From an uncultured Monoglobus sp. (GTDB lineage: Bacteria > Bacillota > Clostridia > Monoglobales > Monoglobaceae): a stretch of 64,000 nucleotides of DNA. The notes below the pieces were generated by a model, which saw only the letters and a program-made list of their open reading frames with translations, had not been told where the DNA came from and did not search any database. The stretch spans positions 62,001 to 126,000 of the forward strand of contig CANRBF010000006.1 of assembly GCA_947628795.1 (NCBI GenBank). The letters run 5' to 3'. Numbering within the stretch: the stretch's first letter is position 1; each line of letters opens with the position of its first letter. Both the position numbers and the translations under genes were made by a program. Shown here piece by piece: positions 1-64,000 of the stretch.

Positions 1-1431
1 TTCCTTTTCGGGAATAGCGCTCACAAACTCATCCAAAGTTATTTGTCCGTTTTTCACATCTTCAAATTTATAACTTCGCGGCCGAACGATATCCGCTATA
101 CCCGAAAACACCTTCCGTTTTGTTTTTCCGTCCTCGCCGCCGCTTTTGCCGCTTTGCGCCGTCGGCGCGTCCTCATATATCGGACCGCCGTCAAAACCTA
201 TAAGCCGCTTAAACGGCTCTTTGGGCGCCGCCAATCTATCGCATTTTTTAATAATATCCTTTGACAATTTCATTCTTACCGAGCAGCTTTTGTCGCGAAC
301 GTTTTTGCCGATTATCAGCTTGTATTCTCCGCGGTCAATGCGCCATTCGGAATTTTTGTCATCGTAATATTTCAGTCTGCTCAGCGGAAATTTTATCCTG
401 AGCGTTTGCGTCTCCCCGGGAGCCAGCGTTTTTGTTTTGGCGAACTCGACCAAGATATGCTTCGGCCGCGGCGTTTTCGATTTCGGCGGTTCGGCGTAGA
501 TTTGAACGATCTCGCGTCCCGACGCGCCGCCGATATTTTTCACGTCCGCGGTCAGGCTGATCTTTTGGTCCGCGAACACAGCCGCTCGGCACGATATCTC
601 AGAATCGGTGTAGGACAGACCGAACCCGAAGGGGTACAAAACCTGATCGGGGCAGAATGTTTCGAAATATCTGTAGCCTGCGAAAACGTCCTCATTATAA
701 TATATCTTATTCTTAGCGTCAAAGCCGTCGGACGACGGATAGTCGGCGTATGAGGCGGCGATCGTGTCGGTCAGTCTGCCGCCGGGCGACGCTCCGCAAA
801 GCGCCTCCGCCGCCGCGGCTCCGCCCTCCTGTCCGCCCTGCCAGATATACAACACGGCGTCGGGCCCGATCTCGCCCACAAAGCTCATGTCGATCACAGA
901 CGGAACGTTGAGCAGAACAATGAGCTTTTTAAAAAGCCCGCGCGCCGTTTTTAAAAGCTCGGTCTCGGCCTCGGTCAGCAGAAATCCGCCGGGAGCGTTG
1001 ACGCTGTCCTGCTCCTCGCCCGCCGAGCGTCCGATCACAACTATCGCGGTTTCAGACTCGTCGGAAACTTTTTTCATGAGATAATCATCTATCTGCGGCT
1101 CCTTTTGAAAAAGCGGACGGGAAGCCCACATTCCGCCGCCGCTTAATACGGGATTTTTTGAGACCCAATCTCTGTAAAACCGCGCGAGAGTTCGGTTCAC
1201 CTCTACGTCCGACTTTTCAAGAGACGACAAAATATCGGTTTGGTACTCGGTGTTAACGCTGCCGCCAGAGCCCGTGCCGCCCGCGTTGTAGTCTATCTGC
1301 GAGCGTCCGAAAACCGCGATTTTTTCACCGCAGCCGAGGGGCAGCGCGCCGTTTTTGTTCTCAAGCATCACTATGCCGTCGATGGCGGCTCGGTGCGCCG
1401 CGGCGAGAGTTTTTTTCGTAGCGTCGGTCAT
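1..1431 (-). CDS. Glycoside hydrolase family 3 enzyme with permuted domain order (3' end beyond the window)
   Basis: The reading frame is open from an ATG at 1431 to the left edge, about 477 codons. It starts directly with the GH3 C-terminal domain (LENKNGALPL near residue 22, then YNAGGTGSGG and GRSAGEEQD), then LYPFGFGLSYT and a fibronectin-III-like domain (near residues 300-400), and ends in a linker that looks like the entry to the GH3 TIM barrel. In standard GH3 enzymes the barrel comes first, so this is the permuted arrangement known from some Clostridia beta-glucosidases. The barrel with the nucleophile Asp must lie outside the window. No signal peptide is seen, so the enzyme is probably cytoplasmic and hydrolyses imported oligosaccharides. 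It starts 14 bases after the amidase stop, suggesting co-transcription. Exact substrate is unknown. Confidence 0.85.
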   Translation of the reverse strand, partial: MTDATKKTLAAAHRAAIDGIVMLENKNGALPLGCGEKIAVFGRSQIDYNAGGTGSGGSVNTEYQTDILSSLEKSDVEVNRTLARFYRDWVSKNPVLSGGGMWASRPLFQKEPQIDDYLMKKVSDESETAIVVIGRSAGEEQDSVNAPGGFLLTEAETELLKTARGLFKKLIVLLNVPSVIDMSFVGEIGPDAVLYIWQGGQEGGAAAAEALCGASPGGRLTDTIAASYADYPSSDGFDAKNKIYYNEDVFAGYRYFETFCPDQVLYPFGFGLSYTDSEISCRAAVFADQKISLTADVKNIGGASGREIVQIYAEPPKSKTPRPKHILVEFAKTKTLAPGETQTLRIKFPLSRLKYYDDKNSEWRIDRGEYKLIIGKNVRDKSCSVRMKLSKDIIKKCDRLAAPKEPFKRLIGFDGGPIYEDAPTAQSGKSGGEDGKTKRKVFSGIADIVRPRSYKFEDVKNGQITLDEFVSAIPEKE

Positions 1432-1445
1432 ATTATCACGCTTTC

Positions 1446-2723
1446 TTAATTGTTAAAATATTTGTCAATGCCGTTCGCGATCGCCTTTCCGATCTGCTCA
1501 TATTCGGAATTCAGTATGGCGCGGTCCGAAGAATTGTCAAAGAATCCGCACTCGATATAGGCGATCGGGATCGGGCTTTTGCAGAACAGGATAAGTTCGG
1601 GCATATACGGATAGCATCCGCCCATATACGCCGAAAGGCTTGTTGTAGATGTTATCTCATCGTTTATCAGCCTGCCCGCGTAATTGCCGATATCCGCGTA
1701 GTTTGACGGGATACCCGCCTGGTCGTAAACGCCCGACAGCTCAATATAGGCGCTGCCTCTGCCGCCGCCCGCGTTTGAGTGTATGCAGACAAACAGATCC
1801 GCGTCGGGAGCGGCGGACGTGTCATTATTCGGATAACAATATATGAGCCGCTTTGTCATCGAAGGATTCTCGTCGTTCGTGTTTCTTGTCATGCGCACCT
1901 CGTAGCCCATTTCCTCAAGATATTTTTTCGCGAACATGCAGTTGCGCAAAGTTATCTCGGGCTCAAGCTCGCGGTCGCCCGCGCCGATCGAATACCAGCA
2001 GCTTCCGCCCTCGGTAACTCTGCCCGAGCAGCCGGATCCGCCGCAGTCCTGCCAGGTCGTGCCGCTCTTCCAGTGGCGCCACTCGCCCCAGCCGCCTTTT
2101 GCGGAATTATATATCCAGCCGTCGGCTGTCTTTTGCTCGTCGCTCATGTTTCCCGAAAGCCTGCCGTGACCCGGGTCGAGCACGATCACTCCGCGCGAGA
2201 CCTTTTTGGGCTCAACGGGATTCGGATTATTATTTATCGGTATCCACGAGAGCTTCACATCGGCGCGGCGCAGCTCCTGGCTGAAGCTCACCTCGCCGCA
2301 GGCCTTGAGCGCGTTCAGCGGTATCATGGTGCTGCCGTCGATGCTGAACGCCGTGATCGGCTCGCCCTCAAGATAGGTCGTGATGTCGGTATAGATCACG
2401 TCCGCGAATTTGACGCCGGTACCGTCGTATTTATACACCACTCCGGTGCCCGCCGCGAAAGCCTGATCATCCGCGGGCGCGATAGAGAGGGAGCGCGTGC
2501 CGTTGTCCCAGATCACGTCAAAGCCGTATTTTCTCAAATCCTCGGCGATGACCACGGTGTAGCCGCCCACGTTGCATGACGGTATCGGCTGGTCGTTTAT
2601 ATAGGCCACAATGTCGGTGTAAACCGCCTCGCCTATAACGTCTCCCGGCTCCGAGGCCGAGACCGCCGCGCCGCCCAAACACAGCGCGAAAATTAAAAAT
2701 AAGCATAAAAATCTTTTTGTCAT
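1446..2723 (-). CDS. N-acetylmuramoyl-L-alanine amidase with stalk domain, secreted
   Basis: Predicted to cleave the lactoyl-alanine amide bond of peptidoglycan outside the cell. A signal peptide (MTKRFLCLFLIFALCLGG) is followed by a copper-amine-oxidase-N-like stalk domain (about residues 30-175) and an Amidase_3 domain (about 190-425). The expected zinc and catalytic residues are visible: His in LDPGHG, Glu in DRELEPEITLRN, His in CIHSNAG and Glu in YIECGFF. An insertion rich in Trp, Gly and Cys follows the first His. The ATG at 2723 is preferred because AAGGAGG lies just upstream; the longer reading frame runs back into a dispersed repeat. The permuted GH3 gene follows 14 bases downstream. 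Confidence 0.88.
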   Translation of the reverse strand: MTKRFLCLFLIFALCLGGAAVSASEPGDVIGEAVYTDIVAYINDQPIPSCNVGGYTVVIAEDLRKYGFDVIWDNGTRSLSIAPADDQAFAAGTGVVYKYDGTGVKFADVIYTDITTYLEGEPITAFSIDGSTMIPLNALKACGEVSFSQELRRADVKLSWIPINNNPNPVEPKKVSRGVIVLDPGHGRLSGNMSDEQKTADGWIYNSAKGGWGEWRHWKSGTTWQDCGGSGCSGRVTEGGSCWYSIGAGDRELEPEITLRNCMFAKKYLEEMGYEVRMTRNTNDENPSMTKRLIYCYPNNDTSAAPDADLFVCIHSNAGGGRGSAYIELSGVYDQAGIPSNYADIGNYAGRLINDEITSTTSLSAYMGGCYPYMPELILFCKSPIPIAYIECGFFDNSSDRAILNSEYEQIGKAIANGIDKYFNN

Positions 2724-2750
2724 AATATTCCTCCTTGTATTAAATTGGAA

Positions 2751-2830
2751 ACCCCTCTCAGTCAGCTTCGCTGACAGCTCTCCCCAAGGGGCGAGCCTGA
2801 CGGGCGGCCGAGGTCGTCCGCCCCTACGGC
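2751..2830. repeat. Dispersed palindromic repeat (CCCCAAGGGG family)
   Basis: The stretch reads ACCCCTCTCAGTCAGC, a short hairpin, then CTCCCCAAGGGGCGAGCC and a CGCCCCTACGG tail. Close relatives lie at 10000-10046, 10451-10508, 24711-24935 and 27410-27452. It sits between the amidase start and the terminator of the upstream GH3 gene. No coding function is apparent. Confidence 0.75.
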
Positions 2831-2886
2831 GTTTTGCGCAAAATGCCACAGGGAGGCCAATATAACTCCCAAATCCATCATAACAT

Positions 2887-2935
2887 AAAAAAGAAAAAAT
2901 TGCAAGGACCCGCGGGGTGTTCCGCGGGTCCTTGC
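2887..2935 (-). terminator. Rho-independent terminator of the large GH3 gene
   Basis: On the minus strand a perfect 14-bp stem (GCAAGGACCCGCGG and its complement, 2902-2915 with 2922-2935) with a 6-base loop is followed by a T-rich run. Confidence 0.9.
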
Positions 2936-2972
2936 TTGGATCAATTATTGGGAAGATTATTAATTTTTCGCG

Positions 2973-5900
2973 CTATTTGAGCTTTACGTAGCTGCCGAGG
3001 TTGTAAACGTTCGCGTATCCGAGATCCTTTGCCGTCTCGACCGCCTTGGCGGCCCTTCCGCCGCTCGCGCAGCAGAATATCAATGTTTCGTCTTTTTCGT
3101 AGGCAGCAAGCCCGTTCTTAAGCTCGTCGATCGGGATATTAACGGAACCTTCGACATGATCCTCGGCGTATTCCTCGGCGGTGCGCACGTCGATCAGCTT
3201 TGCTCCGCCCGCGAGCAGAACGCCCGCCTCGTCGGCCTCGATCGAATCACCGCCCAGCTCGCTCATAGGAATCCTTACCTCGCTTTCGCCGTCGCCCGCG
3301 ATCATTGTGCCGTCCTCGATCGTCATGTACTTTAAGTCGATATCCGCAGCCTTTTTGAGCTGATAACACTTCGCGCAGTCGGTAAACATGATAACCAGTC
3401 CGCCGTCGCAGGCCGCGTACAGCCTGCCGTTGTATTCGGCCAGAGCGTTTATGTTATACTTGTCGCCGTAGCTGTACGGAACATCCGAGGCGTAAAATGT
3501 GTCGGTTTGAAGCTGAAGGCGCATGCCCTCGGGGAGTTCTGCCCATACTTTGGATTCGCCGGTTCTGTCGTTTCTTGTAAGCGTAACGTCCTTTCCGTTC
3601 CACGTTGCGTACTGCACCGGTCTGTCAAAATCCTCGGGCTCATCGTCTTGTTTATCCGCCGCGTCTGCCGCTTTCGCCGAGCCGTAATACTCGACAATGA
3701 TCGCGTAAAGCTGCTTATTGGAGCTGCCGCCGTAGACATATACCGGCAGCTTTTCGGTTATCTCAAGGCTCGCCGCCGCGGTTCCGGTACCTCCGGGCGT
3801 CTCGGCGTTAACATCCTCGCTCTGCCAGATCTTCATGCTTCTGGCCGCCTCGCTGCCTTGGAATATCGCCGAGACCTTGCAGGGCACCTTCTTGGGCGTG
3901 AAATAGAAGTTCCTGTTGGTCGTGTTTCCTCCGCCCGCCTGCCATGCCTGAGTGAACTCGTAGCTATACTCGGTCTCGTTGATATCCTTATAAGTGTATT
4001 TCGCGGTTGAATCAACTACTTTCCATGAGCCGAAGCCCGACACGCCGTTTACGGTCGAGTCCAGCGGCGTGCTGTCGGCGTTGGTGCCCGACGTGAGCTG
4101 GCTGTAATCAAAGTTTGTGTAATCCTTGTTGAGCGTGATAACCTCGATCTCGCTGGGCACGGGCTCCTCGTAAACATGCTCCGCGGTCTCTGAAAGATGT
4201 TTGTTTTCCGATGTGTTGTTTATCACATAGAGCTTGACGGTGTCGCCGTCGGACGCTTTAAGTCCGTTTACGTCATAGTCGCCGCCGCCCTTGACCGCCG
4301 TGCTTGTGCTTGTCGATTTGAGAGCGCCGTCCGCTCCGTATACCTCGGCCGCGAGCACTGCGTCTGTCGGGGCCGCGCTGCCGCGATATGTCAGCTCGAC
4401 TTTTATGTCGCCTTCCTGCTTGTTGAGCACTCTGCCCACGATATACGGAGTGTCGTCGTTAGGCACATAATGATTTATTCTGAAGTAGTCAAGGTTTACC
4501 CCGTTTGTCTGAATATATATGTCGCCTCTGCCGTCCTTGTCGATCTTGCCCGAGGCTTTCGCCGCGTCGATAACGCTCGGGTTAAGATCAAGCGATACTT
4601 CGGTCCATGCGGCCCAGCCGCCCGTCGCGTCCGCCTGAACGGAGGCTATCAGGTTTTCGGCCTTTGAGTTCTTGTCAAGGCTCACGTAGATCATACCCGC
4701 GTTTCTGCCCGCTATTCTGGCTATAAAGCTGTCGATATACTCAAGGTTGACCGACTTATAGAGCATCCACTCATTCGCCGTGCTGCCCGCGTCAAATCCG
4801 CCGCTGGCTCCGTTTTGAGCGTCTTTGAGATTGGCCTTGCCGCCGTCGTCCGCGGTCTCGGCCTCGATCTGGGTCTCGACTTTGACAATAAGTCTGCCGC
4901 AGGTCCCCGCCGCGATATCCGCCGCGGTTATCTGAACAATACCGTTGCCGTATACCGTCAGAGCGCCGGTGTCGTTATCTATATCCGCCACCTTGCGCGA
5001 CGAAGGATCGACTTTTTTGATCTGCCATGTGAGCTTTGACGCGTCGACCGTGTTTCCGGAAGCGTCTTTGGCGATAAGCTCACCCGTGTAGGGGTTCGCC
5101 TCATTTACTGTCCCCGTGCCGTTTTCGTACATCGGTATTCCGCCGTCTCGGTAATCTATAACGCCGTCTACTATAAACTGCGGATTTACCGACTCGATCG
5201 TGTAGGTCTCGCTCAGGTTATCCATCGTGATGTTCTTCATTCCCGAAACAACGCCGGGAATAATATTATCTATATCGGCCTTTGTCACGGCGTCGTTTAC
5301 CGCCTTTACGCCGTCTGTGTATATCTTCTCGATCTCAGCCCAGCTCTCGGCAGTATACGCCGTCTTGGGCAGCGAGTCGCGGATCTCGGTCAACTGCGCG
5401 ATAGCCGCCGTCTTGTCGGCGTCGCTCGCCTTGATCTGCAGCTCGTTCACCATCGGGAATGACGCGGTCTTGGTCTCGCCGCCGTATGTAACGGTAGCCG
5501 TGATCGTTGTGACGCCGGTCTTTGTTCCGGATTTAACGGTGCCGTCCGCGTCCACAGCCGCGATCTCGCTGTCAGCGCTCACGTAGGTTATATCGGCTTC
5601 GCTCGGGTCGAGCACGGTCTCGTCGCTCATAACTATGCTGATATTTGAATCAACGCTGTTCACCGCCTCGTGGCCGTTGCCGTTTTCGTCAACTCTGCCT
5701 AAAACGGTCACGCCGTTCGGGTTCGCTCTTACCGTCTTTAATGTTGAGGCAAGCGTTCCCGTTACCTCAAACTGCGCCGAGTTCTTTGTGTCGGCCGAGC
5801 TTGACGCCATGTAGGCCGTGTATGTGCCCTCGGGAACTATATCCTTCTGAGCCGCCTCGTCAAACAGGTACATGTCTCTTATGTTAAGCTCGATCGAAAC

Positions 5901-8900
5901 TGTCTTGGTCTCGCCGGGCCGAAGCTCGATCTTTTCAAATCCCTTGAGCTGCTTGGCGGGAGTGGTTCCCTCGCCCGCGTTCGGATGTGACACATAGAGC
6001 TGAACAGCCTCTTTTCCGGCGGCGCTTCCGGTATTGGTAACGTCTACCGAGAACGTCAGCGCGCCGTTTGCGTCCGCGCCCGACGCGGGAGCGGCGGTAT
6101 CAGCCTCGCCTACCGTTTTGGTATAGCTCAAAGGCTTGACCGAATCGGTGTTCTCCCAGATATAAACCTTTGTCTTGCCGCCCTGAGGCTCGGCGATCTC
6201 TATGCTTTGGCTGCCGCTGCCGTCTATTTTAACGCTCTCGCTCTCAACCAAATTTGTCTCTTCCTGATCCGAGTACGCCGCGGCTATGAGCGTCGCCTCG
6301 GGGGCGCCGTCTTTCTTGGTGTATGTGACATTCAGCTTTCCGCCCGAATATTCCGCTCCGGTGATAGTGTATGGGTTTGAGTCCGGGGCAGGCGCGCCGC
6401 CGCTCACCTTCATATTTGAATACTCGAAGTTTGTGTAGCTCAGGCCGTAGCCGAACGGATAGATCGGCGTTCCGCCGTAATACTGATATGTGTGGCCCGG
6501 GTTGGTGCCGTCAGCCTGGATGTTGTAATCGGTATAGCCGCCGGTAATGTCGCCTATCTTTTTGTTTCCGCCGTATAGCTCCATTTTCTTTACGTCGTCG
6601 TTTTTATACCATGTGGTCGTCAGCTTTCCGGAGGGATTGACCTGACCCGTCAAAACCTTGCCCAGCGCGGTGCCCTGGGTCTGGCCGTTGTAAGCCGTCC
6701 ACAGAACAGCCTTGCACTTATCAATAAACGGCTCAACATTGATCTGTCCGACCGTCGACATAACAACGACAGTTTTGTCGGGATACGCGTCGCAAATCGA
6801 CTGAACATGAGCCTGCGACGCGGGCAGGTCGATATTCGCGCGGTCGTGGCTCTCGGAGGAGTCGCCCGTGTTTGTGCCGGCGTAGGCGATGATGACGTCC
6901 GCGGCGTCGAACTCGGCCTTATATCTTTCGGCCGTTATCTCGGGAGTGTTGGCCTCAAAGGTCAGCTCCATCAGCTCGGTGCCGCTGTAGCCGCCGTCGG
7001 CTCCGGTGTACTCGCCCGAGCACTCGGCATACGCGTCAAGGCCCGCGGTATCCTGCGACTTGATATACGCGCCCTCGGGGCCGCCTTCTCCGTAGTGCAC
7101 CGCCACCGTTCCGCCCGGCGCGCTGCCGGTCGAGATCTCCATTGTTATCGTCGCCGCTTTCGCGAAATCGATTTGAGGTATATGCACCTTGGAAACGCGG
7201 GTAATTCCCGTGATCACGCCGTTTGTCACCGAACCGCCGCCGATAACCTCCGCCTTCGAAAGATCGACCTGCGTCCTGCCGCCCTTTTCGTCGACCAGCG
7301 TTATGCTCTTGATATTCATAAGCGCGGTGTCGTTTTCAACAACTCCGACCTGCTGCACCGTCGATCCCGGGTACTGCGCCGCGACCTCCGCGGTGATGCC
7401 GTCTATGGGAGTGACGCTCTTGTCGGGGGTTCCGGAATAATCGCCCAGCGTTACCTCGGCCGCTCTCGGGCCCGCCACAACGATCTTCTTGTCATTTGCG
7501 TCAAGCGGCAGGGCGTTGTCGTCGTTCTTCAAAAGCACCCATGATTCCTCTGCCGCCGCCTCGGCCTTTGCCACGTTCGCGTCGGACTCAAGATCCGCGG
7601 CGTTTGTGTTTCTGTACGAAACGTCGCTATCGAACTCTCCGGTCCTGAATCTCTGGAGGAAAAGCTCATACACCGCTCTCTCGATCTCGTTCTCGGTAAT
7701 ATATCCGTTTTCAACCGCCGCGATGCCGTAGCTCTGGGTCCTGTTGTCATTTGAGGGAGCTGATCTGTCGCCCAGGTTGCACTCGGTGTTAAGACCGTTT
7801 TTGACGGCCTCGGCAATATATCTGTCCATATCGTATGAGGAGTCGCCCAGTATTCCCTGCTTGAACTGGCTGCTGCCCTCAAGGTTCGCGCCGGCTCCGC
7901 AGTCGGTCGTCACATAGCCGTCAAAGCCCCAGTCCTTTCTTAAAAGGTCGTTTAAGAGATAGCCGTTCGCCATCGACGGAATGAAGTTATAGAGAAGCTC
8001 GTTGTTTCTGTATACCGTGGTTCCGTTGTACGACGCCATGACCGACGCGGGCATGACCTGCTCGGTAACGTTCTGGAACACCTTGGCGTAGTAATTTCTC
8101 ATGTTGAACTCGGTCATAACCGAACTGCCGCCGCCTCTGTTGTTCTCGTTGTTGTTGGCCGCGTAATGCTTGAGCGTCGCGATGACCTTTAAATATTTCT
8201 CGTCGTCGCCCTGCATGCCGTCAACAAACTGAGCCGCCAGCTGGCCGGTGAGATACGGGTCCTCGCCCATGGTCTCCTCGTTGCGGCCCCAGCGCGGGTC
8301 GCGCGCCATGTTGATAGTCGGGCTCCAGTATGACAGATCGGTCCTTGAGTTCTTTATTCTCGCCTCGGTTGAGGTAACGTCGCCCATATCAAACGCCAAA
8401 GCTCTGTTCCATGTGTTCGAGAGAGACAAAGGCGAGGGGAAAGAGGTGGCCTTGCCCTGACGGGCGACGCCGTGGAGACCCTCGCGCCAATAATTATAGG
8501 ACGCGACGCCCAGTCTGTCGATCGCGGGAGCCATCATTCCCATCTGATAAACCTTTTCCTCAAGCGTCATGCGCGACACCAGATCGGCCGCCCTCTCCTC
8601 AAACGAAAGGCTCTCGTCCTGATAGGGGAGCACCACGGGTTTGGCGGTGCTGTTATAAAATCTGAAAGTGTGATAGTTTCCGGCGTAACTATTTTTCACC
8701 TTATTTGTCACATTAAACTCGATCGTGACGGGGCCGGAAGCCTCGGTCGTCGTCAGATCGGCGGTGAACAGCTGATAATTCTCCCAGTCGCCGGTGGTGA
8801 CGCCTTCCAAAGACGCCACGGAAACTCCTCCGACCTTGAACGTGACCGTCGTGGTGTTCGTGTTTCCCGCGTAGAACTCGACTTTGTCATAACCCGAGCC

Positions 8901-9164
8901 GTTAAGGTCGATCTCTGGCAAAGTGACCGTGGCTCCGTCTCCCAGCCTGTCTGTAACGGGTGTGCCGTCCGTCACTCCGTTAGCGCCGCTCGTCTTGACC
9001 GAGCCGCCTCCGCTGACAGAGTTCGCGCCGAGCGCCAGCGTGACCGAACCGTCCGCGTTCTTTGTCGCCGTGCCGTAATCCGCCGCGGCAAACGCCGGAA
9101 CGTAAACGCAGCTCAGCGCCATTAAAAATACAAGCGCGAGAGCTAAGATCCTGCCGTGTTTCAT
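2973..9164 (-). CDS. Secreted multidomain GH3 glycosidase with carbohydrate-binding, Ig-like and C-terminal rhodanese domains
   Basis: 2063 residues. Order read from the translation: signal peptide (1-27); CBM6/35-like domain (about 30-172); GH3 barrel (about 185-530) with WREGLHGVAR, the KHYAANNNE stretch and the nucleophile motif TTDCGA (Asp421); GH3 C-domain (about 545-870) with an inserted beta module; a module ending YIWENTDSVKPL (about 925-1020); fibronectin-III-like domain (about 1025-1140); BIG2-like domain (about 1145-1245); helical segment; CBM6-like domain (about 1435-1562); further beta modules; and a rhodanese domain (1971-2063) with the loop CCASGGRA. The WxEGLHG motif favours a beta-xylosidase-like subgroup, but the substrate is not proven. 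Its ATG at 9164 has GGAGG upstream, and it ends at a strong terminator. The rhodanese domain on an exported glycosidase is odd. Confidence 0.9.
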   Translation of the reverse strand: MKHGRILALALVFLMALSCVYVPAFAAADYGTATKNADGSVTLALGANSVSGGGSVKTSGANGVTDGTPVTDRLGDGATVTLPEIDLNGSGYDKVEFYAGNTNTTTVTFKVGGVSVASLEGVTTGDWENYQLFTADLTTTEASGPVTIEFNVTNKVKNSYAGNYHTFRFYNSTAKPVVLPYQDESLSFEERAADLVSRMTLEEKVYQMGMMAPAIDRLGVASYNYWREGLHGVARQGKATSFPSPLSLSNTWNRALAFDMGDVTSTEARIKNSRTDLSYWSPTINMARDPRWGRNEETMGEDPYLTGQLAAQFVDGMQGDDEKYLKVIATLKHYAANNNENNRGGGSSVMTEFNMRNYYAKVFQNVTEQVMPASVMASYNGTTVYRNNELLYNFIPSMANGYLLNDLLRKDWGFDGYVTTDCGAGANLEGSSQFKQGILGDSSYDMDRYIAEAVKNGLNTECNLGDRSAPSNDNRTQSYGIAAVENGYITENEIERAVYELFLQRFRTGEFDSDVSYRNTNAADLESDANVAKAEAAAEESWVLLKNDDNALPLDANDKKIVVAGPRAAEVTLGDYSGTPDKSVTPIDGITAEVAAQYPGSTVQQVGVVENDTALMNIKSITLVDEKGGRTQVDLSKAEVIGGGSVTNGVITGITRVSKVHIPQIDFAKAATITMEISTGSAPGGTVAVHYGEGGPEGAYIKSQDTAGLDAYAECSGEYTGADGGYSGTELMELTFEANTPEITAERYKAEFDAADVIIAYAGTNTGDSSESHDRANIDLPASQAHVQSICDAYPDKTVVVMSTVGQINVEPFIDKCKAVLWTAYNGQTQGTALGKVLTGQVNPSGKLTTTWYKNDDVKKMELYGGNKKIGDITGGYTDYNIQADGTNPGHTYQYYGGTPIYPFGYGLSYTNFEYSNMKVSGGAPAPDSNPYTITGAEYSGGKLNVTYTKKDGAPEATLIAAAYSDQEETNLVESESVKIDGSGSQSIEIAEPQGGKTKVYIWENTDSVKPLSYTKTVGEADTAAPASGADANGALTFSVDVTNTGSAAGKEAVQLYVSHPNAGEGTTPAKQLKGFEKIELRPGETKTVSIELNIRDMYLFDEAAQKDIVPEGTYTAYMASSSADTKNSAQFEVTGTLASTLKTVRANPNGVTVLGRVDENGNGHEAVNSVDSNISIVMSDETVLDPSEADITYVSADSEIAAVDADGTVKSGTKTGVTTITATVTYGGETKTASFPMVNELQIKASDADKTAAIAQLTEIRDSLPKTAYTAESWAEIEKIYTDGVKAVNDAVTKADIDNIIPGVVSGMKNITMDNLSETYTIESVNPQFIVDGVIDYRDGGIPMYENGTGTVNEANPYTGELIAKDASGNTVDASKLTWQIKKVDPSSRKVADIDNDTGALTVYGNGIVQITAADIAAGTCGRLIVKVETQIEAETADDGGKANLKDAQNGASGGFDAGSTANEWMLYKSVNLEYIDSFIARIAGRNAGMIYVSLDKNSKAENLIASVQADATGGWAAWTEVSLDLNPSVIDAAKASGKIDKDGRGDIYIQTNGVNLDYFRINHYVPNDDTPYIVGRVLNKQEGDIKVELTYRGSAAPTDAVLAAEVYGADGALKSTSTSTAVKGGGDYDVNGLKASDGDTVKLYVINNTSENKHLSETAEHVYEEPVPSEIEVITLNKDYTNFDYSQLTSGTNADSTPLDSTVNGVSGFGSWKVVDSTAKYTYKDINETEYSYEFTQAWQAGGGNTTNRNFYFTPKKVPCKVSAIFQGSEAARSMKIWQSEDVNAETPGGTGTAAASLEITEKLPVYVYGGSSNKQLYAIIVEYYGSAKAADAADKQDDEPEDFDRPVQYATWNGKDVTLTRNDRTGESKVWAELPEGMRLQLQTDTFYASDVPYSYGDKYNINALAEYNGRLYAACDGGLVIMFTDCAKCYQLKKAADIDLKYMTIEDGTMIAGDGESEVRIPMSELGGDSIEADEAGVLLAGGAKLIDVRTAEEYAEDHVEGSVNIPIDELKNGLAAYEKDETLIFCCASGGRAAKAVETAKDLGYANVYNLGSYVKLK

Positions 9165-9296
9165 AAAAAATTCCTCCTTTAAATGATTTGCGTAAAATAT
9201 ACTTTTCGTGTTTTATACCCTAATTCTAACACTCTGCGCGAATCAAATAAAGTCATATCAAACACAAAACAAGCCAAAAATTGCTGTGCCCGAAAA

Positions 9297-9321
9297 CAAA
9301 AAAGAGCGCTCAATGCGCTCT
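9297..9321 (-). terminator. Terminator of the 9.4-9.9 kb toxin-antitoxin operon
   Basis: On the minus strand AGAGCGC, loop, GCGCTCT (9303-9309 with 9315-9321) is followed by TTTTTTG. It lies about 85 bases past the toxin stop. Confidence 0.7.
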
Positions 9322-9406
9322 CCTGCCGCACACGCGGCGCAGTTATGCTAAATTAATTATAAATTCGGTTTCTTCCTTTGTCGGGAACTCCGATTTATTA
9401 ATAAAT

Positions 9407-9661
9407 CTATATTTTATTGTATACCTGACCTCTGTTGTCGATATTAACTATACATATCACCTTAATTTCATTATGAACAGAATATAAAACTCTATAATTT
9501 CCGACACGCAAACGATATAAATCATAACCTTTAAGCTTTTTTATATCGCTTCCCGACGGAAGCTTATAAATCGCCTTATACAGCCTTAATCGCTGACTCT
9601 TATCCTGTTTTTCCAAAAATTTCTGAGCGGCACGTTCGAACTTAATTTTGTAGATCGGCAT
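9407..9661 (-). CDS. RelE/ParE-family toxin
   Basis: 84 residues with the fold pattern of RelE-type mRNA interferases: FERAAQKFLEKQD, then a helical hairpin, KLKGYDLYRLRVGNYRVLY and a final strand VNIDNRGQVY. The RLRVGNYRVLY core is the family hallmark. Family members cleave mRNA on the ribosome or (ParE) poison gyrase; which applies here cannot be told from sequence. It overlaps the 3' end of the antitoxin by 20 bases, which couples translation. Two related toxins are at 55227 and 56376. Confidence 0.88.
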   Translation of the reverse strand: MPIYKIKFERAAQKFLEKQDKSQRLRLYKAIYKLPSGSDIKKLKGYDLYRLRVGNYRVLYSVHNEIKVICIVNIDNRGQVYNKI

Positions 9662-9869
9662 AGGTCAGTCCGTCCCTTTCAAGCATTTCTTCAAACGAGA
9701 CGCCAAAACCGTTATTTTCCTCTTTTGCTTTTGCAATCATCAACAAATCCCAACTGTCGGGCTCGGTTTCGCGGCTGTCTTTAATCCCCTGTAAATACGC
9801 GATAATATTTCCGAACTCCTGCTCGGGAATACTGTCAAGCATATTTATGATCCTCTCTTTTTCAGACAT
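9642..9869 (-). CDS. Antitoxin partner of the RelE-type toxin
   Basis: 75 residues, acidic, beginning MSEKERIINMLDSIPEQEF, with a C-terminal part (GVSFEEMLERDGLTYADLQ) like RelB/Phd-type antitoxins that wrap their toxin. First gene of a two-gene operon, transcribed from the promoter at 9892-9920. It resembles the antitoxin at 56158 in its N-terminal helix (INNLPE, IDLINNL pattern). Assignment rests on size, gene order and overlap with a clear RelE toxin. Confidence 0.8.
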   Translation of the reverse strand: MSEKERIINMLDSIPEQEFGNIIAYLQGIKDSRETEPDSWDLLMIAKAKEENNGFGVSFEEMLERDGLTYADLQN

Positions 9870-9891
9870 ATTACCACCTCGCTTTTCTTAT

Positions 9892-9920
9892 ATTTTATCA
9901 CATTCCGCTCCGTAAATCAA
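9892..9920 (-). promoter_or_regulatory. Sigma-A promoter of the toxin-antitoxin operon
   Basis: On the minus strand TTGATT (9915-9920), 17-bp spacer, TAAAAT (9892-9897), 23 bases before the antitoxin start. Confidence 0.6.
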
Positions 9921-9999
9921 GCTTTATTTAAGCGAGGCCGCGATTTACGCCGCGCAAATTTTATCGAAAATCCCCGCGAAAGCCTTCCCATTAAGTAAG

Positions 10000-10538
10000 C
10001 CTCGCCCCTTGGGGAGAGGTGGCAGGCGAAGCCTGACGGAGAGGTGCCAACGTAGTGATTAGCGATTAGTAAATAGTGATTAGGACGGGCAGGCTGCGGC
10101 GGAGCCGCGAAGCGGGTTCGTGGCACTAACGTATTTCGTTTGCACAAATAAAGAGGCCACAAATCATTAAATCATATAGGACATGCGAGATTGCCGCCCC
10201 TACGGGTTTGAAGCAAATCATGCGGATTGGCGATCAAATGCACCAACTACACCTGTAGGGGCGGATATTATCCGCCCGCAACGTAGGTACTAGAAATTAG
10301 TAACCGGGGGCTAGGCATATGACGCGGTAATAAACCAATGATTTTTGCCAAATCATCTCCGCGTAGTTCCTAGGCCCTATTCCCTAGTTCCTACGTTCCC
10401 ACCTCCGTCTTTCCGCCTTTGGCGGAAATCCACCTCCTCCCGGGAGGAGGCATAAAATAGGCGCCCCTAGGGGGGGAGCTGTCGGGCAAAGCCCGACTGA
10501 GGGGGGATCTATTTACTAATCACTAATCACTACGTTGG
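10000..10538. repeat. Nested repeat island with AACGTAG inverted termini
   Basis: This gene-free stretch holds several layered repeats. A 30-bp inverted pair that differs at one base (CCAACGTAGTGATTAG at 10047-10076 and its complement at 10509-10538) encloses a second inverted pair (AACGTAGGTACTAG at 10280 and its complement ending at 10397). Palindromic units of the CCCCAAGGGG family lie at 10000-10046, 10411-10452 and 10451-10508, and a TGTAGGGGCGGATATTA unit at 10252-10278. No transposase is present. The 118-bp inner element matches a 117-bp one at 24750-24866, suggesting non-autonomous elements. Confidence 0.7.
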
Positions 10539-10594
10539 GGCGAGCCTGACCTCACATTCGCGGGTAATTCTGTGTTTTTATTTTTAAATAATAC

Positions 10595-10720
10595 TTGCTA
10601 TTTTACGCAAAGTATGGTATATTAAATATGCCACGTAACTGAATATTTTTTGATACAAGTATGTCATTTTGTTTTTGTTAAAAATGCATACTCTCCGTTA
10701 AAGTTGTAAGTTATGATATG
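10595..10720 (+). ncRNA. Truncated copy of the structured RNA gene (promoter and 5' end)
   Basis: TTGCTA (10595-10600), 17-bp spacer, TATATT (10618-10623) and a presumed start at G10630. The next bases, GCCACGTAACTGAATAT, match the 5' end of the RNA at 23283 (GCCACATATCTGAATAT). A local hairpin follows (AGTATG, CATTTT, loop, AAAATG, CATACT), but the 3' closing strand, the GCAGCA motif and the terminator of the full copies are absent. The sequence runs straight into the open frame at 10718. It may now act only as that gene's promoter. Confidence 0.5.
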
Positions 10721-12352
10721 AACGTAAGCTCGGGCGACACCATAAACGGCGTTGCGGAAAACCTATCCGAAACCGAAAGCACCTACGCGATCGAAGTAAA
10801 CGGAAGCGCGGTCGCGCCGACAGTTGACACAAAAGAGGCGGCTCCGGTCAGCGTTGATTTAAGCTGCGAGGGCAACGGCAGAGCTTTAGGCAGCGGAACC
10901 GTGTACACGGGAGAAAGTGTGAGGATATCCGCAGTTCCGTTTGAAGGCGAAGATTTCCTCGGTTGGTATGAAAACGGAACGCTTGTATCATCGGAAACCG
11001 AATATGATATGCTGGCGTCGCAGGATATTGACCTTAGCGCAAAGTTCACCGAAAATACTTGTGAAATTACCGTGTCTGACGGAAATGACATAATTTCGGC
11101 GTACAGAATAAATAAGGGCGGCACGGTTCCTCTTGAGGAAAATCCGAGAAAAACGAAAGGAATATTCAAAGGCTATTTTGCCGACGAAAATTTCACAAGG
11201 AAGTTTGACAAAAACACCACTTTCAATACAGATTCCACAATATACGCCGAGTTTGAGAGTGCGAAACGATCCGGCGATTGGTTCTACTTTGTAAACAATG
11301 ACGGCAACGCGGTGATCGCGGGCCGCGACAACTGCGGCGAGGTTTTGAGAATTCCGTCCGAGATCGACGGGCATACTGTGACATCAATATATTTCGGGGC
11401 GTTTAATGCCGAATCAGATATCAAATCGGCAGTTCTTCCGAACACGATCAATGTAATTGATGACACGGCCTTTATGAACTGCGAAATGATTAAAACGGTT
11501 TGCTATGACGGATCGAAAGATCAATGGAACTCAATAAACATAGGAGAAAACAACGAAGCTTTAACGAGCGCCAAACTTGTCGCGAATTTTGATTCCGATT
11601 ATGACGCCGATATTTCGCAAATATCCGTTGACAGCGGAACGGTTACAGCAAACTTAGGCTTTACGCTCAGAGACGGAGAAGCGTATTGTGCGCTTTATGA
11701 TTCAAGCGGCGTGCTTGCCGCGGTTAAACAAGCCGACGCCGCAGCTGGAGACGAACAAATAAAGTTTGACATATCCGATGTTGGCAAGGAATTTGAAACC
11801 TTAAAAATATTTATATGGGAAAGCGAAACATTGAAACCGTTGAGTATAGCGAATGTTTTCCCCAACAACGGACACGAGGATCCTCCCGCTCCCACTTTGA
11901 CGCCCGCTCCTACCGAGGCGCCGACGGCACTGCCTCCGAGAGAGACCGAGCAGCCCGGGGATAATTCTCTAAAAATCAGCGTAAGGCTTGACAAAACCGA
12001 GCTCGCGCCCGGAGAGAGCGCGGTGGTTAGCCTCATCGCTGACAGGGATTTTGAAACCGACTTGTTTATGTTTGACTGGACGCTCGACAACGATTTTGAG
12101 TTTTTCGATATTGACGAAAACAGCGATGTTTATTGTTTCCCAAACACATATGACGGGGTCCTTTCGGTGTTTATAGGCAGAACGACAATAAGCGTCAAAG
12201 CGGGAGAACCGTTTTACAGCTTCGGTATCAAGGCCAATGAGAACGCGCGAAAAGGGCGGCACAGCTTACCGCTCGTCGAGAGCACCGTTTGGGACACGGA
12301 TATTAACAACTTTGATACCGCGGTTGACGACATCGTGATCGACGTAAAATAA
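10718..12352 (+). CDS. Surface-type protein with BspA-like, Pro-rich and cohesin-like parts; probably N-terminally truncated
   Basis: 544 residues in the open frame. Visible parts: an InlB-B/MucBP-like beta repeat region (about 45-185, GWYENG and AEFES pattern); a BspA-like leucine-rich segment (about 190-290, IPSEIDGHTVTSIYFGAF); a module ending IFIWESETLKPL (about 297-385) shared with other secreted proteins here; a Pro/Thr linker (PAPTLTPAPTEAP); and a cohesin-like beta sandwich (about 410-544). Such proteins are exported, yet there is no signal peptide and no ribosome-binding site before the first ATG; the frame is open back to 10682 without a better start. I infer loss of the 5' end beside the repeat island, so it may be a pseudogene. 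Confidence 0.55.
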   Translation: MNVSSGDTINGVAENLSETESTYAIEVNGSAVAPTVDTKEAAPVSVDLSCEGNGRALGSGTVYTGESVRISAVPFEGEDFLGWYENGTLVSSETEYDMLASQDIDLSAKFTENTCEITVSDGNDIISAYRINKGGTVPLEENPRKTKGIFKGYFADENFTRKFDKNTTFNTDSTIYAEFESAKRSGDWFYFVNNDGNAVIAGRDNCGEVLRIPSEIDGHTVTSIYFGAFNAESDIKSAVLPNTINVIDDTAFMNCEMIKTVCYDGSKDQWNSINIGENNEALTSAKLVANFDSDYDADISQISVDSGTVTANLGFTLRDGEAYCALYDSSGVLAAVKQADAAAGDEQIKFDISDVGKEFETLKIFIWESETLKPLSIANVFPNNGHEDPPAPTLTPAPTEAPTALPPRETEQPGDNSLKISVRLDKTELAPGESAVVSLIADRDFETDLFMFDWTLDNDFEFFDIDENSDVYCFPNTYDGVLSVFIGRTTISVKAGEPFYSFGIKANENARKGRHSLPLVESTVWDTDINNFDTAVDDIVIDVK

Positions 12353-12396
12353 AAAATCGGGCGGCGCAGCCGAAGCTGCGCCGCCTGTGTTTTATT
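12351..12396. terminator. Bidirectional terminator between the 10.7 kb gene and clpC
   Basis: Perfect 11-bp stem GGCGGCGCAGC (12360-12370) with its complement (12375-12385), CGAA loop, and T-rich runs on both strands. Confidence 0.88.
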
Positions 12397-14863
12397 TTAT
12401 GTCGAAGCCGTTTTCGGAGGCGTCCACGACCGCAGTCTCGCCGGGCTTTATCTTGCCCTCGAGCATCTTTTCGGCGATCATGTCCTCGATTCCGGACTGT
12501 ATCGCTCTTCTGAGCGGACGCGCGCCGTAGGTCGCGTCGAATCCGTTTTCGGAGATCTTGTCGATCGCCGCGTCTGTGAACTCGGCCTTGATGCCGTTTT
12601 CCTCAAGTCTCGCGGCCAGGGTTCCCAGCATCATGCCCGCGATCTTCTTTATGTCGTCGCGGCTGAGCTTGCGGAACACGATTATCTCGTCGATCCTGTT
12701 GAGGAACTCGGGCCTGAACGCCTGCTTGAGCTCGCCGAGAACGCTCTCCTTGATCTTGTCGTAGTCCTTATCCTCCTCCGCGCTCTCATCGGCCGCCGAG
12801 AATCCCAAAGACTTGGTTCCGCCGGTTATGAGCCGCGCGCCCAGATTCGAGGTCATGATTATGATCGTGTTGCGGAAATCGACCCGTCTGCCCTGGCTGT
12901 CGGTCAGGATTCCGTCCTCCAGTATCTGGAGCATGATGTTGAACACATCGGGGTGCGCCTTTTCGATCTCGTCGAACAGGATGACCGAGTAGGGCTTGGT
13001 CCTGACTTTGTCGGTCAGCTGGCCGCCCTCGTCGTAGCCGATATATCCCGGAGGCGAGCCTACCAGTCTGGACACCGAGTGCTTTTCCATATACTCGGAC
13101 ATATCAACGCGGATAACCGCGTCCTCGTCGCCGAACATGGCCTCGGCCAGAGCCTTGGAAAGCTCGGTCTTGCCGACGCCCGTGGGGCCCAGGAATATGA
13201 ACGAGCCTATGGGACGCTTGGGGTCCTTGAGGCCCACTCTGCCGCGGCGGATGGCCTTTGCGACCGCCGTTACGGCCTCGTCCTGACCCACGACTCTCTT
13301 GTGCAGTATCTCCTCGAGCTTGAGCAGACGCTCGCTCTCGGTCTCCTCCAGGGTCTTTACGGGGATACCCGTCCAGAGCGACACTATCTCGGCTATCTCG
13401 TTCTCGGTAACGACCGCCTGATCGCCCGAGCTGCCCTGGGTCCAGTTTTCCTTGGTCTCGCGCAGCTTTTCGCGCAGTTCGCGCTCCTTGTCGCGCAGTT
13501 TCGCGGCCTTCTCGTATTCCTGAGTGGTGATGGCGGATTCCTTCTCGGTCTTGACCGACTCGATCTGCTCCTCAAGACTGCGCACGTCGGGCGGCGCGGT
13601 CATGTTTTTGAGCTTGAGGCGGGACGCCGCCTCGTCGACCAGGTCGATCGACTTGTCGGGCTGGAACCTGTCGGAAATATATCTGGACGACAGCGACACG
13701 GCCGCCTCCAACGCTTTGTCGGATATCTTCACGCGGTGGTGCGCCTCGTACTTGTCGCGGATGCCCTTGAGTATCTCCAGAGTTTCCTCCTGAGTGGGCT
13801 CGTCCAGCGTGATGGGCTGGAACCTGCGCTCGAGCGCCGCGTCCTTTTCGATGTGCTTTCTGTATTCGCCCAGAGTTGTGGCGCCCACTATCTGTATCTC
13901 GCCTCTTGAGAGCGCGGGCTTTAGGATATTCGCCGCGTCTATCGCGCCCTCGGCGGCGCCCGCGCCGATTATCGTGTGAATCTCGTCGATGAACAGGATG
14001 ACCCTGCCCGACTTGCGGACCTCGTCCATAGCCTTTTTGAGGCGCTCCTCAAACTCGCCGCGGTACTTGGCGCCCGCCAGCATCGAGGACATCTCAAGGG
14101 TCACGATCCTCTTGTTTCTGAGTATCTCGGGCACCTGTCCCGAGGCGATCTTCTGCGCAAGGCCCTCGGCCACGGCGGTCTTTCCCACGCCGGGCTCGCC
14201 GATAAGGCAGGGGTTGTTTTTCGAGCGGCGGCTCAGCACCTGGATCACGCGCTCTATCGCGCTGTCGCGGCCGATGACCGGGTCCAGCTTGCCTTCCTTG
14301 GCCATCTGCGTCAGGTCCTTGCCGAACTTCATCAGGGTCGGACAGTCGTCCTTTCCGCCGCGGCCTCTGCCCGGTCTGCCGCCCTGCGAATATCCGCCGT
14401 AGGACGGCGAAGGCTCCGCCTCGTCACTGTCGCTGAGCATATTCAGAATGTCGTTGTAGAGCTTCTGGGGGTTGGCGTTCAGCGTTATCAATATCTTCGC
14501 CGCAATGCTGCTGCTCTCGCGGAGCAGAGCGATGAGAAGATGCTCGGTTCCCACATAGTTGTGGCCCAGCCTCGCGGCCTCGGCGGCGCTGCGCTCGATC
14601 ACATACTTGGTCCGGGGGGTGAAGCTTGCGGGCAGCTCGCTGAGGGGCCTGCCGATATTGAGTATCTCATGGATAACGCCGTCGACGCTCTCCTCGGTGA
14701 TGTCGTTGGACTCGAGTATCTTCGCCGCGACGCCCTCGCCCTCTTTTATGAGACCCAGCAGCATATGCTCGGTTCCCACATAGTTGTGGCCCAGCTCCAT
14801 GGCGCTCTCGGCCGCCAAATTTATCGCCTTTTGGGCGCTTTCCGTAAATCTGTTTTCATACAT
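12392..14863 (-). CDS. clpC: ATP-dependent Clp protease ATP-binding subunit ClpC
   Basis: AAA+ unfoldase of the ClpCP protease, which degrades misfolded and arginine-phosphorylated proteins. 823 residues, usual for the family: two Clp N-repeats (about 1-145), a Gly-rich linker, first AAA+ domain with GEPGVGKT (near 222), a UVR coiled-coil segment (near 425-465), second AAA+ domain with GPTGVGKT (near 555), and the C-terminal small domain. The ATG at 14863 is chosen because GAAAGGA lies about 9 bases upstream; the GTG at 14872 has no room for a binding site. Last gene of ctsR-mcsA-mcsB-clpC. Confidence 0.97.
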
Positions 14864-14902
14864 AGTGAACACATCCTTTCAAACTGTTTCATATAATCCT
14901 TT

Positions 14903-15937
14903 TTATTTTAAGTAGCTTTTGATTATCTCACCGCGCTTTAAGTCGCGGGAGAACTCGTTTGCCGTGTTGTGATTTTTCACTATATTCGCCGGCAGTATCG
15001 AATATGTGATCTCGTTGACCGTCTCGGGCTTAACGCCGTCGATTATTCCCAGAGCTATACCCAGACGCAGGTCGGACAGACGCTTCATCGCCTCGTCGGT
15101 CGTCATCATCACCGCCCGCTCAAGGGTTCCCAGCGAGCGCATGACCCTGTCCTCCAGACGGAACTTGTCGTTTTTATAGAGCAGATTCCTGAGCTGTCTC
15201 TCGTTCGCGACCACCTCGGACACGATCTGCTTCAGTCTGTCGATTATGTCCTGCTCGGTCATGCCAAGCGTCAGCTGATTGGATATCTGGAATATGTTGC
15301 CGAGGCCCTTGCTGCCCTCGCCGTATATGCCGCGGACCGTGAGACCAAGCTGCGACAGCGTGTTCGACAGCTCGCCGAACTTTCCTGTCAGCACATAGCC
15401 GGGCAGGTGCACCATGACGGACGCTCTGAGCCCGGTGCCGACATTTGTGGGGCAGCAGGTCAGATAGCCGAAGTCCTTGTCAAACGCGTAGTCCAGCTTT
15501 TCCTCGGCGAAGTCGTCTATCAGATTTGCGGCGGCGCAGCACTTGTCTATCTCAAATCCCGCCTCCATGCACTGAATCCTCAGATGATCCTCCTCGTTTA
15601 TCATAATGCTGACGCGGCTGTCCGAGCTTAAGATCAGTCCGCGCCGCATGCTTCCGTCAATTAGCTGCGGGCTTATCAGATGGCACTCCGATATGGCCTG
15701 TTTTTCAACGTCGCTCATGTTCGCCATGTCGATAAACTTGAGCTTCATGTCCTTGACCTTTTCGGCTCTCTCTCCGTCCTCACGGTTCGTCAGCGCCGAA
15801 ACGCATTTTTCGATTATCTCGTCCCGCTCCTTTTTGTCCGCGGCGGCGGGGAAGGGCAGGCCTTTTATGTTTCTGGCGAGGCGCACTCTCGACGAGAGCA
15901 CCACGTCGCCGTCCTTGCCGTAATCATAATACCACAT
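14903..15937 (-). CDS. mcsB: Protein arginine kinase McsB
   Basis: Phosphorylates arginines on proteins, which marks them for ClpCP and inactivates CtsR. 344 residues with the phosphagen-kinase catalytic fold: SSRVRLARN near residue 16, the RRG and NEEDHLR loops (near 98-120) and the active-site segment CCPTNVGTG (Cys162). Start at 15937 lies one base after the mcsA stop, with GGGGGAG upstream, so the two are translationally coupled. Activator McsA is encoded just before it. Confidence 0.96.
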   Translation of the reverse strand: MWYYDYGKDGDVVLSSRVRLARNIKGLPFPAAADKKERDEIIEKCVSALTNREDGERAEKVKDMKLKFIDMANMSDVEKQAISECHLISPQLIDGSMRRGLILSSDSRVSIMINEEDHLRIQCMEAGFEIDKCCAAANLIDDFAEEKLDYAFDKDFGYLTCCPTNVGTGLRASVMVHLPGYVLTGKFGELSNTLSQLGLTVRGIYGEGSKGLGNIFQISNQLTLGMTEQDIIDRLKQIVSEVVANERQLRNLLYKNDKFRLEDRVMRSLGTLERAVMMTTDEAMKRLSDLRLGIALGIIDGVKPETVNEITYSILPANIVKNHNTANEFSRDLKRGEIIKSYLK

Positions 15938-15938
15938 A

Positions 15939-16469
15939 CTATTTCTCCCCCTTTATCGCCTTGATCTCGTCGCGGATCTCCGCCGCTTTTTCAAACTCCT
16001 GCTCGCGGACCGCCTTGTCGAGGCTCATTTTGAGCTTGTCGAGTCTGCGCGAGTTTTTGAGCTCGCCGCCGCCCCGCTCGGGGATCTTGCCCACATGCTC
16101 GTAGGTCCCGTGTATCTGCTTGAGCGGCCGCAGCAGCCGATCGTGGAACGCGGAATAGCACTCGCCGCAGCCCAGCTTGCCCTTTGACACGAACTCGTCG
16201 TAGGTCATGCCGCAAAGCGGACACTTGCTCACAGCTTTAAGTATCTCGGGTCCGGCCGAACTCTGAGACGGCGCTCCGGCCAGACCGTAGAGAGCCGACG
16301 CCAGATTGCCCAGCCCGGCGCTCTCGTAAATCGAGCCGCCGCCTTTAAACAGACTGCCCGCCACCTTTTGGGCGCACTCGGGGCAAACCGACATCATGCT
16401 CACCTTTCCGTTAATATTAAGATGCATTTCTTCAACGGCCTCATTCTTGCCGCAAATTTGACATTTCAT
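15939..16469 (-). CDS. mcsA: McsA, UVR-domain activator of McsB
   Basis: 176 residues. Zinc-binding pairs are visible: CQIC and CPEC near the N-terminus, CPLC and CGEC in the middle. A UVR motif (LDKAVREQEFEKAAEIRDEI) closes the protein. McsA activates the McsB kinase and helps control CtsR. The start at 16469 has GGAGGGTG upstream and gives the usual MKCQICGKN N-terminus. It is separated from ctsR by 156 bases containing two hairpins. Confidence 0.94.
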   Translation of the reverse strand: MKCQICGKNEAVEEMHLNINGKVSMMSVCPECAQKVAGSLFKGGGSIYESAGLGNLASALYGLAGAPSQSSAGPEILKAVSKCPLCGMTYDEFVSKGKLGCGECYSAFHDRLLRPLKQIHGTYEHVGKIPERGGGELKNSRRLDKLKMSLDKAVREQEFEKAAEIRDEIKAIKGEK

Positions 16470-16558
16470 AAAAATCACCCTCCTTCGTCGCAAATCCCTC
16501 CGCTTGTTCGCGCTGCCGCAAGCGGCACCGCTCTCCCGCTCCGGGTTTGCTCCTCTTT

Positions 16559-16604
16559 CCCAAAAAGCGTTTTCGCTTTTTGGGAGCCCTGTGCCTTTCG
16601 GCAC
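16559..16604. other. Two hairpins in the ctsR-mcsA gap
   Basis: CCCAAAAAGCG, TTTT loop, and its perfect complement (16559-16584), then GTGCC with its complement (16591-16604). Neither is followed by a clear T-run, so a role in RNA stability or processing is as likely as termination. Confidence 0.5.
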
Positions 16605-16625
16605 CTTTTAAAATCTCTCCGCTCA

Positions 16626-17078
16626 TTAAGCGACGCTCACGAGCGCGTTTTTAAGGATCCGCGCCCGCACTTGATCCTGCTCGGGCTGCTTGAGAGGCAG
16701 CGCCTTTTCGCTTATGACGCTCATTATTATCTTTGCCTCTCTCTCGCTGATCAAACCGTAGTCATAACAGTTTTTGACGATCGCCTCCGCGCTGCCCGCG
16801 CCTATGCTGTTCCCCACGGAATTTATCACGTGCATCAGCTTGGCTCCGCTGCTGTCGTACGCCACGCGGCTTATGCGAATATAACCTCCGCCGCCCCTGC
16901 GGCTCTCCACCAGGTACCCCTTTTCGGGAGAAAACCGAGTGGATATTACATAGTTGATCTGAGACGGCACGCAGCTGAACCTGTCCGCCAGCTCCTTGCG
17001 CCGAAGCTCGATCTCGCCCGCTTCCGCCTGCTTCAACATGTCGTTGATAAAATCCTCTATAACATTGCTGAGTTTCAC
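16626..17078 (-). CDS. ctsR: Class III stress repressor CtsR
   Basis: 150-residue transcriptional repressor of clp heat-shock genes. The N-terminal winged helix-turn-helix carries the Gly-rich wing (RRGGGGYIRI near residues 60-70), the part that senses heat in characterised CtsR proteins, and the C-terminal dimer domain is present. First gene of the operon; the CtsR-type operator at 17112-17134 in its own promoter region shows autoregulation. Confidence 0.96.
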   Translation of the reverse strand: MKLSNVIEDFINDMLKQAEAGEIELRRKELADRFSCVPSQINYVISTRFSPEKGYLVESRRGGGGYIRISRVAYDSSGAKLMHVINSVGNSIGAGSAEAIVKNCYDYGLISEREAKIIMSVISEKALPLKQPEQDQVRARILKNALVSVA

Positions 17079-17111
17079 TTTTTAATCACTTCCCGACATA
17101 TTATTATCAAA

Positions 17112-17134
17112 TTTGACTTTGACTTTCTTTGACT
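17112..17134 (-). promoter_or_regulatory. CtsR operator (three AGTCAAA heptads)
   Basis: On the minus strand AGTCAAA, GAA, AGTCAAA is an exact match to the CtsR heptad-repeat operator. A third heptad overlaps the second by one base. The site lies 10 bases downstream of the -10 box, where a bound repressor would block transcription. Confidence 0.9.
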
Positions 17135-17143
17135 TACAATCCT

Positions 17144-17171
17144 ATTATAGCACGATTTTTTTATTTGTCAA
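17144..17171 (-). promoter_or_regulatory. Sigma-A promoter of the ctsR operon
   Basis: TTGACA (17166-17171), 16-bp spacer, TATAAT (17144-17149) on the minus strand, directly upstream of the CtsR boxes. Confidence 0.88.
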
Positions 17172-17214
17172 TAGTTTTTTCAAAAAAAGTCAAAAAATTT
17201 TTTATTCGGGAAAA

Positions 17215-18855
17215 TCACGAATTTTCGGCACTTGCGGGACTTGAGCCGTATTTTTCGGAAATATTGGTCAGAAAATTCAGCAATATCAGAGCGAGGAAAT
17301 AATAAAGCACCGATGCAAAAAATCCCGGAGTGTACATCGTCTCGTATGAAAATTTTGAAAAGATATTCGCCAAGGCGATAATAATTTTAAGGAACGGATA
17401 GACCGCGACAAAGCTGAGCATCGCGGAAATATTCGGGCTCAAGCAGTAAACCGCGGCGCAGATCAGTCCCGCCACAAACACGACCATCGTACAGGGGACC
17501 ACAACGATGTTGCCGATAAACGACAACAAAGACGCGCGCCCGAAATAGTGCAGAATTATCGGCGTTATTCCTAACTGGCACGCCAGCGACACGGCCGCGG
17601 AGGTCAAGACCGCGAGGCACGCGCCGTATATGATATTGCCCGCCCTCTCGGACGAAAAGAATTTGCGTTTACCCAAAAGCCGCGCCGCTCCCGAACTGAG
17701 TCTCTTGAGCAGCGGTTCAAGCGGCGGCATAAACAGGATCAGCGCCAGCGTTGCCATGTATGACATCATAAAGCTGACGCTCGCGGTCACAAAAGGGTTT
17801 ATCAGGCACTGGATAAGCGCCGAGGCAAAAAGAGAAGTGGGCAGGTCGGGAGTTTTTTCAAAAAGCCACGACGCCAGAACGATACATGTCATAATAACCG
17901 CGCGGACGACCGAAGGCGAAAAATCCGCGACCGCCATATAAAAAATCAAGATCGGCGCGGCGAAAAGCGCCCTTGTCTTTCGCCCGAAAACTCTCAGCAT
18001 GAAAAACACAAAGCCGCACAGAAAACCTATATGCAGGCCCGACACCGCCGCGACGTGCATAAAACCCGAGCCGGACATAAGCCCGTAAAACTCATCTGAA
18101 AAATCATCGCGGCTGCCGGTCAAAATGCCCATCATCAGCGCCGCGGCGTCGGCTTCGGGAAAGGCCGTGTCGCAGTAATCAAAAATCTTTTTCCGCACGG
18201 CAGCGGCGGCGCCCAAAAACCTGTCACAGGCCGTCATCCTAAGCTCCGTCTCCTCCGCCTCGGTCGCGAACATATTTAAGCAGCTGCCGCTGCTCAAGCG
18301 GTAGCGGCGGTAATCAAACCCGCCCAAATCATCGGTCGGGACCGTCAGCTTTCCTTTAAGATAAAACCCGTCGCCGCGCTCCGCCCGGGTTTCAAGCGGC
18401 ATTGAAACAAAAATCTTGCCGCTTGGCTCAAATTCCGCGCCATCAACAGTTATCGACGCGGGTCTGACCTCGGCGGTAAGGGTCTTGCCCGACCTGCTCG
18501 GCGTCGGCTCCGAGGCAATGCGGCAGTAAACCTCGGCGGTCCTGCCGTCTAAAGCTTCTGCGGTTTTCATTTTGTACCCGTAATATCCCGACGCGGTCCC
18601 CAGCCCCAGCAGCAGAGCCGCAAGATAAACGGCGCACAGCGCCGCCGCTCCGGATCGCGGCGTTTTTCTCAGTGCGAAAACAAAGGCGGCGATGAGGCAC
18701 GCCGCTCCGCCGACCAAAAAACACGCAAAAAAGCGCGGCCCGCCGCCTGCGAGCCCGCCGAACACCGCCAGAGAATCGCCGATTATAAAAAGCGTCACAA
18801 AAGCAACCAGATAGCGGTATCTGAAAAACCGCGCCCCGCGCCCAAACATCTCCAT
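17215..18855 (-). CDS. comEC: ComEC/Rec2-family competence membrane protein, short form
   Basis: 546 residues, polytopic membrane protein. Order: N-terminal transmembrane helices, a DUF4131-like soluble domain (about 90-190), then the Competence domain with the family motif SGLHIGFLCGF near residue 270 and further helices. In characterised systems ComEC forms the channel for single-stranded DNA uptake. The C-terminal metallo-beta-lactamase domain found in longer homologues is absent, and the stop is clean. No other competence gene is in the window. The ATG at 18849 is an alternative start. Confidence 0.85.
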   Translation of the reverse strand: MEMFGRGARFFRYRYLVAFVTLFIIGDSLAVFGGLAGGGPRFFACFLVGGAACLIAAFVFALRKTPRSGAAALCAVYLAALLLGLGTASGYYGYKMKTAEALDGRTAEVYCRIASEPTPSRSGKTLTAEVRPASITVDGAEFEPSGKIFVSMPLETRAERGDGFYLKGKLTVPTDDLGGFDYRRYRLSSGSCLNMFATEAEETELRMTACDRFLGAAAAVRKKIFDYCDTAFPEADAAALMMGILTGSRDDFSDEFYGLMSGSGFMHVAAVSGLHIGFLCGFVFFMLRVFGRKTRALFAAPILIFYMAVADFSPSVVRAVIMTCIVLASWLFEKTPDLPTSLFASALIQCLINPFVTASVSFMMSYMATLALILFMPPLEPLLKRLSSGAARLLGKRKFFSSERAGNIIYGACLAVLTSAAVSLACQLGITPIILHYFGRASLLSFIGNIVVVPCTMVVFVAGLICAAVYCLSPNISAMLSFVAVYPFLKIIIALANIFSKFSYETMYTPGFFASVLYYFLALILLNFLTNISEKYGSSPASAENS

Positions 18856-18885
18856 CCCGCCTTTACTTTATAATATAAAACCGCC

Positions 18886-19068
18886 TTATTCGGCCTTTGA
18901 AGAATCGTCAAGATTATCCAGCGCGTATTTACAGCACTGCAGCACAAGATAATTAAACGATATATTGTTTTTTGCCGCATACATACTGAGCTCGTCGAAA
19001 AGCTTTTCAGTAAATCTTATCGTCCTTGAAATATTGGCATTTTGAAATTCGTTATCTATTTTAAACAT
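18886..19068 (-). CDS. Small ribbon-helix-helix-like protein
   Basis: 60 residues: a strand (ISRTIRFTEKLFDEL) then two helices (YAAKNNISFNYLVLQCCKYAL), the pattern of Arc/MetJ-type DNA-binding proteins. It follows the XRE regulator at 19082 by 13 bases and probably belongs to the same operon. Targets are unknown. Confidence 0.65.
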   Translation of the reverse strand: MFKIDNEFQNANISRTIRFTEKLFDELSMYAAKNNISFNYLVLQCCKYALDNLDDSSKAE

Positions 19069-19081
19069 GACCGCACCTCGC

Positions 19082-19417
19082 TTATTTTCTGTCCTGCAAA
19101 GCCTTGGCTGCTGCCATTATCACGCTTAAATCTTTATCGTCCAGCGTGTCAAGAACCGCGTCCACTCTGCCTCGCAATTCCGATTTGCCGTCCTGCGCTT
19201 CAGGATAAAAATATTTGTCCACCGATAAATTCAGTTCGGTTATAATATCATAAAAAATTTGCAGACTTGGGTGCTGACCGTTGTTTTCGATCGATGCGAT
19301 ATATCTCGGCGAAATATATACCAGATCCGCCAATCCGTTTCTGGACAGACCCCGATCACATCTCGCCGCTTTTATCGCTTTTCCGATCGGTTTAAAATCA
19401 AACTTTTTTCTGTTCAT
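19082..19417 (-). CDS. XRE-family transcriptional regulator
   Basis: 111 residues with an N-terminal helix-turn-helix of the Cro/CI type (IGKAIKAARCDRGLSRNGLA, YISPRYIASIENNGQHPS). It is divergent from the ABC transporter genes and may control itself or them. A TATATGA/TCATATA inverted repeat in the gap could be its operator. Confidence 0.82.
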   Translation of the reverse strand: MNRKKFDFKPIGKAIKAARCDRGLSRNGLADLVYISPRYIASIENNGQHPSLQIFYDIITELNLSVDKYFYPEAQDGKSELRGRVDAVLDTLDDKDLSVIMAAAKALQDRK

Positions 19418-19461
19418 AATTATTTCACCCTATTACATTGTACAATTCATATTTTGTTTTA

Positions 19462-19484
19462 TATATGATTTATTAATTCATATA
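19462..19484. promoter_or_regulatory. Candidate operator, TATATGA inverted repeat
   Basis: TATATGA, 9-bp spacer, TCATATA in the divergent gap upstream of the XRE gene. The arms are AT-rich, so chance is possible. Confidence 0.35.
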
Positions 19485-19576
19485 CATAATGTAAATATTT
19501 CACAATAATCAATTGACGATATTTTAATATAGGAATAATTTTAAGACAGAAAATTGGTCTTATTTGGTAGTTTTTC

Positions 19577-19605
19577 TTGACAATGTTTCAATAAAATGGT
19601 AAAAT
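19577..19605 (+). promoter_or_regulatory. Sigma-A promoter of the ABC importer operon
   Basis: TTGACA (19577-19582), 17-bp spacer, TAAAAT (19600-19605), 51 bases before the first gene. No T-box or other known riboswitch was recognised in the short leader. Confidence 0.8.
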
Positions 19606-19656
19606 AAATTTTAGGCGAAATTAAATAAAAATTTTTCCAAAAGGAGCTTATGTTTT

Positions 19657-20688
19657 ATGAAAAAAATGAAAAAGTTACTGGCAATTCTGGCCGCTTCCGC
19701 TCTCACGGTTATGTCTCTGGCGGGCTGCGGCGGCACCACCGGAGGAACCACAAGCGGCACATCGGGCGACAGCGCCGAATCCAAGGCCGATTCCGCCGAG
19801 AGCTACAGCATCGGTCTCATTCAGCTGGTCCAGCACGAGGCTCTCGACAAGGCGACCGAGGGATTTATGGACACGCTCAAGGAAAAGCTGGGCGACAAAG
19901 TCGAGTTTGACCTTCAGAACGCCGCGGGCGACAGCGCCACCTGCGCCACGATCGCCAATCAGCAGGTTTCCTCAAACGTTGACCTGATCTTTGCCAACGC
20001 GACGCCCGCGCTTCAGGCAGCGGCGGCCGCCACAGACTCGATCCCGATCGTGGGCACATCCATCACGGACTACGCCACGGCTCTCGATATCGACGACTGG
20101 ACGGGCACGACCGGCAGAAATATCACGGGCACAGCCGATCTGGCGCCTCTGGAGGAGCAGGCGGCTATGTTCAAAGAGCTGCTTCCTGACGCGAAAAACA
20201 TCGGTCTGCTCTATTGCTCAAACGAGGCCAACTCGAAGTATCAGATCGACATCGTCGCGGCTGAGCTCGCAAAACTGGGCTATACCACGACCGAGTATCC
20301 CTTCGCGGACTCCAACGACATTGCGGCGGTAACCACAACGGCCTGCGGCAGCGCGGACGCGCTCTATATTCCCACAGACAACACGGTTGCGGCCAACGGC
20401 GAGATCGTCGCTAACATCGCGGTTCCCGCAAACATTCCGGTTATCGCCGGTGAGGAAGGCATCTGCAGGGCCTGCGGCATCGCCACTCTCTCTATCTCTT
20501 ACTACAACCTCGGCCAGGCCGCGGGCGAGATGGCTTATGACATTCTCGTGAACGGCAAGGACCCCGCCGAGATGGAGATCAGATACGCCGAGGATCTCAC
20601 AAAGATGTATTCTCCCGAGCGCGCCGAGGCGCTGGGAATCACGATCCCCGATGATTACGAGGCTCTGGCCGAGGAAGCCGCCGAGTAA
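19657..20688 (+). CDS. ABC transporter substrate-binding lipoprotein, TrpX-like
   Basis: 343 residues. Lipoprotein signal peptide with the lipobox SLAGC (Cys24), then a Ser/Gly/Thr-rich spacer and a two-lobed periplasmic-binding fold (YSIGLIQLVQHEALDKATEG onward). Proteins of this family (ABC_sub_bind) with this neighbourhood have been linked to tryptophan or tyrosine uptake (TrpXYZ); the ligand here is not proven. Start has AAGGAG 11 bases upstream. First of three genes, followed by permease and ATPase. Confidence 0.88.
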   Translation: MKKMKKLLAILAASALTVMSLAGCGGTTGGTTSGTSGDSAESKADSAESYSIGLIQLVQHEALDKATEGFMDTLKEKLGDKVEFDLQNAAGDSATCATIANQQVSSNVDLIFANATPALQAAAAATDSIPIVGTSITDYATALDIDDWTGTTGRNITGTADLAPLEEQAAMFKELLPDAKNIGLLYCSNEANSKYQIDIVAAELAKLGYTTTEYPFADSNDIAAVTTTACGSADALYIPTDNTVAANGEIVANIAVPANIPVIAGEEGICRACGIATLSISYYNLGQAAGEMAYDILVNGKDPAEMEIRYAEDLTKMYSPERAEALGITIPDDYEALAEEAAE

Positions 20689-20712
20689 TCAAAATCAAAC
20701 CGAATACGGATT

Positions 20713-20750
20713 TGCAATGGGGCGGAACCGCCTCATTGCAAATTTCTTTG
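20713..20750 (+). terminator. Intra-operon hairpin after the binding-protein gene
   Basis: A 13-bp stem (TGCAATGGGGCGG with CCGCCTCATTGCA, one G-T pair) and a 2-base loop, followed by AATTTCTTTG. The weak T-run suggests partial termination or protection of the upstream mRNA, giving more binding protein than permease. Confidence 0.6.
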
Positions 20751-20790
20751 CTAAACACAAACGGTAAACACAAACGGAAGGATGATATAA

Positions 20791-21696
20791 ATGCTAAGTA
20801 TTTTTGCCCCCATGCCGGGCGCGATAGCGCAGGGCATAATCTGGGGCATTATGGCGATGGGCGTTTACATAACGTTCAGGATACTGGATGTCGCCGACCT
20901 CACGGTCGACGGCACCATGGCCACAGGCGGCGCGACGCTGGTCGTCTGCGTGACCGGAGGCATGAACGTGTGGCTCGCTCTGCTTATCGCCTTTATCGCG
21001 GGCTGTCTGGCGGGTCTGATAACCGGAATTTTCCACACCAAGTTCGGCATACCGGCCATACTCGCGGGTATTTTGACCCAGTTTATTCTGTACTCGGTAA
21101 ACCTGCGCATCATGTCCCAGAAGGCGAACCTGCCGCTCTCAGTCGAAAAGTATGACCTTATGATCTCGCTGCGCAACATTTCCGGCGCGATACTCACGGG
21201 CGCGATATTCGTTGTCGTTATCATCGCGGTCATGTACTGGTTCTTCGGCACCGAGTTGGGCCACTCGCTGCGCGCCACGGGCTGCAACCAGAAAATGGCG
21301 AGAGCCAACGGAATCAACACCGAGACCAACAAGATAATCGGCCTTGTGCTGTCAAACGGCATGGTCGCTCTGTCGGGCGCGCTGCTGGCGCAGTATCAGG
21401 GCTTCGCCGACATCAACATGGGCCGCGGTGCGATCGTTATCGGCCTTGCGGCGGTCATTATCGGCGAGGTGCTGCTGAGCCGGATATTCAAGAACTTCGC
21501 GTTGAAGCTTATGGCGGCGGTCATCGGCGGCATAATATATTATATGGTTATCACCCTTATTCTCCAAGCGGGTCTTGACGCCAACGACCTGAAGATGCTG
21601 TCGGCTCTGGTTGTCGCGGTATTCCTGGGCGTGCCGTATTGGAAACACAAAATAGCCGAAAGAAAAACGGATAAGGAGGCGGCGCAGGATGCTTAA
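20791..21696 (+). CDS. ABC transporter permease, TrpY-like
   Basis: 301 residues with about eight to nine hydrophobic segments, of the branched-chain-type permease family (ATGCNQKMARANGINT cytoplasmic loop is typical). Forms the membrane channel for the importer with the ATPase at 21689. Start supported by GGAAGGATG upstream. It overlaps the ATPase gene by 8 bases. Confidence 0.88.
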   Translation: MLSIFAPMPGAIAQGIIWGIMAMGVYITFRILDVADLTVDGTMATGGATLVVCVTGGMNVWLALLIAFIAGCLAGLITGIFHTKFGIPAILAGILTQFILYSVNLRIMSQKANLPLSVEKYDLMISLRNISGAILTGAIFVVVIIAVMYWFFGTELGHSLRATGCNQKMARANGINTETNKIIGLVLSNGMVALSGALLAQYQGFADINMGRGAIVIGLAAVIIGEVLLSRIFKNFALKLMAAVIGGIIYYMVITLILQAGLDANDLKMLSALVVAVFLGVPYWKHKIAERKTDKEAAQDA

Positions 21697-22483
21697 AGTA
21701 ACAAATATCCACAAGACGTTCAACAAGGGCACCGTCAACGAGAAACAGGCTTTGCGCGGCGTTGACCTGACACTTAACGAAGGCGACTTTGTGACGATAA
21801 TCGGCGGCAACGGCGCAGGAAAATCCACGCTGCTCAACAGCATTTGCGGCGTGTTCCGCGTGGACCGCGGCAGCATCGTTATCGACGGAGCAGACGTGAC
21901 GCGCCTGCCGGAGCACAAGCGCGCCAAGTACCTCGGCCGCGTGTTCCAGGACCCGATGATGGGCACCGCCGCGGACATGTGGATCGAGGAAAACATGTCG
22001 ATCGCCTACCGCAGAGGAAAATCCCACGGCCTTAAATGGGCGATAACCAACAAGGAGCGCAAGGTATACAAAGAGATGCTGTCCCACCTGGGCCTCGGCC
22101 TTGAGTACAGGCTGTCCACCAAGGTCGGACTGCTGTCGGGCGGCCAGCGCCAGGCGCTGACGCTTCTGATGGCGGTAATGCAGAAGCCCAAGCTGCTGCT
22201 GCTCGACGAGCACACGGCGGCTCTCGACCCCAAGACCGCGGCGACCGTGCTGGAGCTTTCGGACAAGTTTATCCGCGAGGAAGGCCTGACCGCGATGATG
22301 ATAACCCACAACATGAAGGACGCCATAACCCACGGCAACAAGCTTATCATGATGCACGAAGGCAGGATAATTTACAGCGCCGAAGGCGACGAGAAAAAGT
22401 CGCTCACGGTCGACGACCTGCTAAAAAAATTCGCCGACATCAGCGGCGAGGAATTCGCCAACGACAGAGCTCTTTTAAACTAA
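21689..22483 (+). CDS. ABC transporter ATP-binding protein, TrpZ-like
   Basis: 264 residues. Walker A GGNGAGKST (near residue 37), Q-loop region FQDPMMGT, signature LLSGGQRQ (near 150), Walker B KLLLLDEHTAALDP and the switch His in MITHNMKDA are all present. It energises the importer formed with the two upstream genes. A strong terminator follows. Confidence 0.93.
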   Translation: MLKVTNIHKTFNKGTVNEKQALRGVDLTLNEGDFVTIIGGNGAGKSTLLNSICGVFRVDRGSIVIDGADVTRLPEHKRAKYLGRVFQDPMMGTAADMWIEENMSIAYRRGKSHGLKWAITNKERKVYKEMLSHLGLGLEYRLSTKVGLLSGGQRQALTLLMAVMQKPKLLLLDEHTAALDPKTAATVLELSDKFIREEGLTAMMITHNMKDAITHGNKLIMMHEGRIIYSAEGDEKKSLTVDDLLKKFADISGEEFANDRALLN

Positions 22484-22490
22484 ACACCCC

Positions 22491-22530
22491 CGCGGGAATA
22501 GCCAAAGCCTATTCCCGCGCTTTTTGTTTT
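22491..22530 (+). terminator. Terminator of the ABC importer operon
   Basis: CGCGGGAATAG (22491-22501) pairs with CTATTCCCGCG (22509-22519), followed by CTTTTTGTTTT. Confidence 0.92.
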
Positions 22531-22549
22531 GGAATATAATATTTATTTC

Positions 22550-22578
22550 TTGACATACGTAATATTACGTGTTACAAT
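22550..22578 (+). promoter_or_regulatory. hicAB promoter with palindromic operator in the spacer
   Basis: TTGACA (22550-22555), 17-bp spacer, TACAAT (22573-22578). The spacer holds a perfect 14-bp palindrome, ACGTAATATTACGT (22557-22570), well placed for autorepression by the ribbon-helix-helix domain of HicB. Confidence 0.8.
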
Positions 22579-22595
22579 AAATTCGAGGCGGGAAT

Positions 22596-22775
22596 ATGAC
22601 CAAACGTGAACTTGAGCGTATTTTAAAAAAGGCGGGTTGGCAAATTATCAGCGGCGCTAACCACGACATGGCGGTAAAACACGGAACAAGCACAAAAATT
22701 CCGATTCCGAGACATAAAGGTGATATTCCTGTCGGAACGGCTAATAATATTTTAAAAGACGCAGGTTTAAAATAA
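22596..22775 (+). CDS. hicA: HicA-family toxin
   Basis: 59 residues. The protein begins MTKRELERILKKAGW, contains the catalytic-His context GANHDMAVKH and the positively charged IPIPRHKGDIPVGTANNILK, matching the double-stranded-RNA-binding-like HicA mRNA interferases. It starts 18 bases after the -10 box with a GGCGGGAAT ribosome site. HicB follows after 15 bases. Confidence 0.92.
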   Translation: MTKRELERILKKAGWQIISGANHDMAVKHGTSTKIPIPRHKGDIPVGTANNILKDAGLK

Positions 22776-22790
22776 TTTTGAGGTGATTTT

Positions 22791-23177
22791 ATGAAATACG
22801 TATATCCTGTTATATTCACTCAAGAGGACAACAAATATTTGGTTTCGGTGCCAGACCTGTCGGGCTGCCATACATTCGGCGATGATTTGTCGGATGCGAT
22901 CGAAATGGCGCGTGACGCAATGGCAATGTGGCTTTGCATAGCCGAGAACAATAAAGAAGAGATCCCGACGCCCTCGATCAATTTGAAGTCGGACAGCGGA
23001 ATAGTCAGCCTTATAGACATCGACACGGAAGCCTACAGAAAAAAGACAGACAGCCGCGCCGTGAAAAAGACGCTGTCTCTGCCAAGCTGGCTTAACACAA
23101 GGGCGGAACTTGAAGGCATCAACTTCTCCGCGGTTTTGCAGGAAGCACTAAAAGAGAGGCTCTCGCACCACGCTTGA
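22791..23177 (+). CDS. hicB: HicB-family antitoxin
   Basis: 128 residues: N-terminal HicB-type partial RNase H fold (YPVIFTQEDNKYLVSVPDLSG, then FGDDLSDAIEMARDAM) and a C-terminal ribbon-helix-helix domain (VKKTLSLPSWLNTRAELEG). It neutralises HicA and probably represses the operon at the palindrome in 22557-22570. Confidence 0.92.
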   Translation: MKYVYPVIFTQEDNKYLVSVPDLSGCHTFGDDLSDAIEMARDAMAMWLCIAENNKEEIPTPSINLKSDSGIVSLIDIDTEAYRKKTDSRAVKKTLSLPSWLNTRAELEGINFSAVLQEALKERLSHHA

Positions 23178-23200
23178 AAAACAACAAAATTTGATTTAAA

Positions 23201-23229
23201 CAGAGGTACGGCCGTGCCTCTGTTTTTTT
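23201..23229 (+). terminator. hicAB terminator
   Basis: CAGAGGTACG (23201-23210) pairs with CGTGCCTCTG (23213-23222) with one G-T pair, followed by TTTTTTTA. Confidence 0.85.
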
Positions 23230-23247
23230 ATATTTTTCAATTCCGCA

Positions 23248-23276
23248 TTGACCTTTTTGGAATATTATGATATACT
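23248..23276 (+). promoter_or_regulatory. Promoter of the structured RNA (copy A)
   Basis: TTGACC (23248-23253), 17-bp spacer, TATACT (23271-23276). The seventh base after the -10 box is G23283, the first base of the closing helix. Confidence 0.85.
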
Positions 23277-23282
23277 GATTAT

Positions 23283-23482
23283 GCCACATATCTGAATATA
23301 TAGCAATGAAAGCTGTTTTTTTCATACACAGTTTTATTTGTGCAATAATAAGCTAAAAATGTTGGCTTTGACGTGCACAAATAAAACAGTATGTCTTGTT
23401 GTATTTGTTTTCGGATGTGTGGCAGCATTGAAGTCTTAGCCGCGTTTTTATGTGCAGCTCAGACTCGGGCTGCACATTTTTT
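23283..23482 (+). ncRNA. Structured small RNA, copy A (6S-like shape, family unassigned)
   Basis: The 5' end GCCACATATCTGAA (23283-23296) pairs with TTCGGATGTGTGGC (23410-23423), 14 pairs including two G-U. An AU-rich internal bubble follows, then a long distal stem: CATAC plus GTTTTATTTGTGCA (23323-23344) with their complements (23373-23393). After the closing helix comes GCAGCATTGAAG and a terminator (TGTGCAGC 23451-23458 with GCTGCACA 23469-23476, then T-run). Closing helix, bubble and long stem recall 6S RNA, but the 141-nt core is short for 6S. Copies B and C share the architecture and the GCAGCA-TTG-AG motif. No reading frame fits. Confidence 0.75.
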
Positions 23483-23574
23483 ATTTGAAATTTTTGTCGG
23501 AAAGGCGGGAAGAGAACATGACGCTCGGATAAAAGTGTCAGCTATAATAATATAAAATATCGGAGGGTTATAAA

Positions 23575-24261
23575 ATGAAACCAATAATAAAAGAAAGATT
23601 AAAAGGCATGGTCTCCGGCCTCATTATCGGAGCCCTGGTCGTAAGCGGCGGAGTTTTCGCGAAGCAGAAATTTGAAACGATCGAAGTGGAGTACAACAAT
23701 ATCAAAGTTTACAAGGACAATGTTTTATGTGAATTAAAGGACGCGAACGGCAGCACCATTGAGCCGTTTATCTACAACGGAACGACCTATATGCCCGTAA
23801 GAGGCACGGCAAATCTTGCCGATATGCAGGTAACATGGGACGGAGCGACCCAGAGCGTGTATTTGTGGGACGAAATGGTCCCGAGCGGAACACCGTTTTT
23901 GGAAGCCTGCCCGCCGTATGATGGTTATTGTGACATATATTTGGCAACCGAAGGCCAAAGTTTTTCCATGGCAGGAGAAAAATACAGTAACGGAATAACT
24001 TCTCGTTATAATTCCAGTTATGAGCTTTTTAACTTAAACGGAAAGTATTCGGCCATCGAGTGCACGATCGGACATATCTATAACGAACAATATGAAGGAA
24101 AATCCGTTTCGTTTATCGTTGACGGAAGAGTGGTAAAGGAAATAGAGCTTGAGCCTGAGTGTCTCCCCAAAAAGGTTTCGATCCCAATCTCCTACGGACT
24201 CCAGCTGAAAATCCAGTTTAGTGGTTCTGCCATAGGCATCGGCAACATGATGGTGCAATAA
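23575..24261 (+). CDS. Stalk-domain protein with NPCBM-like C-terminal domain
   Basis: 228 residues. An N-terminal hydrophobic segment (MVSGLIIGALVVSGGVFA, residues 10-27) acts as signal or anchor. A stalk domain follows (about 32-102; YNGTTYMPVRG, VTWDGATQSVYL), then an NPCBM-like jelly-roll (about 108-228; NLNGKYSAIECTIG, VSFIVDGR). Probably a surface protein that holds glycans or wall material; no enzyme active site is seen. GGAGGG lies upstream of the ATG. The structured RNA gene ends 92 bases before it. Confidence 0.75.
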   Translation: MKPIIKERLKGMVSGLIIGALVVSGGVFAKQKFETIEVEYNNIKVYKDNVLCELKDANGSTIEPFIYNGTTYMPVRGTANLADMQVTWDGATQSVYLWDEMVPSGTPFLEACPPYDGYCDIYLATEGQSFSMAGEKYSNGITSRYNSSYELFNLNGKYSAIECTIGHIYNEQYEGKSVSFIVDGRVVKEIELEPECLPKKVSIPISYGLQLKIQFSGSAIGIGNMMVQ

Positions 24262-24305
24262 GCAAAAACATATTATCAAAGATAAAGATATGGAGAGAAT
24301 AAATT

Positions 24306-24635
24306 ATGAAAAAGAAAATTTTAGCAATACTATTAGCATTAGTGACAATACTGATACTGGCATCATGCGAACAAAAAAACAGTCTTGTCGGAGTATGGGA
24401 TGTTGTTGATAGTACCTCATCCACTTATGATGATTGGGAATTAGAATTATATGAAGACGGGACTGCTATATATGAATACGGCACAGGCCGATATGTTTCG
24501 ACAGCTAATACTTTGACCCTGCTCAATATGGGTGTAATGGGAACAAAAAGCGAATATAGTTATGAACTTAAGGGTGATTATTTAACTCTAATCGACGAAG
24601 ATGGAGATTCTATAAAACTTGAACGGGTTGAATAA
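24306..24635 (+). CDS. Small lipoprotein, lipocalin-like
   Basis: 109 residues with a lipoprotein signal peptide (lipobox LASC, Cys21) and a beta-rich body starting LVGVWDV, the entry typical of small lipocalin-like (DUF5640-type) lipoproteins. Composition is AT-richer than neighbouring genes. Function unknown. Confidence 0.7.
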   Translation: MKKKILAILLALVTILILASCEQKNSLVGVWDVVDSTSSTYDDWELELYEDGTAIYEYGTGRYVSTANTLTLLNMGVMGTKSEYSYELKGDYLTLIDEDGDSIKLERVE

Positions 24636-24710
24636 TATTCAATAAAGTTATAACTGCGACAAGGTATGTCTGTTCAGCAACCTGCAAGGTGAGTAGGGGA
24701 CGACGACCTC

Positions 24711-24935
24711 GACGTCCCGGCTCGCCTCCTTTTAAGGAGGCGAGCTGCCAACGTAGGAACTAGGATCTAGGGACTAGGCTCGCCCCTTGGGGAGAGCTGG
24801 CTGCGGCTTGTCCGCAGACTGAGAGGGGTTCCTAGTCCCTAGTCACTAATCTCAAGTACCTACGTTAACCCCTCTCCGTCTTTCCGCCTGCGGCGGAAAT
24901 CCACCTCTCCCCAAGGGGTGAGGCAAACGCAGGAC
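24711..24935. repeat. Composite repeat with 117-bp AACGTAGG element
   Basis: This gene-free stretch between the lipoprotein and SOD genes contains a palindrome (CTCGCCTCC, TTTTAA, GGAGGCGAG), then an element bounded by AACGTAGG (24750) and CCTACGTT (24866). Inside it a perfect 12-bp inverted pair (CTAGGGACTAGG at 24767-24778 and its complement at 24831-24842) frames a CCCCTTGGGG unit. Another palindromic unit with GCGGCGGAAA follows at 24867-24935. Nearly the same design is at 10280-10397. Confidence 0.7.
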
Positions 24936-24990
24936 ATTTTGTTTCACCGACGCTTTGTTTTGATCATATTATACCTCGGGAGGTAATAAT

Positions 24991-25443
24991 ATGGCTAAAA
25001 ATAACACATGCTCCGCCGCGTGGGCGGAAGTGAAAGGGAGCGGTGATTTCCCGGACATTCACGGAACCGTGACCTTTGGGCAGATGACAAACGGCGTGCT
25101 GGTCACCGCCAAAATATGCGGTCTGCCGACCGATGACGGCTGCGGCATATTCGCGTTTCATATTCACGGCGGAGCAAGCTGCTCGGGAGACGCGGACGAC
25201 CCGTTTGCCGACGCGGGCACGCATTACAACCCGGACGAAAGTCCGCATCCGTGCCACGCCGGCGATCTGCCGCCGCTTTTCGGAAACCGGGGATACGCGT
25301 ACATGTCGGTGCTGACCGACCGATTTACAGTAAAGGAGATTATCGGAAAAGTGATAATTATTCACAGCAAGCCGGACGATTTTAAGACCCAACCGTCCGG
25401 AAACTCGGGAATAAAAATAGCCTGCGGCAAGATCCGCCGCTGA
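24991..25443 (+). CDS. Cu/Zn superoxide dismutase-like protein
   Basis: 150 residues, no signal peptide. Metal-site motifs of SodC are present in order: FHIHGGASC, THYNP, HPCHAGDLPPL and VIIHSKPDDF, giving the expected His and Asp ligands. Family members convert superoxide to oxygen and peroxide. Unlike most bacterial SodC, which are exported, this one looks cytoplasmic, a form that occurs in gut Clostridia. GGGAGG upstream supports the start. Confidence 0.85.
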   Translation: MAKNNTCSAAWAEVKGSGDFPDIHGTVTFGQMTNGVLVTAKICGLPTDDGCGIFAFHIHGGASCSGDADDPFADAGTHYNPDESPHPCHAGDLPPLFGNRGYAYMSVLTDRFTVKEIIGKVIIIHSKPDDFKTQPSGNSGIKIACGKIRR

Positions 25444-25484
25444 ATATAAAAAAGAAATCCCAACGGATTTCTTTTTTTATATTC
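25442..25484. terminator. Bidirectional terminator between SOD and HepT genes
   Basis: GAATATAAAAAAGAAATCC (25442-25460) pairs with its complement (25465-25484, one extra T), with A and T runs in the stem serving both strands. Confidence 0.85.
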
Positions 25485-25836
25485 ATTCTGTGCCGTTCTC
25501 AATGGCTTCATTACAAAATTCAAGCAAGCGCGGTATATCATTGACCACTGTTTCCCATATAATATGTTCGTCCATTTCCGCATACGCGTGAGCCATCCAA
25601 TTTCGCATACCGCGTATCATTTTCCAAGGAATTTTCTTTTGCGTTTCCTCGCGAAATTCATCGGAAAGTCCGTTTGCAAGCTCGCCGATTTGCAGTATGC
25701 ACATTGAAACGGCACTGAAATACGCCCGATCTCCGACAAACGTATCATAGTCTTTGCCGAATCTTTCAATAAATTCCGCAATATCCCTGCAATATGTTCG
25801 AATATGAAGCAGTCTTTGAAAATCACTCTTATTCAT
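25483..25836 (-). CDS. hepT: HepT-family ribonuclease toxin
   Basis: 117 residues, all-helical HEPN fold (DUF86 family). The catalytic motif Rx4-6H followed by a Tyr is seen in MRNWMAHAY. In characterised HepT/MntA pairs this toxin cleaves RNA and is silenced when MntA AMPylates the motif Tyr. Its start overlaps the mntA stop by 8 bases. Confidence 0.9.
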   Translation of the reverse strand: MNKSDFQRLLHIRTYCRDIAEFIERFGKDYDTFVGDRAYFSAVSMCILQIGELANGLSDEFREETQKKIPWKMIRGMRNWMAHAYAEMDEHIIWETVVNDIPRLLEFCNEAIENGTE

Positions 25837-26149
25837 ATATTTTTATCCTCTCCGCGTTTACGTTTTCAATAAAATACGGCGTGCGCTGTTTTGTGCTCTG
25901 CTGCTCCAAGGTATGGGAAGTAACAAGATCGATATTTTTCCCTATGCTGTCGCAAAGGTCGTTGTATAAAGCCCCCATATCAAACATACCGCGGATCTTG
26001 GAGCCGGTTCTGTCAATAAGAATATCGACGTCGCTGCTGTCCGTGGCCTCGTTTCTGGCATATGATCCGAAAACATACACGGCGTTTAGGTTATACTTTT
26101 TTGCCACAGGCGCGACGCATTTTTTTAACTCGTCAACCGTCAATACCAT
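25829..26149 (-). CDS. mntA: MntA-family nucleotidyltransferase antitoxin
   Basis: 106 residues, minimal nucleotidyltransferase. The signature GSYARNEATDSSDVDIL holds the GS and DxD metal-binding residues. By analogy it AMPylates and inactivates the HepT toxin encoded next. ATG at 26149 is preferred over the GTG at 26152 because AAGGAGGTG is better spaced. Confidence 0.9.
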   Translation of the reverse strand: MVLTVDELKKCVAPVAKKYNLNAVYVFGSYARNEATDSSDVDILIDRTGSKIRGMFDMGALYNDLCDSIGKNIDLVTSHTLEQQSTKQRTPYFIENVNAERIKIYE

Positions 26150-26189
26150 CACAGTGCACCTCCTTTATTTATCCAATAATATATACTCA

Positions 26190-27398
26190 TTATTCCTCAT
26201 CATTATGTTTGCCGAAATGTATATGGTGCTTATGCTTTTTCGGGGGCGGCTTTTCCTCGCGGGGCGGGCTGGGGATACCGGCCTTGGCCTCGCGGTACTC
26301 CATAAAGTCAATGATTATGCTGCGCCCAAGCGCGGCGATGGGCACCGCCAGGAAAATTCCGATGGTTCCGCAGAGACCGCCGCCCACAAACACCGCGAAG
26401 ATGACCCACAGCGGCTTTACCTGCAGCGAGCCCGCGAACAGCTTTGGCTGGATAAGGTTGGCGTCGAGCTGCTGAACGACTATCATTGAGATGACCGCCA
26501 CGATCGCCAGAGTCAGCGAGCCTGTGAACACGGTGATAACGCCGATGGCCGCGGTGGCTATGATCGCGCCGAAATAGGGGATCAGGTTGAACACGCCCAG
26601 CATAAGACCCAGCAGCGGCGCGTATTTGACGCCCTCGACCGTCATAACCAAAAAGCCGAGCACAAAGATTATCACCGCGTCGACCAGCATGCAATAGATA
26701 TACTTGTTGGCGAACTCGTTTATGCGGCGCAGATATTTTACCACAAACGAGCGTGTCTTTTCTTTGAATATGTCCCGCGACAGGCGCGCCAGTCCGCGTT
26801 TTAAGTTCGCGCGGTCAAGCAGCATGTAGATCGAGACGATAAGGCCCATAAACACGTGCACAACGCCCGAACCGAAGTTTATGACGCCCTGGGCGTAGCG
26901 GTTCATGTTGGCCAGATCGAAAAACTTTAAAAGCTGCTGCACCGAAAAATACTCGTTCTCAAACAATTGCGACAGCGTGTTCTCTCCGAGCGTGACGCCC
27001 AAATCGAGGGAGTTGAACCAGTTCACAAACTCGCCTATAAGCTCGGGCAGGTTGTTATAGAAATCGATCAGGTTCGACACGATAGCGGGCACGATCGCCA
27101 CAAGCACCAGAACGATCAGCAGGATAAACGCCGCGTATATCGTCACGACCGCGATAGGGCGGCGGTGCTCCTTGAGCCATTTGTTTCCGCGCTTTTCCAG
27201 AAATTTTTCAATAAAGCGGCAGGGCGCCATAAGTATGTACGCTATGACAAAGCCGATTATAAACGGCCGCACCAGCGTCACCAAACCGCCCAGCCACTTA
27301 AAGATCGTGCCGATATTGTCAAAGGTCTTGTATACCGCGATGACCGCCACCGCGAACACAAACAATCCCAAATATTTAGATACGTCTTTCCATTTCAT
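26190..27398 (-). CDS. AI-2E transporter-family membrane protein
   Basis: 402 residues with seven to eight membrane segments and the family pattern (GLIVSIYMLLDR, LGLMLGVFNLIPYFGAIIA). The family includes AI-2 exporters and Na+/H+ antiporters, so the cargo cannot be fixed. A His/Lys-rich tail (HKHHIHFGKH) ends the protein and might bind metal. The ATG at 27398 has a G-run upstream; the longer frame is coded by a dispersed repeat and is not real. Confidence 0.85.
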   Translation of the reverse strand: MKWKDVSKYLGLFVFAVAVIAVYKTFDNIGTIFKWLGGLVTLVRPFIIGFVIAYILMAPCRFIEKFLEKRGNKWLKEHRRPIAVVTIYAAFILLIVLVLVAIVPAIVSNLIDFYNNLPELIGEFVNWFNSLDLGVTLGENTLSQLFENEYFSVQQLLKFFDLANMNRYAQGVINFGSGVVHVFMGLIVSIYMLLDRANLKRGLARLSRDIFKEKTRSFVVKYLRRINEFANKYIYCMLVDAVIIFVLGFLVMTVEGVKYAPLLGLMLGVFNLIPYFGAIIATAAIGVITVFTGSLTLAIVAVISMIVVQQLDANLIQPKLFAGSLQVKPLWVIFAVFVGGGLCGTIGIFLAVPIAALGRSIIIDFMEYREAKAGIPSPPREEKPPPKKHKHHIHFGKHNDEE

Positions 27399-27409
27399 AA
27401 TATGATTCC

Positions 27410-27452
27410 CCCCCTCAGCCGCCTTCGGCGACAGCTCCCCCAAGGGGAGCCG
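27410..27452. repeat. Dispersed palindromic repeat unit
   Basis: CCCCTCAGCCGCC, short hairpin, GACAGCTCCCCCAAGGGG: a single unit of the CCCCAAGGGG family just upstream of the permease start. Confidence 0.7.
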
Positions 27453-27627
27453 ATATAAGTTTAATCATTATTTTTATGTTACCATATTTTATCAAATAAG
27501 TAAATACCGAATTTTTAAAATCCGGCGGGAAAACCGCGCTTTTTTCGACATTTCTGCCCGAAATCCAAATCCGCTCAAACTCGGCAAAAAAATTTTCAAA
27601 ATTTTTGTAATTTTTTTATAAAAACAT

Positions 27628-27656
27628 TTGAAATTAATTTAATCTTATGTTATACT
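27628..27656 (+). promoter_or_regulatory. Sigma-A promoter of the PFOR gene
   Basis: TTGAAA (27628-27633), 17-bp spacer, TATACT (27651-27656). The transcript would carry a 105-base leader. Confidence 0.82.
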
Positions 27657-27662
27657 CATAAA

Positions 27663-27715
27663 GAGGTATGGTGCGCCTCGGATTTTGCTGTGCTTGAGAG
27701 CGCAAAATACCTGTA
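27663..27715 (+). promoter_or_regulatory. Hairpin in the PFOR 5' leader
   Basis: AGGTAT near the RNA start can pair with ATACCT, and GATTTTGC with GCAAAAT inside it, forming one branched hairpin. No T-run follows, so it may act on RNA stability. No known riboswitch was recognised. Confidence 0.4.
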
Positions 27716-27767
27716 AAATTCACAAAAAATAACAATATATTATAATCCCCAAAGGAGGACAAAAACA

Positions 27768-30700
27768 ATGGCTAAATTTAAGACCATGGATGGTAACTGC
27801 GCTGCCGCTCACGTTGCGTACGCGTTCACGGAAGTTGCGGCTATCTATCCTATCACGCCTTCCTCGCCGATGGCCGAGTACGTTGACGAGTGGAGCGCGC
27901 AGGGCCAAAAGAACATTTTTGGCGAGACAGTAGAGTTGGTTGAGATGCAGTCCGAGGCGGGCGCGGCAGGCGCCGTTCACGGCTCGCTTCAGGCGGGCGC
28001 TCTGACCACAACATTCACAGCGTCGCAGGGTCTGCTTCTTATGATCCCGAACATGTACAAGATCGCCGGCGAGCTTCTGCCGACGGTATTCCACGTAAGC
28101 GCGAGAGCTATCGCGGCTCACGCTCTTAACATCTTCGGCGACCATCAGGACGTTATGGCCTGCCGTCAGACAGGTTTCGCGATGCTGGCTTCGGGCAGCG
28201 TTCAGGAAGTTATGGACCTGGGCGGCGTTGCTCATCTGGCAGCGATCAAGGGCAGAGTTCCTTTCCTGCACTTCTTTGACGGTTTCAGAACCTCTCACGA
28301 GATCCAGAAGATCGAGGTCATGGACTATGAGGACCTCAAGAAGCTGGTTGATTGGGACGCTGTAAAGGCATTCAAGGACAACGCTCTGAACCCCGAGCAT
28401 CCCGTGCTCAGAGGTACCGCGCAGAACGGCGATATCTACTTCCAGGGCAGAGAGGCCTCGAACAAGTTCTATGACGATATCCCCGACATCGTTAACGAGT
28501 ACATGCAGGAGATCTCCAAGATCACAGGCAGAGAATACAAGCCCTTCAACTACTACGGCGCGCCCGACGCGACCAAGGTTATCATCGCTATGGGCAGCGT
28601 TTGCCAGGCGGCCGAAGAGACTGTTGACTACCTGATCTCAAAGGGCGAGAAGGTCGGCGTTCTGAACGTTCATCTGTACAGACCTTTCTCGGCCAAGTAT
28701 TTCTTCGACGCTATCCCCGAGACGGTTGAAAAGATCGCTGTTCTCGACAGAACAAAGGAGCCCGGCTCACTGGGCGAGCCTCTGTTCCTCGACATCTGCA
28801 ACGTTTACAAAGACTGCGAGAACGCTCCCAAGATCGTTGGCGGACGTTACGGCCTGGGTTCAAAGGACACCACGCCCACGCAGCTCGTTGCGGTATTTGA
28901 CAATTTGGACGCAGACGAGCCCAAAACAAACTTCACGATAGGTATCGTGGACGACGTTACAGGCCTGTCGCTGCCTCTCGGCGAGACAGTCAACTGCGCA
29001 CCCGAAGGCACCACGCGCTGCAAGTTCTGGGGCTTCGGAAGCGACGGTACTGTCGGCGCCAACAAGGACGCCATCAAGATCATCGGCGACAACACCGATC
29101 TCTATGCTCAGGCGTACTTTGATTACGACTCCAAGAAGTCGGGCGGCGTGACGATGTCTCACTTGAGATTCGGCAAAAAGCCCATCAAGTCCACATATCT
29201 GCTTGACGAGGCCGATTACATAGCCTGCCACAAGCCCGCGTATGTTCATCAGTATGACATACTCGAGGGTCTCCGCGAGGGCGGAACATTCCTGCTCAAC
29301 TGCGTATGGTCGGACGAGGAGCTCGACAAGAACCTGCCCGCCAACGTTAAGAAGTATATCGCCGAGAAGAACATCAACTTCTACACCATCAACGCCGTTG
29401 ACGTTGCTGTAAAAGTAGGCCTCGGCCCCACAAGAATCAACATGGTTACACAGAGCGCGTTCTTCAAACTCTCGAACGTTATCCCGTTTGACGAGGCTGT
29501 CGGCTACATCAAGGCCGCCATAAAGCACACCTACGGCAGAAAGGGCGACGAGATCGTTAAGATGAACTGCGACGCGGTTGACGGCGCTATCGACGCTCTG
29601 CACAAGGTCGACGTTCCCGCCTCATGGAAAGACGTGACAGACGCTCCCGCGGCCGACACCGGCAGACCCGAGTTCGTTACAAAGGTCGTTGATCCGGTCA
29701 ACGCTCAGCGCGGCAACAAGCTGCCCGTCAGCACATTCGCGGGCCGCGAGGACGGCACATTCGAGACAGGCACATCACGCTACGAGAAGCGCGGCGTTGC
29801 CGTTCTGGTTCCCGAGTGGGATGTTACAAAGTGCATCCAGTGTAACCAGTGCTCGGCCGTATGTCCCCACGCCGCTATCCGTCCCGTTCTGCTCACAGAC
29901 GAGGAAGCGGCCGCGGCTCCGGAAGGATTCGCCACAAAGCCCGCTATGGGTCCCGAGCTCAAGGGTCTCAAGTTCAGAATGCAGGTATCTCCGCTTGACT
30001 GCTTAGGCTGCGGAGTTTGCGCGAATGTTTGCCCGGAGAAAGTACACGCTCTCGACATGAAGCCCATTGACGACGTTCTGGCCAAGGGCGAAGCCGCCAA
30101 CTGGGATTACGGAATGTCCGTTCCCAACAAGGCTAATTTGGTTGACAAGACAAAGAGCATCAAGAACTCTCAGTTCGCAATGCCTTATCTCGAGTTCTCG
30201 GGCGCATGCGCAGGCTGCGGCGAGACGCCTTATATCAAGCTGATCACTCAGCTGTTCGGCGACAGAATGATGGTTGCCAACGCTACCGGATGTACTTCTA
30301 TCTGGGGCGGCTCGGCTCCCTCGATGCCTTACTGCAAGGACGAGAACGGCAGAGGTCCCGCATGGGCCAACTCGCTGTTTGAGGACAACGCGGAGTACGG
30401 TCTCGGTATGGTTGTTGCCAACAAGAAGATCAGAGAGACTCTGGCAAACAGAATGAACGAGGCTATGGACGCTGTTGATCCCAAGCTGGCCGACGCCTTT
30501 AAGGCATGGATCGCCGGCAAGGACGACACCGAGGCTTCAAAGGCCGCCGCTAAGGATATTGAGGCGCTGATCAAAGACGCCGACATGTCCAATCCCGCGA
30601 TCAAGGATATCGCTGACAGAACCGACTTCCTGGTTAAGCGTTCGCAGTGGGTATTCGGCGGAGACGGCTGGGCTTATGACATCGGTTACGGCGGACTTGA

Positions 30701-31301
30701 CCACGTTATCGCCGCCGACATGGACATCAACCTGTTCGTTGTTGACACAGAGGTTTACTCCAACACCGGCGGTCAGGCTTCAAAGGCCACCCCCACAGCC
30801 GCTATCGCTCAGTTCGCGGCATCCGGTAAGAGAGTTAAGAAAAAGGATCTCGGCATGATCGCCACGACCTACGGCTATGTATACGTTGCTCAGATAGCTC
30901 TGGGCGCCAACATGCAGCAGGCTCTGACGGCTATCAAAGAGGCCGAGGCTTATCCCGGACCGTCACTGGTGATCGCCTACGCTCCGTGTATCAACCACGG
31001 AATCAAGGCTCGCGGCGGCATGGGCAACTCGATCGCCGAGGAGAAGAAGGCCGTAGACGCCGGTTACTGGCATCTGTGGAGATACAATCCGCAGGCTCCC
31101 GAAGGCACAAATCCGTTCACGCTCGACTCCAAGCCGCCTCAGGGCAGCATCCAGGAGTTCATGAAGGGCGAGAACAGATATCTGCAGCTCCTCAGAGCTT
31201 TCCCGGACGAGGCTCCCGGACTGTTCGACAAGGCCGAAAAAGACCTTACCGACAGATACAAGACCTATCTCAGAAAGGCCGCGGAGGATTACTCCGAATA
31301 A
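27768..31301 (+). CDS. nifJ: Pyruvate:ferredoxin (flavodoxin) oxidoreductase
   Basis: Converts pyruvate and CoA to acetyl-CoA, CO2 and reduced ferredoxin, the central oxidative step of anaerobic fermentation. 1177 residues, the full single-chain form: domain I (AIYPITPSSPMAEY), domain II and the CoA region, two [4Fe-4S] motifs (CIQCNQCSAVCP near 689 and CLGCGVCANVCP near 745), then the proximal cluster and TPP domain (GACAGCGETPY, TGCTSIWGGSAPS). GGAGG precedes the ATG. Codon use is clearly biased, as in strongly expressed genes. Monocistronic, between its own promoter and terminator. Confidence 0.98.
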   Translation: MAKFKTMDGNCAAAHVAYAFTEVAAIYPITPSSPMAEYVDEWSAQGQKNIFGETVELVEMQSEAGAAGAVHGSLQAGALTTTFTASQGLLLMIPNMYKIAGELLPTVFHVSARAIAAHALNIFGDHQDVMACRQTGFAMLASGSVQEVMDLGGVAHLAAIKGRVPFLHFFDGFRTSHEIQKIEVMDYEDLKKLVDWDAVKAFKDNALNPEHPVLRGTAQNGDIYFQGREASNKFYDDIPDIVNEYMQEISKITGREYKPFNYYGAPDATKVIIAMGSVCQAAEETVDYLISKGEKVGVLNVHLYRPFSAKYFFDAIPETVEKIAVLDRTKEPGSLGEPLFLDICNVYKDCENAPKIVGGRYGLGSKDTTPTQLVAVFDNLDADEPKTNFTIGIVDDVTGLSLPLGETVNCAPEGTTRCKFWGFGSDGTVGANKDAIKIIGDNTDLYAQAYFDYDSKKSGGVTMSHLRFGKKPIKSTYLLDEADYIACHKPAYVHQYDILEGLREGGTFLLNCVWSDEELDKNLPANVKKYIAEKNINFYTINAVDVAVKVGLGPTRINMVTQSAFFKLSNVIPFDEAVGYIKAAIKHTYGRKGDEIVKMNCDAVDGAIDALHKVDVPASWKDVTDAPAADTGRPEFVTKVVDPVNAQRGNKLPVSTFAGREDGTFETGTSRYEKRGVAVLVPEWDVTKCIQCNQCSAVCPHAAIRPVLLTDEEAAAAPEGFATKPAMGPELKGLKFRMQVSPLDCLGCGVCANVCPEKVHALDMKPIDDVLAKGEAANWDYGMSVPNKANLVDKTKSIKNSQFAMPYLEFSGACAGCGETPYIKLITQLFGDRMMVANATGCTSIWGGSAPSMPYCKDENGRGPAWANSLFEDNAEYGLGMVVANKKIRETLANRMNEAMDAVDPKLADAFKAWIAGKDDTEASKAAAKDIEALIKDADMSNPAIKDIADRTDFLVKRSQWVFGGDGWAYDIGYGGLDHVIAADMDINLFVVDTEVYSNTGGQASKATPTAAIAQFAASGKRVKKKDLGMIATTYGYVYVAQIALGANMQQALTAIKEAEAYPGPSLVIAYAPCINHGIKARGGMGNSIAEEKKAVDAGYWHLWRYNPQAPEGTNPFTLDSKPPQGSIQEFMKGENRYLQLLRAFPDEAPGLFDKAEKDLTDRYKTYLRKAAEDYSE

Positions 31302-31311
31302 TGCAAAACTC

Positions 31312-31341
31312 AAGGGCTGCCTTCGGGCAGCCCTTTTTGTT
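31312..31341 (+). terminator. PFOR terminator
   Basis: AGGGCTGCC, TTCG loop, GGCAGCCCT, then TTTTGTT. Confidence 0.93.
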
Positions 31342-32776
31342 AACTGTAGTATTTTTGGTTTTTGCTTTTCGGCTTTTCGGGGAGCGTCATTTTAAGTTTC
31401 CCCCGATCAACCAACGGCCGTACTGTCATTCTCATAAGATACGCTATGGATATCATACCCTTAAACCGCTGTTCAAGCTCGGCGCGGCTCCTGGGCTTTT
31501 TGCAAAACTCAAGAACTTCCGCCTCATAGGGGACCCGTGTTTCTGACTCGGTCGTTTCGACTTCGACCCTGTTATACAAAGTAGCTCTGAAAACGCCGCG
31601 GTCATTTTCAAAAAGCGGCTCGGGCAGCATAAATTCCTTCATCGCGTTCCTGATAGTCGGTATGCCGCTGAATCTGTTCTCGGTCTGCTCCATGACCTCC
31701 ATAGCGTTGGCGATCGCGGGATTTCTGGTATCGGCGGACATCTCACCCAATCTGTCGAGAGTCATCCTTCCGTACAGTCCGCCCGGGTTTTCGATCATAA
31801 ACCTGTCGCTGTACATTTCTATAACGATAGGCGAATTTTCGGTGTGAACACTGTAATCCCTGTGTATCAGCGCGTTTAAGATAAGCTCCCTGAGCGCGAC
31901 AACGGGATACTCGGTTCTGTCGGCCCGCTTACCCGTGTTCGGTTCGATGATAGTCCGCGTTTTCATGTTCCTGCGAACAAAGCTCACAGCCGCGTCAAGC
32001 ATTTGCGGAATGTTTCCCTCAAGCCTCGCGTTGTCAATGAACCGCTCGCCGACCGAGCCCGATGCGCTTTTTTGAGTTCCGGGCACAACCACCGCGGCGA
32101 TCGAAAGCTGCGGAAAAAACGCCTGCGGATAATCGCAAAACAGCATTATCGCCGCCAGCGTCGGCTTTCCCGATACCTCGAGACTTTGGAGCCGCATCAG
32201 CTTTTTTTCGGGAAGCTCGGCCAGATTGGGCTTTTTCTCCCTCAAGATAGTCATATATCTGTCGAACGACTCGGACTCAAGATCTTCTCCCTCCGCGTTA
32301 AAATCGGTCCGAAGCTCATCGCGGATCGACCTTTTAAACGCCTCGTAGCTGTAAACCTCATACTCGTTCATTTTGCGGTCGCCGTCGCCGACTCTGATGT
32401 ACGAGCCTTTCATGCGCCCCACTCCGCCGTAAAAACACGGCTTTTCAAAATTATCTATTTCCTGTATTTCGGCGCAAACGACAAGCTTGTCGCCAAACCT
32501 AGCCGTAGTGCATAGGGGCCGCACCTGCGGGACCATCTGAAGGCTCTGCTCCATTATCTTCTTTTGCAGATCATCGGCGCTGTACACTCCGCAGATCTCA
32601 TAATTTTCGTCGATCCCGAAAACAATTTTTCCTCCGCCGCTTTGATTGGAAAAAGCGGATAATGTGTCAATAATTTTCGGGCAGCCTTCTTTTGCCGCCT
32701 TTACCTCAATATAATTATTCTCGCATTTTTGCTTTAATATCTCGGCGACAAGATCTTTTAACTCGTTTTCAACCAT
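31340..32776 (-). CDS. AlbA_2 (Schlafen-type) domain ATP-binding regulator
   Basis: 478 residues, COG2865 type. The N-terminal AlbA_2 domain (about 10-130; YIEVKAAKEGCPKIIDTLSAF, GGGKIVFGIDE) is followed by a RecG-type ATP-binding C-terminal part (about 270-420; LRELILNALIHRDYSV, IVIEMYSDRFMIENPGGLYG) and a winged-helix tail. Such proteins are usually described as putative transcriptional regulators; the target is unknown. GGAGGTGA precedes the ATG. The phased repeat array just upstream of its promoter could be its own binding site. Confidence 0.82.
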   Translation of the reverse strand: MVENELKDLVAEILKQKCENNYIEVKAAKEGCPKIIDTLSAFSNQSGGGKIVFGIDENYEICGVYSADDLQKKIMEQSLQMVPQVRPLCTTARFGDKLVVCAEIQEIDNFEKPCFYGGVGRMKGSYIRVGDGDRKMNEYEVYSYEAFKRSIRDELRTDFNAEGEDLESESFDRYMTILREKKPNLAELPEKKLMRLQSLEVSGKPTLAAIMLFCDYPQAFFPQLSIAAVVVPGTQKSASGSVGERFIDNARLEGNIPQMLDAAVSFVRRNMKTRTIIEPNTGKRADRTEYPVVALRELILNALIHRDYSVHTENSPIVIEMYSDRFMIENPGGLYGRMTLDRLGEMSADTRNPAIANAMEVMEQTENRFSGIPTIRNAMKEFMLPEPLFENDRGVFRATLYNRVEVETTESETRVPYEAEVLEFCKKPRSRAELEQRFKGMISIAYLMRMTVRPLVDRGKLKMTLPEKPKSKNQKYYS

Positions 32777-32800
32777 CGGATCACCTCCTCGTTTTATTTA

Positions 32801-32829
32801 ATTATACATATTTTAGGCGAAAAAGTCAA
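32801..32829 (-). promoter_or_regulatory. Promoter of the AlbA_2 gene
   Basis: On the minus strand TTGACT (32824-32829), 17-bp spacer, TATAAT (32801-32806). Confidence 0.85.
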
Positions 32830-32832
32830 GAA

Positions 32833-32964
32833 TTATTCTTCTAATTTTCTTCTAATTTTATCTAATTTTCTTCTAATTTTATAATTTTTCTTCTAAATTC
32901 ATCTTATTTTCTCATAAATTCATCTAAATTCTTCTAATTTTCTTCTAAATTCTTCTAAAATATA
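32833..32964. repeat. Phased AT-rich TTCTAA repeat array
   Basis: TTCTAA occurs at 32839, 32850, 32871, 32891, 32932, 32943 and 32953, with ATCTAA variants near 32860 and 32922. Spacings are 10-11 bp or near multiples, so the units lie on one face of the helix. The array sits between the divergent AlbA_2 and pectate lyase promoters. Confidence 0.75.
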
Positions 32965-33036
32965 ATCTTTCACCTAATTTAAAAATTATTGTGTTTTAAA
33001 ATAAAAACAATCGTATGCCGAGACGCGTATTGGTTA

Positions 33037-33065
33037 TTGACTAAATAACAAAAATGCGGTATAAT
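33037..33065 (+). promoter_or_regulatory. Promoter of the pectate lyase gene
   Basis: TTGACT (33037-33042), 17-bp spacer, TATAAT (33060-33065). Confidence 0.88.
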
Positions 33066-33100
33066 ATACACATATTATTTTCGCAAAAAGAGGGATGTTT

Positions 33101-35914
33101 ATGAAAATCAAAAAACTGAGCTTTGTTGTTTGGCTCGTCATACTGTGCGTGGCGCTTTCGGCTGTTTATGTGCCGGTATTTGCCGCGGACACGGCGGTTT
33201 ATTACACATCGGAGCCGACGGTTTCGGGAAACACCGTTTCGGCAAAGGTCATGAACACAAGCGGTTCCGACGTTATGTTCATCGCGGCCGTATACAAAGG
33301 CAATTACGTTGCGGACGCCGAGATCAAGACCGTGCCGAGCGGCGGCGAAACGGCTGTATCTGCAAAACTGAACGGTGCTTCGTACGGCGTCAAATGCTAT
33401 CTCTGGTCGGATAATTCGATCGCGCCTTACGGAGAACCCGTGGCGGCGGTGTTTGACAAGCTGCCCGCTTTTCCGGGAGCCGAGGGCGGCGGAATGTGGA
33501 CGACAGGCGCCAGAGGCGGAGACAAGCCCGAGGTTTACCACGTTTACAAGCTGACCGACGACGGCAGCTACGGCACGTTCCGCGACGCGGTCTCTCAGCC
33601 GAACAGGATAATCGTGTTCGATGTCGCGGGAAACATTGAACTTTCCGACACGCTGACGATCAAGGCGGACAATCTGACGATTTTGGGCCAGACAGCACCC
33701 GGCGACGGCGTGTGCGTAAAAAACTGCAACACAACGATCACCGGAAACAACGTTATTCTGCGCTACATGAGATTCAGAATGGGCGACGAAAAGACTATGG
33801 AAGAGGACACGATCGGAAGCCGCGGCAGACACAATATAATCGTTGACCACTGCTCGTTCAGCTGGAGCGTTGACGAATGCGCCTCGTTCTATGAGGTTAC
33901 CGACTTTACCATGCAGTGGTGCATAGTCGCCGAGAGCCTCAAGCACTCGGTCCACGCCAAGGAAGCCCACGGCTACGCGGGAATCTGGGGCGGCACAAAC
34001 GCCAGCTTCCACCACAATCTGCTGGCGCATCACGACAGCAGGAACCCGAGGATCGCCGAGGGTCCGTTTGTGGGCGAACCCGATTACGACATGAGCAAAC
34101 AAACAAGCCTGACCGATCTTCGAAACAACGTTATCTACAACTGGGGCGGCAACTCGGCGTACGGCGGACAGGGCGCCGCGGCAGCGAACATAATAAACAG
34201 CTACTACAAATACGGCCCGTCAACGTCAAGCGGCGTGAAAAGCAGGATATTCCAGACCACCTCCACGGGCAATGACATCACCTCTCCGTGGAGCACCGAC
34301 ATCTATGTTGACGGAAACTATGTTGACGGAAACGCCGATGTCACCGCCGACAACTCAAAAGGAGTTGACGAGGACAGCAAAATATCCAAAAAATACGTTT
34401 GGACAAAGAATAACATAACCGACGAAGCGAAGGCGGTTCACTTTAAGTTCGAAGACGATTATCCTGTCATGACCCAAACCGCCGAAGAAGCCTATCAATC
34501 GGTGCTTGAAAGTGCGGGCGCCAGCATCGCGCGCGATTCCGCGGACCAAAGAGTTATAGACGACACCAAGAACCGCACGGGAATAAAAATAGTCAAGGAC
34601 TATGATGATAACGGCGTTATGAAGACCGACACGACCTACGGCATAATCAACTCGCCCTCCGATGTTGGCGGATACCCCGTTCTCACCGGAACCAAATCCA
34701 AAGACAGCGACGGAGACGGAATGCCCAACAAATGGGAGGACGAAAACGGCCTTGACAAAAATAACGCCGATGACGGTCTCGCCTTATCCGCAAGCGGCTA
34801 TACCAATCTTGAGGCATACGCCAACGCGCTGGCCGACAAGAGCTATGTTCAGGATCCCGAGTACGATCCCGACGCGCAGGACTATGACCCGTCGGTAAAC
34901 GAGCCCGAGCCAACAGCGGAACCCTCAACGCAGCCGACTCTTGAGCTTGTGAACGAATGGAAAGCGGCAAGCGGCGATGAGACCAAGTCAGCGGGATATG
35001 AATTTATGCCCGGTCTCTCGGCAACGACAACCTTGGAACGCACAATGTCCGATACTAAAGTTTACGCGGACGGCTTTACTCATAATTTTGCCATAACCTG
35101 CAAAGAGACCAACAGCAAATGGGCAGACGGCAAAGCCACGGGCTGCGCCATGAAATACACCGCTGCCGAAAGCGGCAGATTTACGCTCTACGCTTACGGA
35201 GTTGAACCCAAAGCGCCCGACAAACCTCCCGCGGTATTCTACGCCGTAAAAGAAGGCGTTGCCGATCCATCGGCCGATAATCTATACTCGGATATTATTG
35301 ACGAAACAGGAAAGCGTGAAATGTGCGTGATAGACGTTGAGGCGGGCAGCACATATTACTTCTATATCAGCGGATCAAAAACCAGATATCAAGCGGCAAA
35401 ATTCGAAAAATATGTGACGCCGTCCGAGCCGAAATACGAAACGGTCAGTGAGTGGACCGCTAAAAACGGCGAGGAAAAAGAGCCCGCCGGATATGAATAT
35501 ATGCCCGGTCTCACCTCAATGATAACCTTGGAAAGAACCATGTCGGATTCTAAAACCTTTTCTGACGGTTTTAGCGCAAGCTTTGCTCTGACCAGCAAAA
35601 CAAACGGAAGATGGGAAAACGGAGCCGCCATAGGCTGCGCGATGAAATTCGCGGCTCCCGAGGACGGAAGGATCACGATACACGCCTACGGCGTTGACCC
35701 CAAACCGGCAAACCAAAACCCCTCGGTATTCTACGCGGTCCTTGAGGGAACACAGGATCCGGCTGCGAATAATCTGTATTCCGACATTATAGACGAAACC
35801 GGCAAAAAAGAGCTTTGCCAAATTGATGTAAACGCCGGATCGGTATATTATTTCCTGATCCCCGGCTCCAAGGCCCGATTCATGCATGCCAAGTTCGAAA
35901 AACTTATAAAATAA
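33101..35914 (+). CDS. Secreted pectate lyase (PL1-like) with repeated C-terminal modules
   Basis: 937 residues. Signal peptide (1-28), a beta module (about 30-115) with CYLWSDNSIAP like that in other secreted proteins here, and a parallel beta-helix lyase domain (about 123-460) starting FPGAEGGGMWTTGARGG with VDHCSFSWSVDE and HHDSRNPRIAEG. Such enzymes cleave polygalacturonate by beta-elimination with calcium. A TSP3-like calcium motif (DSDGDGMPNKWEDENGLD, near 534) and two repeats of about 150 residues (near 615-765 and 780-937; MPGL, NLYSDIIDETGK) follow; the repeats may bind pectin or the surface. Start at 33101 is chosen for the spacing of GAGGGA. Confidence 0.92.
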   Translation: MKIKKLSFVVWLVILCVALSAVYVPVFAADTAVYYTSEPTVSGNTVSAKVMNTSGSDVMFIAAVYKGNYVADAEIKTVPSGGETAVSAKLNGASYGVKCYLWSDNSIAPYGEPVAAVFDKLPAFPGAEGGGMWTTGARGGDKPEVYHVYKLTDDGSYGTFRDAVSQPNRIIVFDVAGNIELSDTLTIKADNLTILGQTAPGDGVCVKNCNTTITGNNVILRYMRFRMGDEKTMEEDTIGSRGRHNIIVDHCSFSWSVDECASFYEVTDFTMQWCIVAESLKHSVHAKEAHGYAGIWGGTNASFHHNLLAHHDSRNPRIAEGPFVGEPDYDMSKQTSLTDLRNNVIYNWGGNSAYGGQGAAAANIINSYYKYGPSTSSGVKSRIFQTTSTGNDITSPWSTDIYVDGNYVDGNADVTADNSKGVDEDSKISKKYVWTKNNITDEAKAVHFKFEDDYPVMTQTAEEAYQSVLESAGASIARDSADQRVIDDTKNRTGIKIVKDYDDNGVMKTDTTYGIINSPSDVGGYPVLTGTKSKDSDGDGMPNKWEDENGLDKNNADDGLALSASGYTNLEAYANALADKSYVQDPEYDPDAQDYDPSVNEPEPTAEPSTQPTLELVNEWKAASGDETKSAGYEFMPGLSATTTLERTMSDTKVYADGFTHNFAITCKETNSKWADGKATGCAMKYTAAESGRFTLYAYGVEPKAPDKPPAVFYAVKEGVADPSADNLYSDIIDETGKREMCVIDVEAGSTYYFYISGSKTRYQAAKFEKYVTPSEPKYETVSEWTAKNGEEKEPAGYEYMPGLTSMITLERTMSDSKTFSDGFSASFALTSKTNGRWENGAAIGCAMKFAAPEDGRITIHAYGVDPKPANQNPSVFYAVLEGTQDPAANNLYSDIIDETGKKELCQIDVNAGSVYYFLIPGSKARFMHAKFEKLIK

Positions 35915-35920
35915 ATAAAA

Positions 35921-35960
35921 ATTTATTCCCCCGATCCGCAAAGGTCGGGGGAATTTTTTA
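35921..35960 (+). terminator. Pectate lyase terminator
   Basis: ATTCCCCCGA (35925-35934) pairs with TCGGGGGAAT (35945-35954), then TTTTTA. Confidence 0.92.
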
Positions 35961-35984
35961 TATTTTTTTAAATCATCTCCCTGT

Positions 35985-36018
35985 TTTGACAAATTTCTTT
36001 ATGTTACTTTATTATAAT
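35985..36018 (+). promoter_or_regulatory. Spo0A-type spoIIE promoter
   Basis: TTGACA (35986-35991) and TATAAT (36013-36018) are 21 bp apart instead of 17. The complement of 35985-35993 is TTTGTCAAA, a match to the Spo0A box TTTGTCRAA, overlapping the -35. Wide spacing plus a Spo0A box is the arrangement of Spo0A-activated sigma-A promoters such as B. subtilis spoIIE and spoIIG. Confidence 0.8.
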
Positions 36019-36076
36019 ATTTTTGTAAAACAAATGAAAAATAAGGCGCTAGCCTTGAAGTTACGGAGGTATTATA

Positions 36077-38452
36077 ATGAGAAACACAAAACTTGTGCCC
36101 GTGAACACGGCGCTTGAGGTCGTTCCTGCGAAAGAGCGCAAAAAAATCGACATACGGCTTTGGGACGTGCCGCTCAGAATGTTGGGAATATTTTTGGCGG
36201 GAGCCATGCCCGTCAGCGGCCTGGCGCCGTTCGGACTGTCTTTTTTGACGATCGACCGAAAATTTTCACTGAAAAGCGTGCTGAATCTGCTCCTGGTCTG
36301 CGCGGGATACATACTGATGCTGGACTTATACCGCGCTATAGCCTGCGTGTCCGCCTGCGTTTTGTTTGAGACTACGCTTTTTGTGCTCAAGCGCAGCGAT
36401 AATTTGTCGGTCTACTTTATATGCGCAGCCGCGGGAGCGGCAATGTTCCTTTGCGAGACCGCGATGCTGTTTCTTGTCGGCTTCACGGCGGCGGGACTGA
36501 TCTTGATCTTTTGCGACGTTACGCTGATGCTGATGGGCGTTCTTGTATTTGACCGCTGCCGCGGCGTGCTGCTGAGCGGAGGCTTTATGAGCCGCGGCCT
36601 GCTGCTCGACGAGAAAATATGTCTCTGCGTTGTGGCCGGGATCGTTCTGCTCAGCACAAGATATCTGACCGTGTTCAATATTTTCAATCTTTCAAACTTT
36701 CTCGCGTGTCTGTTTCTGGGGATCATAGCCCTTACCGGAAAAAACATCACTCGCTGCGCCGTGAGCGGTATTCTTGCCGGAATAGTTTTGGGACTGTCGG
36801 GCAGCTTTCCCGACTACACGGCCATGTTCGCACTGTGCGGCCTGATTCTGGGTATCGCCGCGCAATTCGGCAAAAAAATCATATGTCTCGCCCTTTGTCT
36901 GTTCGGCGGCGCGTCTCTTTTGTATCTGGGAATCCCCGCGGGATACGAGCATCTGCCGAATATATACGAGATCATTCCCGCGGCGCTTTTGGTCTGCTTA
37001 ATCCCGCGCCGGGTGATAATGTCCGCCGAAAGAATAGTTGATTTTGACATGCGCAAGAAAGACGAGACAAAACGCTTCAGACAATATGTCAAAGATAAGC
37101 TGAACTGCATATCAGATTCTTTTATGGACATATCCTCCACCTTTGACGAAATATCCGACGGGCCGGACAACACCGACATGACCGAGATCGCGCTGATGTT
37201 TGACACCGCCGCCGACCGCATATGCAAAAACTGCGAGCGAGCGGGATTCTGCTGGGAAAAGGATTTTTCCTCTACCTACGCCGCCATGTTCAAATTCCTG
37301 GAGATAATGGAGCGCAAAGGATTTCTGCTGCGCGGAGACGTGCCGAGATCGTTTTCGGATAAATGCGTGCATCTTTTGCCGCTGATCTCCGAGATCAACC
37401 GCCTGTTTGAGATATACAAAATAAACACCACATGGAAACACAAGCTTCAGGAGAGCCGCGAGCTGAACTCTCAACAGTTTAAAGGAATATCCGAGATAAT
37501 AAAAAACGCCTCGGATGAAATTTGCGGCGAAAGCACTTTTGACATAGACGCGGCGGACGAGCTCAAGCTGAAGCTTTCGGACATGGGTGTGAGCGCCGAA
37601 AGGGTCGACGTTGTGTGCGGCAAAAACCAAAAATACACGGTCGAGATCCGGGTCACGGGCTGCGCCGATTTTTCGGCCTGCCGAAGCAAGATCAAGTCGG
37701 CCATAAAGCAGGTTTTGGGGATCTCGGTCTCGACTCCGTATAACCTGTGCGAAAACAAAAAGGAAAACAAATGCAAAATAAGATTCTGCCAGCTTGAGGG
37801 CTTCGAGCCGCTTGTCGGGATCGCGTCGCTCGGAGCGGGCGCGGAATGCGGCGACAGACATTTTACCGATTATCTGAGCGGAGGAAAGCTGGCCGTTACC
37901 ATAAGCGACGGAATGGGAACGGGACACGGCGCCGCCCTTGAGAGCGGAGCGATCGTCAGCCTTTTGAGCAGCTTTCTGGACGCGGGCTTTGACAAAAAAA
38001 TCGCGGTAAAGCTTGTGAATTCAATAATGGTAATGAAATCGGCCCGCGACGTTTTCGCCACGATAGACATGTGCATAATCGACCTGTACACGGGACAGAT
38101 CGAATTTATAAAAAACGGCGCCGAGCCCAGCTATATCAAGCACCCGAGCTACACCGAAACGGTCAGAGCCGCCTCGCTGCCCATAGGTATCGTGCCGATC
38201 GGCGATATAGAGGCCTTTGCCAGAACGCTCGAAAACGGCTCGATAGTCGTCATGACCAGCGACGGCGTGACCTCTCCGCCGGACAACCCATGGATAAAAG
38301 AAATGGTTGAGCATATTGATATCGACATGTCGCCCGGGGAGCTGGCGCAGCTCATACTCGACGAGGCTGTGCGCCGCGGCAAAGACAACAACGCTCAAAA
38401 CGACGATATGACTGTGGTCTGCGTAAAGCTGGAGCCGGGCGCCGCTGCCTAA
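36077..38452 (+). CDS. spoIIE: Stage II sporulation protein E, membrane phosphatase
   Basis: 791 residues. In spore formers SpoIIE dephosphorylates SpoIIAA, which releases sigma-F in the forespore, and joins the polar septum. The N-terminal half holds about ten hydrophobic segments (about 35-320), the middle is a regulatory region with paired Cys (CKNCERAGFCW), and the C-terminal PP2C-type domain (about 570-790) has SDGMGTGHGA, KNGAEPSY and TSDGVTSPPDNPW with the metal-binding Asp residues. GGAGG precedes the ATG. Its stop overlaps by 4 bases the stop of the convergent gene at 38449, with no terminator between. Confidence 0.96.
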   Translation: MRNTKLVPVNTALEVVPAKERKKIDIRLWDVPLRMLGIFLAGAMPVSGLAPFGLSFLTIDRKFSLKSVLNLLLVCAGYILMLDLYRAIACVSACVLFETTLFVLKRSDNLSVYFICAAAGAAMFLCETAMLFLVGFTAAGLILIFCDVTLMLMGVLVFDRCRGVLLSGGFMSRGLLLDEKICLCVVAGIVLLSTRYLTVFNIFNLSNFLACLFLGIIALTGKNITRCAVSGILAGIVLGLSGSFPDYTAMFALCGLILGIAAQFGKKIICLALCLFGGASLLYLGIPAGYEHLPNIYEIIPAALLVCLIPRRVIMSAERIVDFDMRKKDETKRFRQYVKDKLNCISDSFMDISSTFDEISDGPDNTDMTEIALMFDTAADRICKNCERAGFCWEKDFSSTYAAMFKFLEIMERKGFLLRGDVPRSFSDKCVHLLPLISEINRLFEIYKINTTWKHKLQESRELNSQQFKGISEIIKNASDEICGESTFDIDAADELKLKLSDMGVSAERVDVVCGKNQKYTVEIRVTGCADFSACRSKIKSAIKQVLGISVSTPYNLCENKKENKCKIRFCQLEGFEPLVGIASLGAGAECGDRHFTDYLSGGKLAVTISDGMGTGHGAALESGAIVSLLSSFLDAGFDKKIAVKLVNSIMVMKSARDVFATIDMCIIDLYTGQIEFIKNGAEPSYIKHPSYTETVRAASLPIGIVPIGDIEAFARTLENGSIVVMTSDGVTSPPDNPWIKEMVEHIDIDMSPGELAQLILDEAVRRGKDNNAQNDDMTVVCVKLEPGAAA

Positions 38453-39942
38453 CTCAAGCTTATCCTGAGTCCCCGCTTTATCGAAAGTATCAGCCGCGAT
38501 ATTTCCCTGACGCTTTGGCGGCGCAGAATATCGCCGCAGTGGTTCAAACTGAGACTGTCGTAAACCACAGGCACGACGTCGCGGCTCATGCCGTTTTTTG
38601 ACAAAAATTCGCAGGCGATCGCCGAAAGCTCGGCGCAGGCGGTAAATCTAAGCGAATCGAGCGCGGCTGCCGCGTACGCGGTCTGCGCGGCGGCGGCTCT
38701 CGGGTTTTCCTCTCCGGGATCGGCGATCGAGCCGTCCGTCCTCACGCATTGCAGCAGCGCGGCGCACGCGGCGCGAACGATCTTTTCGGCCTGCGCCGCA
38801 GTGGTAAAGCCCGTGTCCGAAAGCGCTCCGCGCCCGGGAAGCGCGATTCCCTCGCGCCACATAGAAACGGTGACCGTTTTTTCCGGAACTCCCGAACCGG
38901 CGTATTCTATCACGCAGCTGTTTTCGGGGCACAGCGTTTCGGTCTCAAACGCCAGCGCGGCGGCCTGCTTTTTGAGCTTTATGACGGATTCGGCGCTCAG
39001 CTCTCCAAGGCTGCGCGCCCCTATCATTCCGTACATCGCGTCTATGGTCCGCGCGGCGAAGGCGCGGGCCATCTCTTTATTGTTGACTTTAATAAACTCG
39101 TCGATAACTATTTCGCGCTCGGCTCCGCCGCCCTCCGCGTAAAACCTGTCGGGAAACGCGGTCTCGGAGCCGAGGGTTATGATAAGGGGATATTGACCGC
39201 GGTAGATCCGCGGCACCATATAAAACGTCCCGGGCGCGTATTCCCTTATCGCGAGAGCTTTTTCGCCCGCTAAATTTTCAAGTCCCGAGCGTATGACATA
39301 CATGCAGTAAAATCCGCCGCCCGGCTTTTTGCTTATATATCCGATATTTCTTTTGTCGGGATCGGACATCCGCAGTCTGAAATCGCCGCCCGCCTTCGGT
39401 TCGGAAAACAAGACCGTTCCGCTCCGCCCGTTCCACACAACGGGCTTCATAGCGCTCGCGCCGTTTAACGGCGCGCCGTATCCGCCACCCAAAAACGCGG
39501 TCACGGAAAAACGCGGCCGCGCCTCTATGTCGGCGGTTTTTTCTCCGCCTCCGTTTTCTGTGTAAAGGGGCAGGTCGATATAATACTCATCGTCCGCGCG
39601 GTCGTATTCCATTATCGAAGCGGAGCAAACGCTCACCGAAAATTCCCCGCCGCGCGCCGGCAGACCGCTTACAGACAACTCATAAAGCCGCGGCCCTTTT
39701 TGGACGATCGACGCGCCCGATTTCGCCGCGGCTCGGCTCAGCTCGCTTTTTACCCTAAATTTTCCGCCGCTTATCTCAAAGGCGGATATGACCGAGTTTT
39801 TCGGCAGACTGAATAATATCCGCGCGGTAAAAAAGTCCTCGCCGCGAGCCCTAAGCGCGAACTCGTGCTTAAGGCTCACAACGGGACCGAATTCCGTTTT
39901 TAAATGTATGTTAACTTTTTTTATCTCAAATAAATCCTTCAT
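38449..39942 (-). CDS. Uncharacterised protein, VIT-like N-terminus
   Basis: 497 residues, not confidently recognised. The N-terminal 130 residues are beta-rich and pass for a VIT (inter-alpha-trypsin inhibitor) domain (VVSLKHEFALRARGEDFFTARI, LFSLPKNSVISAFEI), but the middle lacks a clear von Willebrand A metal site, and the C-terminal 180 residues are helical and Ala-rich. No signal peptide or membrane segment. It follows the ThyX-like gene by 9 bases and probably ends the gyrB transcription unit. Confidence 0.55.
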   Translation of the reverse strand: MKDLFEIKKVNIHLKTEFGPVVSLKHEFALRARGEDFFTARILFSLPKNSVISAFEISGGKFRVKSELSRAAAKSGASIVQKGPRLYELSVSGLPARGGEFSVSVCSASIMEYDRADDEYYIDLPLYTENGGGEKTADIEARPRFSVTAFLGGGYGAPLNGASAMKPVVWNGRSGTVLFSEPKAGGDFRLRMSDPDKRNIGYISKKPGGGFYCMYVIRSGLENLAGEKALAIREYAPGTFYMVPRIYRGQYPLIITLGSETAFPDRFYAEGGGAEREIVIDEFIKVNNKEMARAFAARTIDAMYGMIGARSLGELSAESVIKLKKQAAALAFETETLCPENSCVIEYAGSGVPEKTVTVSMWREGIALPGRGALSDTGFTTAAQAEKIVRAACAALLQCVRTDGSIADPGEENPRAAAAQTAYAAAALDSLRFTACAELSAIACEFLSKNGMSRDVVPVVYDSLSLNHCGDILRRQSVREISRLILSIKRGLRISLS

Positions 39943-39951
39943 GATCTAAAA

Positions 39952-40587
39952 TCAATTTTCGGCGGTTTCGCCCTCTTCCAAAAACAGATCCTTTGTGTAG
40001 GGCAGGGTCAGTATCCAGTCGCAGTATTCCCGCCACTCGCTGAGCTTGTGGTTCCTGCGGGCAAAATACATATTGAGCAGATTTTCATAATTCATCGTGA
40101 CCGTGCGCTTCTGATTATACGACGAGGGCAGCAGCTGGATAATATCGTCCCAGTCCGCCTTGTCCTTGGTCTCGACAAAATGCCTGCGCTTGAGCTCCAG
40201 GAACTCCATATAGGCGGTGAAGGCCTCCATGGCCGACTTGCTCAGCTTTTCGCACGAAAAATCTTTGTGCTCAAAGGGCTTGGCGTGAATTTTGTGCATG
40301 GTGCTGGTCGAGTTCGCCACGGTGCCCACCTTGTAGGTGTCAAATTCCTTCCACCAGTAAAGCGGCGCGGTGATGTCAACGCTCACGATTATCTGGCGTA
40401 TGAATTTGCGGTGATCGCTGCCCGCTTTGCACAAACGCTTTGCCAGATCAAGATCGTTGGGGCCGAGCGCGTATCTGCCCTTTTCGTCATATTTACTGTC
40501 GCTTCTGGCCCAGCTGTTCATAGGATTCCGCGCTCCGCGGAGCGCTCCCTCAAAATTCATCACTCCGGTTTTTTCAATCAAAATCAT
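39952..40587 (-). CDS. ThyX-like fold protein of unknown function
   Basis: 211 residues. Two segments recall flavin-dependent thymidylate synthase: SDHRKFIRQIIVSVDITAP with NSTSTMHKI, and LLPSSYNQKRTVTMNYENLL with YFARRNHKLSEW. The ThyX signature RHRxxSxNxxSxR is not present, so thymidylate synthesis is doubtful; a divergent or phage-derived relative is possible. GGAGGCGGAG precedes the ATG. It lies 31 bases after gyrB on the same strand. Confidence 0.55.
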   Translation of the reverse strand: MILIEKTGVMNFEGALRGARNPMNSWARSDSKYDEKGRYALGPNDLDLAKRLCKAGSDHRKFIRQIIVSVDITAPLYWWKEFDTYKVGTVANSTSTMHKIHAKPFEHKDFSCEKLSKSAMEAFTAYMEFLELKRRHFVETKDKADWDDIIQLLPSSYNQKRTVTMNYENLLNMYFARRNHKLSEWREYCDWILTLPYTKDLFLEEGETAEN

Positions 40588-40618
40588 AACTCCGCCTCCG
40601 AATTGATTTTATATGCCT

Positions 40619-42649
<2,031 letters not shown>

Positions 42650-42940
42650 TTAAAACTTAAAGTCCGGCAGAGCGTAGGCCGAGTAGTCGTTTATTCTTTC
42701 GGCTCTGCCCGCCAGCGCTCTTGATGAGATATTGGTTATATACACCTTGTTGACATGGTTCTGCCGCACCAGCACCACAGACTTGGGCACATCCTCCGCC
42801 ACGGTTATCACCGAGCCGTTGTCCTGCGCTCTGCGCAAAAATTCTCTGGAATTTTTGGCGATAGTCAGGTTGTCCATGTCCAGTATCGCGATAATATCGT
42901 CGGTATCGACCGCGGTGTTTTTTCCCAGATGAAGGTACAT
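42650..42940 (-). CDS. remB: RemB/YaaB-family (DUF370) regulator
   Basis: 96 residues, DUF370 type (MYLHLGKNTAVDTDDIIAILD, VYITNISSRALAGR). RemA/RemB proteins regulate extracellular matrix genes in Bacillus, and the gene usually lies between recF and gyrB, as here. AAAGGAATGG precedes the ATG. Confidence 0.9.
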   Translation of the reverse strand: MYLHLGKNTAVDTDDIIAILDMDNLTIAKNSREFLRRAQDNGSVITVAEDVPKSVVLVRQNHVNKVYITNISSRALAGRAERINDYSAYALPDFKF

Positions 42941-42971
42941 ATAACCATTCCTTTTTTGTTTGTTGATTTAT

Positions 42972-44093
42972 TTACGACAGCCGCTCCGCGGAGCCGTTTT
43001 TCACATATATCTTGCTGATATCTCCGCCGCTTTCCATGCTCTCGGAAAATTCCTCAAGATCGGTGCAGGTGATTATTATCTGCATATCGTCTATGCTCTT
43101 CAGCACAAACCTGCGGCGGTTTTTGTCAAGCTCGCTCATTATATCGTCAAGCAGCAGTACGGGCGTCTCGCTTATCTCGTCTTTTATAAGGCGGACCTCC
43201 GCCAGCTTCTGCACCAGAACGATCGTTTTCTGCTGCCCCTGCGAGGCGAACGAGCGCGCGTCCTTGCCGTTTATCTCATAGACTATATCCTCGCGGTGGG
43301 GGCTGACAACCGTCTCGCGGTACTCCGACTCTCTCGCGGCGGCGGCTTTGAGCTTGTCGCGCAGCGCGGCCTCTATCTCAGCGCGGCCGTATTTTTTATC
43401 AAGGCCTATCCTGCCCGCGCAGGACATATATTTTATCGTAAGCTCCTCACTTCCGCCGGATATCTCATTTTGGATCTCCGCCGAGAGCTTTTCGAGCCTG
43501 CTCAAAAACTCTATGCGATACCCGATTATCTCGGTCGAGTAGGCGACCAGCTTCTCGTTCATGATCTCAAGCAGCGTGGCGTTCGGCTCGGGCATTCTGA
43601 GAAGGGCGTTCTTGCTGTCGACCACCTTGCGCAAATTCGACAGCGCCGAAAAATAGTTCGGTCTGAGCTGACTTATCAGCATATCAAGGTTCCGCCGTCT
43701 GCCCCGCGGGCCTTCCTTCACCAAGCCCATGAGCTCGGGCCCGAAATAAACGACGTTGAACTTACCCAAAAGCTCGCTGTTTTTTCGAACGGGTATCTCG
43801 TTGTAGGTTATGCTCTTGCGGCGGCCGCGGCTCAGCTCTATCTCAAAAACGCTGTCGCGGTCGTAGGCGTTAAAGTCAAGCCCGATCTTGGCGCCGCTCT
43901 CGCCGTGGCGGATCAGTTCTCCGTCCTTGCCGGTTCGGTTCGAGCGCCCCAGCGAGAATATATGCACCGCCTCTAAAATATTGGTCTTGCCCTGAGCGTT
44001 GTCGCCGTATATCACGTTTATGCCCGCTCCGAACTCTATCTCCTGCTTTTCGTAATTGCGGAAGTTTTCAAGCCTCAGTTTATTCGCTCTCAT
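42972..44093 (-). CDS. recF: DNA replication and repair protein RecF
   Basis: 373 residues. SMC-like ATPase: Walker A GDNAQGKTN near residue 31, signature FASQGQQKT near 295 and Walker B LLLDDIMSELD. It helps load RecA at gaps through RecOR. Nine bases separate it from dnaN. The small S4-domain gene (yaaA) often found between dnaN and recF is absent. Confidence 0.96.
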   Translation of the reverse strand: MRANKLRLENFRNYEKQEIEFGAGINVIYGDNAQGKTNILEAVHIFSLGRSNRTGKDGELIRHGESGAKIGLDFNAYDRDSVFEIELSRGRRKSITYNEIPVRKNSELLGKFNVVYFGPELMGLVKEGPRGRRRNLDMLISQLRPNYFSALSNLRKVVDSKNALLRMPEPNATLLEIMNEKLVAYSTEIIGYRIEFLSRLEKLSAEIQNEISGGSEELTIKYMSCAGRIGLDKKYGRAEIEAALRDKLKAAAARESEYRETVVSPHREDIVYEINGKDARSFASQGQQKTIVLVQKLAEVRLIKDEISETPVLLLDDIMSELDKNRRRFVLKSIDDMQIIITCTDLEEFSESMESGGDISKIYVKNGSAERLS

Positions 44094-44102
44094 CCGCCGC
44101 GT

Positions 44103-45221
44103 TTAGTAGGAGCTTCTCAGTCTGATGGGCAGGATCATGTACATATAATCGTCGCCCTCCTTGGGTGTTATTATAAGCGGGTTAACGCTCTTGTTGAACC
44201 TCATCACTATCTCATCATCGGGCACCACGCTGAACACGTCCTGCAAATATCTGTTATAGAATCCGATCTCCAGCATCGTGTCGGGCGGCGTCTCGACAGC
44301 TATGTTGTCGTCGACCGAGCCGGCCGCCGTGGCGCACGAAACGTTGATGTTGCCGTCGGTTATGGTGAACTTGATGGGGCCCTTGATAACGTCGTTTATA
44401 ATGATAAGCGACGCTCTGCGAACCGACTCGGCGATCATCGCGGTCGAGCACTCGAACTCGAGCTCAAACGACGTCGGTATGATCCTCTCGTAGTTGGTGT
44501 AGGCGCCCTCGATCAGCCGCGTCACCATGCGGCAGTTGTCTATTATAAACATGGCGTGGCCGGGCGCGGCTATTACCTTTATCTCATCATCGGCATCGCC
44601 TATGATCCTCGCCAGCTCGGTCAGCGACTTTTCGGGTATGATCATTTCCTTAGGCTCAAACTCGCCCTCAAGGCTCACGCTGCGCTTCGCTATCCTGTAG
44701 CCGTCCAGCGCGACCATCGACAGTCCGTGGCTCATTATTTTAAGCTGCGCGCCGGTCCTGGTGGGATCGTTGTCGGTCTTGGCCGCCGCGAACGCCGTGG
44801 TCTCTATCATATTTTTGAGCACCGCCGCGGGAAGGCTCACCGAGTATTCCTCGTCAACTCTGGGCAGATCGGGAAAATCGTCGGCCGGGATACCGGGGAT
44901 CTCGATCTTGGCGTTGCCCGCCTTTATAAGCGTCAAATTGTTTTCATCGGTCTCGACCGAAACCGAAGGGCTGCCCGAAGCCGCAACGATCCTCGCGAGA
45001 AGCTTGGCGTTTAAAACGACCTCGCCCGGCTCGCGCACGTCCGCCTCTATGACCGACTCTATGGCTATTTCCAGATCGTTGCCCGTTACCGTGAGCCGTC
45101 CGCCGGCCTCGGCCTTTAAATAAATTCCCTCAAGGACCGCCATGCTGGAGCGGGTCGAAACCGCTCTTGAAGCGTCGGTTATCACCGCGTTTAACGCGTC
45201 TCTGCTGCAAATAAATTTCAT
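44103..45221 (-). CDS. dnaN: DNA polymerase III beta subunit (sliding clamp)
   Basis: 372 residues with three clamp domains; MKFICSRDALNAVITDASRAV and the C-terminal LPIRLR are characteristic. It encircles DNA and tethers the polymerase. The ATG at 45221 has GAAAGGAAAG upstream, whereas the longer frame has an atypical N-terminus. dnaA, normally just upstream, is not here. Confidence 0.96.
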   Translation of the reverse strand: MKFICSRDALNAVITDASRAVSTRSSMAVLEGIYLKAEAGGRLTVTGNDLEIAIESVIEADVREPGEVVLNAKLLARIVAASGSPSVSVETDENNLTLIKAGNAKIEIPGIPADDFPDLPRVDEEYSVSLPAAVLKNMIETTAFAAAKTDNDPTRTGAQLKIMSHGLSMVALDGYRIAKRSVSLEGEFEPKEMIIPEKSLTELARIIGDADDEIKVIAAPGHAMFIIDNCRMVTRLIEGAYTNYERIIPTSFELEFECSTAMIAESVRRASLIIINDVIKGPIKFTITDGNINVSCATAAGSVDDNIAVETPPDTMLEIGFYNRYLQDVFSVVPDDEIVMRFNKSVNPLIITPKEGDDYMYMILPIRLRSSY

Positions 45222-45282
45222 AAAAACTTTCCTTTCGCACTCCGATTTTTCTCTTGTTTCAGGTAAATATTTCACTTTTATA

Positions 45283-45311
45283 ATTATACCATAACGGTTT
45301 TTTTAACGCAA
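45283..45311 (-). promoter_or_regulatory. Promoter of dnaN-recF-remB-gyrB
   Basis: On the minus strand TTGCGT (45306-45311), 17-bp spacer, TATAAT (45283-45288). No DnaA boxes were seen in the 314-bp divergent gap. Confidence 0.72.
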
Positions 45312-45403
45312 CATTTTTTTAAAATTTTTCAAAGTTTTTCCGCGCTGAAAAGTGCCGAAAATACGCCGTTTTTTCGGAATTATTTAGTCACAATTCCCAC
45401 CCA

Positions 45404-45446
45404 TCGGACGGCGCGCATTTTCACGCGCCGCGGCCGTCTTTTTTCA
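45404..45446 (+). terminator. Orphan terminator-like hairpin
   Basis: GACGGCGCG pairs in two parts with CGCGCCG and CCGTC (a CGGC bulge between), followed by TTTTTT on the plus strand. No plus-strand gene precedes it in the window; it lies between the divergent dnaN and fprA promoters. Confidence 0.5.
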
Positions 45447-45477
45447 CGCGAGCGCTGTAATTTATTTCAAAAAAATA

Positions 45478-45505
45478 TTGACCTTTGAAAAAATAGTGGT
45501 ATAAT
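45478..45505 (+). promoter_or_regulatory. Promoter of fprA
   Basis: TTGACC (45478-45483), 16-bp spacer, TATAAT (45500-45505). Confidence 0.82.
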
Positions 45506-45535
45506 AGAAAAAGAATTTTTTGGAGGTGCAAATTT

Positions 45536-46705
45536 ATGAAATACAGTGATATTATTGTGACCGACTCGGTCAAATACGTCGGCGTTCAGGATTACGACCT
45601 CGATCTGTTCGAGGGTCAGTATATAATCCCCAACGGCGTGGCGTATAACTCTTATGTTATCATGGACGAAAAAACCGCGGTCATGGACACGGTCGACAAG
45701 CGCGCGTGCGACGAGTGGCTCGGCAATCTCGACGAGGTTTTGGGCGGCAAATCCCCCGACTATCTGGTGGTCCAGCACATGGAGCCCGACCATTCGGCGA
45801 GCATCAAGGCCGCCGCGGAAAAATATCCCGACATGAAGATCGTGGGCAACGCCAAGACCTTTGTGATGATCGACCAATTTTTTGACATTGATATCGAGGA
45901 CCGCAAGGTCGTTGTAAAGGAAGGCGATACCCTTGAGCTCGGCAGCCACACTCTGACGTTCGTTATGGCGCCGATGGTACACTGGCCCGAGGTCATGGTG
46001 ACCTACGAGAGCTCGGAAAAAATTCTGTTCGCCGCCGACGGATTCGGCAAGTTCGGCGCGCTTGACACCGACGAGGACTGGGACTGCGAGGCCAGACGCT
46101 ACTACTTCAACATAGTCGGCAAATACGGCGCGCAGGTCCAGGCGCTGCTTAAAAAGGCGGCCGCCCTCGACATTCAAATCATCTGCCCGCTCCACGGCCC
46201 GATCCTCAAAGAGGACCTCGGCCACTACATCGGCCTTTACGACACCTGGAGCAAGTACGAGCCCGAGAGCCGCGGCGTGTTTATCGCCTACGCCTCGATC
46301 TACGGCAACACAAAAAAGGCCGCCGAAAAGCTGGCGGAGCTGCTCAAGGAAAAGGGCGCGGAAAAAGTCTCGATCGCCGATCTGGCGCGCGACGACTGGG
46401 CCGAGTGCGTTGAGGACGCGTTCCGCTACGACCGTCTGGTTATCGCCTCGCCCACATACGACGGCGGCATCTTCACTCCGGCGGACGAGTTTATCCACCA
46501 TCTTATCGCAAAGACCTACAGGAACCGCAAGGTCGGCATAATCGAAAACGGCACCTGGGCCCCCTCGGCGGGTCAAAAAATCAAGGCCGCGATGGAAAGC
46601 CTCAAAGGCATCGAGATAATCGAGCCGATCGTTACCGTCAAATCATCCGTGAAGCCCGAAACGGTGGAAGCGTTAAACGCTCTGGCGGACGCGTTGGTAA
46701 AATAA
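45536..46705 (+). CDS. fprA: Flavodiiron protein FprA (A-type flavoprotein)
   Basis: 389 residues: a metallo-beta-lactamase-like diiron domain (about 1-245; iron ligands in HMEPDHS, VHWPEV, ADGFG and LHGP) and a flavodoxin domain (about 250-389; YASIYGNTKKAAEKLAE for FMN phosphate). Such enzymes reduce oxygen to water or nitric oxide to N2O and protect anaerobes. GGAGG precedes the ATG; the gene stands alone. Confidence 0.96.
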   Translation: MKYSDIIVTDSVKYVGVQDYDLDLFEGQYIIPNGVAYNSYVIMDEKTAVMDTVDKRACDEWLGNLDEVLGGKSPDYLVVQHMEPDHSASIKAAAEKYPDMKIVGNAKTFVMIDQFFDIDIEDRKVVVKEGDTLELGSHTLTFVMAPMVHWPEVMVTYESSEKILFAADGFGKFGALDTDEDWDCEARRYYFNIVGKYGAQVQALLKKAAALDIQIICPLHGPILKEDLGHYIGLYDTWSKYEPESRGVFIAYASIYGNTKKAAEKLAELLKEKGAEKVSIADLARDDWAECVEDAFRYDRLVIASPTYDGGIFTPADEFIHHLIAKTYRNRKVGIIENGTWAPSAGQKIKAAMESLKGIEIIEPIVTVKSSVKPETVEALNALADALVK

Positions 46706-46718
46706 ATAAACGCAGCAA

Positions 46719-46757
46719 GCGGCGCGGTTTTTAACCGCGCCGCAAAAATTTTTATTT
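46719..46757 (+). terminator. fprA terminator
   Basis: GCGGCGCGGTT (46719-46729) pairs with AACCGCGCCGC (46733-46743), then AAAAATTTTTATTT. Confidence 0.7.
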
Positions 46758-46934
46758 AACTTTTCTGCGGATCAGCATCAGACACAGCGCGCCGATAACC
46801 ACAACAAACATTAAATATTTGCGCACCTCGGCCTGTTTCACCGCGTCCGCGCCGGGCAAAAAGCTGCCCGCCGCCGCTATTATCAGCAGCACGAACCATA
46901 TCGCCGCTATTATATAAAATGTTTTTCTTTTCAT
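46752..46934 (-). CDS. Small two-helix membrane protein
   Basis: 60 residues with two hydrophobic segments (YIIAAIWFVLLIIAAAGSF and YLMFVVVIGALCLMLI) and Lys/Arg at both ends. AGAGGTG precedes the ATG, and it lies 12 bases after the cation exchanger gene, so it is probably translated in the same operon. Function unknown. Confidence 0.65.
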   Translation of the reverse strand: MKRKTFYIIAAIWFVLLIIAAAGSFLPGADAVKQAEVRKYLMFVVVIGALCLMLIRRKVK

Positions 46935-46946
46935 AACGCACCTCTT

Positions 46947-47912
46947 TTACATGATCTCTCTCATAACCGCGTAAACCATATACGCCGCGTACATCAGCAC
47001 CATGCAGATACCCGGCAGCCGCTCGATCTTGTTGCGCGCCCGCACCACTATGTACACGATAACGCTGAAGCTCAGAAACAGACAAAGGTCTATGATCGAA
47101 AGACTTCCGACTTTATAAGGGCTGATAGCTCCCGAAAGTCCCGCAACGCCCAGAATATTGAAAATATTCGATCCTATAACGTTGCCCATCGCCAGATCGT
47201 TTTCGCCCTTTCGGGTGGCGACAAGCGAGGTCACCAGCTCCGGAAGAGACGTGCCGACCGCCAGGATCGTGAGGCCTATGATAACGTCGCTGAGGCCGAA
47301 GGCTTTTGCTATATCGGTCGCCGCGTCAACGGTCATATCGCCGCCGATAACTATACCCGCGATCCCGATGATCGTGAAAATAATACTTTTAAGAGGCGAC
47401 ATGACCTTGATCTCATCGCCGCCCTCGGTCCTGTTTTTCATCGCCGCGAACACCAGATATATCAGATACGCGATAAGCAGAGCAAACAATATTGTTCCCT
47501 CGATCCTGCCGATCATGAATTGTCCGCCGCCCAAAAACAGACTGTCAACTATGAACAGAAGAAGCAGCAGAGCGATCAAAATAGAAAACGGAAAATCGCG
47601 TTTTTTCAGGTCCTTTGAAACGGGCAGATTTTTTATCACCGCGCAGCCGCCGGCAACAACCAAAAGGTTGAACAAATTGGAACCCAGCACATTGCTGATA
47701 ACTATATCGTTGCTGCCCTTGAGCGCCGCTGACACCGACACCGCCATCTCGGGCGCGCTGGTGCCCATAGCGACGATGGTAAGACCGACCACAATGCTCG
47801 GTACCTTGAGCAGTCTCGCGATCGACGATGTGCCGTCAACAAAAAAATCCGCGCCCTTGATGAGCAGCACAAAACCCACCAAAAGCCATACGTACATTAA
47901 TACATTTCCCAT
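46947..47912 (-). CDS. Calcium/sodium antiporter (CaCA family, YrbG-like)
   Basis: 321 residues, about ten membrane helices. The two inverted alpha-repeats that form the ion path are clear: GTSAPEMAVSVSAALKG with SNVLGSNLFN, and GTSLPELVTSLVATRKG with GNVIGSNIFN. Probably exports calcium in exchange for sodium (or protons). Confidence 0.93.
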   Translation of the reverse strand: MGNVLMYVWLLVGFVLLIKGADFFVDGTSSIARLLKVPSIVVGLTIVAMGTSAPEMAVSVSAALKGSNDIVISNVLGSNLFNLLVVAGGCAVIKNLPVSKDLKKRDFPFSILIALLLLLFIVDSLFLGGGQFMIGRIEGTILFALLIAYLIYLVFAAMKNRTEGGDEIKVMSPLKSIIFTIIGIAGIVIGGDMTVDAATDIAKAFGLSDVIIGLTILAVGTSLPELVTSLVATRKGENDLAMGNVIGSNIFNILGVAGLSGAISPYKVGSLSIIDLCLFLSFSVIVYIVVRARNKIERLPGICMVLMYAAYMVYAVMREIM

Positions 47913-48041
47913 AGCCTTCCTCCGTTTTAGCAGATTGCATATTATTCTATTATTATTTTAACATATATTAACATATATTACAAGTTATTTTTTTGTCATA
48001 TGACCAATTTTATAAAATAATTATCAAATAATAAAAATTCC

Positions 48042-48070
48042 TTGAAATCCCGCGAATTATAGTGTATAAT
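48042..48070 (+). promoter_or_regulatory. Promoter of the GH26-like gene
   Basis: TTGAAA (48042-48047), 17-bp spacer, TATAAT (48065-48070). Confidence 0.82.
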
Positions 48071-48102
48071 ATTTCAAAAACTAAACATACGAGGTGATTT
48101 AA

Positions 48103-49806
48103 TTGAAAAATAAAATTATAGCGGCGATGATGCTGCTGAGCATGACGCTTCTTTGCGCCGCGCCGGCTTTCGCGTTCAGCTTTCCCGAACCCGACTGGGG
48201 AGCTCTGCTTCGGGAGCGTGAAAACATGGTAAACCAAACCGATTTTGAGCTTTACGCCGAGGGCGCTGTTCAGTCGGCCCCGTTTTACGGAGCGAAGTTC
48301 GAGCCACGCGGCGGCGCTTATCTGGGAATGATAGCCGAGACATCGGAAGAGTTCGCGCCGGTGGGCTGCTATCTGACATATATCGACAACATGAATCAGG
48401 ACGACCTGTATTATCCGGCAGACAGAATGACCGAAAACGGAAATTCCGTAGTCATGGCGGGCTGGACAATATCCGACCTGGATTCGGTCGACTATTCGTG
48501 GGTCGACTCGGTGCTGCAAACGCTGAACAGCTATAATAAACCCATGTTTGTGAGATTTGCCAACGAGATGAATGAGTCCTCGATCGGCAATGACCCCAAC
48601 AAATATGTCGAGGTTTTTCGCAGAGTCGCGGACATGATACATTCATATCCCAACCTTGCCGTGGTATGGTCGCCAATGGATATCGGCGCTCTTGACCGAC
48701 CGTTTGAATATTACTATCCGGGCGACGCTTATGTTGACTGGGTCGGCATAAGCTGCTATTCCATGATGTATTTTCTGGGCAACCCCAACACCACATACAA
48801 GGACAGCGTGTACTTTATGACGGGCGATTACGCCTGGGCAACCAACAAAGTAAAGCCGTTTATGAATTTCCTGAGCCGCAACAACATAAACAAGCCTATA
48901 ATGATAAGCGAGGGCGGGGTCGCGACCAACACCGACCGCGGCCCGACTCCGGATTATTGGACAGCGCCCAGGCTTCGCAGCTTTATGTGGAACCTGGTTA
49001 TGAAATATCCGCAGATCAAGATGGTGAATTATTTCAACACCCACCGCGCCGACGAGACCTCAAGATACGATCTGGACGGATACCCGTACGCCAAGGATAT
49101 TTACAAAGAGGCGGCCAACAGCGGCGCGTATATCAGATCGGCGGACGGTTCACCGGACTTTGTATTTCAGCCCGCGAACAGCGCCGGAACTCTCGCGGCA
49201 AAAAACGGATTTGTCAAGCTGTATACTCTGGCGTATATGCCGGGTCAGCCGGACATTACCGTGAATTATTATATAGACGGAGGCTGGACACACTCGTCAA
49301 ATCAAATACCGTATATTTACAACCTTGATATTTCCGCGCTGACGGACGGAGCGCACACGCTGAAAATATCCGCCTCGGGAAAGGAAAAGACGTATACCTT
49401 CTACAAGAGGGGCGGAGCGATACAGTTCGGCGCCGAACCGGAGTATGTGCCCGCCGCGCGGGTGATCAGCGTCACGCTGAACGGCAGAAAACTCACCTTT
49501 GACCAAGACCCCGTTATGGAGAGCGACCGCGTGCTGGTTCCGATGCGCGCCATATTTGAGGCGCTGGGAGCCAACGTTTTATGGAACAGTGAGGAGCAGG
49601 CCGCCCTCGCCGAGAAGGACGGCAAAATAATAATTATAACCATCGATTCTCCTTATATGACCGCCGGCGGCAAGCAAATAACTCTCGACGTGCCCGCCCG
49701 CCTGATAGGCGACCGCACAATGGTTCCCGTCCGAGCGGTAAGCGAGGCGTTTGACTGCGATGTCGGCTGGGACGACGCCGCGCAAACCGTGATCATCACC
49801 GATTAA
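48103..49806 (+). CDS. Secreted GH26-like glycosidase with stalk domain
   Basis: 567 residues from a TTG start that has GAGGTGATT well placed upstream; no ATG fits. Signal peptide (1-24), a TIM-barrel domain (about 60-340) with the paired catalytic Glu candidates of clan GH-A: Glu155 in FVRFANEMN and Glu270 in PIMISEGG, typical of GH26 mannanases and relatives. Then a small beta domain (about 355-440) and a stalk domain (about 450-567; VLVPMRAIFEALGA, RTMVPVRAVSEAF). Substrate is likely a beta-mannan or related glycan, but this is inferred. Possible surface attachment through the stalk domain. Confidence 0.8.
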   Translation: MKNKIIAAMMLLSMTLLCAAPAFAFSFPEPDWGALLRERENMVNQTDFELYAEGAVQSAPFYGAKFEPRGGAYLGMIAETSEEFAPVGCYLTYIDNMNQDDLYYPADRMTENGNSVVMAGWTISDLDSVDYSWVDSVLQTLNSYNKPMFVRFANEMNESSIGNDPNKYVEVFRRVADMIHSYPNLAVVWSPMDIGALDRPFEYYYPGDAYVDWVGISCYSMMYFLGNPNTTYKDSVYFMTGDYAWATNKVKPFMNFLSRNNINKPIMISEGGVATNTDRGPTPDYWTAPRLRSFMWNLVMKYPQIKMVNYFNTHRADETSRYDLDGYPYAKDIYKEAANSGAYIRSADGSPDFVFQPANSAGTLAAKNGFVKLYTLAYMPGQPDITVNYYIDGGWTHSSNQIPYIYNLDISALTDGAHTLKISASGKEKTYTFYKRGGAIQFGAEPEYVPAARVISVTLNGRKLTFDQDPVMESDRVLVPMRAIFEALGANVLWNSEEQAALAEKDGKIIIITIDSPYMTAGGKQITLDVPARLIGDRTMVPVRAVSEAFDCDVGWDDAAQTVIITD

Positions 49807-49810
49807 AAAA

Positions 49811-49888
49811 ATCCCGCGGACATGATACGCACCCCAAAAGTTAAACACTTTTGGGGTGCGTATCACATATCCCGCAGGGCGTTTTTTT
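49811..49888 (+). terminator. Terminator with a perfect 19-bp inverted repeat in its loop
   Basis: CCCGCGG (49813-49819) pairs with CCGCAGGG (49872-49879, one bulge), followed by TTTTTTT. Its loop contains TGATACGCACCCCAAAAGT (49823-49841) and its perfect complement (49847-49865). The inner repeat resembles IS3-family terminal repeats. Confidence 0.75.
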
Positions 49889-49890
49889 AT

Positions 49891-49919
49891 TTGACAAAAG
49901 ATTCCGCGTGTGCTATAAT
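49891..49919 (+). promoter_or_regulatory. Promoter of the cohesin-dockerin operon
   Basis: TTGACA (49891-49896), 17-bp spacer, TATAAT (49914-49919): a consensus sigma-A promoter immediately after the previous terminator. Confidence 0.92.
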
Positions 49920-49965
49920 ACCTTTACTATAGATATATAATTATTTAAGAAGGGAGTGTTTCGAA

Positions 49966-52900
49966 ATGAAATTCAAAAAATTAATTGCGGTGATATGCTC
50001 GGCCGCGGTTTTGTTTAACTGCGCCGTGTTCGCCGCGGAAACGGAACAGGAGGAAGCCGCGGCCGATGACCTCGGGATAGAGCTCGCGGCTGAGACCCAG
50101 ATATTCTCCGGGGGCTCGGGAACCAAGGAAGACCCGTTTTTGATATCGACCGAGGATCAGTTTGATCTGATGAATGATTTCCTCTCATACTCATATAAGC
50201 TGACAAACGATATAGAGCTTACGTCGGACCGAGAGCCGATAGAATTCAACGGAAATGTTTTCAGCGGAACATTTGACGGAGCGGGTCACACGATAAGCGG
50301 ATTGAATATCGATTCCAATAAAAATAATGTCGGCTTTTTCGGCATAAATAAAGGAATAATAAAAAATCTTTGTGTCAGAACAAAACCGGGCGGAAAAGTC
50401 GCTTCCTCTTATTATGGCGGTTATGGCGGAATTATAGCCGGATATAATTACGGAACAATTGAAAATTGCTATGTTTTCGGTGAAGTTTCGGCTTATTATG
50501 CCGGCAGCATTTGCGGCGGAAACAACGGCAGTATCAAAAACTGTTATTCGGTAGTAAATTTTAGCAGCTGTCACTATACAGGCGGTATATGTTATTATGG
50601 AGGTACAGTATCAAACTGCTATTATGACAGAGATGTAAGCGGCTTTTCAAGCGATTCTACAGGCGTAAAATCAAAGGGCACTCTCGCCATGAAAATGAAG
50701 ATCACATACGAGGGCTGGGACTTTGACAACACATGGGGCATTGACTCAAACATAAACGACGGTTATCCCTACCTTCTCGCGGGCGCCGAGAGCAGCTCCG
50801 GAGGCTCGGGTACCCAGATATTCTCCGGGGGCTCGGGAACCAAGGAAGACCCGTTTTTGATATCGACCGAGGATCAGTTTGATCTGATGAATGATTTCCT
50901 CTCATACTCATATAAGCTGACAAACGATATAGAGCTTACGTCGGACCGAGAGCCGATAGAATTCAACGGAAATGTTTTCAGCGGAACATTTGACGGAGCG
51001 GGTCACACGATAAGCGGATTGAATATCGATTCCAATAAAAATAATGTCGGCTTTTTCGGCATAAATAAAGGAATAATAAAAAATCTTTGTGTCAGAACAA
51101 AACCGGGCGGAAAAGTCGCTTCCTCTTATTATGGCGGTTATGGCGGAATTATAGCCGGATATAATTACGGAACAATTGAAAATTGCTATGTTTTCGGTGA
51201 AGTTTCGGCTTATTATGCCGGCAGCATTTGCGGCGGAAACAACGGCAGTATCAAAAACTGTTATTCGGTAGTAAATTTTAGCAGCTGTCACTATACAGGC
51301 GGTATATGTTATTATGGAGGTACAGTATCAAACTGCTATTATGACAGAGATGTAAGCGGCTTTTCAAGCGATTCTACAGGCGTAAAATCAAAGGGCACTC
51401 TCGCCATGAAAATGAAGATCACATACGAGGGCTGGGACTTTGACAGCACATGGGGCATCGACTCGAACATAAACGACGGTTATCCCTACCTTCTCGCGGG
51501 CGCCGAGAACAGACCGGAGAGCATAGTTCTCAATCAAACCGGGCTCACTTTGGCGGTGGGAGAGACCTTCGGACTTAACGCCGCCGTTACTCCCGCGGAT
51601 TACAGCGGAAAGATCTTGTGGAAGTCGAGCAACGGCTCGGTAGCGTCTGTCTCGGACACCGGCACGGTCACGGCAAAAGCTGTGGGCAGCGCCGTTATCA
51701 CCGCCTCGACGGGCGGTCTGAGCGCGAGCTGCAATGTTCAAGTCGCGGACAACGCGGTGCGCGTTACGGGAATGACCCTGAATAAAACAAGTCTGGATCT
51801 CGTTGTCGGCGAAGAGACAACTCTCACCGCGACCATAACCCCGGATAATGCCACAAACAAAACCGTAAACTGGAAAAACCTGAACCCCGAAACGGTAAGC
51901 TTTGACGCAAACACAGGCAGGCTCACCGCCCTGGCCGTGGGACACGCGCGAATAACCGCGGCAACGGCGGACGGAGGTTTTGAAAGCGCCTGCGATATCA
52001 ACGTGTATGACAATTCCGTGAAGGTGACTTCCGTAACACTCGACAAGAGCGAGACCGGCATCGGCATAGGCGAAACAGTGCAGCTGAAAGCGACGGTTTT
52101 GCCGGAAAACGCGACAAACAAAAATATAAAATGGACAACGCTCAATCCCGGCGTGGCGACCGTCTCCGATCAAGGCCTTGTGACGGGTATCGCAGAGGGA
52201 ACCACTCAGATATACGCCACATCGGCGAGCAATTCTCAGTGCTACGCCATATGCCGTATAACCGTGGCAAAGCAAAAAGTTCCGGTAACCGGAATAGAGC
52301 TCGCGAACAACGCGTTCGGAATACCCTTTGAGGTGAATATAGGAAAATCGCTTATACTGTCTCCGACGGTGAAGCCCGCAAACGCCACAAACAAAGACAT
52401 TATCTGGACATCGAGCGATTCCGGTGTGGCCGATGTCAAAAACGGAATGGTGACGGGCATCTCGGAAGGCAGCGTCACGATAACCGCGACGACGGTCGAC
52501 GGCGGATTCAGCGCGAGCTGCGCGGTAAACGTCACAAAGCCGACCGTATATGTCACAGGCATAAGTGTCAACACCGAGCAAATGACGGTCAACATAAAGG
52601 AGCAGAAAAAACTTCAGGCGGCCGTAACACCGGCTGACGCCACCGATAAAACGATAACGTTTAAGTCCAATAATAACGCTATCGCGACCGTAACGACAGA
52701 CGGAACAGTGACCGGGATCTCGCCGGGAACAACGCTTATCCAAGCAATATCCGACACAAACGCGGGTAAATTTATCGCATTCTGCTCCGTCACGGTACCG
52801 AAGCCCGTCGTTGAAGTAACAAACATAAAGCTCAACAAGAGCCGCCTCGAGATCGTTGAAGGCAAAACAGTGCCGCTCAAAGCCGTCATAAAACCCTCCA

Positions 52901-53706
52901 ATGCTACATACAAAAATATCACATGGTCGCAGGGCGACGAGAGCGTGGCGACCGTTGACCAAGAGGGCAACGTGACCGCGCGAGGCGTCGGCGAGACCGC
53001 GGTAAGCGCCACGGCCGCGAACGGTATAACCACGGCATGCAATATAACCGTGCTTCCGTCCGACACGCCGGCGCAGCTCAAAGTTGAGAACGCGACGGTA
53101 AAAGCGGGCAAGCAGGTGCCGATCACCGTTTCGATCGCGTCAAATCCGGGCATATCAACCTTCCAGTTCAATCTCAGCTATGACAAAACGAAGATGTATC
53201 CGGTATCGTACAGCATAGGCGACGCGCTTAAAAACGGCACGGTAACATCGCTGCTCGACGATACATACAAGGACAAGGATTCGGTCGGATTCCTTTGCCA
53301 GACTAAGAATCTGCAAAACACAGACACCGACGGCGAGCTGGTAACGATCATATTCCAAACTCTCAGCAGCGCCGCGTACGGAGACTGCACAATAGGAATA
53401 GAACCGACAGCGTTTACAAATATAAACAACGACAAACTTAACTTTATCGCGAACGACTGCACGCTGAGCATTACGGATTACACCATAGGCGATGTGAATT
53501 GCGACGATGTTATAGATTTGAAGGATTCGCTCGCGCTCGGACGCTCTCTGCTTGGAGAGACGCTCAGCGACACGGGCAGAAAAGCCGCGGTGAGCATTTA
53601 TCCCGACCAAGGCGACGACGTTAACACATCACAGCCGTCCATACAGGATTTCCAGCGCCTTTGCCAATACCTTGCCGACTGGCAGGTAGAGCTTGGCGAA
53701 ATATGA
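49966..53706 (+). CDS. Secreted scaffold-type protein: two GLUG-like regions, six BIG2 domains, cohesin and dockerin
   Basis: 1246 residues. Signal peptide (1-24); two nearly identical GLUG-like beta-helix regions (44-275 and 283-514; GTFDGAGHTISGLNI, GGIIAGYNYGTIENCYVFG); six BIG2-type Ig-like domains (about 517-1030); a cohesin-type beta sandwich (about 1034-1169; GISTFQFNLSYD); and a dockerin-like tail (about 1173-1246). The first dockerin calcium loop, DVNCDDVIDLKD, fits the consensus; the second (DQGDDVNTSQPSIQDF) is irregular. Cohesin and dockerin bind each other in cellulosome-like assemblies, so this protein could bridge proteins on the surface. GAAGGGAG precedes the ATG. No sortase motif or membrane anchor is visible. 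Confidence 0.88.
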   Translation: MKFKKLIAVICSAAVLFNCAVFAAETEQEEAAADDLGIELAAETQIFSGGSGTKEDPFLISTEDQFDLMNDFLSYSYKLTNDIELTSDREPIEFNGNVFSGTFDGAGHTISGLNIDSNKNNVGFFGINKGIIKNLCVRTKPGGKVASSYYGGYGGIIAGYNYGTIENCYVFGEVSAYYAGSICGGNNGSIKNCYSVVNFSSCHYTGGICYYGGTVSNCYYDRDVSGFSSDSTGVKSKGTLAMKMKITYEGWDFDNTWGIDSNINDGYPYLLAGAESSSGGSGTQIFSGGSGTKEDPFLISTEDQFDLMNDFLSYSYKLTNDIELTSDREPIEFNGNVFSGTFDGAGHTISGLNIDSNKNNVGFFGINKGIIKNLCVRTKPGGKVASSYYGGYGGIIAGYNYGTIENCYVFGEVSAYYAGSICGGNNGSIKNCYSVVNFSSCHYTGGICYYGGTVSNCYYDRDVSGFSSDSTGVKSKGTLAMKMKITYEGWDFDSTWGIDSNINDGYPYLLAGAENRPESIVLNQTGLTLAVGETFGLNAAVTPADYSGKILWKSSNGSVASVSDTGTVTAKAVGSAVITASTGGLSASCNVQVADNAVRVTGMTLNKTSLDLVVGEETTLTATITPDNATNKTVNWKNLNPETVSFDANTGRLTALAVGHARITAATADGGFESACDINVYDNSVKVTSVTLDKSETGIGIGETVQLKATVLPENATNKNIKWTTLNPGVATVSDQGLVTGIAEGTTQIYATSASNSQCYAICRITVAKQKVPVTGIELANNAFGIPFEVNIGKSLILSPTVKPANATNKDIIWTSSDSGVADVKNGMVTGISEGSVTITATTVDGGFSASCAVNVTKPTVYVTGISVNTEQMTVNIKEQKKLQAAVTPADATDKTITFKSNNNAIATVTTDGTVTGISPGTTLIQAISDTNAGKFIAFCSVTVPKPVVEVTNIKLNKSRLEIVEGKTVPLKAVIKPSNATYKNITWSQGDESVATVDQEGNVTARGVGETAVSATAANGITTACNITVLPSDTPAQLKVENATVKAGKQVPITVSIASNPGISTFQFNLSYDKTKMYPVSYSIGDALKNGTVTSLLDDTYKDKDSVGFLCQTKNLQNTDTDGELVTIIFQTLSSAAYGDCTIGIEPTAFTNINNDKLNFIANDCTLSITDYTIGDVNCDDVIDLKDSLALGRSLLGETLSDTGRKAAVSIYPDQGDDVNTSQPSIQDFQRLCQYLADWQVELGEI
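50095..51508. repeat. 697-bp tandem duplication inside the scaffold gene
   Basis: 50095-50791 is repeated at 50812-51508, offset 717 bp (239 codons). Only three substitutions were noticed by eye, all near the 3' end (FDNTWG against FDSTWG), with a 20-bp linker between. Near identity at synonymous sites shows a recent duplication or gene conversion. Confidence 0.92.
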
Positions 53707-53721
53707 GCGAGGTGACATAAA

Positions 53722-54573
53722 ATGAAAAAAATAAATAAAACCATATCAAGAATAATAACTACAATAACGGCGCTCGCCATTTTGCTTATGTGCGCGCCGG
53801 CATCCGCGGCAGGCTGCGTGATATCCGTTGACGATACAACAGTGACAGAAGCCGGAACGGTTATCGCGGCGCTTCGAATGGAAAACAACCCCGGCATGGC
53901 CGTCGGCAAGGTGACCCTGAGCTTCGACAAGACCAAGCTTCTGCCCGTGTCGGTTTCGCGCGATAACGGAATTTTGCAGAACAGCTATTCGTTTTTCACT
54001 AATCTGGATGACGAGAACATCGACGCGTCCGAGCTTGACTCGATCACGATAACATGGGTCAACATGACAAATATCCAAGGTGACGGCGTGCTCGCGACCG
54101 TGGAATTTACAACGGTCGGCGAACAAACCGGAGACACGGATATCAAAGTGGCTGTGAACGAGCTGGCAAACGCCTCTCAAGCCGATATAACGGCCGATAC
54201 CAAAAACGGCAAGGTTTCATTCGCCGGGGGCGGAGAAGAGGCTCCGAACAACGGCATTGAGCTCGGCATAGCAAACAGCACGATCACAAAGACCGACACA
54301 AAGCTTGAGGGCTCGATGAAGCTGTCGGTATATTCTCCGGAGGCTATCACGGCGGCGTTTATATTCGCGGTGTACGACAGCTCCGGAAAGCTTACCGCGA
54401 TAAAACTGAAGCAGGACGCCGCGTTAAAATCGGGCATCAACGAGGTCCAGCTCGACGAGATAAGCTCGACCGTGGCTCCGAATACGAATTACGTGGTCAA
54501 AGTGTATATGTGGAACAATATGAACGGTATAGTCCCACTCACCGATGAGACCATAACGCAGCAATACAGCTGA
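53722..54573 (+). CDS. Secreted cohesin-domain protein
   Basis: 283 residues: signal peptide (about 1-29), a cohesin-type domain (about 30-160; VGKVTLSFDKTKLLPVSV, GDGVLATVEFTTVG), and a C-terminal beta module (about 180-280) ending KVYMWNNMNGIVPL, shared with other secreted proteins here. It begins 15 bases after the scaffold gene, with GAGGTGA upstream, so the two form an operon. It could receive the dockerin of its neighbour. No anchor is visible. Confidence 0.82.
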   Translation: MKKINKTISRIITTITALAILLMCAPASAAGCVISVDDTTVTEAGTVIAALRMENNPGMAVGKVTLSFDKTKLLPVSVSRDNGILQNSYSFFTNLDDENIDASELDSITITWVNMTNIQGDGVLATVEFTTVGEQTGDTDIKVAVNELANASQADITADTKNGKVSFAGGGEEAPNNGIELGIANSTITKTDTKLEGSMKLSVYSPEAITAAFIFAVYDSSGKLTAIKLKQDAALKSGINEVQLDEISSTVAPNTNYVVKVYMWNNMNGIVPLTDETITQQYS

Positions 54574-54583
54574 CGCGCAAACA

Positions 54584-54620
54584 ACCACCCTGCGGCTATG
54601 CCGCGGGGTGGTTTATTATT
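54584..54620 (+). terminator. Terminator of the cohesin operon
   Basis: ACCACCCTGCGG (54584-54595) pairs with CCGCGGGGTGGT (54601-54612), one mismatch, then TTATTATTT. Confidence 0.8.
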
Positions 54621-54705
54621 TGCTGAGCTTATACAGAGCGTATTGATTGAGGGAAACGCCTTCTCTCTCCGCGGCCGCGACAAGGGAGCGATGAAAAAAT
54701 TTCAG
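54616..54705 (-). pseudogene. HicB-type ribbon-helix-helix remnant (copy 1)
   Basis: The frame reads FFHRSLVAAAEREGVSLNQ then YALYKLSK and a stop, the C-terminal end of HicB-family antitoxins, with an in-frame stop just before it. It is near identical to the end of the fragment at 55705. Only about 27 residues remain. Confidence 0.7.
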
Positions 54706-54709
54706 TCAT

Positions 54710-54916
54710 TTAAACCTCCATTTTTCGCGGACAATTATATGTCATACACGTTTTACAATACTTCTTATAATCCTCGGAAATGCAGCATAAATAATAATCA
54801 CACTCGTTACAACATGCGTAAGGATGCGTTATCTCATTATAATTGTTATCATTGCCGGGACAATCTTTTCCAAAATTACCCGGGATCAATTCAACGCCTG
54901 TTACATCAAATATCAT
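54710..54916 (-). CDS. Small Cys-rich protein downstream of structured RNA copy B
   Basis: 68 residues with ten Cys, several in pairs (KDCPGN, ACCNECDYYLCC, YCKTCMTYNC), suggesting a metal-bound mini-fold. It begins MIFDVTGVELIPGN; I recall similar short proteins from gut Firmicutes but no function. GAGGTTGAT is well placed before the ATG at 54916. The terminator of the structured RNA ends 20 bases upstream, so readthrough of that RNA would transcribe it. The HicB-type remnant follows directly. Confidence 0.62.
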   Translation of the reverse strand: MIFDVTGVELIPGNFGKDCPGNDNNYNEITHPYACCNECDYYLCCISEDYKKYCKTCMTYNCPRKMEV

Positions 54917-54933
54917 TTTATCAACCTCATAAT

Positions 54934-55101
54934 GAAAAATGCGCAGCCGGAGCCGCGCAAAAAAATGCACAAACTCCAATTGCTGCAACACAATTTCACA
55001 ACAATGTCAAGAACAGACAACGCGTAAACAGAGCGTGCATTTTTATCAATGATAAAAATGGCACACGTTATCTGTTCTGTTAAACTGTGAAATTATGTTG
55101 C
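54934..55101 (-). ncRNA. Structured small RNA, copy B
   Basis: On the minus strand the RNA begins GCAACATAATTTCACA (55101-55086), which pairs with TGTGAAATTGTGTTGC (55000-54985), 16 pairs with one G-U. After a 7/9-base bubble comes a 13-pair helix (AGAACAGATAACG with CGTTGTCTGTTCT) and an apical hairpin (CATTTTTATC, ATT, GATAAAAATG). The closing helix is followed by AGCAATTGGAG and a terminator (GCGCGGC, TCCG, GCTGCGC, ATTTTTC). Promoter spacing, start base, closing helix and the GCAGCA-TTG-AG motif match copy A at 23283 though the middles differ. Confidence 0.75.
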
Positions 55102-55107
55102 AAGATT

Positions 55108-55136
55108 ATTTTAGCATAACACTGTTAAAAATGCAA
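55108..55136 (-). promoter_or_regulatory. Promoter of structured RNA copy B
   Basis: On the minus strand TTGCAT (55131-55136), 17-bp spacer, TAAAAT (55108-55113). The seventh base after it is the G that opens the closing helix. Confidence 0.78.
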
Positions 55137-55164
55137 TATTTATATTTTATAAACCGAAAAAGAG

Positions 55165-55193
55165 TTGTAAATTTGAATATATTGTGATATAAT
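55165..55193 (+). promoter_or_regulatory. Promoter of the first RelE-type pair
   Basis: TTGTAA (55165-55170), 17-bp spacer, TATAAT (55188-55193), divergent from the structured RNA promoter. Confidence 0.75.
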
Positions 55194-55226
55194 TAAAGCA
55201 GTTAAATTTATAGATTGGGTATTGTT

Positions 55227-55475
55227 ATGAAAAATATAAGGTATTCAAAGCAAGCAATAAAGACTATTAACGCTATGGATCGACCAACAAAGCTAAGGAT
55301 TAAAACCGCCGTCGAAAAATTACCTGACGGTGACGTTAAACCTTTGAAGGGTACGAAAGACAGTTTTCGGGTTCGCGTTGGAAACTGGCGTATATTATTC
55401 TCGTACATGTCGCAAGACGAAGTGTTAATTGAAAAGATTGCGCCGCGCGGAGAAGTTTATAAGGGGGTACAATAA
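55227..55475 (+). CDS. RelE/ParE-family toxin
   Basis: 82 residues: IRYSKQAIKTINAMDRPTK, then KPLKGTKDSFRVRVGNWRIL and VLIEKIAPRGEVYKG, the RelE fold pattern. The ATG at 55227 is used; a TTG 12 bases upstream is possible. Here the toxin precedes its antitoxin, the reverse of the pairs at 9.4 and 56.2 kb. Confidence 0.88.
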   Translation: MKNIRYSKQAIKTINAMDRPTKLRIKTAVEKLPDGDVKPLKGTKDSFRVRVGNWRILFSYMSQDEVLIEKIAPRGEVYKGVQ

Positions 55476-55476
55476 T

Positions 55477-55674
55477 ATGTCACCAATCAAAAATCAACTC
55501 TTGGAAATAATAGATTATATGCCTATGCGCGAGCAGATTTTACTTCTTGAAATAGCTCAGCGATTTGTTCCCGATGATATTGCAACGCCCGACGATCTGG
55601 CAGCTATAAAGGCGGCGCGATCCGAATACCAAAACGGTGAGACAATATCGCACGAAGACATTAATTGGGATTAA
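55477..55674 (+). CDS. Antitoxin partner of the 55.2 kb toxin
   Basis: 65 residues, acidic: a helical N-terminus (LEIIDYMPMREQILLLEIAQ) and a tail with VPDDIATPDDLAAI and GETISHEDINWD. Such short proteins are found beside RelE toxins. It starts 1 base after the toxin stop with AAGGGGG upstream. Confidence 0.78.
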   Translation: MSPIKNQLLEIIDYMPMREQILLLEIAQRFVPDDIATPDDLAAIKAARSEYQNGETISHEDINWD

Positions 55675-55677
55675 ACA

Positions 55678-55706
55678 AATCCCCGCGAGGCCGCGGGGAT
55701 TTTGTT
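55678..55706. terminator. Bidirectional terminator
   Basis: AATCCCCGCG, AGGC loop, CGCGGGGATT (55678-55701) with T-rich runs on both sides; it serves the plus-strand pair and the minus-strand remnant. Confidence 0.85.
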
Positions 55707-55860
55707 ATTTGCTGAGCTTATACAGCGCGTATTGATTGAGCGAAACGCCTTCTCTCTCCGCCGCCGCGGCAAGGGAGCGATGAAGCGATTTCGGGACTCT
55801 GACAACAAATTTGCCGCTGTACCGGTCAGCGCTGTTCGGCAGCGGCACATCAAACCTCAT
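55705..55860 (-). pseudogene. HicB-type ribbon-helix-helix fragment (copy 2)
   Basis: 51 codons: MRFDVPLPNSADRYSGKFVV, RVPKSLHRSLAAAAEREG and VSLNQYALYKLSK. This is the C-terminal DNA-binding part of a HicB antitoxin; the N-terminal toxin-binding domain is missing. Its ATG falls right at the end of the copy C terminator with no ribosome site, so it looks like a deletion product. A short working regulator cannot be excluded. Confidence 0.65.
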
Positions 55861-55863
55861 AAT

Positions 55864-56031
55864 GAAAAATGCGTAGCCGGAGCCGCGCAAAAAAATGCAC
55901 AAACTCCAATTGCTGCAACACAATTTCACAACAATGTCAAGAACAGACAACGCGTAAACAGAGCGTGCATTTTTATCAATGATAAAAATGGCACACGTTA
56001 TCTGTTCTGTTAAACTGTGAAATTATGTTGC
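55864..56031 (-). ncRNA. Structured small RNA, copy C
   Basis: Nearly identical to copy B: start G56031, closing helix 56016-56031 with 55915-55930, terminator 55871-55888. One change in the terminator stem (GCGCAGC to GCGTAGC on the plus strand) turns a pair into a different one and keeps the hairpin largely intact. Confidence 0.75.
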
Positions 56032-56037
56032 AAGATT

Positions 56038-56066
56038 ATTTTAGCATAACACCGACAAAAATTCAA
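56038..56066 (-). promoter_or_regulatory. Promoter of structured RNA copy C
   Basis: On the minus strand TTGAAT (56061-56066), 17-bp spacer, TAAAAT (56038-56043). The spacer differs from copy B at several bases while both boxes are kept. Confidence 0.75.
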
Positions 56067-56094
56067 TATTTATATTTTATAAACCGAAAAAGAG

Positions 56095-56123
56095 TTGTAA
56101 ATTTGAATACATTGTGATATAAT
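56095..56123 (+). promoter_or_regulatory. Promoter of the second RelE-type pair
   Basis: TTGTAA (56095-56100), 17-bp spacer, TATAAT (56118-56123), the second copy of the plus-strand promoter. Confidence 0.75.
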
Positions 56124-56157
56124 TAAATTAACATCGGATTATTGAAAGGGTGATAGT

Positions 56158-56379
56158 ATGTCAAACAGAGAGATAGCGATTGATTTGATAAATAATCTTC
56201 CCGAGTATAAACTGGCATATATTATAACATTTCTTAAAGGCGTTACCTATGATGATGATATTGAGGATGACATTTATTGCCGCAAATTGGTTGATGAATA
56301 TTTAAACGACAAAAGTCCCGACAAGCACGAGACAGTTTCGATTGAAGATTTGGCAAACGAATTGGACATCGCCTTATGA
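56158..56379 (+). CDS. Antitoxin of a RelE-type pair
   Basis: 73 residues, strongly acidic: REIAIDLINNLPEYKLAYII, then ETVSIEDLANELDIAL. GAAAGGGTG precedes the ATG. Its stop overlaps the toxin start by 4 bases (ATGA), which couples translation. Gene order matches the pair at 9.4-9.9 kb. Confidence 0.8.
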   Translation: MSNREIAIDLINNLPEYKLAYIITFLKGVTYDDDIEDDIYCRKLVDEYLNDKSPDKHETVSIEDLANELDIAL

Positions 56380-56630
56380 AATATCATGTTGTAATTGAGA
56401 AAAAACCTTTGAAATTCATAATGAAACAGCCGCGTAATCAACAAGAACGGTTGCTCAGGGCAATTTACAAGCTTCCGGATAACGGAGACATTGCCGCGAT
56501 AACTGACAGAGAAGGTTTTTTCAGACTGCGTGTTGGAGATTATCGTATTATATTCACTGTTGATAACGGCAAATATATTGTTTGTGTTGTCGACGCGGGA
56601 AACCGCGGTCAAATTTATAAAAAGTATTAA
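56376..56630 (+). CDS. RelE-family toxin
   Basis: 84 residues with the RelE core FFRLRVGDYRIIF and end strand VVDAGNRGQIYKKY. It is closer to the toxin at 9407 (LRVGNYRVLY, IDNRGQVY) than to that at 55227. Expected activity is ribosome-dependent mRNA cleavage. Confidence 0.9.
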   Translation: MKYHVVIEKKPLKFIMKQPRNQQERLLRAIYKLPDNGDIAAITDREGFFRLRVGDYRIIFTVDNGKYIVCVVDAGNRGQIYKKY

Positions 56631-56676
56631 AAAACAACCCCGCGGCATATCAAGCCGCGGGGATCTTGTTTTTTGA
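56631..56676. terminator. Bidirectional terminator, RelE pair and ribosomal operon
   Basis: CCCCGCGGC (56638-56646) pairs with GCCGCGGGG (56654-56662); TTGTTTTTTG follows on the plus strand and TTGTTTTTT on the minus. Confidence 0.9.
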
Positions 56677-57018
56677 TTAAACCAGCTCCAGAACGGAAAC
56701 TTCGGCTGCGTCGCCGCGGCGGGGTCCGATCTTGATGATTCTTGTGTATCCGCCGTTTCTGCTTTGATACTTGGGAGCGATTTCGTCGAACAGCTTCGTT
56801 ACGACTTCTCTCTTTGTGATGTAAGAGAGCGCCTGTCTCTTGGTGTGAAGCGTGTTCTTTTTACCGAGTGTTATCATTTTATCCGCCATTCTCTTAACCT
56901 CTTTGGCTCTGGTAGTGGTGGTCTCGATCTTGCCGTTCTCCAGAAGCGAGGTCGTGAGATTTCTGAGCATAGCGCGTCTGTGAGCGGTCGGTCTGCCCAG
57001 CTTTCTCTGCTGTGCCAT
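56677..57018 (-). CDS. rplQ: Ribosomal protein L17
   Basis: 113 residues ([20 protein letters not shown] at the start). The ATG at 57018 has GAGGTGAT upstream. Last gene of the secY-to-rplQ cluster. Confidence 0.97.
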
Positions 57019-57050
57019 ATAAATCACCTCTTCCTGTAATTCTTAAACTA

Positions 57051-57998
57051 TTAATCGTCGCTGGCGAGGCTCAGGTCCATGGCCTGAAGCTTCGACATAA
57101 CTTCCTCAAGCGACTTTCTGCCCAGGTTTCTTACCTTCATCATGTCGCTTTCGCTGCGGGTCGTCAGGTCCTGAACGGTGTTGATGCCCGCGCGTTTCAG
57201 ACAGTTGTAGGAACGGACTGACAGATCCAGCTCCTCGATCGTTGTCTCGAGGACTTTCTCCTTCTGTCCCTCTTCCTTTTCTATCATGATCTCAACATTT
57301 TTCGCGTCGTCGGACAAATCAATGAACAGGCTTAAATGCTCGCTGATTATCTTTGCCGCGAGTGACACCGCCTCGGCGGGGGTTATGGTTCCGTTTGTCC
57401 AAATCTCGATCGTGAGTTTGTCGTAGTCGGTAACGTTGCCCACGCGGGTCGTGTCGGTAAAATAATTAACTTTTTCAACCGGTGTGAATATAGAGTCTGT
57501 CGCTATAACGCCGATCTGACCCTGAATAAGCTCCTTGTTCTGGTCCGACGAGATATAGCCGCGGCCTTTGTCTATGGTGATCTCCATAAACAGCTTGGCA
57601 TCGTCGTCCAGCGTCGCAATATGAAGATCCTCGTTGAGGATCTCCACGTCCGCGTCATGCTTTATGTCGCGGGCGCAAACCTCTCCGGCGCCCTCCTGAT
57701 TGATATATATCGTTTTGGGGCCGTCAGAGTGAAGCTTGATCACCAGATTCTTTATGTTCAGTATGATCTCGGTAACGTCCTCTTTTACTCCGGGTATCGT
57801 GGAAAACTCGTGAAGCACTCCGTCGATCTTGACCGATGTGGAAGCCACGCCGGGCAGCGATGACAGGAGCATTCTTCTCAGGGAGTTACCGAGGGTCGTG
57901 CCGTAGCCCCGCTCGAGGGGCTCGATGACGAACTTCGCGTATCTGTCGTCATCCGACGCCTCAACACATTCTATTCTCGGCTTTTCAATTTCAATCAT
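57051..57998 (-). CDS. rpoA: RNA polymerase alpha subunit
   Basis: 315 residues: N-terminal assembly domain ([20 protein letters not shown]) and C-terminal DNA-binding domain ([29 protein letters not shown]) joined by an acidic linker. Standard position between rpsD and rplQ. Confidence 0.98.
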
Positions 57999-58039
57999 TG
58001 TTCACCCTCCTATAAAATTAGGACTATAGGCTGAGCCTA

Positions 58040-58633
58040 TTATTTGCTGTAATACTCGACTATCAAGTGCTCCTCTACAGGGAAGTCGATATCCTCTCTG
58101 TCAGCAAGCGCAATGATCTTACCTTCCAATGTGTCTTTGTTCATGTCGATCCACTTGGGAACCAGTCTGTTGGAATTTCTCTCAACGATGTCCTTCATTC
58201 TGTCGGCCGTTCTGCTCTTTTCCTTCAGGCTGATGACCTCGCCCGGCTTAACCAGGTATGAGGGAATGTTTACTCTCTTGCCGTTCACGGTAACGTGGCC
58301 GTGGTTTACTATCTGTCTCGCCTCGCGTCTTGTGTTGGCAAGACCCATGCGGTAGATAACGTTGTCAAGTCTCGACTCAAGGATGCTCAGCAGGCATTCG
58401 CCCGTAACGCCGTTCATCTTTGTAGCCATTACATAATATTTAGCGAACTGCTTCTCGAGAACGCCGTAGATGAATCTGACCTTCTGCTTCTCGTTAAGCT
58501 GCATGCCATATTCGCTCTGCTTTTTGCGTCTCTGGTCAAACGTTCTGTTAGAGCTCTTGTCAATACCCATAACGGTAGGCTCTATGCCCAGAGTGCGGCA
58601 TCTTTTAAGAACAGGCTGCATATTTTTAGCCAT
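58040..58633 (-). CDS. rpsD: Ribosomal protein S4
   Basis: 197 residues with the S4 RNA-binding domain (LDNVIYRMGLANTRREARQI, VNHGHVTVNGKRV). The Cys4 zinc ligands of some S4 proteins are absent (C-minus form). Binds 16S rRNA and begins small-subunit assembly. Confidence 0.97.
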   Translation of the reverse strand: MAKNMQPVLKRCRTLGIEPTVMGIDKSSNRTFDQRRKKQSEYGMQLNEKQKVRFIYGVLEKQFAKYYVMATKMNGVTGECLLSILESRLDNVIYRMGLANTRREARQIVNHGHVTVNGKRVNIPSYLVKPGEVISLKEKSRTADRMKDIVERNSNRLVPKWIDMNKDTLEGKIIALADREDIDFPVEEHLIVEYYSK

Positions 58634-58682
58634 TTTATTTCCTCCTTCAAATCTAATTTAAAAAATCGCGATACGCGCCAAA

Positions 58683-59075
58683 CTACACGCGTCTTCTCTT
58701 GGGCGGTCTGCATCCGTTGTGGGGGATGGGCGTAACGTCCTTGATCATGTTTACCTCAAGACCTGCGACCTGAAGCGCTCTGATAGCGGCCTCGCGTCCC
58801 GAGCCGGGACCCTTAACGTATACCTCGACCGTCTTTAAACCATGTTCCATTGCTGCTCTCGCCGCGGTCTCGGCGGCCATCTGCGCCGCGAAGGGTGTGC
58901 TCTTCTTGGAGCCCTTGAATCCCAGTCCGCCCGCGCTTGCCCACGAGATCGCGTTGCCGGCAACGTCTGTAATTGTAACAATGGTGTTGTTAAATGTAGA
59001 TTTGATATGTGCAGCGCCGCGCTCGATATGCTTTTTCTCTCTGCGGCGTCTGGTTCTCTTTACTGCTTTTGCCAT
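58683..59075 (-). CDS. rpsK: Ribosomal protein S11
   Basis: 130 residues ([33 protein letters not shown] end). GGAGGTGA lies before the ATG at 59075; the longer frame adds four unlikely residues. Confidence 0.97.
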
Positions 59076-59156
59076 TGTATCTTTCACCTCCTATAAGAAA
59101 TACGGCATCTTTTGACATATCATCAAAAGAAAATTCAAAATCAATAAACCAATCGC

Positions 59157-59522
59157 TTATTTCTTCTTATTGGCGATGGTTCTCTTGGGACCCTTGCGGG
59201 TTCTGGCGTTTGTCTTGCTGCGCTGTCCGCGAACGGGGAGACCCTTTCTGTGACGGATCCCTCTGTAGCAGTTGATCTCCATCAAGCGCTTGATGTCAAG
59301 AGCGATGTCTCGTCTCAGATCACCTTCAACGTTGTAGTTGTCGATCTCGTTTCTGAGCTTCTGAACGTCTTCCTCCGTCAGATCGCGGACTCTGGTGTCC
59401 GGATCAACGCCTGTTGCCGCCAAAATCTTTCTGGAAGTGGAGAAACCGATTCCGAAAATGTATGTGAGGCCTGCCTCAACTCTTTTGTCATTCGGTAAAT
59501 CCACACCTGCGATACGTGCCAT
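59157..59522 (-). CDS. rpsM: Ribosomal protein S13
   Basis: 121 residues ([20 protein letters not shown]; helix-two-turns-helix; [19 protein letters not shown] near the end). Usual order rpmJ-rpsM-rpsK-rpsD. Confidence 0.97.
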
Positions 59523-59557
59523 AATTATTTCACCTCCATAAATTTTTCAATGAAAAA

Positions 59558-59639
59558 GCGGAGCAGAATTTCACCCATACTGCTTGCATATGGCATCGGC
59601 AAAAAATAAAGTGGTTTTGATGCCTGACCCTGCTCCCGC
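59558..59639. other. Hairpin in the rpmJ-rpsM gap
   Basis: GCGGAGCAG (59558-59566) can pair with CTGCTCCCGC (59630-59639) with one bulged base, closing a loop of about 63 bases in the 130-base gap. Function unknown. Confidence 0.35.
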
Positions 59640-59653
59640 GGTTTGATCATCTG

Positions 59654-59779
<126 letters not shown>

Positions 59780-59832
59780 CTAAATTTGTATTATGTCCGA
59801 AAATATGACTTCCCATACTAACGAACCGTAAT

Positions 59833-59861
59833 ATTTTACCATAATTTCTTTTCAAAGTCAA
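59833..59861 (-). promoter_or_regulatory. Promoter ahead of rpmJ-rpsM-rpsK-rpsD-rpoA-rplQ
   Basis: On the minus strand TTGACT (59856-59861), 17-bp spacer, TAAAAT (59833-59838), about 66 bases before rpmJ. Confidence 0.78.
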
Positions 59862-59912
59862 GTAATTTCGTTAATTCCGACTATGTAAATCTTCAACAAA
59901 CTTTGATATTTT

Positions 59913-60938
59913 TTACCTGAATTTTAAGTCAAGATTTTCGGTTTTGGTGATTTGACGGACCTGCTCCGACCTGTCGATTATTTTCTTCTCGACTCTCGTC
60001 TTTTGCTCGCCCTCGAGGACCTTGGGCTGATAGTTGTTGTCGGACTTTGAGGTTATAGAGCAGGGGATTATCTCATACTCGTCGGTGTTGGCCGCCATGC
60101 CTTCCCTGAACCTGAACGTCTGTCGGAAGATCATCGTGTCGGTGTCGCTCGGATTGGGGTTCCCGCCGAAGCAGAAATTGCCCAGGCTGTAGCATATATA
60201 CTTGCCGTTATATTTTTCTACGCCCTGAAGCACATGCGGATGGTGTCCGATCACCAGATCGGCTCCCATATCGACCGCTTTGTGAGCCAGCTCGATCTGC
60301 TCATCACTCGGCTTTTCGGCCTTTTCCTCGCCCCAATGAATCTCAACTATAACCAGATCGTCGTCCCGGGTCTCACGCATCACGGGATCAATAAGCTTGT
60401 CCGCCGACTCGTCCAGCTGATACAGGCCAACGACCGCCACCTTCGCGCCGTTTATGTTAAACCTCGCGATCTCGCTGTCTTTGGCGTATTTTATGCCGGC
60501 CTTATCAAGCGCCTCTTTCGTGTCTCTGAGCGAGACTTCGCCGTAGTCGCTGCTGTGATTGTTCGCCAGCGTCACACCCTCGACGCTGCCGCTTTTGAGG
60601 ATCTCGGTATACTCGGGCTTGCCTCTGAAGGCGTAGGTCTTGTCCGCCCTCTCTCCGTTTTCGGAAAGAGTGCCCTCGAGATTCACAATTGTCAGATCAT
60701 CTTCCTCAAAAATGTTCTTTACGTTTTTGAAAAAGTAGGAATAATCATCGTTCTCCGCCTCGAGCACTTCCTCGAATGTGCCGCCAGAAAAGCTCGCGTC
60801 GGACGCGAGCGTGCAGTCGCCCGCGCAGCTGACCGTGACCGTGGTCTCGGGAGCCGAAACCGGCTCCGTCTCATCCGCTCCGCAGGATACGAGCATAAAC
60901 GCCGCGAGACACAGCGCCGACGCCAAAAATCTCCTCAT
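59913..60938 (-). CDS. CapA/PgsA-family lipoprotein
   Basis: 341 residues with a lipoprotein signal (lipobox LVSC, Cys19) and the CapA metallophosphatase-like fold: CAGDCTLASD, VNLEGTLSE, LANNHSSDYG, EIHWGEE and GHHPHVLQGVEKYNG. CapA takes part in poly-gamma-glutamate capsule synthesis in Bacillus, but most relatives, like this one, have no such operon nearby and no proven role. It interrupts the conserved infA-rpmJ order. GGGGGAG precedes the ATG. Confidence 0.88.
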   Translation of the reverse strand: MRRFLASALCLAAFMLVSCGADETEPVSAPETTVTVSCAGDCTLASDASFSGGTFEEVLEAENDDYSYFFKNVKNIFEEDDLTIVNLEGTLSENGERADKTYAFRGKPEYTEILKSGSVEGVTLANNHSSDYGEVSLRDTKEALDKAGIKYAKDSEIARFNINGAKVAVVGLYQLDESADKLIDPVMRETRDDDLVIVEIHWGEEKAEKPSDEQIELAHKAVDMGADLVIGHHPHVLQGVEKYNGKYICYSLGNFCFGGNPNPSDTDTMIFRQTFRFREGMAANTDEYEIIPCSITSKSDNNYQPKVLEGEQKTRVEKKIIDRSEQVRQITKTENLDLKFR

Positions 60939-60973
60939 AAAATCAACTCCCCCAAATTATGCGAGCGCCTTAA

Positions 60974-61192
60974 TTATTTCGCTCTCCAGGTTATTCTGCC
61001 TTTTGTCAGGTCATAGGGCGATATCTCGACCGTCACCTTGTCGCCGGGCAGTATCTTGATAAAGTGCATTCTGAGCTTGCCCGAAATATGAGCCAGTATC
61101 TGGTGTCCGTTCTCGAGCTCGACCTTGAACATCGCGTTAGGCAGCGCGTCCACGACTTTGCCTTCGACCTCCAGCATATCCTCTTTTGACAT
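60974..61192 (-). CDS. infA: Translation initiation factor IF-1
   Basis: 72 residues, single S1-like OB domain ([37 protein letters not shown]). Usual position after map and the KOW protein. Confidence 0.97.
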
Positions 61193-61196
61193 TAAC

Positions 61197-61481
61197 CTAC
61201 ACCTCCTTGTTGTTATATTTATCCAGTATTTTTCGTATCTCGGAATCGGCGGTGCCGCCGGGTGCGGTCAAAAAATCCGTGTCATCAATATGAGTAATCC
61301 GTCTGAGATGCAGATTTTTCTTCAGCTTGGCGCGGCCGAGCTTTCTGGTGTCGCCGTCCGACACGCGGACATACTCGTGATCGATTTTTTCGACCACCAG
61401 AAATTTTCTGCCCCTGCCGCGTCCCGCAGCCGCCTCGACTATGTCGCCGACGTCAAGCGCCGGCCTTGAGTTTTTGTTCAT
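61197..61481 (-). CDS. KOW-domain RNA-binding protein (L14e-like)
   Basis: 94 residues. A KOW-type start ([20 protein letters not shown]) and a basic tail ([16 protein letters not shown]). Clostridia commonly carry this gene between map and infA; it is thought to bind ribosomal RNA. Four bases separate it from infA. Confidence 0.88.
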
Positions 61482-61550
61482 AACACACCTATAATTTATT
61501 TGAGTAATTTAAGCATATACAAATTTTGGCTTTTTTATTCTTAATTCGCG

Positions 61551-62321
61551 TTATCCGATGTCGGGACAACCGTCCGGCAGAGTGAGCAGCACCGGATCGC
61601 CGGACGTTATCAGCACCGTGTTCTCATAATGCGCCGACTTCTCGCCGTCGCAGGTGATGACCGCCCATTCGTTATCGTCGACATATATGTCCTTCTTGCC
61701 GCCGCAGACCATCGGCTCGATGGCTATCACCATGCCGGGGCGCAGACGTATTCCTCGGCTGCGTGTCACATAGTTGGGAACCTCCGGGTCCTCGTGAAGG
61801 TCGGAGCCCACGCCGTGGCCGCAATAATTTCTCAGAACCGAGAAGCCGTTTGCCTCCACGTGGTCCTGGACAGCCTTTGAAATATCCGATATCCTGTATC
61901 CGCTTCTGGCGAATTTCAGCGCCTTATAAAAGCTCTCGCGGGTCACGCGCACCAGTTTTTCGGTCTTTTCATCGGACTTGCCTCCGACTATGAACGTGCG
62001 GCAGGCGTCGCCGTGGTAGCCCTCGAAGCATGCTCCCACGTCCACGCTCACCACATCGCCCTCTTTGAGCGGAACATCATCGGGAAAGCCGTGGATCACC
62101 GTGTCGTTGACGCTGGCGCAGATCGTTCCGGGAAAGCCGCCGTAGCCCTTAAACGATCCCGTGCAGCCCTTGGAATGGATATAATGCTCGGCGACCTTGT
62201 CGAGCTGTCTTGTGGTGACGCCGGGACGGACCGCCTCTCCGACGGCCTTTAAGGTCTCGTATGTATAGCGTCCCGCGATCCTCATTTTGTCAATCTCGGA
62301 CTTTGATTTGATTTTAACCAA
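61551..62321 (-). CDS. map: Methionine aminopeptidase, type I
   Basis: 256 residues from a TTG start; GGAGG sits in the last codons of adk with 7-base spacing, and the N-terminus (MVKIKSKSEIDKMRIAG) is standard. Metal ligands are visible: Asp in SVDVGACF and HGDACRTF, His in GHGVGSDLHE, Glu in AIEPM and ENTVLI. Removes N-terminal Met from new proteins. It starts 2 bases after adk. Confidence 0.95.
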   Translation of the reverse strand: MVKIKSKSEIDKMRIAGRYTYETLKAVGEAVRPGVTTRQLDKVAEHYIHSKGCTGSFKGYGGFPGTICASVNDTVIHGFPDDVPLKEGDVVSVDVGACFEGYHGDACRTFIVGGKSDEKTEKLVRVTRESFYKALKFARSGYRISDISKAVQDHVEANGFSVLRNYCGHGVGSDLHEDPEVPNYVTRSRGIRLRPGMVIAIEPMVCGGKKDIYVDDNEWAVITCDGEKSAHYENTVLITSGDPVLLTLPDGCPDIG

Positions 62322-62323
62322 AA

Positions 62324-62956
62324 CTACGCCTCCAATGCCTCAAGCACGGCCTTGCTCGTGTCGGCGATCTCGCTTCTGCCCTTCGCCACGCAAAGCAGAC
62401 CCTTTTGTCTGTAGTATTCGATAAGAGGCTCCGTCTGGGCGTGATATGTTTTGAGTCTCTCGCGCACAGTCTCTGGCTTGTCGTCCGAGCGGACTCCCAG
62501 CCGGCCGCCGCACTTGTCGCATTTTCCCTCGATTTTGGGGGTTCTGTGCTCAGTGTGGTAAGTGGCGCCGCAGGACTTGCACTCAAGACGTCCGCCGAGC
62601 CTTTCAACGATCGTCTCGTCGTCTACCTCAAGGGACAGCACCTTGTCTATCACGATATCCGACGCGCTCAGCGCTTCGGCCTGCGCGATGGTTCTGGGAA
62701 ATCCGTCAAGGATAAATCCGTTTTTGCAGTCGTCCTGCTTGAATCTATCGTCCATGACCTTGATCATCAGGTCGTCGGGGATAAGCTTTCCGTCGTTTAT
62801 ATATTCCGCCGCGATCTTGCCGAGCTCTGTGCCCTCGCTTATGTTTTTCCTCAGGATCGCGCCCGTGGAAATACTCGGAATACCGTAATGCTCGCTGAGC
62901 ATTTCGGCCTGGGTGCCCTTGCCCGCACCGGGTGCCGCCAATAATATTAATCTCAT
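62324..62956 (-). CDS. adk: Adenylate kinase, zinc-LID form
   Basis: 210 residues. P-loop GAPGAGKGTQ, NMP-binding STGAILRKN, GFPRT, and a LID with four Cys (CKSC, CDKC) that bind zinc, as in many Gram-positive enzymes. Balances ATP, ADP and AMP. GGAGG precedes the ATG. Confidence 0.97.
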   Translation of the reverse strand: MRLILLAAPGAGKGTQAEMLSEHYGIPSISTGAILRKNISEGTELGKIAAEYINDGKLIPDDLMIKVMDDRFKQDDCKNGFILDGFPRTIAQAEALSASDIVIDKVLSLEVDDETIVERLGGRLECKSCGATYHTEHRTPKIEGKCDKCGGRLGVRSDDKPETVRERLKTYHAQTEPLIEYYRQKGLLCVAKGRSEIADTSKAVLEALEA

Positions 62957-62998
62957 AAACCGTGCCTCCTTAAACTAAAACTTAAATAATCGCGCTAT

Positions 62999-63078
62999 GC
63001 CCCGATCGGGGCTTATCAATGACGTAAGAGCAGGCATACGCCCACGCTTTGCGGACCGCACCTGCTCATACGTAAAAT
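62999..63078. other. Structured secY-adk intergenic region
   Basis: A perfect palindrome GCCCCGATCGGGGC (62999-63012) and a hairpin whose arms GACGTAAGAGCAGG (63021-63034) and CCTGCTCATACGT (63061-63073) enclose a GC-rich loop. No T-run follows on the minus strand. Confidence 0.45.
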
Positions 63079-63092
63079 AATTTTCGTTGTCC

Positions 63093-64000
63093 TTATTCCA
63101 GGAAACCTTTGTAATGACGCATCAGCATCTGCGACTCGATGCTCTTGACTGTCTCAAGGGCAACGCCCACAACGATCAGCAGCGATGTGCCGCCGATGGC
63201 GAAATTGCTGATGCCCACGCCGAGGTTGATTATAATAGGCAGGATCGCGATTAATCCGAGGAAAATAGCGCCTACCAGAGTTACTCTCGAAAGAACTCTC
63301 GAGATATACTCGGATGTGGGACGGCCGGGTCTGATACCCGGGATAAATCCGCCGTTTCTCTTCATGTTATTTGACATTTCAATAGGATTGAACTGGATCG
63401 CAGTATAGAAATACGTGAAGAATATTATCAGCAAGAAATAAAGTATGGCGTATACTATCGAATCCGATGAGAATATCTTCAGGAATGTTCCCCAGAATCC
63501 GCTCTGACCCGCCTGCACGCCGAAGAATCCGGCGATCGTGCCCGGGAATGACATTATCGACATCGCGAAAATGATGGGGATAACGCCGGCCGAAGCGACC
63601 TTGATGGGGATATGGGTGCTCTGACCGCCGTACATCTTTCTGCCTACCATACGCTTGGCGTACTGAACGGGAATACGTCTTTCTGCCTCGTTCATGGCAA
63701 CAACCAGAGCAACGGCAACGATTATCAGGATGATAACCGCGATAACGCCGATAAGTCCGAGGCTGCCGCCCTTGGAATAGGCGTAAAGTGACTGCGCCAT
63801 GCTGGGGAATCTTGAAACGATACCCGCGAAGATGATCAGCGATATGCCGTTGCCGACGCCCTTTTCGGTTATCTGCTCGCCCAGCCACATCAGGAACGAG
63901 GTTCCCGCGGTGAACGTGAAGATTACCACAATGGCGGTGAGGAATCCGGGATTCTCAACCGCGTGATAGCTTGCCAGCATAAAGTACAGACCGATGGCCT
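63093..64000 (-). CDS. secY: Protein translocase subunit SecY (5' end beyond the window)
   Basis: The frame is open to the right edge; about 302 C-terminal residues are present. SecY features: GEQITEKGVGNGISLIIFAGI, the pore-facing helices, TYFYTAIQFNPIEMSNNMKR and GFIPGIRPGRPT, ending SQMLMRHYKGFLE. Forms the membrane channel for protein export; order secY-adk-map is standard. Confidence 0.97.
   Translation of the reverse strand, partial: AIGLYFMLASYHAVENPGFLTAIVVIFTFTAGTSFLMWLGEQITEKGVGNGISLIIFAGIVSRFPSMAQSLYAYSKGGSLGLIGVIAVIILIIVAVALVVAMNEAERRIPVQYAKRMVGRKMYGGQSTHIPIKVASAGVIPIIFAMSIMSFPGTIAGFFGVQAGQSGFWGTFLKIFSSDSIVYAILYFLLIIFFTYFYTAIQFNPIEMSNNMKRNGGFIPGIRPGRPTSEYISRVLSRVTLVGAIFLGLIAILPIIINLGVGISNFAIGGTSLLIVVGVALETVKSIESQMLMRHYKGFLE

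Follow-up and report, generated by a model that had tools for sequence, protein, structure and literature searches.

What kind of RNA is encoded at positions 23248-23482 of the window, that is, of the whole 64,000-nucleotide stretch of DNA from an uncultured Monoglobus species that was analysed here? The original prediction had read this locus as an RNA gene with its own promoter and terminator. Both of these parts are in place, while it is probably no stand-alone gene: the spacing to ribosome binding sites (RBSs) points to a regulated 5′ leader. Judged by comparison between genomes, the locus very likely belongs to an undescribed, multi-copy family of promoter-linked 5′ leader RNAs that act in cis as transcription attenuators. 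Comparative support for this reading covers the promoter, the helices P1, P2 and P3, the coevolution of two alternative pairings (B:X and X:T5), the terminator and the gene-proximal position.

The putative leader in the window and its two relatives

The element under study, referred to as W1, is on the plus strand. Its sigma-A-type promoter (23248..23276) has a -35 box TTGACC at 23248-23253 and a -10 box TATACT at 23271-23276, with a 17-nt spacer between them, and the predicted +1 is G23283, seven bases beyond the -10. From there to the end of the terminator T-run, the leader RNA would span 23283..23482, as read from its fold and from its matches to two covariance models, R1 and R2. The first bases (23283-23296) pair with 23410-23423 to give the closing helix P1, whose 14 pairs include two of the G-U type. 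Within 23323-23391 lies the distal stem, with 5 + 14 = 19 pairs; P2 is formed by a 5′ strand at 23328..23344 and a 3′ strand at 23374..23390, and is capped by the apical hairpin P3 (23350..23368). Strand B, AAAAATGTTGGCTTTGA (23355..23371), consists of the 3′ arm of P3 and the neighbouring internal loop, and is complementary to the switching strand X, AGCATTGAAGTCTTAGCCGCGTTTTT (23424..23449), for which B and T5 are alternative partners; with its own X, the B of W1 gives -12.5 kcal/mol. The intrinsic terminator (23450..23482) comprises a hairpin at 23450-23477, with arms T5 (23450-23460) and T3 (23467-23477), and a T-run to 23482. The predicted fold of W1 reaches -73.7 kcal/mol, as against -45.9 +/- 3.9 kcal/mol in shuffled sequences (z -7.2), and none of 200 shuffles was as stable.

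The features originally described for this locus are thus present as stated: the 17-bp-spaced promoter, the G start that opens a 14-pair closing helix with two G-U pairs, the AU-rich bubble, the 19-pair distal stem and the strong terminator. The GCAGCATTGAAG segment 3′ of the closing helix is also there, and forms part of X.

The putative regulated gene (23575..24261, plus strand) begins 92 nt after the W1 terminator and encodes a secreted or membrane-anchored protein with a Cu_amine_oxidN1 (stalk) domain. The same gene is found 3′ of the element in three other genomes. Directly 5′ of the W1 promoter, at 22600-23177, are an ORF that reads as HicA-like and a HicB-type antitoxin gene (PF15919); this pair has its own terminator before the promoter and is probably unrelated to the leader.

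Two further copies that had been named together with W1 are confirmed, both of them on the minus strand. In the first of them, W2 (54934..55104), P1 is formed by 55086-55103 and 54985-55000, B is at 55028-55044, X at 54959-54981 and the terminator at 54941-54958, and the promoter has its -10 within 55100-55113 and its -35 within 55122-55136. The start codon of a small Cys-rich protein of 68 aa (54713..54916, minus strand), which has no Pfam match, is 17 nt past this terminator. At L146, which belongs to another family of the class Clostridia, the element likewise precedes the gene of a similar protein. The second copy, W3 (55864..56034), is a recent duplicate of W2 and leads into a short, apparently truncated HicB-like ORF. 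W2 and W3 are nearly identical to each other and only distant kin of W1. Their near-identical leader and promoter regions (54934-55200 and 55864-56130) flank a ParE-like toxin gene and a small ORF. A leader followed by a small Cys-rich protein of 68-83 aa, beginning MI-D-TG--L-PGN, is seen at L010, L146 and L158, which belong to different genera.

Size, distribution and novelty of the family

Diverged copies elsewhere in the genome were revealed at first by DNA similarity. Two covariance models were built, R1 from seven copies and R2 from 81 copies taken solely from other genomes. With E-values that are rough by design, R1 detects 15 copies in the genome of W1 itself (E < 1e-5), while R2 finds 21 there and 38 in one relative (E <= 0.001). 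W1, which is among the sequences of R1, scores 146 bits with that model; with R2, which holds no sequence from its own genome, it still scores 95.9 bits (E 2e-15). The proposal that W1 founded a small family is accordingly wrong: the family is large and class-wide, as the 21 matches to R2 in a single genome illustrate, and W1 shows no sign of being a founder, given that a model made without its genome recovers it.

Of 60 relatives, 40 have a match to R1, and a single genome holds as many as 34. In samples of the class Clostridia, matches occur in 88 of 391 genomes for R1 and in 53 of 196 for R2 (22-27%). In a phylum-wide sample of 398 genomes, with six candidates scored per genome, the own genome alone was matched, so false positives appear to be rare. 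Tandem pairs are common, with their members about 50 nt apart and a separate promoter for each. Nearly all named records that contain the exact core pattern derive from uncultured Clostridia of the guts of ruminants and birds. Exact-pattern scans of viral contigs yielded no match, which, as the patterns are strict, is weak evidence against phage carriage. At 1503-1535 of L003 and 1517-1543 of L007, promoter-like stretches match those of the leaders almost exactly and are followed by unrelated sequence; they may be decayed copies or shared promoter elements, and were excluded from the copy counts.

No family in Rfam 15 attains its gathering score at any position of the window, or across the elements scanned elsewhere, and permissive scans of W1 and eight other loci gave scattered low chance scores only, with no consistent family. 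Thus, the suggestion that the locus represents an undescribed RNA family was borne out. The Rfam matches found elsewhere in the scanned loci (tRNA, c-di-GMP-I, skipping-rope and cobalamin) do not overlap an element. Three c-di-GMP-I riboswitches lie in a row at 170-633 of L024 (minus strand), close to one of the leader copies, and a skipping-rope RNA match of 46.5 bits lies at 2245-2344 of L025, in the same genome. In the article texts searched in the open literature, no description of the leader family was found. A survey of structured RNAs in human microbiomes by Fremin and Bhatt (2021) reports 3161 unnamed candidates (PMC8040213); nothing found in its main text describes the leader family, which may be an unnamed entry in its catalogue.

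Shared architecture and competing pairings of strand X

A common architecture was read from 187 parsed copies, in which promoter, P1, an A/U-rich joint (AAUAUU), P2, P3, the 3′ strand of P1, X and terminator follow one another. Where the full upstream flank is available, the promoter consensus is TTGACA-17-TATAAT, with TGTG before the -10. The RNA starts at P1, whose consensus is GCnACAUAA... / ...UUGUGUnGC. P2 is a long helix of variable sequence that spans 13-81 nt, and P3 has the form UUUUUACC-loop-GGUAAAAA, with an unpaired GCUCU or GCUUU on its 3′ side. The tail X is exemplified by CAAUCGGAGCUAUGCAUUUUU or AAAUCAAGGCUGCGUUUUU. Conserved loop bases are AATA after P1 and GCTCT/TTTT near P3. 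No conserved ligand-binding core was established in these copies, and their targets form no consistent metabolic regulon.

Selection on RNA structure, which had been proposed from the G-U pairs of W1, is seen in abundant compensatory changes. In P1, both sides have changed in 12 of 14 pairs. Across P1 and the terminator, 96.5% of the cells of an alignment fitted to the tested structure are paired, and in this same structure-fitted alignment double-change cells number 310, whereas shuffles give 73 and slid controls no more than 36. In a permutation test limited to a single element per genome (57 genomes), z was -21 for P1, -29 for P2 and -8.3 for P3.

Two strands are complementary to X: B, which combines the 3′ arm of P3 with GCUCU, and the 5′ terminator arm T5. 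For both pairings, the energies of own partners were compared with those of partners swapped between copies, with unaligned strands and 500 permutations. This test replaced column-pair counts for B:X on alignment A2, in which two sequence types of X are misaligned. In 57 dereplicated elements, B:X gave -15.3 kcal/mol with own partners and -11.7 kcal/mol with swapped ones (z -10, 0/500), and X:T5 gave -15.7 and -11.5 kcal/mol, respectively (z -11.3, 0/500), while control strands gave z values of -0.4 and 0.4. Such an energy-based test may keep some phylogenetic signal, which is lessened by negative controls and by the use of one element per genome; in the set of 57 elements drawn from as many genomes, z was -7.4 for B:X and -9.6 for X:T5, and three controls ranged from -0.6 to 1.2. 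Own partners are also favoured in both pairings within each of the two sequence types, and at the same positions C-G, U-A and U-G pairs alternate. Coevolution between alternative pairings with a strand in common is the hallmark of attenuators, and the X:T5 antiterminator, which excludes the terminator, covaries in both sets (z -11.3 and -9.6).

In transcripts truncated ahead of T3, the predicted minimum free energy structure contains the antiterminator for all 57 elements. For full transcripts, the terminator is present in 29 of 57. The mean stability is -16.6 kcal/mol for the terminator and -14.1 kcal/mol for the antiterminator, which places the terminator 2.5 kcal/mol ahead. According to these predictions, the switch is energetically balanced, or poised, and such a balance is silent on which state is the default.

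Downstream genes, proposed mechanism and rival explanations

An RBS-preceded ORF begins within 250 nt of the terminator in 144 of the 187 copies, as compared with 27 in an antisense control. The spacing has a sharp peak: in 79 of the 187 copies the intrinsic terminator lies directly 5′ of the RBS, 15-29 nt before an RBS and start codon, an arrangement that occurs 0 times in the antisense control. The remaining 43 copies lack a convincing ORF of this kind over that distance, and some of these are upstream members of tandem pairs; these copies, like the 92 nt between W1 and its gene, count against the leader reading. By a crude rule, about 51 of 96 clusters of downstream proteins have a signal-like N-terminus. 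Target domains include BspA-type LRR, the Cu_amine_oxidN1 stalk, CHAP, SLH, peptidase M23, GDSL lipase, dockerin and RCC1 repeats; the targets also comprise AbrB/MazE-like proteins of 80 aa and numerous uncharacterised proteins of 40-110 aa. At W1, L135, L150 and L178, which represent several families of the class, the element precedes a gene for a stalk-domain protein. Most downstream genes encode either surface or secreted proteins or small ones that are AbrB-like or uncharacterised. The AbrB/MazE-like target of about 80 aa recurs at L019, L023, L024, L096, L093 and L015, with a Cys-rich, zinc-ribbon-like C-terminal part. These proteins are possibly their own regulators.

How could such a leader work? 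RNA polymerase would begin at the first base of P1, and the long P1-P2-P3 hairpin would fold before X emerges. In the ON state, X would pair with T5 to form the antiterminator, and the downstream gene would be transcribed. In the OFF state, B would capture X, so that B:X acts as an anti-antiterminator and leaves T5 free for T3; the resulting terminator would end transcription just before the RBS. A signal on the hairpin, be it a ligand, a protein or an RNA, would pick between the two. In this scheme we infer the formation of the pairings during transcription, the default state and the choice by a signal. Since X is tethered at the base of P1 and B sits atop P2, B:X would be sterically hard to form with P1 and P2 stacked, and with P2 spans of 13-81 nt a B:X pseudoknot with intact P1 and P2 is sterically doubtful in long members. 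On geometric grounds, P1 is therefore probably a gate that holds X away from B: a stable P1 would favour ON, or read-through, whereas one that forms late or is opened would tip the switch towards OFF. Tentatively, the family may constitute a P1-gated class of signal-sensing RNA switches, ligand-binding or RNA-sensing, that controls much of the surface and secreted proteome of many uncultured gut Clostridia, a serious possibility rather than the expected outcome.

Other explanations account for parts of these data. A closing helix, an AU-rich bubble and a long stem give the element the outline of a 6S RNA, and a short divergent 6S had been suggested for this locus. 6S RNAs are encoded by one or two dedicated genes per genome and are not leaders, whereas the element has 15-21 copies in its own genome and up to 38 in a relative, upstream of genes and with switching strands. 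Moreover, RF00013 has no match in the window at its gathering score (46.4 bits), and is absent at 23200-23520 even among matches at permissive E-values, while the canonical 6S of this genome lies elsewhere on the same contig (C6:17798-17991) and scores 80.1 bits; the element is not a 6S RNA. Attenuation by ribosome stalling at a leader peptide is highly improbable as well, in spite of SD-like GGAG/AAGG motifs in X and terminators that often begin with RUG. Rather than a conserved upstream ORF with regulatory codons, the ORFs at RUG range from 4 to 111 codons with no common composition or stop position, and in only 4 of 57 leaders does an SD-preceded ORF of at least 8 codons lie before X. The many copies per genome, the tandem copies and the recent duplication that produced W2 and W3 would also fit a selfish, MITE-like mobile repeat with P1 as its terminal inverted repeats. 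Near-identical copies unrelated to gene starts would then be expected; instead, the copies have diverged widely, show compensatory changes in all three of P1, P2 and P3, lie at a sharply defined distance from the RBS and carry promoter and terminator family-wide. No association with transposases was seen, bar one nearby IS200-type ORF at L084, and this origin is very unlikely.

Two explanations retain the RNA and change its mode of action. The element could be a stand-alone small RNA gene, whose terminated product of about 150-200 nt acts in trans or on RNA polymerase and whose downstream genes are coincidental. Its own promoter and strong terminator, a predicted start exactly at P1 and the copies without an obvious downstream gene are all compatible with this, and in Listeria the terminated leader Rli51 also acts in trans (PMC11394854). 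Nevertheless, such a gene is quite unlikely in view of the 15-29 nt spacing to RBS-preceded genes (79 vs 0 in the control) and of coevolved antiterminator and anti-antiterminator pairings that a plain small RNA would not need. Alternatively, B:X could form in trans, with the B strands of released, terminated leaders capturing X in nascent ones, which would create a feedback network of mutual and self repression. The apex position of B, with its single-stranded toehold, the tethering of X at the opposite end, the variable length of P2, the up to 38 copies per genome with tandem pairs and the stability of swapped pairs (-11.7 kcal/mol) all speak for it. However, own partners are significantly better than swapped ones, which fits pairing in cis or strict self-targeting, and X can reach B in cis before P1 closes. 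This arrangement is therefore unlikely, and attenuation in cis by a 5′ leader is the preferred reading.

As an attenuator, the family can be compared with known systems. T-box leaders and SAM-I are examples of terminator-type riboswitches and leader attenuators, and the family shares with these a position in the 5′ leader just before the RBS, a choice between terminator and antiterminator and many copies per genome. It differs in having no Rfam riboswitch or leader match, no known aptamer core or specifier, and in that the alternative partner of X is a strand of an apical hairpin far from the tail. The c-di-GMP-I riboswitch (RF01051), which is present in the own genome, is likewise multi-copy and tandem in Clostridia, but has another structure, and the element itself has no match to RF01051. 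Rli51 is the 5′ UTR attenuator of mpl in Listeria, a single locus of 121 nt; it, too, has terminator and antiterminator folds and releases a short RNA before the gene of an exported protein (PMC11394854). The element, by contrast, forms a class-wide family with a coevolved anti-antiterminator, and no sequence similarity to Rli51 is claimed.

The pairing strands are sufficiently well delimited for compensatory mutation to test the mechanism. If the attenuator reading is true, about a quarter of the sampled genomes of the class share an RNA regulon that has gone unrecognised and can count up to dozens of members in a cell. This regulon would control BspA-type surface proteins, stalk-domain and S-layer proteins, small AbrB-like proteins and cell-wall hydrolases, and would suggest a common signal in gut and rumen Clostridia.

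Follow-up and report, generated by a model that had tools for sequence, protein, structure and literature searches.

The stretch between positions 50095 and 51508 of the window (the whole stretch of 64,000 nucleotides that we analysed) is likely to hold one GLUG-type domain that has really been duplicated, in tandem and in frame, at the N-terminal end of a cohesin-bearing and apparently secreted protein. The duplication is best read as young but not datable. Note that neither the three differences between the copies nor the number of exactly two copies can be trusted from the assembly.

The duplicated domain and its protein

The copies belong to the first of two genes that form a cassette, with the following features:

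49966..53706, + strand: ORF of 1246 aa that comprises, after a start resembling a signal peptide (by eye), two units of GLUG type, six Big_2 domains, one cohesin domain and a weak dockerin-like C-terminus
50095..50791, + strand: copy 1 of the duplicated unit, 697 bases, GLUG above the Pfam cut-off when scanned alone
50729..50748, + strand: span of 20 bases with all three mismatches (partners in copy 2: 51446, 51459 and 51465)
50792..50811, + strand: linker between the copies, 20 bases, in frame, Ser/Gly-rich
50812..51508, + strand: copy 2 of the duplicated unit, 697 bases
51509..53067, + strand: six Big_2 (bacterial Ig-like) domains from Pfam, with approximate limits, placed between the units and the cohesin domain
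53074..53400, + strand: cohesin domain (PF00963), residues 1037-1145, 44.6 bits against a gathering cut-off of 24.1
53488..53586, + strand: first repeat of the dockerin-like C-terminal piece (Dockerin type I, PF00404), sub-threshold with 16.6 bits against a gathering cut-off of 22.9
53722..54573, + strand: second cassette gene, 283 aa with a cohesin domain, 26.2 bits against 24.1

The two copies are identical in 694 of 697 bases, and the initial 634 bases are unbroken. The spacing from copy to copy is 717 bases, that is, 239 codons (0 mod 3), and the register is kept. The first-pass annotation had described a very recent in-frame duplication of a beta-helix region in which the copies differ at about three bases. 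Its coordinates and its count of differences were right, and the in-frame tandem duplication is supported by the 717-base register, the ORF and the GLUG matches. The mismatch at 50729 (A in copy 1, G in copy 2) turns AAC into AGC and thus Asn into Ser; those at 50742 (T/C) and 50748 (A/G) are both silent. All three fall inside the last 63 bases of the unit, i.e. at most 63 bases from the unique 3' flank, which has a probability of p = 0.00067 under random placement (p = 0.0022 for a mismatch span of at most 19 bases).

The pair of 697-base units is the longest exact direct repeat within the window, the runner-up having 178 bases. In its own genome the unit has five matches, namely both copies and three stretches of 42-83 bases with 73-81% identity, and a unit of high identity is found only at 50095-51508. 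The linker codes for SGGSGT, which, apart from silent changes in the DNA, repeats the motif at which the unit starts; read as SSSGGSGT, it resembles, by eye, the start of a second, older unit. Each unit has about 232 residues, and the first repeat starts at residue 44, shortly after the signal-like start. That the protein is secreted, as had been claimed, agrees with this start, although the signal was seen by eye only.

The base composition of the unit is uneven. Third-position GC is 0.325 in its middle (50320-50670), as opposed to 0.56 and 0.70 at its two ends; the value is 0.65-0.67 in the start of the ORF, the upstream GH26-like gene and the cohesin gene. The dip hints at a mosaic origin of the unit.

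In a lone unit the GLUG motif (PF07581) scores 22.5 bits against the gathering cut-off of 20.5, and in the N-terminal region with both units it scores 33.4 bits. When the whole ORF is scanned with Pfam, the score is 12.3 bits and below the cut-off. The same scan revealed no protease or enzyme domain in the ORF, and NCBIfam gave no named match above cut-off. Neither Rfam at its gathering thresholds nor ARAGORN had any match in the 64-kb window. Dockerin matches over cut-off number three in the genome, all of them outside the cassette, and of its eight cohesin matches two are within it, so that partners may exist.

A profile of 19 units from the genus and its relatives matches the PDB entry 3n6z, a putative IgA1 protease, with E 1.7e-28. 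The window unit alone has no match in PDB at E <= 1, and single-sequence AlphaFold2 of both units yielded a mean pLDDT of 41.2, which is too low for a fold search. In a GLUG array of a congener there is a sub-threshold match to Peptidase_M26_N (24.5 vs 27.7 bits). The N-terminal domain of the pneumococcal IgA1 protease is described as a beta-helix (PMC7695701), in passages of that paper that do not mention GLUG. The link from GLUG to this beta-helix runs through Pfam names. The beta-helix of the first-pass annotation is a candidate fold, backed indirectly by the GLUG motifs, the 19-unit profile and these passages.

Relatives and genomic site

Eight congener loci were fetched around the GH26-like gene, of which L091-L096 cross the site and L097 and L098 are uninformative. 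None of the six crossing loci matches positions 49966-54573 in blastn (E <= 1e-5), and in five of them the GH26-like gene is directly followed by sequence that matches the window from 54587 or later. As the cassette has no DNA match at the site in any of the six, it would represent either an insertion here or a loss elsewhere. The cassette site in L094 (G009) is taken up by another sequence of about 3.8 kb (8302-12134), which contains frames of 406, 275 and 518 codons. As different sequences are found at this position, it is possibly a hot spot.

The protein sequence after the units is matched to some extent in 11 of the 12 genus genomes, the own genome included. In the best match from another genome, 432 of 733 residues are covered with 36% identity, and shorter stretches reach 45%. 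No orthologue of the 1246-aa ORF was called in the 11 congeners, each species being represented by one genome, and no full-length relative was found. By DNA, the unit is matched in 9 of 60 genomes including its own, with at most 112 bases outside the own genome among the matches listed; by protein, a relative is present in 38 of the 60, again including its own. Protein scans of genome contigs and viral contigs with the whole ORF found no relative (records of the own genome were possibly excluded), and when viral contigs were scanned with a sister unit, one weak locus came up. An alignment of 19 units contained no stretch of sufficient conservation to serve as a query.

A protein of similar architecture is L116 in the congener G002, with 1159 aa that comprise GLUG, three Big_2 domains, cohesin and dockerin. 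Since it shows one stretch that matches the unit (among matches of at least 120 residues), the likely direction of change, as far as the sequences indicate, is from one unit to two. A one-copy orthologue at the same site, which would prove this direction, was not found among the congeners.

The region between the cassette and the ribosomal region (54574-56640) has a low GC of 0.387, and parts of it are more than 90% identical in congeners. It contains a small ORF that by eye looks like a RelE toxin (55215-55475, no NCBIfam match) and another with a sub-threshold RelE_StbE match (56376-56630), with small neighbour ORFs beside them. An exact repeat of 178 bases, at 54945 and 55875, overlaps a stretch that partly matches its own reverse complement. 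The pieces 54612-54703 and 55701-55792 are 91% identical to each other, and the ORF at 55705-55950 (minus strand) resembles the end of a small DNA-binding antitoxin (YlcI/YnfO, sub-threshold with 20.3 vs 30 bits); these pieces and this ORF are probably remnants. Judged by its sequence, the region seems to be one in which toxin-antitoxin systems turn over.

Sister proteins of the genus

From the own genome and its relatives we took 19 loci that carry array ORFs and compared each with itself. The sister arrays have several GLUG units per ORF, and their in-frame repeats of such units have shifts of 852, 846, 870 and 1335 bases with 79-95% identity, that is, they are of several ages. In eight ORFs, including that of the window, all 19 listed pairs (at least 300 bases, up to five per ORF) are shifted by multiples of three. 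As the sister proteins of the genus show both in-frame repeats of units and conversion, an in-frame duplication is an ordinary growth step in a known kind of repetitive protein.

Several pairs contain identical runs much longer than expected from random placement, namely 640 bases in a 92.8% pair and 152 in a 79.3% pair of G002, 289 in a 93.9% pair of G010 and 223 in a 95.3% pair of G004, but the congener contigs are MAGs where identified, several with NODE-style names, and such runs may be assembly-inflated. No clear excess is seen in other pairs, such as one of 72.9% in G010 (p = 0.61) and one of 88.9% in G000 (p = 0.062). We dropped the long identical runs as proof of conversion. Because the congener arrays come from draft assemblies, the claim of conversion rests on a comparison across species.

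For this comparison we used two GLUG units, a and b, of an orthologous giant protein. Units a and b are 76.4% identical in G000, 74.4% in G010 and 75.1% in G009, and 91.6% in G002 and 88.8% in G004. Unit a of G002 has 88.3% identity to unit b of G000 and of G010, and 76.8% and 76.2% to their unit a; for unit a of G004 the values are 87.3% and 87.6% to unit b and 77.1% and 76.7% to unit a. A FastTree phylogeny joins unit a of G002 to unit a of G004 (support 0.90) and separates both from the remaining a units (0.99); unit b of G009 is an outlier, away from the other b units. As the a units of G002 and G004 are nearer to the b units of the others and are set apart from the other a units in the tree, unit a is best read as having been converted by unit b in the G002/G004 line.

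Copy numbers differ between species as well. A segment of 1341 bases occurs twice in G010 (L107, ORF bases 6864-9545), in frame and in tandem, with the two occurrences 93.9% alike. It aligns once in the orthologues of G000 and G002, and the contig of G004 ends inside it. The segment has no GLUG match of at least 120 residues, and from the alignments it appears to be a species-level copy-number difference.

Some observations speak against the reading as a tandem duplication or against its generality. In G008, the one single-contig congener, a GLUG array ORF of 1073 aa, two GLUG regions of which were examined, has no DNA self-repeat of at least 100 bases at E <= 1e-10. Moreover, the closest repeats come from multi-contig assemblies, where identical runs are possibly assembly-inflated. 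G008 also contains a tandem duplication of a whole gene (L255, 5230-9915), with a spacing of 2273 bases, 91% identity and two ORFs of 684 codons, whose ends resemble the copper-amine-oxidase-N domain.

What the assembly allows

When we compared the contig termini (n = 50, both termini of one contig being N and dropped), we found exact overlaps of 77 bases in five pairs, of 76 in one, and of 59, 56 and 47 in three. The 16S gene is matched over 9-873 of 1533, with a weak piece at 875-902, and runs into a contig end. Because of the exact 77-base overlaps and the 16S gene cut at a contig end, the assembly is probably a short-read graph of the k = 77 de Bruijn type; the assembler itself we infer. 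In G000 several contigs stop, by eye, inside short repeats that resemble coding repeats, and its large repetitive genes are thus possibly fragmented.

A graph of this type retains the differences that are linked to the unique flank through gaps of less than k, and isolated interior ones become bubbles that can be merged. An exact repeat of 634 bases is longer than the usual short-read insert sizes. The assembler could therefore have merged interior differences, compressed more than two copies, or both. We simulated the graph with all interior bubbles merged. For k = 77 the observed pattern is likeliest with about 8 true differences (P 0.043), as compared with P 0.0077 for 3, 0.013 for 16 and 0.0054 for 20; for k = 55 the best number is about 12. 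As this simulation admits more than three differences, a true divergence of the copies from about 0.4% to nearly 3% would be compatible with the assembly under the model. A short-read graph assembly can under-count, and since the contig ends show the 77-base overlaps, we rejected the three mismatches as a clock for the age of the duplication.

Given that the linker is unique and in frame, the tandem join between the copies is probably real, and it should exist in at least some cells, because the unique linker must have been read beside the ends of the units and no other locus carries the unit at high identity. It is highly improbable that the second copy is a pure assembly artefact: while the assembly is probably of short reads and the repeat is far longer than k, a unique in-frame linker and terminal mismatches should be impossible to obtain from a single-copy locus. 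We rejected this explanation on account of the linker. As no assembler would make up a unique linker that is in frame, a single copy in long reads, which the first-pass annotation had set as the refutation of its claim, is unlikely; a likelier surprise would be more than two copies or more differences.

There is little short of an even chance that the duplication is real and that its near-identity is partly made by the assembler, with the copies threaded through one merged graph edge and the interior differences averaged away. The five exact 77-base overlaps and the cut 16S gene fit this, as do the position of all mismatches within 63 bases of the unique 3' flank and the optimum of the simulation at about 8 (k = 77) or 12 (k = 55) true differences. 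Furthermore, metaSPAdes is described, in the part of the literature used here, as merging bulges and so collapsing most strain differences (PMC8021871). However, the simulation assumes that all interior bubbles were merged, with the assembler and its settings inferred, and compared with three true differences its optimum is favoured only about six-fold. A conversion tract that ends near 50728 would also produce an equal clustering.

Such a tract is the core of another explanation, according to which an older duplication was recently overwritten by gene conversion. It would account for the absence of differences in 634 bases as compared with three in the last 63, and for the linker that looks, by eye, like the start of an older unit; moreover, conversion is seen in a sister protein. 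We regard it as unlikely, given that merging in the assembly predicts the same pattern and that identity is still 95% in the last 63 bases, so that the older unit would itself be young. Still somewhat less likely is an array with a third or further copies that the assembler reduced to two passes through a loop. The exact repeat exceeds both k = 77 and the usual short-read inserts, such that the copy number would rest on coverage, and sister arrays do have several units per ORF, but there is no positive sign of a third copy. We keep the reading as a real tandem duplication. As for the claim of recent duplication or ongoing conversion, the repeats and the conversion in the sister GLUG arrays speak for it in general, whereas the words 'very recent' rest on three differences that may be under-counted.

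Possible origin and significance

The duplication could have arisen by ordinary slippage or unequal recombination, and recombination between the units may keep the copies similar. The linker motif SGGSGT may be what is left of an older second unit, or it may result from a jump of the copying machinery. Going by the domain names, the GLUG units would form the outer end and the Big_2 domains the stalk, with the cohesin domain docking a partner, so that the protein could be a surface binder and a doubled unit would mean a doubled binding face. We tentatively consider, while holding it for rather doubtful, that the Monoglobus-like GLUG proteins form a variable repertoire driven by conversion and duplication, in which the outermost domain, and not the stalk, is copied and overwritten. 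If this were true, strains would differ in the number and in the sequence of their tips.

In itself, the duplication of a domain in a repetitive bacterial protein is a routine case. It also calls for caution: in a draft genome, the assembly allows neither dating nor counting of near-perfect tandem repeats that exceed the read length. Unit-to-unit conversion across species makes the GLUG family a fair place to study the shuffling of surface repeats in gut bacteria.

Comparison with known systems

Scaffold proteins with cohesin and dockerin domains are known from fibre-degrading Clostridia. The window protein is like them in its cohesin domain above cut-off, the adjoining cohesin gene and the dockerin matches elsewhere in the genome; it differs in having a single cohesin domain, a sub-threshold dockerin-like end and no Pfam enzyme domain. 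Among the GLUG-motif proteins (PF07581), which include 3n6z, likeness is seen in the GLUG of the lone unit and in the match of the 19-unit profile. On the other hand, 3n6z is a putative IgA1 protease, whereas the window ORF has no Pfam protease domain.

A close parallel in the organisation of the repeats is given by the Periscope Proteins SasG, Rib and Sgo_0707. In the passages used here, these are described as having tandem repeats of more than 50 residues with at least 80% identity, the high DNA identity of which is expected to allow changes of copy number, and which form a stalk below an N-terminal ligand-binding domain (PMC8201768). With units of 232 residues and 694 of 697 identical bases as assembled, the window protein is alike in repeat size and identity. 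A further trait of Periscope Proteins, a repeat number that varies among strains, would be a prediction for the window protein, in line with the first-pass annotation. It differs in having only two copies as assembled, and its repeats do not form a stalk: they begin at residue 44, after the signal-like start, and the repeated domain is the N-terminal end itself.
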